From: Candidatus Galloscillospira stercoripullorum
GTDB lineage: Bacteria > Bacillota > Clostridia > Oscillospirales > Oscillospiraceae
DNA length: 38,011 nt
Direction: 5' to 3'
Assembly (NCBI GenBank): GCA_018715695.1
Contig: DVLB01000043.1
Coordinates: 1 to 38,011, forward strand
The position numbers and the translations under genes were made by a program. The notes beneath the pieces are model-generated. The model was not told the origin of the DNA and did not search any database. It saw only the letters and a list, made by a program, of their open reading frames with translations. Shown one piece after another: positions 1 to 38,011 of the stretch (positions are counted from its first letter, which is position 1; each line of letters starts with the position of its first letter).

Positions 1-1
1 G

Positions 2-115
2 CACGCGGTGGACGCGGTGCTCGCCGAGGGCTGGCGCACCGCCGACATCGCCGAACCGGGCGTGGCGCCCATCGGGACAAAGGAGATGGGCCGCCTCATC
101 TGCTCCAAGCTCTGA
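2..115 (+). CDS. leuB: 3-isopropylmalate dehydrogenase, C-terminal end (partial)
   Basis: Only the last 37 codons and the TGA stop lie in the window. The visible peptide ends with the features of a LeuB C-terminus: an AVDAVLAEGWRTADI stretch (family pattern: A..VL..G.RT.DI) followed by GTKEMGRLI (family pattern: GT.EMGD.I). LeuB oxidatively decarboxylates 3-isopropylmalate in leucine synthesis, in the cytoplasm, using NAD. A related isocitrate or tartrate dehydrogenase would share some of these residues, but GTKEMG favours LeuB. A hairpin at 155-180 ends the transcript. Confidence 0.75.
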   Translation, partial: HAVDAVLAEGWRTADIAEPGVAPIGTKEMGRLICSKL

Positions 116-154
116 GCATTTTCCCTCAGCCAAACAGGTTTATGGACAGCCTCG

Positions 155-189
155 GGCCGCCGGAATATTTTCCGGCGGCCTTGCTATTT
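155..189 (+). terminator. Terminator after leuB
   Basis: An 11-bp perfect stem (155-165 with 170-180, arms GGCCGCCGGAA and TTCCGGCGGCC) has a 4-base loop and is followed by the T-rich TTGCTATTT. The tail overlaps the -35 box of the next promoter. Confidence 0.75.
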
Positions 190-209
190 GGCGCCATATC
201 TGGTACAAT
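181..209 (+). promoter_or_regulatory. Sigma-A type promoter for coaX
   Basis: TTGCTA (181-186) and TACAAT (204-209) are separated by 17 bases. The -35 box doubles as the T-tail of the leuB terminator, so termination and re-initiation are packed together. The start codon is 38 bases further on. Confidence 0.65.
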
Positions 210-246
210 AGCCACGCCGTTTGGGCAGGGAAGGGGAGTGGAACGC

Positions 247-1032
247 GTGATTCTAGCTATCGACATTGGAAATTCCAGCACCACCATCGGTCTGTTCGGC
301 GAGCATGGCGGACTGCGTTTCCGCTCTGACCTGACGACCCGGAAGGGAGCCACCCGGGACCAGTGCGCCGTCAACCTGCTGGACGTGTTCCGGCTCTATG
401 GAGCCGATATCGGTGAGGTCACCGGAACCATCATCGCCAGCGTGGTGCCCCCGCTGACCGCCGCTCTGTGCGGCGCGGTGGAGATGCTCACCGGAAGAGC
501 GCCGCTGCTCATGGGCCCCGGCGTCAAGACCGGGCTGAACATCAAGGCCGATATTCACGCTCAGATGGGGGCGGACATCGTGGCCTGCTCCGTGGCGGCC
601 ATCGCCAAATATCCCGGCCCCATCCTCATCGTGGATATGGGCACCGCCACCACCATGTCCCTCATCATGGGCAACACCTATGAGGGGTGCGTGATCCTGC
701 CGGGGGTTCAGCTCTCCCTGGAGGCCCTGTCCGACCGGGCCGCCGAGCTGCCCCACATCTCCATTTCGCCTCCCGCCTCCATCCTGGGACACAACACCGT
801 GGACGCCATGCGCTCCGGTGTGGTCTACGGCAACGCCAGCATGGTGGACGGGATGATCGCTCGCCTGGAGGCGGCCAGCCAGCCGGCAGCCACTGTGGTG
901 GGCACCGGCCAGGCCGCGCCCGACATCCTCAAATATTGCCAGAGAAGCATTGTCTATGACGCCGATCTGCTGCTGTGCGGGCTCTATCTGATCTATCAGA
1001 AGAACACCGAAGGAAAGCAGCGGAAGGCATGA
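247..1032 (+). CDS. coaX: Type III pantothenate kinase
   Basis: CoaX phosphorylates pantothenate, the first step of coenzyme A synthesis. The 261-residue product matches family length. It has the N-terminal phosphate loop DIGNSSTTIG (residues 6-15) and a second acidic loop, VDMGTATT (about 129-136), both typical of the ASKHA fold. The putative catalytic Asp is D110 in GAD; the Arg that usually follows (GADR) is Ile here. The start is the GTG at 247: an AAGGGGAG ribosome site lies at 231-238 and translation then begins directly with VILAIDIGN. An in-frame ATG at 142 lies inside the leuB terminator and is rejected. The neighbouring ECF transporter subunit suggests a vitamin uptake and trapping pair. 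A non-kinase ASKHA paralog is possible but less likely. Confidence 0.87.
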   Translation: MILAIDIGNSSTTIGLFGEHGGLRFRSDLTTRKGATRDQCAVNLLDVFRLYGADIGEVTGTIIASVVPPLTAALCGAVEMLTGRAPLLMGPGVKTGLNIKADIHAQMGADIVACSVAAIAKYPGPILIVDMGTATTMSLIMGNTYEGCVILPGVQLSLEALSDRAAELPHISISPPASILGHNTVDAMRSGVVYGNASMVDGMIARLEAASQPAATVVGTGQAAPDILKYCQRSIVYDADLLLCGLYLIYQKNTEGKQRKA

Positions 1033-1079
1033 CCCATTTTGTGCTCACCGGCCCTGGGGGCCGTGAGTAAATAAATTGC

Positions 1080-1110
1080 GCTGCATCCTCAAGCGTGGAG
1101 GAGCGGCAGC
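1080..1110 (+). promoter_or_regulatory. Two-part hairpin abutting the SD of the ECF gene
   Basis: GCTGC (1080-1084) pairs with GCAGC (1106-1110), and inside it TCCTC (1086-1090) pairs with GAGGA (1098-1102). The hairpin ends one base before the AGGAGG ribosome site at 1111-1116. TCCTC could alternatively pair with that AGGAGG and mask it. A second weaker hairpin lies at about 1043-1066. Function is inferred from position only. Confidence 0.4.
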
Positions 1111-1125
1111 AGGAGGTAATCGTAT

Positions 1126-1743
1126 ATGAATTCCGGCAAAACCCAGCGCCTGACAGGGCTGGCCCTCTTCACGGCCATCATTGTAGTCCTTCAGGTCATC
1201 GCTACCTTTGTCCGCTTCGGTCCCTTCTCCATCACCCTCTCTCTCATCCCCATCGTGGCCGGCGCCGCCATCTACGGTCCCAAGGCCGGCGCCTACCTGG
1301 GCGGTGTGTTTGGTGTGGTGGTGCTGGTGGCCTGCATCCTGGGGTGGGACGCCGGCGGTGCCATTCTCTGGAACGCCAACCCCTTCCTCACCGCGGTGAT
1401 CTGCCTGGCCAAGGGCATTCTGGCCGGGTTTGCCGCCGGCGGGGTGTTCACCCTGATCTCCGGCAAGCAGCTTACGACGGGCAGAAGCCTGGTGGGTACC
1501 GTGTGCGCCGCCGTGGTCAGCCCGGTGGTCAATACCGGCCTCTTCATCCTGGCCCTGTATCTCCTTTTCCCCGACATCCTGGCCGCCTGGGCCAGTGATT
1601 TCGGCGCCGAGGTGACCACTTACATCCTGACCGGCCTGGTGGGCATCAACTTCCTGGTGGAGCTGGCCGTCAACGTGGTCCTCAGCCCCGTGGTGGTCCA
1701 GATCATCCGGGCCCGGGCCACCATGAACCCCCGCCGCGCCTGA
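1126..1743 (+). CDS. ECF transporter substrate-binding (S) component, probably for pantothenate
   Basis: This 205-residue integral membrane protein has about six hydrophobic segments: roughly residues 9-28, 33-50, 55-75, 85-105, 123-148 and 168-193. Its N-terminus has the TGLALFTAIIVVLQ pattern common to ECF S components, where small residues contact the shared EcfT subunit. S components bind a vitamin and depend on an EcfA-EcfA'-EcfT module, which is not in this window. The substrate is inferred from the gene lying 93 bases behind coaX, which makes it PanT-like; the sequence alone does not decide it. An AGGAGG site sits 9 bases before the ATG. A strong terminator follows. Confidence 0.8.
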   Translation: MNSGKTQRLTGLALFTAIIVVLQVIATFVRFGPFSITLSLIPIVAGAAIYGPKAGAYLGGVFGVVVLVACILGWDAGGAILWNANPFLTAVICLAKGILAGFAAGGVFTLISGKQLTTGRSLVGTVCAAVVSPVVNTGLFILALYLLFPDILAAWASDFGAEVTTYILTGLVGINFLVELAVNVVLSPVVVQIIRARATMNPRRA

Positions 1744-1755
1744 TCCTTCTGTTCC

Positions 1756-1793
1756 ATATACCCGCAGCTCGGTGGGCTGCGGGTATATTTTTT
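1756..1793 (+). terminator. Rho-independent terminator after the ECF gene
   Basis: A perfect 13-bp stem (1756-1768 with 1776-1788) has a 7-base loop and runs into TTTTTT ending at 1793. Confidence 0.93.
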
Positions 1794-1853
1794 GCCTATT
1801 TTGCACCATACAAATTTTCACCATTCAAAAAATAAGGATTTTTTCGGATTTGC

Positions 1854-1884
1854 ACTTGCGTTTTTGCAAGTTGTCACATATAAT
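1854..1884 (+). promoter_or_regulatory. Promoter with an overlapping palindromic operator-like site
   Basis: TTGCGT (1856-1861) and the consensus TATAAT (1879-1884) are spaced 17 bases apart. A perfect inverted repeat, ACTTGC (1854-1859) with GCAAGT (1866-1871), covers the -35 box. That position would let a dimeric repressor block RNA polymerase. The repressor is unknown. Confidence 0.75.
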
Positions 1885-1929
1885 ATGTCAAGATGCTCTT
1901 TTTGATTTGCTGATTTGGAGGAGTTCACC

Positions 1930-3120
<1,191 letters not shown>

Positions 3121-3131
3121 CTCAAATTTTT

Positions 3132-3164
3132 ACAGGAGCGGGCCTTGCGCCCGCTCCTGTTTTG
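3132..3164 (+). terminator. Terminator after the aminotransferase
   Basis: A 12-bp perfect stem (3132-3143 with 3149-3160) has loop CTTGC and a short T tail. Confidence 0.85.
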
Positions 3165-3173
3165 TGATATGCT
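3145..3173 (+). promoter_or_regulatory. Probable purB promoter nested in the upstream terminator
   Basis: TTGCGC (3145-3150) lies in the loop and right arm of the terminator hairpin. It is 17 bases from TATGCT (3168-3173), which carries the extended -10 TG at 3165-3166. The start codon is 57 bases downstream. Confidence 0.5.
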
Positions 3174-3230
3174 AATGCTGTCAAAACGTTCAAGTGAAAG
3201 CAAATTGTCTTTCTAACGAAAGGAAATGCT

Positions 3231-4670
3231 ATGACACAAACAGATCGGTATGAAACGCCGCTCTCCTCGCGCTACGCCAGCGACGAGATGCTCCGCCTGT
3301 TTTCTCCCGACAAGAAATTCTCCACCTGGCGGCGGCTCTGGGTCGCTCTGGCCCGGGCGGAGATGGAACTGGGCCTGCCCATTACGGCGGAGCAGGTACA
3401 GGAGATGGAGGCCCACCTGGACGACATCAACTATGACCGGGCCGCCGAGTGGGAGAAGAAGCTGCGGCATGATGTGATGGCCCATATCCACGCATTTGGA
3501 GAACAGTGTCCCAAGGCCATGCCCATTATCCACCTGGGCGCTACCAGCTGCTATGTGGGGGACAATACCGACGTGATCCTGATGCGTGAAGGCCTGGAGC
3601 TGCTGCGAAGCAAGCTGCTTCGGGTCATCAGGCGCCTTTCCGGGTTTGCGCTGCAATATAAGTCTCTGCCCACGCTGGGCTTTACCCACTTTCAGCCCGC
3701 CCAGCTGGTGACGGTGGGGAAGAGGGCCACCCTCTGGATCAACGACTTGCTCCTGGACCTGGAGGAGGTGGAATTTCGCATCTCCCACCTGCGGCTCTTG
3801 GGCTCCAAGGGCACCACGGGCACCCAGGCCAGCTTCCTGGAGCTTTTTGAGGGAGACCACGAGAAAGTCAAGGAGCTGGAGCGGAAGATTGCCCGGGAAA
3901 TGGGCTTTGAAGATACCGTACCCGTCAGCGGCCAGACCTACTCCAGAAAGACCGACGCGGCCATTTTGGCCACCCTCTCCGGCATCGCCCAGAGCGCCGG
4001 GAAATTCGCCACGGACCTGCGGCTACTGTGCCACCTCAAGGAGGTGGAGGAGCCCTTTGAGGCCAGCCAGATCGGCTCTTCCGCCATGCCCTATAAGCGC
4101 AATCCCATGCGCTGTGAGCGGATCTGCGCTCTGGCACGATATGTGATCGCCGACGCCCAGAACCCGGCCCTCACTGCGTACAGCCAGTGGTTTGAGCGCA
4201 CCCTGGACGATTCCGCCAACAAGCGCATCGCCATTCCGGAGGCCTTCCTGGCCGTGGACGCCATTTTGAATATCTACGACAATGTGGCCGGTGGGCTGGT
4301 GGTGCACGAGAAGGTCATCGAGCGCCACGTCCAGGAGGAGCTACCCTTCATGGCCACCGAGAACATTATGATGGACGCGGTCAAGCGGGGAGGGGACCGG
4401 CAGGCCCTCCACGAGCGCATCCGTGTCCACTCCCTGAAGGCCGGACGCAATGTCAAGGACAGGGGAGAGGCCAACAATCTCATCGACCTGATCGCGGCGG
4501 ACCCGCTCTTCGGCATGAGCCGGGAGGAGATCACCGCCCATCTGGAGCCGGCGCGCTATATTGGGCGCTGCAGCGAGCAGGTGGAGGAATTTTTGCGGGA
4601 GTGCGTCCAGCCCAAGCTTCGCGCCTATGGCGCCGACCAGGATGACGCGATCACGCAACTGAAGGTTTAG
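3231..4670 (+). CDS. purB: Adenylosuccinate lyase
   Basis: PurB acts twice in purine synthesis, removing fumarate from SAICAR and from adenylosuccinate. The 479-residue protein belongs to the fumarase/aspartase superfamily. The signature loop SSAMPYKRNPMRCERI, with the catalytic Ser, is present, as are HLGATSCYVGDN near the N-terminus and GFTHFQPAQL with the catalytic His. Length suits the clostridial form, which is longer than the 430-residue Bacillus enzyme. The ATG follows AAAGGAAATGCT. pfkA starts only 16 bases after the stop, so the two are probably cotranscribed. Confidence 0.95.
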   Translation: MTQTDRYETPLSSRYASDEMLRLFSPDKKFSTWRRLWVALARAEMELGLPITAEQVQEMEAHLDDINYDRAAEWEKKLRHDVMAHIHAFGEQCPKAMPIIHLGATSCYVGDNTDVILMREGLELLRSKLLRVIRRLSGFALQYKSLPTLGFTHFQPAQLVTVGKRATLWINDLLLDLEEVEFRISHLRLLGSKGTTGTQASFLELFEGDHEKVKELERKIAREMGFEDTVPVSGQTYSRKTDAAILATLSGIAQSAGKFATDLRLLCHLKEVEEPFEASQIGSSAMPYKRNPMRCERICALARYVIADAQNPALTAYSQWFERTLDDSANKRIAIPEAFLAVDAILNIYDNVAGGLVVHEKVIERHVQEELPFMATENIMMDAVKRGGDRQALHERIRVHSLKAGRNVKDRGEANNLIDLIAADPLFGMSREEITAHLEPARYIGRCSEQVEEFLRECVQPKLRAYGADQDDAITQLKV

Positions 4671-4686
4671 TAGGAGGTTTACTGTT

Positions 4687-5694
4687 ATGGAACAGACTAT
4701 GCGTCGAATCGGAGTTTTGACCAGCGGCGGTGACGCGCCCGGCATGAATGCCGCCATCCGTGCTGTGGTCCGCGCCGCGGTCCACCACGGGGTGGAGTGC
4801 GTTGGAATCCGCCGCGGTTTTACCGGCCTGATCAACAGTGACTTTATCGTGATGGACGCCGCCTCCGTCAGCGGCATTTCCCGCCGGGGCGGCACCATGC
4901 TCTATTCCGCCCGGAGCGATGAGTTCCGCACGGAAGCCGGCCAGGAAAAGGCCGTGGCCACCTGCAAGATGCTGTGCCTGGACGGCATTGTGGGAATTGG
5001 CGGCGACGGCACCTTCCGGGGCCTCCACGATCTGGCCCAGCGGGGGATCGCCGTGGTGGGTATCCCCGGCACCATCGACAACGACATCTCCTGCTCTACC
5101 TATACCATCGGATATGACACCGCCTGCAACACGGCTCTGGATGCCATCGACAAGCTGCGGGACACCATGCAGTCGCACGAGCGCTGCTCTGTGGTGGAGG
5201 TCATGGGCCACAACGCCGGGCACCTGGCGCTGAACGTGGGCATGGGCTGCGGCGCCACCACGGTCCTCATCCCGGAAAAGAAGATCGATCTGGACCGGGA
5301 TGTCATTGAGCCCATCCGGGAAGCCCGGCTGGTGGGGCGGACCCACTTTATGGTTATCGTGGCGGAAGGCGTGGGCGATACCTACGAGATCGCTCAGCGC
5401 ATCAAGGAGACCACCGCTCTGGATGTCCGTGTGACTGTGCTGGGCCATGTCCAGCGGGGCGGCGCGCCCACCTCCAGAGACCGGGTGGCCGCGACCTACA
5501 TGGGCTACAACGCCGTCAGGCTGCTGCTGGAGGGAAAGACCGACCGAGTCGTCTGCGTCCAAAACGACGACTATGTGGACTACGATATCACCGAGGCCCT
5601 GCGTATGAAAAAGGGCATCGACGAGCAGGCATATAAGCTCCTGCGGGAGCTGGCCTCCGTCACCATTATCCCCCGATCCTCTTCTGGTTCATAA
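4687..5694 (+). CDS. pfkA: ATP-dependent 6-phosphofructokinase
   Basis: The enzyme phosphorylates fructose 6-phosphate, the committed step of glycolysis. The 335-residue product shows TSGGDAPGMN, the nucleotide loop GGDGTFRG with Gly after GGD (ATP type; pyrophosphate-dependent enzymes have Asp), PGTIDND with catalytic Asp131 and Asp133, and GHVQRGGAPTSRDR with the 6-phosphate Arg. The family motif MGR, whose Arg reaches substrate in the neighbouring subunit (Arg162 of the Bacillus stearothermophilus enzyme), reads MGH here (His175). An AGGAGG site precedes the ATG. fba follows after 35 bases, so two consecutive glycolytic enzymes lie together. Confidence 0.95.
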   Translation: MEQTMRRIGVLTSGGDAPGMNAAIRAVVRAAVHHGVECVGIRRGFTGLINSDFIVMDAASVSGISRRGGTMLYSARSDEFRTEAGQEKAVATCKMLCLDGIVGIGGDGTFRGLHDLAQRGIAVVGIPGTIDNDISCSTYTIGYDTACNTALDAIDKLRDTMQSHERCSVVEVMGHNAGHLALNVGMGCGATTVLIPEKKIDLDRDVIEPIREARLVGRTHFMVIVAEGVGDTYEIAQRIKETTALDVRVTVLGHVQRGGAPTSRDRVAATYMGYNAVRLLLEGKTDRVVCVQNDDYVDYDITEALRMKKGIDEQAYKLLRELASVTIIPRSSSGS

Positions 5695-5729
5695 AATACG
5701 CCGTACAGGCGAAAAAGGGAGTTGTTTTT

Positions 5730-6695
5730 ATGCCTCTGGTTACCAGCAAGGAAATGTTCGAGAAGGCCTACACCGGCGGGTACGCTATCGGCGCGTTCAA
5801 TGTCAACAATATGGAGATCATCCAGGGCATCACTGAGGCCGCCAAGGAGCTCAATGCCCCCCTGATCCTCCAGGTCTCCAAGGGCGCCCGCGCCTACGCA
5901 AATCACACCTACCTCACCAAGCTGGTGGAGGCGGCGGTGATTGAGACCGGGCTTCCCATCGTGCTCCACCTGGACCACGGCGACAGCTTTGAGACCTGCA
6001 AGAGCTGCATCGACGGCGGCTTCACCTCCGTGATGATCGACGCCAGCAGCAAGCCCTTTGCCGAAAATATTGAGATCACCCGCAAGGTGGTGGAGTACGC
6101 CCACGACCACGGCGTGGTGGTGGAGGCTGAGCTGGGCACCCTGGCCGGCATCGAGGATGAGGTGAAGGTGGCCGCTCACGCCGCCTCCTACACCCGCCCC
6201 GAAGAGGTGGAGGAGTTCGTGTCCAAGACCGGCTGCGACTCCCTGGCCATCGCCATCGGCACCAGCCACGGCGCCTATAAGTTCACCCCCGATCAGTGCA
6301 CCCGCAATGAGAAGGGCGTCCTGGTTCCCCCTCCGCTGCGCTTTGACGTGCTGGAGGAGGTCTCCAAGCGCCTGCCCGGTTTCCCCATCGTCCTCCACGG
6401 CTCCTCCAGCGTGCCCCAGGAGTATGTGAAGATGATCAACGACAACGGCGGCAAGATGCCCGACGCCGTGGGCATCCCCGAGGAGCAGCTGCGTCAGGCT
6501 GCCCGGGGCGCCGTGTGCAAGATCAACATCGACTCCGACCTGCGCCTGGCCATGACCGGCACCATCCGGGAGTTCTTCAATCAGCACCCCGACAAGTTCG
6601 ATCCCCGGGAGTACCTCAAGCCCGCCCGGGAGAACATCAAGAAGCTGGTGGCCCACAAGCTGGTGAACGTGCTGGGCTGCGACGGGAAGGCCTAA
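5730..6695 (+). CDS. fba: Class II fructose-1,6-bisphosphate aldolase
   Basis: This zinc-dependent aldolase interconverts fructose 1,6-bisphosphate with glyceraldehyde 3-phosphate and dihydroxyacetone phosphate. The 321-residue protein has VLHLDHGDS with the catalytic Asp and zinc His, EAELGTLAG, IGTSHGAYKF with a zinc His, LHGSSSVP, and KINIDSDLR. This is the classical class IIA/IIB set. Related tagatose-bisphosphate aldolases share these motifs, but the position directly behind pfkA supports glycolysis. An AAAGGGAG ribosome site precedes the ATG. Downstream is a run of strong hairpins. Confidence 0.95.
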   Translation: MPLVTSKEMFEKAYTGGYAIGAFNVNNMEIIQGITEAAKELNAPLILQVSKGARAYANHTYLTKLVEAAVIETGLPIVLHLDHGDSFETCKSCIDGGFTSVMIDASSKPFAENIEITRKVVEYAHDHGVVVEAELGTLAGIEDEVKVAAHAASYTRPEEVEEFVSKTGCDSLAIAIGTSHGAYKFTPDQCTRNEKGVLVPPPLRFDVLEEVSKRLPGFPIVLHGSSSVPQEYVKMINDNGGKMPDAVGIPEEQLRQAARGAVCKINIDSDLRLAMTGTIREFFNQHPDKFDPREYLKPARENIKKLVAHKLVNVLGCDGKA

Positions 6696-6727
6696 TTGAC
6701 CATCGCATACGATATAAAAACAAAGAG

Positions 6728-6757
6728 GGGAGAGGTCCATTTTATTGGACCTCTCCC
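6728..6757 (+). repeat. First copy of a duplicated terminator-like hairpin
   Basis: GGGAGAGGTCCA (6728-6739) pairs perfectly with TGGACCTCTCCC (6746-6757). It lacks a T-run. An almost identical hairpin with a T-run is at 6921-6952. The gap between genes (6696-7024) contains only hairpins and no credible ORF. Confidence 0.8.
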
Positions 6758-6772
6758 GAGGTTGCCGATAAA

Positions 6773-6837
6773 CCCTTCCAGCCAAAGGCTTCGGAGGGAA
6801 AGATAGTGTGAAAGAAAACCGTCAGGGTTGTCTTTCG
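6773..6837. repeat. Two imperfect hairpins inside the palindrome island
   Basis: Around 6773-6797, CCCTTCC and GGAGGG flank the inner pair AGCC / GGCT. Around 6809-6837, GAAAGAAAACC can pair with GGTTGTCTTTC with small bulges. Both sit between the duplicated terminator hairpins and are less perfect than their neighbours. Confidence 0.4.
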
Positions 6838-6850
6838 CGTCTAGTCAAAC

Positions 6851-6920
6851 CACTTTTTGAAACTTCAAAAAAGTTTCAAAAAGTGCAACAGCCTGTCGAA
6901 AAGACTTTTTCGACAGGCTG
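6851..6920. repeat. Tandem pair of perfect palindromes
   Basis: The first has 15-bp arms (CACTTTTTGAAACTT, 6851-6865, with 6871-6885) and a 5-base loop. The second has 14-bp arms (CAGCCTGTCGAAAA, 6889-6902, with 6907-6920) and a 4-base loop. Only three bases separate them, and the second abuts the terminator at 6921. The arrangement is like intergenic repeat families; the family is not recognised. Confidence 0.85.
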
Positions 6921-6952
6921 GGGAGAGGTCCATTTTGGACCTCTCCCTTTTT
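6921..6952 (+). terminator. Terminator, second copy of the duplicated hairpin
   Basis: GGGAGAGGTCCA (6921-6932) pairs with TGGACCTCTCCC (6936-6947), followed by TTTTT. It probably ends the purB-pfkA-fba transcript. Confidence 0.85.
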
Positions 6953-7024
6953 ACTGTTTTATCGTCACCTGCACGGTGGCCAGCTGCATAGCATGGGGCA
7001 GAAATGAAAGGGGAGGAGCCGCCC

Positions 7025-7576
7025 ATGCCGCTGCCAGTTATCCCATATGACCGAAGGGCCGCCGTGGCGTACGCCCACAAATGGGCGTACAGCCGCAACC
7101 CGGCCTATTATGATTTTGAAGAGCTGGGAGGGGACTGCACCAACTTTGCCTCTCAGTGCCTTTACGCCGGGACCGGTGTGATGAACTTTACGCCCACCTT
7201 TGGCTGGTATTACCGAAGTGGAGGAGATAAAGCGCCGGCCTGGACCGGAGTGCCCTATTTCCGCAATTTCCTGACGCGGGAAGAGACCTCGCAAGGCCCC
7301 TTTGCCGTGGAGGCAGACAGACTTTCCGACCTGGAGCCCGGCGACTTCGTTCAGCTGCGCTTTTACGGCAGGGAGGAGTTTGGCCATACGCCCATCATCG
7401 TTCAGATGGGCAGTCCTGCTACGCTGGATAACACGCTCATCGCAGCCCACACCTATGATGCCGACTACCGCCCTCTGAGTACCTATACCTTTCAGGAGAT
7501 CCGCTTTCTCCATATTTTAGGCGCCTATCCGCCTGCGGAGATGTGGCGGCCTGATCCGGCTCGTCAGCTAATCTGA
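7025..7576 (+). CDS. Amidase_6 domain protein (putative cysteine amidase)
   Basis: The 183-residue product matches the Amidase_6 domain, a papain-like fold found in sporulating Firmicutes. The core GGDCTNFASQCL places the likely catalytic Cys at residue 38. A conserved N-terminal block PYDRRAAVAYAHKWA precedes it, and DLEPGDFVQ plus FGHTPIIV supply the likely catalytic His. No signal peptide or membrane segment is seen, so the protein looks cytoplasmic or mother-cell located; many relatives are secreted. The ATG at 7025 is chosen because AGGGGAGGAG at 7009-7018 is its ribosome site; an in-frame ATG at 7004 lies before it. The substrate is unknown. The 3' end overlaps the convergent recombinase gene by 13 bases. 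Confidence 0.8.
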   Translation: MPLPVIPYDRRAAVAYAHKWAYSRNPAYYDFEELGGDCTNFASQCLYAGTGVMNFTPTFGWYYRSGGDKAPAWTGVPYFRNFLTREETSQGPFAVEADRLSDLEPGDFVQLRFYGREEFGHTPIIVQMGSPATLDNTLIAAHTYDADYRPLSTYTFQEIRFLHILGAYPPAEMWRPDPARQLI

Positions 7577-8607
7577 TCGTCGGCGTTTTTGTCCGCGCCG
7601 CCTTTGCGTGAAGTGCTGCGGCGGACTCGGCCAAGAGGGTTGGCCCGGGCCGCCGCCCGGAGGCTCTCGTTGTCCACATGGGTGTAGATCTGGGTGGTAT
7701 TCAAATGCTCATGGCCCAGGACCTCCTGGAGCGTGCGCACGTCCACGCCGTTTTGCAGCATCAGGGTGGCGGCGGTGTGGCGCAGCTTGTGCGGAGAGTA
7801 CTGAGCGCTGTCCAGCCCGGCGGCCAGCAGGTATTTCTTGACCAGCTTTTCCACCGCGGCCTTGCTGATCCTGGTCCTGCGATTGCTCACAAATAGTGCG
7901 TTTTTATCGATCAAAGCGCCCATATTTCGCACTTCCAGCCAGCTTTTCAGCGCGTCACGGCAAGCGTCGTTCAGATAGAGGATACGCTCCTTGTTGCCCT
8001 TGCCCAGGACCCGCAGCTGGTCCTCTCGAACATCTGTTGTATTCAAGCCGATCAGCTCGGATATTCGCAGGCCGCAGTTGAGAAACAAGGTCAAAATGCA
8101 GTAGTCCCGCTCCTTGAAGGGTCCGTCCACGGCCTCCAGCAGCCGGATGCTTCCGTCCAGATCCAGATACCTGGGCAGCGTTTTTTTGAGCCTGGGCGAA
8201 TCCAGATCTTGCATGGGGTTTTCGCTTATCAGCTTGGCCTTGTTGGTCAGATACTTATAGAAAGACCGTATGGTGGCGATCTTTCGGGCCCGGGCCGCCG
8301 GTGTGAGCCCGTATTCGGAATCCCGGCTGTTGGGGTGCTTGGAGCGAGCCCGGCTGAGATAGCTCATATAGGAATAGACATCCGACAGTGTGACGGAACG
8401 CACCAGATCGAGGTTCACGTCGTCAATGCCGATCTCATCCAGCTCAGCGGAGCGCGGCGCAAGTCCGCGCTCAATTTTTATGTAGCGGAAAAAGTTGCGC
8501 AGGTCCAGAAAGTATTCATCCACGGTGCGTTTGGAATGTCCCTGGATGGTCTCATGATAAGTCAGAAAATCTCTCAGGACCTGAGGCGCCTGCGTACGAT
8601 AGTCCAT
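7564..8607 (-). CDS. Xer-type tyrosine recombinase
   Basis: The 347-residue site-specific recombinase has a SAM-like N-terminal DNA-binding domain (about 1-125) and a catalytic domain (about 145-325). All catalytic residues are visible: Arg181 in GLRISEL, Lys203 in LGKGNKER, His273 and Arg276 in HKLRH, His299 in LGHEHLNTTQIY, and the nucleophile Tyr308. At 347 residues it is longer than XerC or XerD (about 300) and near XerS (about 356). The ATG at 8607 is chosen because an in-frame extension to 8700 would translate the palindrome at 8654-8685. The SD before this ATG is weak. No phage or insertion-sequence genes lie beside it. It could be the chromosome-dimer resolvase or a resolvase with a local site. 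Confidence 0.87.
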   Translation of the reverse strand: MDYRTQAPQVLRDFLTYHETIQGHSKRTVDEYFLDLRNFFRYIKIERGLAPRSAELDEIGIDDVNLDLVRSVTLSDVYSYMSYLSRARSKHPNSRDSEYGLTPAARARKIATIRSFYKYLTNKAKLISENPMQDLDSPRLKKTLPRYLDLDGSIRLLEAVDGPFKERDYCILTLFLNCGLRISELIGLNTTDVREDQLRVLGKGNKERILYLNDACRDALKSWLEVRNMGALIDKNALFVSNRRTRISKAAVEKLVKKYLLAAGLDSAQYSPHKLRHTAATLMLQNGVDVRTLQEVLGHEHLNTTQIYTHVDNESLRAAARANPLGRVRRSTSRKGGADKNADDQIS

Positions 8608-8653
8608 GGGGATCAGGCCGGTTACAGCTGTTGGAGGCGTTTTTACCTCCCTC

Positions 8654-8685
8654 AAAGTAAACAAAATTTTTATTTTGTTTACTTT
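8654..8685. promoter_or_regulatory. AT-rich palindrome upstream of the Xer gene, dif-like architecture
   Basis: Arms of 14 bp (8654-8667 and 8672-8685) are perfectly complementary around TTTT. Read as a recombination site, 8656-8683 is AGTAAACAAAA, six bases, then TTTTGTTTACT: an 11-6-11 layout. The right arm matches the XerD arm of Bacillus subtilis dif (TTATGTAAACT, from memory) at 8 of 11 positions, and because the site is symmetric both arms are of that type. It lies 47 bases upstream of the recombinase start codon. It could instead be an autoregulatory operator or a leader hairpin. Confidence 0.55.
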
Positions 8686-8722
8686 TATACGTCCGGCCAA
8701 AACCTCCTCTCATCCGGTGTTT

Positions 8723-8764
8723 CCCCTGATGCGGATCAACGATCCGGGCGGTACATATCAGGGG
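8723..8764. repeat. Nested inverted repeat in the gap between the Xer gene and the Cys-rich gene
   Basis: Outer arms CCCCTGAT (8723-8730) and ATCAGGGG (8757-8764) enclose a smaller perfect hairpin, CGGATC (8732-8737) with GATCCG (8741-8746). No protein-coding signal is seen here. It lies in the 252-base gap between the two genes. Confidence 0.6.
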
Positions 8765-8779
8765 CGCTTTATTCAAGCA

Positions 8780-8809
8780 TTCATAGGGACCCAGAATTTT
8801 GCTTATACT
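8780..8809 (+). promoter_or_regulatory. Possible promoter of the small Cys-rich gene
   Basis: TTCATA (8780-8785) and TATACT (8804-8809) are 18 bases apart. The -10 is good and the -35 weak. A start codon lies about 50 bases downstream. Confidence 0.4.
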
Positions 8810-8859
8810 ATGGCCACGTCCGCTTTGCGGAGCGAACAAAATGGGATGGGATGGATAAA

Positions 8860-9024
8860 ATGAGTCTGATCGCCTGTACCAGTGACTGTGTCTATCAGCA
8901 GGACGGCTACTGCGCTTTGGAGCGCGCGCTGTCCTGCGGGATGCCCAGCGAGACGGATCCCTGCGTCAATTTCATTCCCAGGTCTCGCATGAAGAAACCG
9001 CCTCAAACGGACCGGAACGCCTAA
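8860..9024 (+). CDS. Small Cys-rich protein (54 residues)
   Basis: The short product carries five Cys: two in ACTSDC, one in GYC, one in LSC and one in DPC. A conserved-looking FIPRSR segment follows. The C-x3-C...C...C...C spacing resembles a family of tiny clostridial proteins with probable metal- or disulfide-binding Cys; no activity is known to me. The ATG at 8860 is preferred; ATG 8851 in the same frame is possible. The ribosome site (GGGATGG) is weak. Its TAA stop overlaps the stop of the convergent radA in the sequence CTAA, with no terminator between. Confidence 0.6.
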   Translation: MSLIACTSDCVYQQDGYCALERALSCGMPSETDPCVNFIPRSRMKKPPQTDRNA

Positions 9025-10400
9025 CGCAGCACCGCCGTCAGCGCCTCCCGGATGTTGCGCACTGCAATGAGCTGCAGCCCCTCCAGCTTGGGGACCTTCA
9101 CGCCGCTCTTTTCCGGTATCATGCACTTGGTAAAGCCCATTCTCCTCACCTCGGACAACCGCTGCCCAAGGGCGTTCACCGTCCGCAGCTCCCCGGTCAG
9201 GCCCACCTCGCCGATGGCGGCCAGATCGCCGGGCACCGGCTTGTCCCGAAAGCTGGAGGCCATGGCGATCACCGCCGCCAGGTCTGCGGCGGGCTCATCC
9301 AGGCTGAGACCGTTGATCACGTTGAGGTAGGCGTCGCACACCCCCACCTTCAGGCCGCCCCGCCGCTCCAGCACCGCCATGAGCAGCATGGCCCTGTTGT
9401 AGTCAAAGCCGTTGCTGGCCCGCCTGGGCACGTTGAAGCTGGTGGGCACCAGCAGCGCCTGCACCTCCGCCAGCACCGGCCGGACGCCCTCCATCACGCA
9501 GGTGACGCAGGTGCCCGGCGCGTTTTCCGGGCGGCCTGAGAGCAGCATCTCCGACGGGTTTGGCACCTCCGCCAGGCCGTTGTCCGCCATCTCAAAAACA
9601 CCGATCTCGTTGGTGGCCCCAAACCGGTTTTTGGCCGCGCGCAGGATCCGGTAGGCCAGATTTTGCTCCCCCTCGAAGTAGAGCACACAGTCCACCATGT
9701 GCTCCAGGACCTTGGGACCGGCGATGGCGCCCTCCTTGTTCACGTGGCCGATGACGAAAACCGTGATGCCCTGTCCTTTTGCCAGCTGCATCAGTGTCAA
9801 GGTACAATCCTTTACCTGCCCTACGCTGCCAGGGGCGGCAGCTACTTCCTCATTATAGAGGGTCTGGATGGAGTCAATGATGAGCACGTCCGGCTGCATC
9901 TCCCCCACCGCTTCCAGCACATCGGACAGGTTGGTCTCCGAGTAGAGATAGAGCTTTTCGCTGTGCACCCCCAGGCGCTCGGCGCGCAGCTTGATCTGCC
10001 GCTCCGACTCCTCCCCCGATACATACAGCACCTTTGCAAACCGGCAGAGATTGTCGCAGATCTGGAGCATCAGGGTGGATTTTCCGATGCCCGGTGCGCC
10101 CCCTACCAGCACCAGGGAGCCCTTCACCGCTCCCCCGCCCAAAACGCGGTCCAGCTCGCCCATGCCGGTCTCAAATCGCAGCTCCTGGGTGGTCTCGATC
10201 TCGCGGATGGACCTGGGCCGGCTCTGGGGCACCCGGAGCCCTCCCCCGCCGGTTTTTACCGATGGTACTTTGGCCTTCGCCTGCACCGGCTGCTCCACGA
10301 TGGTGTTCCACGCGCCGCAGGCGGAACACTGGCCCTGCCATTTGGGCGTTTCGTTTCCGCACTGGGTGCAGTAAAAGATGCTCTTGTTTTTCTGTGCCAT
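9021..10400 (-). CDS. radA: DNA repair protein RadA
   Basis: RadA is a RecA-related branch-migration helicase acting in recombinational repair. The 459-residue protein begins with a four-Cys zinc finger (CTQCG...CSACG). The Walker A GGAPGIGKST is at about residue 90-99, where the family usually has GDPGIGKST. Other features are DVLIIDSIQTL (Walker B), the RadA-specific KNRFG motif, and a C-terminal Lon-protease-like domain (PADLAAVIAMASS...GEVGLTGELR). The ATG at 10400 follows GAGGAAGGTGCATAGC. It starts one base after the cwlD stop, so the two are translationally coupled. Confidence 0.95.
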   Translation of the reverse strand: MAQKNKSIFYCTQCGNETPKWQGQCSACGAWNTIVEQPVQAKAKVPSVKTGGGGLRVPQSRPRSIREIETTQELRFETGMGELDRVLGGGAVKGSLVLVGGAPGIGKSTLMLQICDNLCRFAKVLYVSGEESERQIKLRAERLGVHSEKLYLYSETNLSDVLEAVGEMQPDVLIIDSIQTLYNEEVAAAPGSVGQVKDCTLTLMQLAKGQGITVFVIGHVNKEGAIAGPKVLEHMVDCVLYFEGEQNLAYRILRAAKNRFGATNEIGVFEMADNGLAEVPNPSEMLLSGRPENAPGTCVTCVMEGVRPVLAEVQALLVPTSFNVPRRASNGFDYNRAMLLMAVLERRGGLKVGVCDAYLNVINGLSLDEPAADLAAVIAMASSFRDKPVPGDLAAIGEVGLTGELRTVNALGQRLSEVRRMGFTKCMIPEKSGVKVPKLEGLQLIAVRNIREALTAVLR

Positions 10401-10401
10401 G

Positions 10402-11136
10402 CTATGCACCTTCCTCTTCCGTGCTGATCGCGCACCGGTCCTGCAGGTATGCCCCGGCCAAAGCCGCCGCCACCTTCGTCTGGTAGCCGCTGTCCTGGAG
10501 CAGCCGGTCCTCCTCGGGATTTGAGAGAAAACCGCATTCCACCAGAATGGCCTGGCAGGAGACGTGGTTCATCAGGTAGACGCCGGACGGTACCGGCGCC
10601 ACCGTGCGCTGGTTGGACGGGTCCAAGGTCTCCCGCAGGACGTTCTGCGTCCGCTCCGCCAGCGGACGGGACAGCTCGCCGTTGGCGTAGAACACCTGGG
10701 CGCCGTGATATTGAGCGCCCCCCGTATAAGAATTCTGGTGGATGCTGATCAGGGTGGCGTCCTCAAAGGAGGAGATACGGGCCACCCGGTTTTGGAGATC
10801 GGAGCTTTTCTTTTCTCGCAGCGTGGACGCCCCCTCGCTGTGCAGCGAGACATCCTCCGTGCGCAGCATAACGGTCTGTACGCCGTACAGGCCGAAGATA
10901 CCATCCAGCTTTTTGGCGATGGCCAGGTTGATCCCGCTCTCCGTCGCGCCGGATAAAGAAATGGCGCCCCCGTCCTCTCCGCCGTGACCGGCGTCCAGAA
11001 TGACCGTATGGGAAGACCAGGACACATTCATGAGAGCAGCGGTATCCTCTCTTGCGGAAAAGGCTCCGTAGACCGCCGTAGCAGCCAGCGCCAGCAGAAA
11101 CAAGCAGGTAAAAAATTTTTGCTTTCCATTTTTCAC
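10402..11136 (-). CDS. cwlD: Spore-cortex type N-acetylmuramoyl-L-alanine amidase
   Basis: This Amidase_3 zinc enzyme cleaves the stem peptide from muramic acid; CwlD does so when muramic-delta-lactam is made in spore cortex. The 244-residue product has an N-terminal basic stretch and hydrophobic signal or anchor (about residues 7-24), then VILDAGHGGEDGG with the first zinc His, the LREKKSSDLQNRV segment with a zinc Glu region, LISIHQNSY with the second His, and VECGFLSNPEED with the catalytic Glu. The GTG at 11136 gives a compact signal peptide. An ATG at 11181 with AAGGAA is an alternative, but it lies only about 10 bases from the start point implied by the TATAAT at 11198-11203 (minus strand). 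Distinguishing CwlD from a vegetative amidase rests on size and the sporulation context. Confidence 0.8.
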   Translation of the reverse strand: MKNGKQKFFTCLFLLALAATAVYGAFSAREDTAALMNVSWSSHTVILDAGHGGEDGGAISLSGATESGINLAIAKKLDGIFGLYGVQTVMLRTEDVSLHSEGASTLREKKSSDLQNRVARISSFEDATLISIHQNSYTGGAQYHGAQVFYANGELSRPLAERTQNVLRETLDPSNQRTVAPVPSGVYLMNHVSCQAILVECGFLSNPEEDRLLQDSGYQTKVAAALAGAYLQDRCAISTEEEGA

Positions 11137-11251
11137 GGCAGACGCCCCCCAGGAGCACCTTATGAGGGCGTGGGGCTGCATATGTTCCTTTTCCGCGATT
11201 ATACCACAGTTCGCCTTGCCGGAAAAGGGGGTTGCGCTCCGTCTCCCCTGC

Positions 11252-11259
11252 CATAGAAT
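11252..11259 (+). promoter_or_regulatory. Possible sigma-E like -10 element before cotJ
   Basis: CATAGAAT resembles the CATA..AT -10 box of mother-cell sigma-E promoters, expected for cotJ. No convincing -35 was found at the right distance, so this is tentative. Confidence 0.25.
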
Positions 11260-11325
11260 GGAGTGAAGGACAGGGTCGGACGCTCCGCCCTGCTCTTCCG
11301 TGATTTCAAGGAAGGAGGAATTTTT

Positions 11326-11778
11326 TTGTCTCCTGATACCAATATGCCCGTGTGCGACGACGCTCACGGCACGCTTCCCGCCTGCGCTCCCCTGGCAGTT
11401 CCCTATGTGCCCTTCCAGCAGACCGGCTCCAAGCGGTACAACCAGAACGAAGCGCTCTGCAACGGCACGCTCTTCCCGGGGCTCAACCTGCCCTTCCAGC
11501 TCAAGAGCACCAAGAACAGCATGGCCAGCTGCCCGCTCTGCGAGCTGCAGGCCCTGGAGTTTGTCCTGGTGGAGCTGGGGCTTTATCTGGACACCCACCA
11601 GGACGACAGCGAGGCCTTTGCCCTCTATCAGCAGTTCGTGGCTGCGGAAAAGACGGCCCGGGAGAAATACGAGGCCGCCAACGGTCCCCTTTTCCAGAAG
11701 TCCGCCGCCAACTTTGACGCCTGGTCCGCCTGGCTGAAGGAGCCCTGGCCCTGGACCTATTCGGAAGGAGGGAAATAA
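11326..11778 (+). CDS. Fused spore coat proteins CotJA and CotJB
   Basis: One 150-residue ORF contains both proteins normally encoded by separate genes. Residues about 22-60 are CotJA-like (VPYVPFQ...Y...EALCNGTLFPGLNLP). Residues about 66-150 are CotJB-like (LQALEFVLVELGLYLDTHQDD...YEAANGPL...WLKEPWPW). CotJ proteins form an inner spore-coat complex with CotJC. The start is TTG at 11326, with AAGGAGG seven bases before it; ATG 11344 is a weaker alternative. The joint reads straight through with no stop, so this is a genuine fusion in this sequence. cotJC follows after three bases. Confidence 0.88.
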   Translation: MSPDTNMPVCDDAHGTLPACAPLAVPYVPFQQTGSKRYNQNEALCNGTLFPGLNLPFQLKSTKNSMASCPLCELQALEFVLVELGLYLDTHQDDSEAFALYQQFVAAEKTAREKYEAANGPLFQKSAANFDAWSAWLKEPWPWTYSEGGK

Positions 11779-11781
11779 GCC

Positions 11782-12378
11782 GTGTTTATCTATGAGAAGA
11801 AGCTGCAGTACCCGGTGCGGATCAAAAACTGCAATCCCAAGCTGGCCTCCGTGATCATCAGCCAGTACGGCGGGCCGGACGGCGAGCTGGGCGCCTCCCT
11901 GCGCTACCTCTCCCAGCGCTACGCCATGCCCTACCCCGAGCTCAGCGCTTTGCTGACCGACATCGGCACCGAGGAGCTGGGCCACCTGGAGATGATCGGC
12001 GCCATCGTCCATCAGCTCACCCGCAACCTGACCATGGATCAGATCAAGGAGGGCGGCTTTGCCCCCTACTTCGTGGACCACACCACCGGCGTCTACCCCA
12101 CCGCCGCCTCCGGCGCGCCCTGGAACGCCGCCAGCATCGGCGTCAAGGGGGACGTCATCTGCGACCTCACCGAGGACATGGCCGCGGAGCAGAAGGCCCG
12201 TGTCACCTACGACAACATCCTGCGGCTGAGCGACGATCCCGACGTAAACGACGTCATCAAGTTCCTGCGGGAGCGGGAGATCGTCCACTTCCAGCGCTTT
12301 GGCGAGGCCGTCCGCCTGGCCAAGGAGAAGATGGACCGCAAGAACGTGTACTTCACCAATCCCGCCTTCGACCGGTGA
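11782..12378 (+). CDS. cotJC: Spore coat protein CotJC, manganese catalase family
   Basis: The 198-residue protein belongs to the ferritin-like manganese catalase family found in spore coats. It begins MFIYEKKLQYPVR, the usual CotJC start. Metal-ligand helices are visible in GTEELGHLEM, EDMAAEQKAR and REREIVHFQRF (Glu and His pairs). The likely role is coat assembly and peroxide removal on the spore. It is translated from a GTG behind GGAGGG and is almost certainly cotranscribed with the cotJA-cotJB fusion. Confidence 0.92.
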   Translation: MFIYEKKLQYPVRIKNCNPKLASVIISQYGGPDGELGASLRYLSQRYAMPYPELSALLTDIGTEELGHLEMIGAIVHQLTRNLTMDQIKEGGFAPYFVDHTTGVYPTAASGAPWNAASIGVKGDVICDLTEDMAAEQKARVTYDNILRLSDDPDVNDVIKFLREREIVHFQRFGEAVRLAKEKMDRKNVYFTNPAFDR

Positions 12379-12399
12379 GATAAGATAAGCGCAACAAGA

Positions 12400-12427
12400 C
12401 GCCCGGGCGGCAAATACCGCTCGGGCG
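12400..12427. terminator. Hairpin between convergent cotJC and yaaA
   Basis: An 11-bp stem with one G-T pair (12400-12410 with 12417-12427) sits in the 56-base gap between the two 3' ends. The T-tract is poor on either strand. Confidence 0.5.
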
Positions 12428-12434
12428 CCTTGCG

Positions 12435-13184
12435 TTAAACCGGGTGGCGCAGGAACACATAGCGCTGCGCGTCAGAGTGCCGGGGCGAAAAGGAAAAGCC
12501 CAGCCGGGAAAAGCCCTTGAGCTTCTCCGCCTCCTGGGCGTCTTCCTCCGCCAGGTAGCGGACCATCTCCCCACGGGCCATCTTGCACACGGTCCCCTTC
12601 TCCACCACCTTGCCGTCCTTTTCCTCGCCGAAGAGACAGGTGATGAGCTCCTTCCCTTCCGGGCGGTAACGGGAGACGCAGCGGCCATATTCCTCCGAGG
12701 CCAGATTGATCACGCACGGGCATTCCGCCCATATTCTGTCTGCAATCGTCTGGCCCCAATAACTGTAAAGGTCATTTCCTTTATCAGTTTTCAGCTTGGC
12801 CTGCATTTCCAAGCGGTAAGGAGTCACCCCGTCAAAGGGCCGCAGCACTCCGTAAAGCCCGGAGAGGATGCGCAGGTGCTCCTGGACATACTGGAGCTCC
12901 CGCCCGGTGAATACCCCCGGGGCCATGTACTGGTACTGAATGCCCTCATAGGCCAGAATGGCGGGGGTCAGACGGCTGCGCAGGTCGGTGGTGCGCAGCC
13001 GCTCCTCGTTTTGCGCCGCGATGGCCTCGCTGCACTGCCAGAGCTTCCGGCGCTCCTGCGCTGTCATGGAGCGGAGAATACTGTAAAGCTCTTCCGCTTG
13101 CTCAATAAAGCAGGGCAGGTCTTTCCAGGGAAGAGAGTCGGTGTCCACGCGCATTTTCTTGGCCGGGGAGATGAGAAGGCGCAT
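12435..13184 (-). CDS. yaaA: Peroxide stress protein YaaA (UPF0246)
   Basis: The 249-residue product begins MRLLISPAKKM, the family hallmark, followed by YGVLRPFDGVTPYRLEM, LYSYWGQTIAD and NLASEEY. In Escherichia coli YaaA limits iron-driven damage during peroxide stress, and a DNA-binding fold has been described. The ATG at 13184 has GGAG six bases before it and matches the homologs; an in-frame GTG at 13202 overlaps the bcp stop as GTGA. It is the last gene of the minus-strand cluster, directly behind the peroxiredoxin gene, which fits an oxidative-stress role. Confidence 0.92.
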   Translation of the reverse strand: MRLLISPAKKMRVDTDSLPWKDLPCFIEQAEELYSILRSMTAQERRKLWQCSEAIAAQNEERLRTTDLRSRLTPAILAYEGIQYQYMAPGVFTGRELQYVQEHLRILSGLYGVLRPFDGVTPYRLEMQAKLKTDKGNDLYSYWGQTIADRIWAECPCVINLASEEYGRCVSRYRPEGKELITCLFGEEKDGKVVEKGTVCKMARGEMVRYLAEEDAQEAEKLKGFSRLGFSFSPRHSDAQRYVFLRHPV

Positions 13185-13198
13185 CCCCCGCTCCACGC

Positions 13199-13660
13199 TC
13201 ACTGCCCCTCCAGATAGGCCAGGATCTCGGCGGCGTTGGTGTCCGGCTTCACCTTGGGCATCACCTTTTCGATGATGCCCTCCTCATTGATGAGATAGGT
13301 GGAGCGCACCACGCCCATGCTCACCTTGCCGCAGAGCTTCTTCTCCTGCCAGACGCCGTAGGCCTGGATGGCCTGGAGCTCGGGGTCGGACAGGAGGACG
13401 AAGGGCAGAGCGTACTTCTCGGCAAATTTCAGGTGGGAGGCGGCGGAGTCCTTGCTCACGCCGATCACCACCGTGTTCTTCTCCTGAAACGCGCCGTAGC
13501 TCTGGGCAAAGGCGCAGGCCTGACGGGTGCAGCCGGGGGTGTTGTCCCGGGGATAAAAATACAAAACCACCTTTTTGCCCAGAAAATCCGAAAGACGCAC
13601 GGTGTTTCCGCTCTTGTCGCTCAGGGCGAACTCCGGCGCTTTGGTTCCAACTTCCAGCAT
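13199..13660 (-). CDS. bcp: Thiol peroxidase / peroxiredoxin of the Bcp type
   Basis: The 153-residue thioredoxin-fold enzyme reduces hydrogen peroxide and organic peroxides with thiol donors. The peroxidatic Cys lies in DNTPGCT and a second Cys five residues later (QAC) is the usual resolving Cys of the alpha-type Bcp. YFYPRD and the later Arg in VVRSTYLI complete the active site. AAGGAGA precedes the ATG. It sits between an alcohol dehydrogenase and yaaA on one strand. Confidence 0.95.
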   Translation of the reverse strand: MLEVGTKAPEFALSDKSGNTVRLSDFLGKKVVLYFYPRDNTPGCTRQACAFAQSYGAFQEKNTVVIGVSKDSAASHLKFAEKYALPFVLLSDPELQAIQAYGVWQEKKLCGKVSMGVVRSTYLINEEGIIEKVMPKVKPDTNAAEILAYLEGQ

Positions 13661-13689
13661 GATACCATTCTCCTTTTCTTTGGTTAATT

Positions 13690-14724
13690 TCAGGCCGTGA
13701 TGGCCACTTTGATCACGCCGTCCCGGCGGTTTTCAAACAGGTCATAGGCCTCTTCGATCCGCTCCAGGGGATAGGTATGGGTGATGAGGGGCACCGTGTC
13801 CAGCCGCCCGGCGGCGATATGGGCCAGGATCTCGCTGCAGCGGCAGCCATCCACGCCGCCGGTCTTGAAGGTCAGGTTCTTGCCGTACATATCCGGCAGC
13901 GGCAGGACCTGGGGACCGTCGTACAGGGCCACCACGGTGACCACGGCGTTGGGCCTGGCGCACTGCCAGGCCAGGCGGAAGGTCTCCTCGCTCCCCGCCA
14001 CCTCCAGCACCGCGTCCGCGCCGCCGTGGGCGCTGCCAAACCGCACCAGTGCCTCCACCTCCTGGGGACGGGCCGTGAGCACTTCGGGGTACTGGCGGCG
14101 GACAAAGGAGAGCCGGCTCTCATCCTTGTCGCACACGATGATCCTGCCGGGCTGGCGCAGTCTGACGCATTGCAGGGCACAAAGCCCGGTGGGACCGGCG
14201 CCGATCACCAGCACCGTGTCTCCCGGGTGGATCTCGGCGATCTCCGCGGCCCAGTAGCCGGTGGCCAGCACGTCCCCTACCAGGAGGGCCTGGAGGTCGG
14301 TGACGGCGTCGGGGATCTTGCTCAGCCCCTGGTCGGCGTAGGGGACGCGGACGTACTGGGCCTGTCCGCCGTCGATCCGGCAGCCCAGCGCCCATCCCCC
14401 GTTGGGGTCCGTGCAGTTGTTGACCCATCCGTTCCGGCAAAAGAAGCACTTGCCGCAGAAGGTCTCCACATTCACCGCCACCCGGTCGCCGGGGGCCACG
14501 GAGGTGACTTCCTCCCCCACCTGCTCCACCACGCCCACCATCTCGTGGCCCACGGTGATGCCGGGCACCGCCCGGGGCACGGAGCCGTGCTTGATGTGCA
14601 GGTCGCTGGTGCAGATGCTGCTCATGGTCACCTTTACGATGGCGTCGCCGGGGTGGAGCAGCGCGGGCTTGGGCTTCTCCCGCAGCGCGAACACGCCCCG
14701 TTCCACATAGGTATAGGCCAGCAT
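13690..14724 (-). CDS. Zinc-dependent alcohol dehydrogenase (medium-chain family)
   Basis: The 344-residue MDR-family enzyme has catalytic-zinc residues in SSICTSDLHI and GHEMVG, a structural-zinc lobe with four Cys (CGKCFFC...NNC), and the Rossmann motif VIGAGPTGLCALQ. It oxidises an alcohol or polyol, or reduces the matching carbonyl, with NAD(P). The substrate is not recognisable; sorbitol/threonine-type and short-chain alcohol enzymes all look alike at this level. The start is ATG 14724 with GGGAGGAG eight bases before it. It begins 16 bases after the ligA stop. Confidence 0.88.
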   Translation of the reverse strand: MLAYTYVERGVFALREKPKPALLHPGDAIVKVTMSSICTSDLHIKHGSVPRAVPGITVGHEMVGVVEQVGEEVTSVAPGDRVAVNVETFCGKCFFCRNGWVNNCTDPNGGWALGCRIDGGQAQYVRVPYADQGLSKIPDAVTDLQALLVGDVLATGYWAAEIAEIHPGDTVLVIGAGPTGLCALQCVRLRQPGRIIVCDKDESRLSFVRRQYPEVLTARPQEVEALVRFGSAHGGADAVLEVAGSEETFRLAWQCARPNAVVTVVALYDGPQVLPLPDMYGKNLTFKTGGVDGCRCSEILAHIAAGRLDTVPLITHTYPLERIEEAYDLFENRRDGVIKVAITA

Positions 14725-14740
14725 GGCGCTCACTCCTCCC

Positions 14741-17366
<2,626 letters not shown>

Positions 17367-17399
17367 ATCTTCCGCACCCCTTTTTCTCGATATGTTCCC

Positions 17400-17410
17400 A
17401 GCATATCACA
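17400..17410 (-). promoter_or_regulatory. Possible extended -10 promoter for vanZ-like and ligA
   Basis: On the minus strand the 11 bases read TGTGATATGCT, an extended -10 (TGATATGCT) without a good -35. The same 11-mer, preceded by TTT, occurs at the purB promoter (3163-3173). The 72-base gap before the vanZ-like gene is the largest in this cluster. Confidence 0.35.
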
Positions 17411-17438
17411 AAAATGGAGTGCTGTTTTTACGCTTTTC

Positions 17439-18125
17439 TTACGTTTGACCCGGTGTGAGCTGGAGATAGGTCTGGGGCACCTCCCCCACCAGCACGGTCT
17501 CGGCCACGCAGACCTGGGTGTGCACCGAGGTGCTGGCCTCTCCGCCGGGGAGCAGCAGGTCCACCTCCACCGTGATGTCCAGCATCACCTGGTGGTAGGT
17601 CTGGTTGATCCCCGCCGAGGTAAAGACGTTTTGAAATTCCGCCCCGGCGGCCGCCGCCGTGTGGACCTCCACCGGCAGCACCGGCCCCCGGCGGGAGAGG
17701 AGCGACAGGCCGGTGAGGTCCCCCAGCGGGATGCCCAGATCCGTGCTGTCTAGCGCGTCGATCCGCTCCAGGATGTCCGCCATCAGGGCGGTGCGCAGGC
17801 GGTTCATCTCCGCGGTGTTGCTGGTGAGGGCGGTGATCTGCCCGCCGTTGTCCTTTTCCAGGGTAATGACGTCCTGGTAGGTCACAGCCTGCTGCTCGAG
17901 CACGGCGTCCACCGCGTCGTTGATGATCATGCTGACGGCGTTTTCCGCCTTGGCCTGCGCCGCGTGGCGGATCATGGGGCGCAGGGCGCCGTCCAGCGTA
18001 TAGATCAGAAGGATGGCCAGGGTGATACCCGCCAGCGACGCCGCGGCCAGCGGCCACCTGTGGTCCCGGTGCCGCCGCCTGCGCCGCGGGCGCAGCAGTA
18101 TCCGCCACCGCCGACATGCACGCAC
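17439..18125 (-). CDS. yunB: Sporulation protein YunB
   Basis: The 228-residue protein has a very basic N-terminus, one membrane segment (about residues 27-46) and then an extracytoplasmic domain, as in YunB of Bacillus subtilis, which is made under sigma-E and needed for efficient sporulation. Recognisable parts are the AENAVSMIINDAV segment, the MNRLRTALMADI helix, the IPLGDLTG...LLSRRGP segment and the QTYHQVMLDITVEV strand. The GTG at 18125 is chosen because GAGGAGGT lies eight bases before it; a TTG 21 bases further out would place that SD inside the gene. It follows the YnbB-like gene by 57 bases. Confidence 0.85.
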   Translation of the reverse strand: MRACRRWRILLRPRRRRRHRDHRWPLAAASLAGITLAILLIYTLDGALRPMIRHAAQAKAENAVSMIINDAVDAVLEQQAVTYQDVITLEKDNGGQITALTSNTAEMNRLRTALMADILERIDALDSTDLGIPLGDLTGLSLLSRRGPVLPVEVHTAAAAGAEFQNVFTSAGINQTYHQVMLDITVEVDLLLPGGEASTSVHTQVCVAETVLVGEVPQTYLQLTPGQT

Positions 18126-18182
18126 GGCCCTCACCTCCTCAGGCAAACCTATGCGTGCGCCGGCTTGTTCTACGACCGGATT

Positions 18183-19433
18183 TTAGTTCCCGCCCAGCAG
18201 CTCCTCCACCGCCAGCATGACCCCCAGCTTGCCCGACTCGTAGGTCAGGCCGCCCTGGAGATAAGCGGTATAGGGCTCCCGGATGGGAGCGTCGCAGGAG
18301 AGCTCAATGGAGGCCCCCTGGATGAAGGCCCCGGCGGCCATGATGACCTGGCAGTCGTAGCCCGGCATATCCCAGGGCTCCGGGGTCACATAGGAGTCCA
18401 CCGGCGCGCCGGACTGGATGCCCTTGCAGAACCGTTTGAGCTTCTCCGGCTCCCCGAAGCACAGCATCTGGATGATGTCGTGCCGGGGCATGTGGGAGGC
18501 GGGCTCGGTGCCGTAGCCCAGCAGCTCCATGATGCGGGCGGCGAACACCGCCGTCTTCACCGCCTGGGCCACCGTGTGAGGGGCCAGGAAGAGCCCCTGG
18601 TAGAGGCTGCGGTTATTGCCCAGGGTACAGCCGCACTCCTTGCCGATGCCGGGCACCGTCAGGCGCATGGCCGCCCCCTCCACCAGATCGCGCCGACCGG
18701 CGATATATCCGCCCGTGGGCGCCAGGCCGCCGCCGGGATTCTTGATGAGAGAGCCCACCACCAGGTCCGCGCCCACCTGGGTGGGCTCCTGCTCCTCCAC
18801 GAATTCCCCGTAGCAGTTGTCCACGATGATGGCCGCGCCGGGATTGGCCGCCTTGATCAGGCGGCACATCTCCCCGATCTCCTCCACGGAGAGGGAGCTG
18901 CGGGTGGAGTAGCCCTTGGACCGCTGGATGAGCACCGCCTTCACCCGGGGGTCGGCGGCTGCCTTGGCCATGCCGGAAAGATCCGGCTTGTTGTCAAGCA
19001 GTTCCACTTGCCTGTACTCTACGCCGTAGTCCTTCAAAGAGCCGTGGCCCTTGTCCGACACGCCGATGACGCCCAGCAGGGTGTCATAGGGCGCACCCAC
19101 GGCGGAGAGCAGCACGTCCCCCGCCTTCAGCGCCCCGAAGAGGGCGGCGGCGATGGCGTGGGTGCCGTTGACGAACTGCAGACGCACCAGGGCGTCCTCC
19201 GTGCCGAAGATGTGGGCGTAGATCTCGTCCAGCTTGTCCCGGCCCAGGTCGTCGTAGCCGTAGCCGGTGGTGCCGGCAAAGTACCCCTCCGCCACCCGGT
19301 ACTTGCGGAAGGCGGAGAGCACCTTCTCGGTGTTGCGGGCGGCAATGGCGTCGATGCGCTCAAACTGGGGGCGGATCTCCTCCTCCGCCTGCCGGGCCAG
19401 CTGGCGGACGCAGTCACTTATCTGTAATGCCAT
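18183..19433 (-). CDS. YnbB-like PLP enzyme (methionine gamma-lyase-like, aluminium-resistance family)
   Basis: The 416-residue fold-type I PLP protein matches the family around Bacillus YnbB, described in databases as aluminium-resistance or methionine gamma-lyase-like. It has GTTGYGYDDLGRD near the N-terminus, QFVNGTHAIAAALFG, QRSKGYSTRSS, IIVDNCYGEFVE with the PLP Asp, and GSLIKNPGGG with the probable PLP Lys. No reaction is established for the family to my knowledge. The gene is 30 bases behind the third M42 peptidase, so a role in amino-acid or peptide breakdown is a reasonable guess. Confidence 0.85.
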   Translation of the reverse strand: MALQISDCVRQLARQAEEEIRPQFERIDAIAARNTEKVLSAFRKYRVAEGYFAGTTGYGYDDLGRDKLDEIYAHIFGTEDALVRLQFVNGTHAIAAALFGALKAGDVLLSAVGAPYDTLLGVIGVSDKGHGSLKDYGVEYRQVELLDNKPDLSGMAKAAADPRVKAVLIQRSKGYSTRSSLSVEEIGEMCRLIKAANPGAAIIVDNCYGEFVEEQEPTQVGADLVVGSLIKNPGGGLAPTGGYIAGRRDLVEGAAMRLTVPGIGKECGCTLGNNRSLYQGLFLAPHTVAQAVKTAVFAARIMELLGYGTEPASHMPRHDIIQMLCFGEPEKLKRFCKGIQSGAPVDSYVTPEPWDMPGYDCQVIMAAGAFIQGASIELSCDAPIREPYTAYLQGGLTYESGKLGVMLAVEELLGGN

Positions 19434-19463
19434 ATTGCTTCACACTCGTTCTTTCCCTGTGAT

Positions 19464-20459
19464 TTAGTCCAGCTTGCTCTGGGCAAAGGCCGCCACCAGG
19501 GCGGCGCAGGCCTCCACGTCCTCCAGGTGGGCCGTCTCCACGGGAGAGTGGATATACCGGCAGGGGATGGACACGCCGCCGGTATAGACGCCGGAGCGGC
19601 TCACGTGGATGGCCCCCGCGTCGGTGCCGCCATGGCGCAGGATGTCCCGCTGGGCGCGGATGCCCTTGTCCTGGGCCAGCTGCTCCAGCCTCTTCACCAT
19701 CTCGGGGTGGCAGATCACCGAGCCGTCCATCACCTTGACGGCGGCCCCCTTCCCCAGGACGCTGCTGCTGCCGTGGGTACTCTCGGGGGTGTCGTCAGAG
19801 CCGGTCACGTCCACGGCCACGCCGTACTTGGGGTCCACGCGGTAGGCCGCCGGGCGGGCGCCCCGCAGGCCCAGCTCCTCCTGGACGGTGAACACGAACC
19901 ACAGGTCGTTCTCGCTGCGCTCCAGCCGCTCCAGGGCCATGAGCAGCACCACGCAGGAGATGCGGTTGTCCAGATAGGGGGAGGTGAGCAGCTGCCCCAT
20001 GGTGAAGCTCCCGGCGTCATAGACGGCGGTATCCCCCACCTTTACCAGCTTCTCCGCCTCCTCCCGGGAGGTGGCGCCGATGTCGATATAGAGGTCGGAG
20101 AGTTTCAGGTCCTTGGGCGAGACGCCGCCGTCCGCGCCCACCACGCCCTTGACACCGCTGCGAAAGCGCACGGCGGTGTGCAGGCAGCTCTGGGGATGGA
20201 GCCCGCCCAGCTGCCCGAAGCGCAGAAAGCCCTTGTCGTCGATATAGGTCACGATGAAGCCGATGGAGTCCATATGGGCGGCGAACATGACCCGGGGGCC
20301 GCTCCCCTTCTTGTGCACGAAGAGGTTGCCCAGGGCGTCCCGGGTGATCTCGTCGGCGTAGGGGGCGGCCAGCTTCTCGATGGCGGCGGCCACCTCTTTT
20401 TCGTCGCCGGCGGGGCCGTGGCAGGCGTTGAGGGCCTGCAGTGTGGTGAGAATATCCAT
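19464..20459 (-). CDS. M42 family metallo-aminopeptidase (third of three)
   Basis: The 331-residue M42 (TET/FrvX-like) aminopeptidase has the expected dinuclear metal site: His in FAAHMDSIGF, bridging Asp in YLDNRIS, the catalytic Glu-Glu in FTVQEELGLRG, Asp in VAVDVTGSDD and the final His in CRYIHSPVE. These enzymes assemble into large tetrahedral 12-mers that trim peptides in the cytoplasm. Its ATG shares one base with the stop of the previous paralog (TAATG). Of the three copies it alone has Ser after HMD. Confidence 0.93.
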   Translation of the reverse strand: MDILTTLQALNACHGPAGDEKEVAAAIEKLAAPYADEITRDALGNLFVHKKGSGPRVMFAAHMDSIGFIVTYIDDKGFLRFGQLGGLHPQSCLHTAVRFRSGVKGVVGADGGVSPKDLKLSDLYIDIGATSREEAEKLVKVGDTAVYDAGSFTMGQLLTSPYLDNRISCVVLLMALERLERSENDLWFVFTVQEELGLRGARPAAYRVDPKYGVAVDVTGSDDTPESTHGSSSVLGKGAAVKVMDGSVICHPEMVKRLEQLAQDKGIRAQRDILRHGGTDAGAIHVSRSGVYTGGVSIPCRYIHSPVETAHLEDVEACAALVAAFAQSKLD

Positions 20460-21490
20460 TATACTTCCTCCTGGGCGATGGCCCCGATCATGTGCCGGGC
20501 CAGAGTGTGGATGTGTTCAAAGTCCCGGATGCAGCCCACGCTGGACGGCGCGTGCAGGTAGCGCACGGCGGCGCTGAGCACCAGGGTGCGGGCGCCGCAG
20601 CCGGTCTGCTGGATGGCGCGGGCATCGTTGCCGCCGGCCACCATGTGCTTGGTCTGCCAGGGGATGCCCTGCTCCTCCGCGATGGCGCGGGCCTTTTCAT
20701 AGAGGTCCCGGTCGGCCACCGAGCCGCCGTCCATGTAGAGGATCACGGCCCCCTCCCCCGGCGAGCAGACCCGCTTGTGGCCCTTCACCCCCGCCAGGTC
20801 GGCGGCGGTGGTGGTCTCCAGCACCAGGGCGATGTCCGGCTTGACGGAGAAGGCCGCGCCGAAGGCGCCCCGGCAGCCCACCTCCTCCTGGACCGTGAAG
20901 GCGAAGGTGCAGTCCATGGGCAGCTCCTCTTTCAAGAGCTCCAGCATGATGGCGCAGCCCACCCGGTCATCCAGGGCCCTGGCCTTGAGAAAGCCGTCCC
21001 CAAACTCCACGATGTCGCTGACAAAGGTGACCACATCCCCCGGGGAGACCAGCTTTTCCGCCTCCTCCTTGTCCTTGGCGCCGATGTCGATGCGCAGGCT
21101 CTTGACCTCGGGGATGCTCTTGCGTTCCTCGGCGGTGGTCAGGTGGATGGGCTTGAGCCCGATGACGCCCGGGATGCCCTTCTCCCCCACCGACACCCGC
21201 TTGCCCAGCAATACCCGCCGGTCGATGCCGCCCACGCAGGAGAACTTCAGACAGCCGTCCTCCGCCACGGACTGGACCATCAGGCCCACCTCGTCCATGT
21301 GGGCGGCCAGGAGCAGCTTGCTGCCCGTGGCCTTTTTGCCGCGCTTGAACACGATGAGGTTGCCCAGGGCATCTGTGCGCATCTCGTCGGCATAGGGGGC
21401 GGCATGCTCCTTGATATAGGAGCGGACCTGCTCTTCAAAGCCGGAAACGCCGGAGAGAGCGCACAGCTCCCGGATGGTATCCATCAGCAT
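20459..21490 (-). CDS. M42 family metallo-aminopeptidase (second of three)
   Basis: The 343-residue paralog retains the metal and catalytic residues: AAHMDEVGLMV, ARALDDRVG, FTVQEEVGCRG, LVLETTTAAD (a Glu at the fifth metal position, where the other two copies have Asp) and VRYLHAPSS. Ligand choice and specificity pockets differ between TET types, so it may prefer other N-terminal residues than its neighbours. An AAAGGAGG site lies ten bases before the ATG; the start overlaps the end of the first paralog by seven bases. Confidence 0.93.
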   Translation of the reverse strand: MLMDTIRELCALSGVSGFEEQVRSYIKEHAAPYADEMRTDALGNLIVFKRGKKATGSKLLLAAHMDEVGLMVQSVAEDGCLKFSCVGGIDRRVLLGKRVSVGEKGIPGVIGLKPIHLTTAEERKSIPEVKSLRIDIGAKDKEEAEKLVSPGDVVTFVSDIVEFGDGFLKARALDDRVGCAIMLELLKEELPMDCTFAFTVQEEVGCRGAFGAAFSVKPDIALVLETTTAADLAGVKGHKRVCSPGEGAVILYMDGGSVADRDLYEKARAIAEEQGIPWQTKHMVAGGNDARAIQQTGCGARTLVLSAAVRYLHAPSSVGCIRDFEHIHTLARHMIGAIAQEEV

Positions 21491-22527
21491 ACCTGCTCGG
21501 CCTCCTTTCCCAGGTCCTTGGCGAAGGCGGAGAGAAGACGGGCGGTGCGCTCCATGTCCTCCAGGTCCACCACCTCCGCGGGGGTGTGCATATACCGCAG
21601 GGGCAGCGAGAGCACCGCCGTGGCGATGCCCTCCCGGGCGGTCTGGAAATCGTCGCCGTTGGTGCCCGTTCTGCCCGAAAGGATCTCAGTCTGGCAGGGG
21701 ATCTCCTGCTGCGCGGCCTTGGCTTTGAACCGGCCCGACATCCACCGGGGGATGATGGGACCCACGCCCACGGCGGGACCGCCGCCCAGCTTGCAGGGGG
21801 CCTCCTCCTCCGACACGCCGCTGCTGCGGGCAAAGGTCACATCCACCGCCACGCAGTAGTCGGGGGCCAGGCCGTAGGCCGCCGTCTGGGCACCCCAGCC
21901 GCCCGTCTCCTCAAACACGGAGCCCAGGAGACAGAGGTCCACATCCAGCGGCGTATCCTGCAGCAGCTGCGCCGCGCGCAGGAGCACCGCAAAGCAGGCC
22001 CGGTCGTCCAGGGCCCGGCCGCAGAACCGGCTGACGCCCAGGGCCGCCCCCTGGCTCCGGCAGACCACCGGCGTGCCCACGGGGACCGCCTGCTCCGCCT
22101 TCTCCTGGGGCAGGCCGATGTCGATGGCCAGCTGCTCGATGGTCTGGGCCTTGTCAGAGTCGCCCACCTTGAGCACATGGGGCGGGAGACAGGACACCAC
22201 GCCGAACAGGGGCGGCTCGGTCAGCACGGTCATCTCCTGGTCCACCAGGACCCGGGGGTCCACGCCGCCGATGCTGCGAAAGCGGAGGAAGCCGTCCTCC
22301 ACACCGGTGACGATGAGCCCGATCTCGTCCAGATGGGCGTCCAGCAGCAGCAAGGGCGCGCCCTCGCGGCCGCAGCGGCGCATGCCGATCACGTTGCCCA
22401 GCCGGTCCTGGTACACCTCATCCACCAGCGGGCGCAGCAGCTCCATGGCCGTGCGGGCCACGCTTGTCTCAAAGCCGGAGGGCGCGGCCTGGCCGCACAG
22501 CGCCTCCAGCATAGCTCGTATCTCCAA
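21484..22527 (-). CDS. M42 family metallo-aminopeptidase (first of three)
   Basis: The 347-residue paralog has LLDAHLDEIGLIV, RALDDRACF, GSVFEETGGWG, VAVDVTFA and LRYMHTPAE, so all metal-site residues are present. The start is TTG at 22527, with AAGGAGG seven bases before it, lying just after the murD stop; a longer reading frame running back into murD is an artefact. It is more diverged from the other two than they are from each other in the middle segment, where an insert-like stretch (TVLTEPPLFGVVSCLPPHV) differs. Confidence 0.92.
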   Translation of the reverse strand: MEIRAMLEALCGQAAPSGFETSVARTAMELLRPLVDEVYQDRLGNVIGMRRCGREGAPLLLLDAHLDEIGLIVTGVEDGFLRFRSIGGVDPRVLVDQEMTVLTEPPLFGVVSCLPPHVLKVGDSDKAQTIEQLAIDIGLPQEKAEQAVPVGTPVVCRSQGAALGVSRFCGRALDDRACFAVLLRAAQLLQDTPLDVDLCLLGSVFEETGGWGAQTAAYGLAPDYCVAVDVTFARSSGVSEEEAPCKLGGGPAVGVGPIIPRWMSGRFKAKAAQQEIPCQTEILSGRTGTNGDDFQTAREGIATAVLSLPLRYMHTPAEVVDLEDMERTARLLSAFAKDLGKEAEQVC

Positions 22528-22546
22528 AGTGAATCCTCCTTGGGCC

Positions 22547-23938
22547 TTACAGGCCGCGAATGATGGTCTTGAACGCGTTGCCGCGCTCCATGAAGTTTTT
22601 GAACTTGTCAAAGGAGGCGCAGGCCGGGGACAGCAGCACCACGTCCCCCTCCCGGGCGATGTTCCGGGCCGCCAGCACCGCCAGAGAGAAGTCCTCGATG
22701 AGGGTGATCTCCGGTTTGCCGGGCTCGTAGCACGGGGCGGCCAGGACGGCGTCGCGGATCTTGTCCGCCGTGTCCCCCGTCAGGATCAAGTGCTTTACAT
22801 GCTTTACGATCTCCGGGCCCAGCACGTCAAAGGGGATGTGCTTGTCGTAGCCGCCGGCGATGAGGATGACCCGCTCGGGGAAGGATTTGAGCCCGGCGAT
22901 GGTCCGGGTGGGGCTGGAGGCGATGGAGTCGTTGTAGTAACGCACACCGTTCACTTCCCGGACCAGCTCGATGCGGTGCTCCACCCCGCCGAAGGTACGG
23001 GCAAAGTCGCAGATCACCTCTTCGCTGACCATGTCACCCACGGCGGCGATGGCGGCCATATAGTTTTCCACGTTGTGCTCCCCGGGCAGCAGGATGTCCG
23101 TCAGGGGCAGCACCCGGCGCTCATCCTGGCCGTCGGCGTACCAGATGGCGTCATCCCGGAGGAAGGCGCCCCGGGCCACCTCCCGCTGGCGGCTGAACAG
23201 GGCCACCCTGCCGGGCGCGGTGGCGGAGAGGGTGGCGGTGATGTCGTTGTCGGCGTTGAAGACCGCCAGGCCGTCCTCCTTCTGGTGGGAGTAGATGTTC
23301 TCCTTGGCGGCGATATACTCCCCCATGGACTTGTGCACGTCCAGGTGGTTGGGGGCCAGGTTGGTCAGAACCGCGATCTCCGGGCTCAGGTCCATGGTCA
23401 TGAGCTGGAAGGAGGAGAGCTCCAGCACGGCCACGTCGTCCTCCTCCATGCCCTCCACGTCGGGCAGCAGAGGCCGGCCGATGTTCCCGCCCACATAGAC
23501 GTTGTAGCCCGCCTTCTTCAAAAGCTGGGAGATGATGGTGGTGGTGGTGGTCTTGCCGTCGCTGCCCGTGATGCCGATCTTCTTGCACGGGCAGACCTGG
23601 AAGAATACCTCCATCTCCGAGGTGATCACGCTCCCCTTGGCCCGGGCCGCCTCCAGCTGGGGCACGTCAGGCCGCAGGCCGGGCGTGCGGAAGATCACGT
23701 CGTGATCCAGCTGATCCATGTACTTCTCCCCCAGGCGCAGCTTGGCGCCCAGGCTCTCCAGCTGCTCGGCCACGCCGCCCAGGTCCTCCCGGGCGCTCTT
23801 GTCGCAGGCGGTCACGTTGATCCCCGCCCGCAGCAGCATCTTGATCAGCGGCGTATTGGACACGCCGATGCCGATCACCGCCACCTTCTTCCCCTTCAGG
23901 GAATCCAGGTACTCTCGAATGGTAATGGTGGAACCCAT
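22547..23938 (-). CDS. murD: UDP-N-acetylmuramoylalanine-D-glutamate ligase
   Basis: MurD adds D-glutamate to UDP-MurNAc-L-alanine, an ATP-driven cytoplasmic step of peptidoglycan synthesis. The 463-residue Mur ligase has an N-terminal Rossmann-like domain (VAVIGIGVSNTPL), the ATP loop GITGSDGKTTTT, the central NLAPNHLDVH segment with catalytic His, GGVEHRIELV, and the C-terminal domain starting near YYNDSIASSPT. The ATG at 23938 follows GGGGGAACGGAAA; an in-frame start at 23986 lies at the promoter and is rejected. Other mur genes are not nearby. Confidence 0.96.
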   Translation of the reverse strand: MGSTITIREYLDSLKGKKVAVIGIGVSNTPLIKMLLRAGINVTACDKSAREDLGGVAEQLESLGAKLRLGEKYMDQLDHDVIFRTPGLRPDVPQLEAARAKGSVITSEMEVFFQVCPCKKIGITGSDGKTTTTTIISQLLKKAGYNVYVGGNIGRPLLPDVEGMEEDDVAVLELSSFQLMTMDLSPEIAVLTNLAPNHLDVHKSMGEYIAAKENIYSHQKEDGLAVFNADNDITATLSATAPGRVALFSRQREVARGAFLRDDAIWYADGQDERRVLPLTDILLPGEHNVENYMAAIAAVGDMVSEEVICDFARTFGGVEHRIELVREVNGVRYYNDSIASSPTRTIAGLKSFPERVILIAGGYDKHIPFDVLGPEIVKHVKHLILTGDTADKIRDAVLAAPCYEPGKPEITLIEDFSLAVLAARNIAREGDVVLLSPACASFDKFKNFMERGNAFKTIIRGL

Positions 23939-23974
23939 TTTCCGTTCCCCCTTTGTCATAAAGATAACCACCCT

Positions 23975-24003
23975 ATTATATCGCATTGGGGCGAGAATTT
24001 CAA
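23975..24003 (-). promoter_or_regulatory. Promoter of murD and the following cluster
   Basis: On the minus strand TTGAAA (24003-23998) and the consensus TATAAT (23980-23975) are spaced 17 bases apart. The start codon is 36 bases downstream. It stands back to back with the rnpB promoter. Confidence 0.85.
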
Positions 24004-24017
24004 TCGAAACGCGCTAT

Positions 24018-24046
24018 TTGACATTCCGCACCAAATAGGGTAAAAT
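24018..24046 (+). promoter_or_regulatory. Promoter of rnpB
   Basis: The consensus TTGACA (24018-24023) and TAAAAT (24041-24046) are 17 bases apart. The predicted start point falls at the 5' end of the RNA near 24053. Confidence 0.9.
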
Positions 24047-24052
24047 ACCCTG

Positions 24053-24405
24053 GCAAGCAAGCTGGACAGCCGCGGACCCAGGCCGAAAGGCCGGGCCTGA
24101 GGAAAGTCCGGGCTCCACAGGGCAAGGATAACGGGTAACACCCGCCGGGGGCGACCCTAGGAAAAGGGCAACAGAAATAAACCGCCGTTCCGGCTCGCCG
24201 GGGCGGTAAGGATGGAAAGGCGAGGTAAGAGCTCACCCGATGACGTGGAAGCGCTCATCGCTGTAACCTCTATCCGGAGCAACGCCGTGGAAACGCATGA
24301 GGCCGGCCCGGCCGCGTTTGGGAGGCGGCTTGAGCGTACCGGCAACGGTGCGCCTAGATAGATGGCTGTCTTAAAGGACAGAACCCGGCTTACAGGCTTA
24401 CTTGC
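24053..24405 (+). ncRNA. rnpB: RNase P RNA, bacterial class A
   Basis: The catalytic RNA of RNase P matures tRNA 5' ends. Conserved core elements are in order: GAGGAAAGTCCGGGCTCC near the 5' end, the ACAGAAATA segment, AGATAGATGGCTGTC, and ACAGAACCCGGCTTA near the 3' end. The ends pair to form P1, GCAAGCAAGC (24053-24062) with GCTTACTTGC (24396-24405), with one mismatch. The length of about 353 bases and the layout fit class A, not the Bacillus class B. Ends are set by P1 and may be off by a few bases. Confidence 0.95.
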
Positions 24406-24419
24406 ACCCATACGGAAAG

Positions 24420-24447
24420 CGTCCGCCTGCTTTGGCGGGCGTTTTTT
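24420..24447 (+). terminator. Terminator of rnpB
   Basis: CGTCCGCC (24420-24427) pairs with GGCGGGCG (24434-24441), followed by TTTTTT. Confidence 0.9.
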
Positions 24448-24490
24448 CGTTCCTTGGCACTTTTTTCCTCGAAGGGGCTCAAAATCCCGC

Positions 24491-24519
24491 TTGCAATCCC
24501 CGGAGAGATAGGATATACT
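24491..24519 (+). promoter_or_regulatory. Promoter of the DUF1858 gene
   Basis: TTGCAA (24491-24496) and TATACT (24514-24519) are spaced 17 bases apart. The gene starts 34 bases further on. Confidence 0.75.
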
Positions 24520-24553
24520 AACTCACATCAAAGCATTTGGAGGTAACATTCCT

Positions 24554-24760
24554 ATGATCCAGATCACGAAGGATACCATCATTGGCGACATTCTGGACGT
24601 GGCCCCCGAGACCGCGCCTATCTTCCTGTCCATCGGCATGCACTGCCTGGGCTGCCCCTCTTCCCGGGGCGAGACCGTGGAGCAGGCCTGCATGGTCCAC
24701 GGCGTGGATGTGAACGAGCTCCTGGCCAAGGTCAACGGAGCCATTTCCTCCGCCCAGTGA
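24554..24760 (+). CDS. DUF1858 domain protein with CxxC motif
   Basis: The 68-residue protein matches the small DUF1858 domain, also called the hybrid-cluster-protein-associated redox disulfide domain. It starts MIQITKDTIIGDIL and carries a CLGCPSSRGE motif with the CxxC pair at about residues 31-34. A thiol or metal-linked redox role is proposed for the family but not proven. GGAGGT precedes the ATG. Own promoter and a strong terminator make it a single-gene unit. Confidence 0.88.
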   Translation: MIQITKDTIIGDILDVAPETAPIFLSIGMHCLGCPSSRGETVEQACMVHGVDVNELLAKVNGAISSAQ

Positions 24761-24774
24761 TCCAAAGGCAAAAA

Positions 24775-24802
24775 GAGAGCGGCGGTGCCGCTCTCTTTTT
24801 TT
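24775..24802 (+). terminator. Terminator after the DUF1858 gene
   Basis: GAGAGCGGC (24775-24783) pairs with GCCGCTCTC (24787-24795) around a 3-base loop and runs into TTTTTTT. Confidence 0.93.
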
Positions 24803-24819
24803 AGGCAAGGAGTGATGAC

Positions 24820-25536
24820 ATGACAGCAGGTATCCCCCTCTCTCCCCGGCTGCGCTCCATAGCAGAGCTGGTGCCCCACGGGTGCCGCTACGCCGACGTG
24901 GGCACCGACCACGCCTATCTCCCGGCGTGGCTCCTCCAGCACGGTGTAATTCAATACGCCATCGCCTCCGATCTGCGGGAGGGGCCGCTGGAGCGGGCCC
25001 GGCAGACCGCGCGGCGCTTCGGCCTCACGGAATGCATCTCCTTCCGGCTGTGCGACGGGCTGTCCGGCATCGCCCCGGAGGAGGCCGACACCATCTCCAT
25101 CGCCGGTATGGGCGGCGAGACCATCGCCGCCATCCTCTCGGCCGCGCCCTGGAGCGCCCAGGGCGAGAGGCGCTGGCTCCTGCAGCCCATGAGCGGCGTG
25201 GAGGACCTGCGCGTCTGGCTGAGCGAAAACGGCTTTTCCATCCGGCGGGAGCGTCTGTCCCAGGAGGGCCGGACCCTCTATGTCACCCTGCTGGCCTGCC
25301 CGGGCGCGGACGCGCCCCTCACCCCGGGAGAGCGCTGGGCGGGACGGCAGACCAGGGAGGACTTCGACCCGCTGCGGGGGCAGTACCTGGAGCGGCTGCT
25401 CTCCCGGGCACAGCGGGCCCTGGAGGGGGCGCGATCGTCCCGCAAGGACCAGGACCAGGCCCGGACGCGGGAATTTGAGGCCATCCATCAGGATCTTACA
25501 AGGCTTAAGGAGGAGTGGGACGCATGGCATCGGTAA
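24820..25536 (+). CDS. trmK: tRNA (adenine(22)-N1)-methyltransferase
   Basis: TrmK methylates N1 of A22 in tRNA with S-adenosylmethionine. The 238-residue protein has the class I methyltransferase motif ADVGTDHAYLP (about 25-35), then SDLREGPLERA and SIAGMGGETIAAIL, all typical of TrmK. A C-terminal coiled-coil-like helical part (about 190-235) is also characteristic. The ATG follows GGAGTGATGAC. Its last 13 bases overlap the start of the Nif3-like gene, the same pairing seen in many Firmicutes. Confidence 0.92.
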   Translation: MTAGIPLSPRLRSIAELVPHGCRYADVGTDHAYLPAWLLQHGVIQYAIASDLREGPLERARQTARRFGLTECISFRLCDGLSGIAPEEADTISIAGMGGETIAAILSAAPWSAQGERRWLLQPMSGVEDLRVWLSENGFSIRRERLSQEGRTLYVTLLACPGADAPLTPGERWAGRQTREDFDPLRGQYLERLLSRAQRALEGARSSRKDQDQARTREFEAIHQDLTRLKEEWDAWHR

Positions 25537-26297
25537 GAGAGATCTATGACTTTTTGGACCAAAAGGCGCCCTTTTCCCTGCAGATGGACTTTGACAACGC
25601 CGGGTTTCTGGTGGGACACGGAGAGAAAGCCGTCACGCGGATCGTTGTGGCCCTGGACATCACCGAGGCGGTGGCTGAGGAGGCGGCCAGGGTGGGCGCG
25701 CAGCTCATCGTCTCCCACCACCCGGTCATCTTCCACCCTGTCCGCCGGCTCACCGACGACGACCTCACCGGGCGGCTGCTGCTCTCCCTGACAGAGCGGG
25801 GCATCGCCGCCATCTGCGCCCACACCAACCTGGACGTGGCGGAAGGGGGCGTAAACGACGCCCTGGCCCGCTCGCTGGAGCTGGAGGACGCCGTCCCTTT
25901 CCAGCCTGACGGCCTGGGCCGGGTCGGCCTGGTCTCCGGGCCCCATACCGCCTCCCTGTCCGCCTTCGCGTCCTTTGTGAAGGAGCGGCTGGGCGCCGGC
26001 GGCGTGCGCTGCGTGGACGCCGGACGCCCGGTCCGCCGGGTGGCGGTGGGCGGCGGCGCCTGCGGCGATCTGGTGCTTGCGGCGGCTGAGGCGGGCTGCG
26101 ACACCTTTATCACCTCCGACGTGAAGTACAACCAGTTCCTGGACGCCGCTGCGGCGGGCATCAACCTCATCGACGCGGGCCACTACCCCACGGAGAACGT
26201 GGTCTGCCCCGTCCTGGCCCACTGGCTGCGCCAGGGCTTCCCGGAGGTGGAGGTCCTCCCCTCTCAGGCCCACCGGGAGGTCTTTTTCTACCAGTGA
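25524..26297 (+). CDS. Nif3-like dinuclear metal centre hexameric protein
   Basis: The 257-residue protein belongs to the Nif3/YqfO family (annotated in databases as GTP cyclohydrolase 1 type 2). Metal-binding residues are in LIVSHHPVIFHP, AHTNLDV and near the C-terminus in DAGHYPTENV. It lacks the PII-like insert of the longer Bacillus YqfO. Its cellular role is not firmly known; the GTP cyclohydrolase name rests on limited evidence. The ATG at 25524 has AAGGAGG ten bases before it, inside the end of trmK. Confidence 0.9.
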   Translation: MASVREIYDFLDQKAPFSLQMDFDNAGFLVGHGEKAVTRIVVALDITEAVAEEAARVGAQLIVSHHPVIFHPVRRLTDDDLTGRLLLSLTERGIAAICAHTNLDVAEGGVNDALARSLELEDAVPFQPDGLGRVGLVSGPHTASLSAFASFVKERLGAGGVRCVDAGRPVRRVAVGGGACGDLVLAAAEAGCDTFITSDVKYNQFLDAAAAGINLIDAGHYPTENVVCPVLAHWLRQGFPEVEVLPSQAHREVFFYQ

Positions 26298-26310
26298 GCC
26301 CGCCCGGGGG

Positions 26311-26339
26311 TTGAAAATCCGGCCTTTTTGTGATAAACT
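26311..26339 (+). promoter_or_regulatory. Promoter of yebC
   Basis: TTGAAA (26311-26316) and TAAACT (26334-26339) are spaced 17 bases apart, with an extended TG at 26331-26332. Confidence 0.7.
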
Positions 26340-26375
26340 GCTCATGCGAATTTTTTATCAGAGGGAGACGTTCAT

Positions 26376-27104
26376 ATGTCCGGACATTCCAAATGGCACA
26401 ACATACAAAAAACCAAGGGCGCGGCTGACGCCAAGCGCTCCCAGATTTTCACCAAGATCGCCCGCGAGATGATCGTGGCGGTCAAGACCGGCGGCAGCGG
26501 CGACCCCAACAACAACTCCCGCCTGGCCACCGTCATCGCCAAGGCCAAGGCCGCCAACATGCCCAACGACAACATCAAGCGCACCATTGAAAAGGCGCTG
26601 GGCTCGGGCAACTCCGACGACTACGAGAGCGTCACCTACGAGGGCTACGGTCCCTCCGGCGTGGCCGTCATCGTGGAGGCCCTCACCGACAACCGCAACC
26701 GCACCGCTCCCGAGGTGCGCCACCTGCTGGACAAGTTCGGCAAGGGCCTGGGCGCCACCGGGTGCGTGTCCTGGTCCTTCGACCAGAAGGGCGTCATCGT
26801 CATTGAGCGGGAGGACCTGGATGAGGACACCGTCATGATGGACGCCCTGGACGCGGGCGCTTCCGACATGGAAGCCGGCGAGGAGGCCTTCGAGATCTAC
26901 ACCGATCCCGCCGACTTCGGCGCCGTGCTGGAGAAGCTGGAGGCCAAGGGCTACGTCTTCCTCTCCGCCAAGGTGGAGATGGTCCCCCAGAACTACGTCA
27001 AGCTGGAGAGCGAAGAGGACATCAAGAACATGGAGAAGCTCATCGACAGCCTGGAGGACAACGACGACGTGCAGAACGTCTGGCACAACTGGGAGCAGGA
27101 ATAA
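26376..27104 (+). CDS. yebC: YebC/PmpR family protein
   Basis: The 242-residue protein begins MSGHSKWHNIQ, the signature of this family, and keeps KRSQIFTKIAREM, ARMPNDNI-like NMPNDNIKRTIEKA and EGYGPSGVAVIVE. Some members were described as DNA-binding regulators; more recent work links the family to translation of polyproline or other stalling sequences. GAGGGAG lies before the ATG. The gene has its own promoter and a downstream terminator. Confidence 0.95.
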   Translation: MSGHSKWHNIQKTKGAADAKRSQIFTKIAREMIVAVKTGGSGDPNNNSRLATVIAKAKAANMPNDNIKRTIEKALGSGNSDDYESVTYEGYGPSGVAVIVEALTDNRNRTAPEVRHLLDKFGKGLGATGCVSWSFDQKGVIVIEREDLDEDTVMMDALDAGASDMEAGEEAFEIYTDPADFGAVLEKLEAKGYVFLSAKVEMVPQNYVKLESEEDIKNMEKLIDSLEDNDDVQNVWHNWEQE

Positions 27105-27112
27105 GCGCGCAA

Positions 27113-27144
27113 AAGAGCGGACCCTCTTGCGGGGGTCCGCTCTT
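27113..27144 (+). terminator. Terminator after yebC
   Basis: A 12-bp stem, AAGAGCGGACCC (27113-27124) with GGGTCCGCTCTT (27133-27144), with a T-poor tail. It is followed by a second hairpin. Confidence 0.7.
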
Positions 27145-27171
27145 CCCTATTGTTATTGCTGCAAAGTAAAA

Positions 27172-27200
27172 GGGCACCCCGATTGGGGTGCCCCTTTTTT
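27172..27200. terminator. Bidirectional terminator between yebC and the zinc-ribbon gene
   Basis: GGGCACCCC (27172-27180) pairs with GGGGTGCCC (27185-27193) around GATT. TTTTTT follows on the plus strand, and the minus strand has TTTTACTTT after the hairpin, so it can serve both converging genes. Confidence 0.85.
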
Positions 27201-27209
27201 GAACGCTGA

Positions 27210-27494
27210 TTAGCCGTTCTGCTCCTCGCGCATACGGGCGAAGCACTCGCTGCAGTACACGGGACGGTCGGACTTGGGCTCGAAGGGAACCTTGGCCTCG
27301 CCGCCGCAGGCAGCGCAGGTGGCGGTGAAGTACTCGCGGGGACCGCGGGCAGCGGCCTTGCGGGCGTCACGGCAGGCCTTGCAGCGCTGAGGCTCGTTCT
27401 GGAAGCCCCGCTCCGCGTAGAACTCCTGCTCACCGGCGGTGAACACGAACTCCTGGCCGCATTCCTTGCATACAAGCGTCTTGTCTTCAAACAT
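27210..27494 (-). CDS. Small zinc-ribbon protein
   Basis: The 94-residue protein begins MFEDKTLVCKECGQEFVFTAG and carries four CxxC knuckles (CKEC, CKAC, CAAC, CSEC). This is the arrangement of the uncharacterised zinc-ribbon family common in Firmicutes and related phyla. The third and fourth knuckles plus VPFEPKSDRPVYC recall the CxxC..GKP-type zinc ribbon of many small nucleic-acid-binding proteins. The function is unknown. The ATG at 27494 follows GAGAGGG; a longer frame runs back into sigH and is rejected. It lies 58 bases after sigH. Confidence 0.87.
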   Translation of the reverse strand: MFEDKTLVCKECGQEFVFTAGEQEFYAERGFQNEPQRCKACRDARKAAARGPREYFTATCAACGGEAKVPFEPKSDRPVYCSECFARMREEQNG

Positions 27495-27552
27495 GTTCTT
27501 TACCCTCTCTTTGACTCGTTGGCCCAGTAGCTGGGACAGTGTAATATTGCGC

Positions 27553-28164
27553 TCAGCTCTCGCTGAATTCGCCAGATTGGAAGTGCCGCGCCACCTTGCG
27601 CCGAATGCGCTGCACGGCGTTGTCCACCGATTTCGGGGACCTCTTGACCTGGACCGCGATCTCATGGTAGGATGCTCCGTTCAGATACAGCCCAAGTACC
27701 TTCGCTTCGAAACCGGACAACTGGCCCTTCAGTACGCCCATGCGCTCCTGGGTGGACTCCCGGCCGATGAGGATGGCCTCCGGGTCGTCCAAACGATGGT
27801 CGAGGTTGCAGTCAATACAGGGGGTTTCGAATGAGACCGAACAGTTGAGGGGAGCATGCTTGTCTCTGCTGGCCGCCCGGATGGCGGAGAGCAGCCGGTT
27901 GCGGATACAGACCTCCGCATAGGTGCGAAAGGCCGTCTCCTTGCCGGGATCATACTCCCGAATGGCACTCAGAAGACCCACCATTCCCTCCTGGATCAGA
28001 TCCTCGCCGTCCCCGCCGGCCAGAAAATAGGGCCGCGCACAGGAGCGCACCAGCCGGTTATAACGCACGACCAGCGCCTCCTCCGCTTCCCGGTCGCCGC
28101 TGACGGCGCGGGCGCAGAGAACTTCGTCGGAAAGCTGTTCCGAGGCGGAAAGAAGGTGTTTCAT
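27553..28164 (-). CDS. sigH: RNA polymerase sigma factor SigH (Spo0H)
   Basis: SigH directs early stationary-phase and sporulation genes. The 203-residue protein has region 2 with EDLIQEGMVGLLSAIREYDPGKETAFRTYAEVCI in place of the Bacillus EDIVQEGMIGL...FAELCI, and region 4 with FEAKVLGLYLNGASYHEIA and SPKSVDNAVQRIRRKV (the Bacillus form is KSIDNALQRVKRKL). This strongly identifies SigH among sigma-70 family factors. AAGGAGA precedes the ATG. Its neighbours differ from Bacillus, where sigH lies near secE and rpmG. Confidence 0.92.
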   Translation of the reverse strand: MKHLLSASEQLSDEVLCARAVSGDREAEEALVVRYNRLVRSCARPYFLAGGDGEDLIQEGMVGLLSAIREYDPGKETAFRTYAEVCIRNRLLSAIRAASRDKHAPLNCSVSFETPCIDCNLDHRLDDPEAILIGRESTQERMGVLKGQLSGFEAKVLGLYLNGASYHEIAVQVKRSPKSVDNAVQRIRRKVARHFQSGEFSES

Positions 28165-28181
28165 CCAAAATCTCCTTGTGT

Positions 28182-28210
28182 ATTATGGCCGAAAACCGTG
28201 GAATTGTCAA
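28182..28210 (-). promoter_or_regulatory. Sigma-A promoter of sigH
   Basis: On the minus strand the consensus TTGACA (28210-28205) and CATAAT (28187-28182) are spaced 17 bases apart; the ATG is 17 bases downstream of the -10. Confidence 0.8.
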
Positions 28211-28243
28211 TAGTTTATGCAAATTATTTTAGGCTTTTCCCAC

Positions 28244-29602
28244 TCAGGAGACAGATTTTATGATTTCTGCCAATTTTTTCGCGCTGGTCTCCGCCTGCTC
28301 GCTGTCCCTGGCTTCCACCATGACCCGGACCAGCGCCTCGGTGCCCGAGGGGCGCACCAGCACCCGGCCCTGGCCGTCCAGCAGCGCTTCTTCCGCCCGG
28401 ATGGCCCCGCGCAGCATCTCCGAGGCCATGACGGCCTCCTTGGCCGCTTTGTCGGCCACCGGCACGTTCAGGAGGATCTGGGGATAGCGGACACAGTCGC
28501 CCGAGAGCTGGGACGCCTTCTTGCCGGAGCGGGCGAGGATCTGCAGCAGCTGCAGGGCGGCCAGCTGGCCGTCGCCGGTGGTGGCGTAGCGGCGGAAGAT
28601 CATGTGGCCCGACTGCTCGCCGCCCAGCATGTATCCGCACTCCTCCATCTTCTCCAGCACGTTGCGGTCTCCCACGTCGGTGCACATGAGCTGCATGCCG
28701 TTTTCCCGGGCAAAGATGTGCAGGCCCAGATTGCTCATCACCGTGGCCACCACCATGTTCCCGGGCAGCTCTCCCCTGCTCATCAGGTCCCGGCCGCACA
28801 CCGCCATGATCTGGTCCCCGTCGATCTCGTTGCCCAGCTCGTCGCAGGCCAGGCACCGGTCGGCGTCCCCGTCGAAGGCCAGGCCCAGGTCATAGCCCCC
28901 CGCCTTCACCATGGTGCACAGGGCCTCCAGGTGGGTGGAGCCGCAGCCGGCGTTGATGTTGACCCCGTCGGGGTCGGCGTTGATGACGTCGGTGTGGAGC
29001 TTGGGGAAGCGGTCGAAGAGCTGCCGGGCGGTGGCGGAGGCGGCGCCGTTGGCGCAGTCCACCAGGATGCGCAGCCCGGAGAGGTCCACCTGCACCGTGG
29101 AGGCCAGATGGTCGATATAGTCCTCCCGCTCCTTCTGCTCGGCGTAGGTCACGGTGCCGATCTCCCCGTGGGTCTTGAGGGGGATCTTGGTGCCCGAGAG
29201 CACGATCTCCTCGATCTCCTCCTCCAGGGCGTCGGAGAGCTTGAAGCCCTTGCCGTTGAAGATCTTGATGCCGTTGTGCTCAAAGGGGTTGTGGGAGGCG
29301 GAGATGACGATGCCCGCGTCCGCCCCCTCGTCCACCGTGATCCAGGCCACCGCCGGGGTGGGGATCACGCCCAGGTGGAGCACGTCCGCCCCGGCGGAGC
29401 ACAGCCCGGCGATGAGCGCCCCCTCCAGAAGGTCAGAGGAGATGCGGGTGTCCTTCCCGATGGTGAACAGGGGCTTCTCCCCCAGCTTCTTCTCCTTGGA
29501 GAGCACCTGGGCCGCCGCCATGCCCACCTTGAATGCCAGATCCGCGTCCAGCCCCGCGTTGACGATGCCGCGGATGCCGTCCGTTCCAAACAGTTTTCCC
29601 AT
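28244..29602 (-). CDS. glmM: Phosphoglucosamine mutase
   Basis: GlmM converts glucosamine 6-phosphate to glucosamine 1-phosphate on the way to UDP-GlcNAc and cell wall. The 452-residue protein begins MGKLFGTDGIRG, has the phosphoserine loop GIVISASHNPFEHNGIK, the metal loop FDGDADRC and the sugar-binding GGEQSGH, and ends with the phosphate-binding RPSGTEALVRV. The ATG at 29602 matches homologs; a GTG six bases earlier is closer to the AGAGGA site and cannot be excluded. It follows ruvB by 29 bases. Confidence 0.96.
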   Translation of the reverse strand: MGKLFGTDGIRGIVNAGLDADLAFKVGMAAAQVLSKEKKLGEKPLFTIGKDTRISSDLLEGALIAGLCSAGADVLHLGVIPTPAVAWITVDEGADAGIVISASHNPFEHNGIKIFNGKGFKLSDALEEEIEEIVLSGTKIPLKTHGEIGTVTYAEQKEREDYIDHLASTVQVDLSGLRILVDCANGAASATARQLFDRFPKLHTDVINADPDGVNINAGCGSTHLEALCTMVKAGGYDLGLAFDGDADRCLACDELGNEIDGDQIMAVCGRDLMSRGELPGNMVVATVMSNLGLHIFARENGMQLMCTDVGDRNVLEKMEECGYMLGGEQSGHMIFRRYATTGDGQLAALQLLQILARSGKKASQLSGDCVRYPQILLNVPVADKAAKEAVMASEMLRGAIRAEEALLDGQGRVLVRPSGTEALVRVMVEARDSEQAETSAKKLAEIIKSVS

Positions 29603-29631
29603 TGCCACTCGTTCCTCTCAAATGTTGGTTT

Positions 29632-30681
29632 TCACAGCTCCAGCTGCTCCTGCCCGAAATAGGCCAGGCCCAGGTGTTCATAGGCCCGTTTTGTGACGCA
29701 CCGGCCCCTGGGCGTGCGGGTGAGAAAGCCCATCTGCATCAGGTAGGGCTCATACACGTCCTCCAGGGTGACGGCCTCCTCATTGATGGTGGCTGCCAGG
29801 GTCTCCAGACCCACGGGGCCGCCGCCGTAGTGCTCGATGATGCTGGTGAGCATCCGCCGGTCCACCGCGTCCAGGCCCAGATAGTCCACCTCCAGGGCGC
29901 TGAGGGCCTCATCCGCCACCTTGCGGGTAATGACGCCCCCCGCCTTGACCTGGGCGAAGTCCCGCACCCGCCGGAGCATCCGGTTGGCGATGCGGGGGGT
30001 GCCCCGGCTGCGCCGGGCGATCTCCATGGCGCCCTCCTCCTCGATGGGCACCCCCAGGATGCCCGCTGAGCGGCTGACGATGAGGGTGAGCTCCTCAGGG
30101 GTATAGAGCTCCAGCCGCAGCGTCACGCCGAAGCGGTCCCGCAGCGGGGCGGAGAGCTGGCCCGCCCGGGTGGTGGCTCCGATGAGGGTGAATTTGGGCA
30201 GGTCCAGCCGGATGGAGTTTGCCGAGGGGCCCTTGCCGATGATGATGTCGATGGCAAAGTCCTCCATGGCGGGATACAGGATCTCCTCCACCGAGCGGTT
30301 GAGCCGGTGGATCTCGTCCACAAAGAGAATGTCGTTCTCGCTGAGGTTGGTGAGCAGGGCCGCCAGGTCCCCCGGCTTCTCAATGGCCGGGCCCGAGGTG
30401 ATGCGGATATTGACCCCCATCTCGTTGGCGATGATGCCGGAAAGGGTGGTCTTGCCCAGGCCCGGGGGGCCGTGGAGCAGCACATGGTCCAGGGGCTCAT
30501 TTCTCATCTTGGCCGCCTGGATGAACACCTCCAGGTTCCCCTTGGCCTTGCTCTGTCCGATATATTCATTTAAGGTCCTGGGCCGCATGGAGCCCTCGTT
30601 CTCGTCGTCCCGGGTGAGGGACGTGGTCACAAGAGGCTCCTCCGTCTCAAAGCCGCCGTCCGTGGAAAACTCGATCCCCAT
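29632..30681 (-). CDS. ruvB: Holliday junction branch migration helicase RuvB
   Basis: RuvB is the AAA+ motor that moves Holliday junctions with RuvA. The 349-residue protein has [11 protein letters not shown], Walker [11 protein letters not shown], Walker [11 protein letters not shown], the sensor IGATTRAG, the arginine finger segment LRDRFG, and a C-terminal winged helix ([11 protein letters not shown]). The ATG at 30681 has GAAGAGG before it. It lies 31 bases behind ruvA. Confidence 0.97.
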
Positions 30682-30712
30682 GATACGCACCTCTTCCCAT
30701 GCTGTGCACGTC

Positions 30713-31321
30713 TCAGCCCTTCACCATCTTCTTGAGGGCCTGCTTGATGATCTCCTCCAGGGTCAGCGCCTCCACGTCGATCCCCTTCAGGGCCAGGTTG
30801 ATCTCCCCCTGGGAGTAGCCCAGCACCGCCAGAGCGGCGGCGGCCTCGCTGGCCTTGTTCTCCGGAATGACGGTCACGCCGGTGCCGCCGTAGCTCTCGC
30901 CGTCCATGGCCAGCGTCTGCCCCTTGGCCAGCTTGTCCTTGAGCTCCAGAATGACCCGCTGGGCGATCTTCTTGCCGATGCCCGGCGCACAGGTGAGGGC
31001 CTTTTCGTCCCCGGTGATGATGCTCAGGGCCAGGTTGGCCGGCGTGGAGGCCGACAGGATGCTCAGCGCCGCCTTGGGCCCCACCCCGGAGACCGAGATG
31101 AGCTGCTCAAAGAGATTGAGCTCCTCCTGGGTGGCAAAGCCGTAGAGCTCCATGGCGTCCTCCCGGACGTTGAGATAGGTGTAGAGCCTGGCGCTCTCCC
31201 CTTTTTTGAGACGGGAGAGGGTGGTGTTGGTGGTGCGGCAGGCATAGCCCACGCCGCCGCAGTCGATCACCGCCAGATAGGGCCCCAGATGGGCCACGGT
31301 TCCATTTACATAATAAAACAT
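30713..31321 (-). CDS. ruvA: Holliday junction DNA-binding protein RuvA
   Basis: The 202-residue protein has the three RuvA domains: an N-terminal OB-fold ([20 protein letters not shown]), two helix-hairpin-helix motifs ([16 protein letters not shown] and [16 protein letters not shown]) and a C-terminal three-helix domain that contacts RuvB ([13 protein letters not shown]). It binds the four-way junction as a tetramer. GGAAGG precedes the ATG. It follows ruvC by 39 bases. Confidence 0.96.
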
Positions 31322-31360
31322 TCTGTCAACCTTCCTCGCGATGAAGTGACGCGCCCGGCG

Positions 31361-31897
31361 TTACCGCTCCTGTCTTGCGGCATAGCGCCCGCTGCCCGGC
31401 CGGGCGGCATCCGCCCCCGGAAGACAGGAGGTGCAGGAGCGGCCATGGCACAGGGCCACGGCCACCGCGTCGGCGGCGTCGTCCGGGCGGATCTGCTTTT
31501 TCAGGCACAGCAGCCGGCGGGTCATCTCCATGACCTGGCTCTTTTCCGCCTTGCCGTAGCCCACCACCGCCTGCTTGATCTGGGAGGGGGTGTACTCAAA
31601 AATGGGCACTCCGGCGCGCTCCGTCTCCGCCAGGATGACGCCCCGGGCCTGGGCCACGCCGATGCCCGTGGTCACATTCTGGTTGAAAAAGAGCTCCTCA
31701 ATGGCCAGGGCCTCGGGCTGAAAACGCCGGAGCAGCTCTCCCATGTCGTCGGCGATTTGAAGTAGCCGCCTGGGAAGGGGCCAGCCGGCTGGCGTGGTGA
31801 TGGCGCCGCACTGGACCAAGGAGGCTCTTGCGCCGGAGACGTCCACCACGCCGAAGCCCACGATGGCAAAGCCGGGGTCGATCCCCAGAATGATCAC
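31361..31897 (-). CDS. ruvC: Holliday junction resolvase RuvC
   Basis: RuvC cuts Holliday junctions delivered by RuvAB. The 178-residue protein has the acidic catalytic set: Asp in LGIDPG, Glu in AIEELFF, and two Asp in RPDDAADAVAVALCH. A Cys- and Arg-containing tail after residue 152 is not part of the catalytic core. The GTG at 31897 gives the canonical start VIILGIDPG and has AGGGGAGGGG before it; ATG 31918 has no ribosome site. The 5' side abuts the palindromic element at 31924-32195. Confidence 0.93.
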   Translation of the reverse strand: MIILGIDPGFAIVGFGVVDVSGARASLVQCGAITTPAGWPLPRRLLQIADDMGELLRRFQPEALAIEELFFNQNVTTGIGVAQARGVILAETERAGVPIFEYTPSQIKQAVVGYGKAEKSQVMEMTRRLLCLKKQIRPDDAADAVAVALCHGRSCTSCLPGADAARPGSGRYAARQER

Positions 31898-31931
31898 GTG
31901 CTCCCCTCCCCTGGTCATAGTGCCATTATTC

Positions 31932-32083
31932 TAATGCGTATCGAACAAAGCCGGAAGTCTTGAAAGCCGGGGCTTTCAAGACCATTTTGCTTTGTTCGGG
32001 TGCAAGGTTTTAGGGACAAAATCGTCCTAAAACCTTGCACCTTTCCCTGGTATGACTCTGCGTACCAGGGAAAATACGCATTA
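31932..32083. repeat. Cloverleaf module 1: closing stem and three abutting hairpins
   Basis: Closing arms TAATGCGTAT (31932-31941) and ATACGCATTA (32074-32083) enclose three perfect-armed hairpins. The first, 31942-31998, has outer arms CGAACAAAGC / GCTTTGTTCG and inner 11-bp arms at 31957-31967 and 31972-31982. The second, 31999-32041, has 16-bp arms. The third, 32042-32073, has 11-bp arms TTTCCCTGGTA / TACCAGGGAAA. Each starts on the base after the previous one ends, so no base is unpaired at the four-way junction. Confidence 0.85.
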
Positions 32084-32087
32084 TAAC

Positions 32088-32189
32088 AATGTCGCGCTTT
32101 CCCCAAAGCAGGCGCAAAGAGCTGCTTTGGGGAATTGCGCGGCTTCCGCCGCGCGAATAAACCGATTTGCGGTTTATTCAGCAGACATT
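32088..32189. repeat. Cloverleaf module 2: closing stem and three hairpins
   Basis: Closing arms AATGTC (32088-32093) and GACATT (32184-32189) enclose 13-bp arms at 32099-32111 and 32122-32134, then GCGCGGC (32137-32143) with GCCGCGC (32148-32154), then GAATAAACCG (32155-32164) with CGGTTTATTC (32170-32179). Short linkers of 5, 2, 0 and 4 bases separate the stems, so this copy is less tightly packed than module 1. Confidence 0.75.
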
Positions 32190-32219
32190 ATTCTACCACG
32201 CCTCCCGGTACCGGCGCAA
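32190..32219 (-). promoter_or_regulatory. Probable promoter reading through the palindromic element into ruvC
   Basis: On the minus strand TTGCGC (32219-32214) and TAGAAT (32195-32190) are spaced 18 bases apart. The -10 lies in the right-hand direct repeat, so a transcript from here would carry nearly the whole element as a leader ahead of ruvC. Confidence 0.5.
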
Positions 32220-32239
32220 CCTTAAAAACGCGGCCGGGC

Positions 32240-32279
32240 AAAACGGCGCGCGCGGACCGGTTTCAGGTCCGCGCGCGCC
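32240..32279 (-). terminator. Terminator after the iron alcohol dehydrogenase
   Basis: A perfect 14-bp G+C stem (32245-32258 with 32266-32279) has a 7-base loop, followed on the minus strand by GTTTT. Confidence 0.85.
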
Positions 32280-32284
32280 TGCGC

Positions 32285-33463
32285 TCAGCGGTTTACCATG
32301 GCATAAATGCGGTACATATCCTCCTGGTCGATGGGGCGGAACACGCCCACTCTCCGGCTGCCGGAGCGGGAGCAGCCCCGGGCCAGCTCAGTCAGGACCT
32401 CCGCGCCCTGGACGCCCACCCGGTCCCCCAGGGTCAGGGGCATCCCGATCTCCCGGAAGTAGTTTTCCGTGGCCTGGATGCCCAGCTCGGCGGCCTTTTC
32501 GTCGTCCTCCTCTGCGATGCCCCAGACCTCCCGGGCAAACCGGGCGAAGCGGGCGGGGTCCGCCGGGCAGACATATCTGGCCCAGGCGGGCCACATGATG
32601 GACAGGCTCTCCCCGTGGGGCAGGTCGAACATGCCGGAGATCTCATGGCCCAGCTGGTGGACAGAGAAGTCCTTGGTCTGGCCCAGGCCGGTCAGGTCGT
32701 TGTGGGAGAGGCTGCCGCACCACATGAGCTCGGAGCGGGCCTTGTAGTCCTCCGGCTGGGCCATGGCGACGCGGCCATAGTGGATGGTGGTGCGCAGCAG
32801 CGCCTCGGCCAGGGCGTCGGTGAGGGCGTTGTCGCTGTCGCAGGTGAAGTAGCGGTCCATGGTGTGCATCATGATGTCGGTGATGCCGCAGGCGGTCTGG
32901 CGGGGCGGCAGGGTGTAGGTGAGCTCGGGGTTCATGATGGCGAACCGGGGCCGGTTGAAGGGGGTGTTGACCCCCCGCTTTTCATGGGTGGAGCCGTTGG
33001 TCATGACCGCCGAGTCGGAGGTCTCGCTGCCGGCGGCGGCGATGGTGAGCACCGCGCCCACGCTCAGGGCGCCCGTCACCTTGGCCTTGCCGCAGAAGAA
33101 GTCCCACAGGGGGATGCCGTCATGGGCCAGGGTGATGGCGATGGCCTTGGCGGTGTCGATGACGCTGCCGCCGCCCACCGCCAGCAGGAAGTCCACGCCG
33201 GTGCCCCGGACGCGGTCCACCGCCTGCTGGGCCAGGTCCACCAGGGGGTTGGGCTGCACGCCGCCCACCGCCTGCCAGGGAAGGCCCTCCGCGTCCAGGG
33301 AGGCAGTGACCCGGGCGAGCAGGCCGCTTTTCACCGCGCTGCCGCCGCCATAGACCACCAGCACCGAGGTGCCGCCCGCCTCCCGGACGGCCTTGCCGGC
33401 CTGGGTCTCCGTGCCCGGGCCGAAGATCACCTTTGTGGGGATGCAGTATGTAAAGGAATTCAT
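32285..33463 (-). CDS. Iron-containing alcohol dehydrogenase (butanol dehydrogenase type)
   Basis: The 392-residue group III alcohol dehydrogenase has the NAD(P)-binding GGGSVIDTAKAIA and metal ligands in GITDIMMHTMDRYF (Asp and His), HQLGHEISG (His) and DLPHGESLS (His). Its start, FTYCIPTKVIFGPG, resembles BdhA/YqdH-type NADPH-dependent butanol dehydrogenases. It likely reduces short aldehydes; the physiological substrate is not evident. AAGGAG precedes the ATG. It begins 11 bases after hisE and so rides on the histidine operon; a terminator follows it. Confidence 0.92.
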   Translation of the reverse strand: MNSFTYCIPTKVIFGPGTETQAGKAVREAGGTSVLVVYGGGSAVKSGLLARVTASLDAEGLPWQAVGGVQPNPLVDLAQQAVDRVRGTGVDFLLAVGGGSVIDTAKAIAITLAHDGIPLWDFFCGKAKVTGALSVGAVLTIAAAGSETSDSAVMTNGSTHEKRGVNTPFNRPRFAIMNPELTYTLPPRQTACGITDIMMHTMDRYFTCDSDNALTDALAEALLRTTIHYGRVAMAQPEDYKARSELMWCGSLSHNDLTGLGQTKDFSVHQLGHEISGMFDLPHGESLSIMWPAWARYVCPADPARFARFAREVWGIAEEDDEKAAELGIQATENYFREIGMPLTLGDRVGVQGAEVLTELARGCSRSGSRRVGVFRPIDQEDMYRIYAMVNR

Positions 33464-33474
33464 CTCATCTCTCC

Positions 33475-33801
33475 TTACGTGTTGCGGTCGGTAACATGCA
33501 TCTTTTTGAGATTGCCGATCTTCTGGCTGCGCCGGTCCAGCTCCTCCATCACCGCCGAAAGAGGAATGTCCTGCTGCACCAGCAGCACCATCAGGTGATA
33601 CATGAGGTCGGACATCTCAGAGACCACCTGGCCGCTTTCGCCGTTCTTGGCGGCGATGATGGTCTCGGCGCTCTCCTCCCCCACTTTTTTGAGGATCTTG
33701 TCCAGGCCCTGGTCAAACAGGTAGCAGGTGTAGGAGCCCTCCTGGGGCTCCGCCTTCCGGCCCTGCACCACTTCATAGAGTTTTTGCAGCGTGTCGTTCA
33801 C
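33475..33801 (-). CDS. hisE: Phosphoribosyl-ATP pyrophosphatase
   Basis: HisE removes pyrophosphate from phosphoribosyl-ATP, the second step of histidine synthesis. The 108-residue all-alpha protein shows SYTCYLFDQGLDKILKKVGEE, ETIIAAKN and VSEMSDLMYHLMVLL, with the Glu and Asp metal ligands. The start is the GTG at 33801, with GGGAGG before it; the overlap with hisI is GTGA. hisE and hisI are separate genes here, not the fused form seen in enteric bacteria. Confidence 0.95.
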   Translation of the reverse strand: MNDTLQKLYEVVQGRKAEPQEGSYTCYLFDQGLDKILKKVGEESAETIIAAKNGESGQVVSEMSDLMYHLMVLLVQQDIPLSAVMEELDRRSQKIGNLKKMHVTDRNT

Positions 33802-34127
33802 GATTGTTCCTCCCAAATCAGATTGAAAAAGCAGCTCTCCGCCCCCGTGTGGCAGGTGGGTCCCTGGGGGATGCACTGGTAGAGCAGGGTGTCGGTGTCG
33901 CAGTCGGTCAGCATGCGCTTTACATGGAGATAGTGTCCCGAGCTCTCCCCCTTGTTCCACAGCTTGCCGCGGCTGCGAGACCAAAACCAGGCGGTCTTGG
34001 TCTTGTAGGTCAGCTCCACCGCCTCCCGGTTGGTAAAGCCCAGCATGAGGATCTTCCCGGTCTCGGCGTGCTGGATGATCACGGGGATCAGCTCGGATTT
34101 GGCAAAGAGGTCGTCCAGGTTGATCAT
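33798..34127 (-). CDS. hisI: Phosphoribosyl-AMP cyclohydrolase
   Basis: HisI opens the adenine ring of phosphoribosyl-AMP, the third step of histidine synthesis. The 109-residue protein has SRSRGKLWNKGESSGH and the metal-binding set DCDTDTLLYQC...CHTGAESCF, with the Asp and Cys ligands of zinc and magnesium. The ATG at 34127 follows GAGGTG; the product begins MINLDDLF. Confidence 0.95.
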   Translation of the reverse strand: MINLDDLFAKSELIPVIIQHAETGKILMLGFTNREAVELTYKTKTAWFWSRSRGKLWNKGESSGHYLHVKRMLTDCDTDTLLYQCIPQGPTCHTGAESCFFNLIWEEQS

Positions 34128-34137
34128 GCTTCTCACC

Positions 34138-34377
34138 TCAAAATTCCCAGGGGGGCTTTTTCTCGTCCCAGTCCCAGGGGTCTTCCCCGCCCTTCTTGCT
34201 CCGGCGGGCCGAAACTTTTTTGGAAGCGGATGGCTTATAGTCCGTGCTGAGGTAGGGATTGGCCGGCGTTGTCCGGCTCTTCCCGGCCCCCTTGGCGGCG
34301 GGCTTGCCCGTTCGCCATTGGGCGGTCCCGGCCTCGCCCAGCAGGTCTACGGCCAGGTCCAAAAGATCGTCAAGCAC
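34138..34377 (-). CDS. Uncharacterised 79-residue protein in the histidine operon
   Basis: I do not recognise this protein. It starts from GTG with AAAGGAGGAGAGG before it. The first 15 residues are acidic and helical (MLDDLLDLAVDLLGE), the middle is basic and Ser/Thr/Pro-rich (about 22-63), and the end is Trp-rich (DPWDWDEKKPPWEF). No membrane segment or Cys is present. It lies between hisF (15 bases upstream) and hisI (10 bases downstream), so it is cotranscribed with them. Its low-complexity composition suggests disorder. The good ribosome site and tight spacing argue that it is real. Confidence 0.7.
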   Translation of the reverse strand: MLDDLLDLAVDLLGEAGTAQWRTGKPAAKGAGKSRTTPANPYLSTDYKPSASKKVSARRSKKGGEDPWDWDEKKPPWEF

Positions 34378-34392
34378 TGTCCTCTCCTCCTT

Positions 34393-35148
34393 TCAGCGCA
34401 CAGGGATGCCCTGCTGGTGCAGATAGGTCTTCACCTGGGGCACCGTAAGCTCCCCGAAGTGGAACAGGGAGGCCGCCAGCGCCGCGTCACACCCGGTCTC
34501 CCGGAAGACCTGGGCGAAATGCTCCAGGGACCCGCAGCCCCCCGAGGCGATGACGGGGATGGACACCGCCTCCGTTACCGCCTTGGTCATGGCCAGGTCG
34601 AAGCCGGCCTTGGTGCCGTCGGCGTCCATGGAGGTGAGCAGGATCTCCCCCGCTCCCAGCGCCTCGCCCCGGCGCACCCAGTCTATGAGATCGATGCCCG
34701 TGGGCTTGCGCCCGCCGGCCACCACCACCTCCCAGGACCCATCACCCCGGGCGCGGGCGTCCACCGCCAGCACCACACACTGGGACCCGAAGCGTTCCGC
34801 CGCCCGGGAGATGAGGGTGGGGTCGGCCACGGCGGCGGAGTTCACCGAGATCTTGTCCGCCCCCGAGCGCAAAAGCCGAGCGAAATCCTCTATCGTGCGG
34901 ATGCCGCCCCCCACCGTCAGGGGCACGAACACCTGGGAGGCGGTGCGCTCCACCACGTCGGCCACGGTGTCCCGGGCGTCGCTGGTGGCGGTGATGTCCA
35001 GAAAGACGATCTCGTCGGCGCCCTGGTCGGAGTAGAACTTGGCCAGCTCCACCGGGTCGCCCGCGTCCCGGATATTGACAAAGTTGACACCCTTGACCAC
35101 GCGCCCGTCCCGCACGTCCAGGCAGGGAATGATCCGTTTGGCTAACAC
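34393..35148 (-). CDS. hisF: Imidazole glycerol phosphate synthase, cyclase subunit
   Basis: HisF is the TIM-barrel half of the synthase, condensing ammonia from HisH with PRFAR to give imidazole glycerol phosphate and AICAR. The 251-residue protein has [15 protein letters not shown] with catalytic Asp11, a second catalytic Asp in SMDADGTK, and the two half-barrel phosphate sites (VGGGIRT and ASGGCGS). Translation starts from GTG inside the end of hisA with a seven-base overlap. Confidence 0.96.
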
Positions 35149-35864
35149 TGCTCCCCCGCCTCCTTTACCGCCTGGGCAAGGTCCAGGGTACCGGCGTAAT
35201 AGGCCTTGCCGATGATGGCGCCGTAAAGACCCATGTCCCGCAGGCGCCTTATGTCCTCCAGGTTCGTCACGCCGCCGCTGGCCACGATGCGGCAGGACAC
35301 CGCCCGCTGCAGCGCCGAGAGCTTCTCATAGGACGGACCGGAGAGCATCCCGTCAGTCTCAATGTCTGTAAAGATAATGGTCTTTACACCCTTTGCCTCC
35401 ATGCTTTGGGCGAAGTCCAGGTAGTGGAGGCCGGAATCCTCCTCCCAGCCCGCGGTGCGCACCCGATCGTTCAGGCAGTCGATGCCCACCGCCACCCGCT
35501 CGCCGTAGAGGCCGACGGCGTAGTCCACCAGTTCCGGCTTGGTCACGGCGGCGGAGCCGATGACCAGCCTGCCCACGCCGGACTCCCCCACGGTGATCAC
35601 GTCCAGCTCGTTTTTGATGCCGCCGCCCAGCTCCACCTGGAGAGCGGACTCCTGGATCACCTGGTAGATATGGGGGAAGTTTTTCCGCACCCCGTCCCGG
35701 GCGCCGTCCAGGTCCACCATGTGGATCCACTTGGCGCCTGCCGCGGCGAAGTCTCGGGCTGTGGCAAGGGCGCTGCCGGCCACCTGATGCACCGTGTCAA
35801 AGTCGCCCTTTCTCAGGCGCACGCAGCGCCCGTCCTTCATGTCGATAGCCGGTAAGAGTATCAT
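35142..35864 (-). CDS. hisA: ProFAR isomerase (HisA)
   Basis: HisA isomerises ProFAR to PRFAR by an Amadori rearrangement. The 240-residue TIM barrel has [15 protein letters not shown] with catalytic Asp8, [13 protein letters not shown] with the second catalytic Asp, and phosphate sites ELGGGIKN and ASGGVTN. The ATG overlaps the hisH stop as ATGA. Confidence 0.96.
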
Positions 35865-36472
35865 CGGTTCAGCTCCCCAAAGTTTTTCAGGATCATAAGG
35901 CCCGTTTCGCCGCTCTTCTCCGGGTGGAACTGGCAGCCGTAGACGTTCCCATGCCGCACCGACGCCACCACGGAGGCGCCGTAGTCGGTGCGGGCGATCA
36001 CGTCCTCCTCACGCTCTGCCACGCCGCAGAAACTATGCACGAAGTAGACATAGCTCTCCTCGGGCAGACCTTTGAAAATGGGACCGTCGTTCTGGAAGTG
36101 CAGGCTGTTCCAGCCGATATGGGGCAGTTTGTATTTCGTCTCCATGCGCACCACCCGGCCAGGCACCAGCCCCAGTCCATCGCAGTCGCGCACCTCTTCC
36201 CCCCGGTCAAACAGCAGCTGCATCCCCAGGCAGATGCCCAGCACCGGCTTCTTCTCCGCCTGGGCGATGACCACCCGGTCCAGTCCCGCCCCCCGCAGGC
36301 GCTCGGCGGCGTCGGGAAAGGCCCCCACGCCGGGCAGGATCACGGCGTCGGCGCGCTCGATCTGGGCGCTGTCGCTGGTGATGCAGGTCTCAAACCCGAG
36401 GTACTTCATGGCGTTGGTGACGCTTTTCAGGTTCCCCACGCCGTAATCTACAATCGCTGTAAAGCCACCCAT
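35861..36472 (-). CDS. hisH: Imidazole glycerol phosphate synthase, glutamine amidotransferase subunit
   Basis: HisH supplies ammonia from glutamine to HisF. The class I amidotransferase of about 203 residues has the nucleophile Cys (about residue 81) in GICLGMQLLFD and the His and Glu of the triad in CQFHPEKSG. IVDYGVGNLKSV is the usual start. The ATG at 36472 is used; GTG 36478, overlapping the hisB stop as GTGA, is equally possible. Confidence 0.95.
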   Translation of the reverse strand: MGGFTAIVDYGVGNLKSVTNAMKYLGFETCITSDSAQIERADAVILPGVGAFPDAAERLRGAGLDRVVIAQAEKKPVLGICLGMQLLFDRGEEVRDCDGLGLVPGRVVRMETKYKLPHIGWNSLHFQNDGPIFKGLPEESYVYFVHSFCGVAEREEDVIARTDYGASVVASVRHGNVYGCQFHPEKSGETGLMILKNFGELNR

Positions 36473-36474
36473 CT

Positions 36475-37086
36475 TCACAGCACTCCTTTGGTGGAGGTGG
36501 TGCCCTCACCCTGGATGCGCACCGCGTCCTTCAGGGAGAGGCCCAGGGATTTGAAGAGCCCCTCCGTCATGTGGTGGGCGTTGCGGCCGTAGAAGGCGCG
36601 CATATGCAGGGTGATGCCCCCGTTGACGGCCAGGGCGCGCATGAATTCCTCGGTGAGGCAGGCGTCATAGTCCCCGATGCGTTCCTGGGGCATGGGCGCG
36701 TCATAGACCAGATAGGGCCGGTTGGACAGGTCCAGGGCGGTGAAGGAGAGAGCCTCGTCCATGGGGACGTAGGCGCTGCCGAAGCGCCGGATGCCCTTGC
36801 GCTCCCCCAGGCAGCGGCTCAGGGCCTGGCCCAGGACGATGCCCACGTCCTCCACCGTGTGGTGGCCGTCCACCTGCAGGTCCCCCGCCGCCTCCACCTC
36901 CAGGCCGAAGCCGGCGTAGAAGGCCAGGGCGGTGAGCATATGGTCAAAAAAGCCGATGCCGGTGGAGACCTTCACCTCTCCCCCGTCCAGGCAGAGGCTC
37001 ACGCGGATGTGGGTCTCCTTGGTCTTGCGCTCGATGGTATAGGCGCGCAGGGGCGCACCGTCGGTCCCATATACCTTGCTCTCCAT
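36475..37086 (-). CDS. hisB: Imidazoleglycerol-phosphate dehydratase
   Basis: HisB removes water from imidazole glycerol phosphate. The 203-residue single-domain enzyme has the metal-binding GFFDHMLTA, DGHHTVEDVGI and NAHHMTEGLFKSL segments (His and Glu ligands). It lacks the phosphatase domain of the enteric fusion. It starts one base into the hisD stop (TAATG). Confidence 0.96.
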   Translation of the reverse strand: MESKVYGTDGAPLRAYTIERKTKETHIRVSLCLDGGEVKVSTGIGFFDHMLTALAFYAGFGLEVEAAGDLQVDGHHTVEDVGIVLGQALSRCLGERKGIRRFGSAYVPMDEALSFTALDLSNRPYLVYDAPMPQERIGDYDACLTEEFMRALAVNGGITLHMRAFYGRNAHHMTEGLFKSLGLSLKDAVRIQGEGTTSTKGVL

Positions 37087-38011
37087 TACGATCCCTCCCG
37101 GGCCGATACTTCTTCCCCAAAGCGCACGCGGATGGAGTTTGCGTGGGCGGTGAGGTGCTCCGACTCCGCCAGGGTGACGATCTCACCCCGGATGGGAGCG
37201 AGGTCCTCCCGGCGGTACTCGATGATGCTCATGGATTTCAGGAAGCTCTCCACCGAGAGGGGGGAGAAAAAGCGGGCCGTGCCCGAGGTGGGCAGCACAT
37301 GGTCCGGCCCCGCCAGATAGTCCCCCAGGGGCTCCGGCGACCACTCGCCCAGGAACACCGCGCCGGCGTTGCGGATGGCGGGCAGCAGAGAGCGGGGGTC
37401 CTCTGTGGCGATCTCCAGGTGCTCCGGGGCGATCTCGTTTGCAAGCTGCGCCGCCTGGTCAAGGTCACGGCAGAGGATGGCGCAGCCAAAGTCCCGCAGA
37501 GAGGCCTCCATGATGGCGCTGCGGCTGAGATACCCCATCTGGCGGACGATCTCCCGGTCCACCTCCTGGGCCAGGGCGTCGCTGGTGGTGAGCAGCACCG
37601 CCGAGGCAAGCTTATCGTGCTCGGCCTGGCTGAGCAGGTCCGCCGCCACATATTTGGCGTTGGCGCTGCCGTCGGCGATGATGAGCACCTCCGAGGGGCC
37701 GGCCACCATGTCGATGTCCAGCGTCCCGTAGGCCATGCGCTTGGCCGCCGCCACATAGGCGTTGCCCGGCCCCACCAGCTTATCCACCTTGGGGATGAAG
37801 CCGGCGCCGTAGGTCAGGGCGGCCACCGCCTGGGCGCCGCCCACGGCGATCACCCGGTCCACCCCGGCGATCTTGGCCGCGGCGAGCACGGCGTTATTCA
37901 GGTTTTCCGTGGGGGGCGTCACCATGACGATCTCCTCCACCCCCGCCACCTTGGCGGGCACGGCGTTCATCAGCACCGAGGAGGGGTAGGCCGCCGTGCC
38001 GCCGGGCACAT
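37086..38011 (-). CDS. hisD: Histidinol dehydrogenase (partial, N-terminus outside window)
   Basis: HisD performs the last two steps of histidine synthesis, oxidising L-histidinol to histidine with NAD and zinc. The visible 308 residues carry VIAVGGAQAVAALTYG, AGPSEVLIIAD, the catalytic Glu-His in EIAPEHLEI, and the C-terminal GTARFFSPLSVESFLK. About 120 residues are missing at the right edge of the window. It is the most upstream his gene visible; hisG and possibly hisZ would be expected next. Confidence 0.96.
   Translation of the reverse strand, partial: VPGGTAAYPSSVLMNAVPAKVAGVEEIVMVTPPTENLNNAVLAAAKIAGVDRVIAVGGAQAVAALTYGAGFIPKVDKLVGPGNAYVAAAKRMAYGTLDIDMVAGPSEVLIIADGSANAKYVAADLLSQAEHDKLASAVLLTTSDALAQEVDREIVRQMGYLSRSAIMEASLRDFGCAILCRDLDQAAQLANEIAPEHLEIATEDPRSLLPAIRNAGAVFLGEWSPEPLGDYLAGPDHVLPTSGTARFFSPLSVESFLKSMSIIEYRREDLAPIRGEIVTLAESEHLTAHANSIRVRFGEEVSAREGS

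Follow-up and report, generated by a model that had tools for sequence, protein, structure and literature searches.

Among the closest described systems are the Correia elements (CREE) of Neisseria, whose direct repeats (TA, TATA, or TATAG) resemble the -10 hexamer (PMC9330008) and for which sigma-70-like promoters are described in a review of non-autonomous DNA transposons, or MITEs (PMC10969869). Other mobile elements are known to form fusion promoters with -10 boxes of the host (PMC9330008). BOX, RUP, SPRITE, and QMITE2, which are MITEs with stable transcript folds (PMC10969869), are likened here by description to the element reported below: they are likewise short, intergenic, non-coding, hairpin-forming, and dispersed.

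The window, a 38,011-nucleotide stretch of contig DVLB01000043.1 from Candidatus Galloscillospira stercoripullorum, contained an element directly upstream of ruvC that we consider, with a probability of about 0.85, to be a MITE of about 257 bp. No earlier description of the element was found in literature searches, and phage and plasmid records contained no match to it. The features of the site were as follows.

31361-31897, minus strand: ruvC, likely GTG start at 31897 (the longest open reading frame runs from ATG 31918; orthologues in relatives)
31928-31932: left target site duplication ATTCT, same as 32190-32194
31933-32189, plus strand: complete MITE-like element, 257 bp, ends AATG...CATT (full-length alignment with 13 and then 65 other copies; ends fixed by the 5-bp direct repeats)
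31933-32082: module 1, closing stem 31933-31940 with 32075-32082 (folding and alignment of copies)
31942-31998: hairpin 1, outer stem 31942-31951/31989-31998, inner stem 31957-31968/31971-31982 (folding, arm inspection, and covariation)
31999-32041: hairpin 2, 16-bp perfect arms, matching the leader hairpin of an insertion-sequence transposase gene (leaders of loci L159 and L163-L171)
32042-32073: hairpin 3, arms 32042-32052/32063-32073 (folding and covariation)
32083-32087: spacer ATAAC between the modules, 5 nt, the length of the target duplication (alignment of copies)
32088-32189: module 2, closing stem 32088-32093/32184-32189, hairpins 32099-32134, 32137-32154, and 32155-32179 (folding and copies)
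32190-32194: right target site duplication ATTCT, which with A32195 reads TAGAAT on the minus strand
32190-32195, minus strand: predicted ruvC -10 box TAGAAT, restored on the side facing the -35 box (sequence reading; orthologous promoter TTGCGC-18-TAAAAT in the same-genus genome G001)
32214-32219, minus strand: predicted ruvC -35 box TTGCGC, separated from the -10 box by 18 bp (conserved in locus L263; family-wide TTG peak at spacing 16-18)

Folding, copies, and ends of the element

An earlier note, made from the sequence of the window, described two tandem multi-hairpin modules at this site, and folding bore out that description. Specifically, 31924-32195 folded at -150.6 kcal/mol versus -74.8 ± 4.8 kcal/mol in shuffles (z = -15.9), and the opposite strand gave a z of -15.3 relative to its shuffles. 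The fold consisted of two closed multi-branch modules with abutting stems, and an identical two-module fold was recovered from 66 full copies of the element. The module limits proposed in the note were accurate to within 1-2 bp and were refined to 31933-32082 and 32088-32189. Its statement that the hairpins were perfect was accurate for most arms, but hairpin 1 of module 1 turned out to be a 10-bp stem, an internal loop, and a 12-bp stem. The outer stem of this hairpin was an inverted repetition of the terminal-repeat motif.

Relatives were searched for further copies, as the earlier note had proposed. With 60 relatives searched, about a dozen dispersed copies were found in the source genome (74% complete) and more were found in other genera. 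Of 400 genomes of the family, 57 matched a consensus query; these belonged to 31 of 106 genera, and copies were also present in a few other families of the same order. The 66 full copies were nearly all 255-259 bp in length and contained no coding gene.

Copies of the element started with AATG, finished with CATT, and had short terminal inverted repeats, with AATGYSTRCTGAAYAAA at both ends. The end pattern AATGBNTRCTGAAYAAA was present in 40 of 45 carrier genomes, and the reversed control gave 0 matches. Direct repeats of 5 bp immediately flanking the copies were exact in 49 of 65 cases, compared to a mean of 14.3 and a maximum of 23 for shuffled flanks; when ATTAT sites were left out, the duplication was exact in 22 of 33 cases versus 1.7 for shuffled flanks. 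The duplications had the form ANNNT within TANNNTA, mostly TATTATA, which reads TATAATA on the complementary strand. A 7-bp duplication (TANNNTA) with ends ATG...CAT was disfavored because the flanks of some copies differed at the outer T or A. Sister genomes had empty orthologous sites at the corresponding positions, where the target occurred only once. Dispersal within and between genomes, shared ends, terminal inverted repeats, 5-bp ANNNT duplications, and empty sites were all shown for the element, and they bore out one option in the earlier note, a miniature transposon of an unknown family.

The ruvC site and insertion at predicted promoter -10 regions

The order of sequences in the window was TTGCGC, 18 bp, TAGAAT, the element, AGAAT again, and then the start of ruvC, with the GTG codon located 35 nt from the left end of the element. 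As read from this order, the element split a predicted ruvC promoter, TTGCGC-18-TAGAAT. The ruvC promoter of the same-genus genome G001 was GGTTGCGC-18-TAAAAT without the element, and that of genome G015 was TTGCGT-17-TAAAAT. A generic promoter scan, which was stricter, reported no promoter at the site in the window.

The four-way geometry of the modules and their position directly upstream of ruvC would suit a cruciform or Holliday-junction substrate that is functionally linked to RuvC. We give this idea almost no credence because the 27 loci with ruvC orthologues that were retrieved from relatives all lacked the element, which led us to reject a functional tie to ruvC, and because unrelated genes followed the other copies. 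The earlier note had allowed that the adjacency to ruvC might be coincidence, and these loci indicated that it is.

Two other features of the window were recorded. A strong hairpin (GGCGCGCGCGGACC/GGTCCGCGCGCGCC) at 32245-32279, right after an iron-alcohol-dehydrogenase-like gene, was probably a terminator, and 24054-24408 matched bacterial RNase P RNA class A (Rfam RF00010, 266 bits).

Across the family, 63 insertions remained for a count of TTG positions after obvious orthologous duplicates were removed. On the minus strand of the right flank, 28 of the 63 insertions had TTG at a distance of 16, 17, or 18 bp upstream of the restored hexamer. The left flank had TTG at 16-18 bp in 9 of 63, and off-register spacings gave about 2-6 of 63. 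A TTG spacing of 16-18 bp corresponds to sigma-70 promoter geometry, in which the duplicated bases occupy -11 to -7. Statistically, then, the predicted target was shown to be mostly the -10 hexamer (TATAAT) of a sigma-70-type promoter, with positions -11 to -7 duplicated. Insertions were also biased in orientation (41:17, p = 0.002), with module 2 usually toward the -35 box and module 1 toward the gene; genes with a ribosome-binding site started on the left (module-1) side in 39 of 64 cases and on the right (module-2) side in 18 of 64. Of the other TATAATA sites in the same loci, 42% had TTG at a spacing of 16-18 bp, versus 64% (18/28) of TATAAT insertions (p = 0.03). Because non-inserted TATAATA sites often had TTG too, the element may recognize the sequence rather than active promoters.

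Insertion in a -10 box would leave one -10 hexamer beside the original -35 box and another on the gene side, and since the -10 box is duplicated, the invaded promoter could survive. Transcription would then start at the element boundary and read through the element as a structured 5' leader and/or restart at the gene-side -10 box. Such insertion and duplication suggests how, by simple means, a mobile element could persist beside genes and leave them intact.

A role as a portable promoter part would go further, in that an outward -35 box in the element ends and the regenerated gene-side -10 box would form a fusion promoter and explain retention before genes. At the left junction, 38% of copies had an outward TTG at a distance of 17 bp, and at the right junction 30% had one at 16 bp; host -10 fusion promoters have precedents in other elements, as noted above. 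However, most copies lacked TTG at these positions, including the copy in the window (TTCCGG), and the -35 position fell in a variable internal loop. We therefore regard this role as doubtful.

Conservation of the pairing

The covariation check proposed in the earlier note gave a positive result, although the mismatches did not favor one strand. Among 40 diverse copies, double-sided changes were observed in 53 of 79 pairs, including 14 of the 14 pairs counted in hairpin 3. The number of cells changed on both sides was 333, versus 80 when shuffled and 28-55 when partners were slid. Between subfamilies, whole arms differed yet stayed complementary. Selection for an RNA of one strand predicts an excess of one mismatch type, with G.U favored on the transcribed strand. 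The mismatches in the copies were 202 G.T versus 211 A.C, and those in the subfamily consensuses were 13 versus 11. Because the two types were equally common, the pairing looked conserved at the DNA level or on both strands and not as one RNA.

These counts bear on whether the element is a structured RNA (a leader, sRNA, or riboswitch-like RNA) that is kept for its one-strand fold and whose spread is incidental. The fold and covariation were strong, and most insertions would place the element in a 5' leader, as such an RNA would require. Against it were the equality of G.T and A.C, the unrelated genes that followed the copies, and an Rfam search that gave no match at gathering score (the best, tsr25, had 32.7 bits versus 63). 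We judged this explanation to be very unlikely, and the folded RNA that the earlier note had offered as an option was thus not upheld for one strand. That covariation can run this deep with nothing to indicate selection on a one-strand RNA is a warning for covariation-based RNA discovery.

The history of the changes was also informative. Copies more than 95% alike had 50 one-sided and 0 two-sided changes, so rapid palindrome correction in inserted copies was not seen. Two-sided changes rose with distance (log-log slope of about 2.4), and one-sided changes leveled off (slope of 0.5). Since close copies had only one-sided changes and double changes grew with distance, the pairing looked to be maintained in an active lineage, at the DNA level or on both strands, and inserted copies then appeared to drift. 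Perfect arms could instead arise without any selection on the structure, if palindromes were corrected from a template as the DNA replicates, and this would fit subfamily arms that differ wholly but remain complementary, as well as the lack of strand bias. It is unlikely, given the changes in the close copies and the slopes, which fit compensation that proceeds step by step in an active lineage.

We also put forward a broader proposal, tentatively, as one possibility. The transposition system may target the promoter -10 region, possibly as melted by RNA polymerase, and spare the promoter by exact duplication of -11 to -7, and the DNA fold itself may be selected, for example, as a transposition substrate.

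Probable partner insertion sequence and comparison with known systems

Elements that shared the ends but differed inside led to an insertion sequence of 1,559 bp (L159:1397-2955), which had the ends of the element, an exact ACGTT duplication, and an intact 513-aa open frame. Its transposase scored 414.8 bits against the NCBIfam IS5 model NF033578 (cut-off, 275), which placed it in that family; the IS1182 family was rejected at 55.9 bits, below the cut-off of 270. Among named records, a copy in Oscillibacter valericigenes An860 had an identical transposase protein. The 5-bp duplication was exact in L159 only; among the other insertion-sequence copies with both flanks present, two matched only in a shifted register and two showed none. 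The L159 leader hairpin, AGTGCAAGG...CCTTGCACTT, matched hairpin 2 of the element. Because this insertion sequence shared its ends with the element and had a leader hairpin like hairpin 2, the element would be moved in trans by an IS5-family (NF033578-type) transposase, and the insertion sequence is the likely source of its mobility. The transposase was found in 17 of 400 genomes; its co-occurrence with the element was modest, the element being present in 6 of these 17 versus 51 of the other 383 (p = 0.02). The transposase was not found in the source genome, which is 74% complete.

At L159:2820-2955, as well as upstream of the transposase in L163-L171, TATAAT was located directly before the 5' arm of the leader hairpin, and the hairpin ended at a GGAGG ribosome-binding site. 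Leader hairpins are known to protect transposases from read-through expression. Here, read-through transcripts would form the hairpin, and the insertion sequence's own transcripts would lack the 5' arm.

Shorter and rearranged relatives were also observed. Derivatives of about 90-95 bp (L140:6049-6143 and L141:5915-6007) had element ends and matching 5-bp duplications (ATAAT and ATGAT, respectively), which suggests that movement may not require the full cloverleaves. In a 50-bp minimal form (L113:2265-2314), the left end was fused to the right-end hairpin. In genome G299, a multicopy insertion-sequence end with the same terminal repeat was found at four contig ends (L132:6898-6994, L133:4751-4847, L134:1-94, and L135:1-94), and the interior was absent from the assembly. 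Two oppositely oriented element fragments about 125 bp apart were present at L131:6311-6607 (contig C103 of genome G000).

Compared to IS5-family insertion sequences (NF033578, transpos_IS5_1), the element resembled L159 in the end core, the exact 5-bp ANNNT-type duplication, and the hairpin-2-like leader. It differed from them in that they are about 1,550 bp, carry a transposase gene, and are rare in these genomes, and the few insertion-sequence copies seen had no clear -10 preference, unlike the element. In Oscillospiraceae-type gut bacteria, the element family would be a further and recurring origin of structured leaders and of altered promoters.

The Correia elements are similar to the present family in being small MITEs upstream of genes with direct repeats that resemble the -10 hexamer. 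In contrast, they have other ends and mostly a 2-bp TA duplication, whereas the duplications found here were 5-bp ANNNT, and membership in the Correia family was rejected on this basis. We know of no covarying double cloverleaf and no in-register insertion into existing promoters among Correia elements, and a pair of closed multi-branch modules that show compensatory change between genera is, to our knowledge, unusual among bacterial MITEs.
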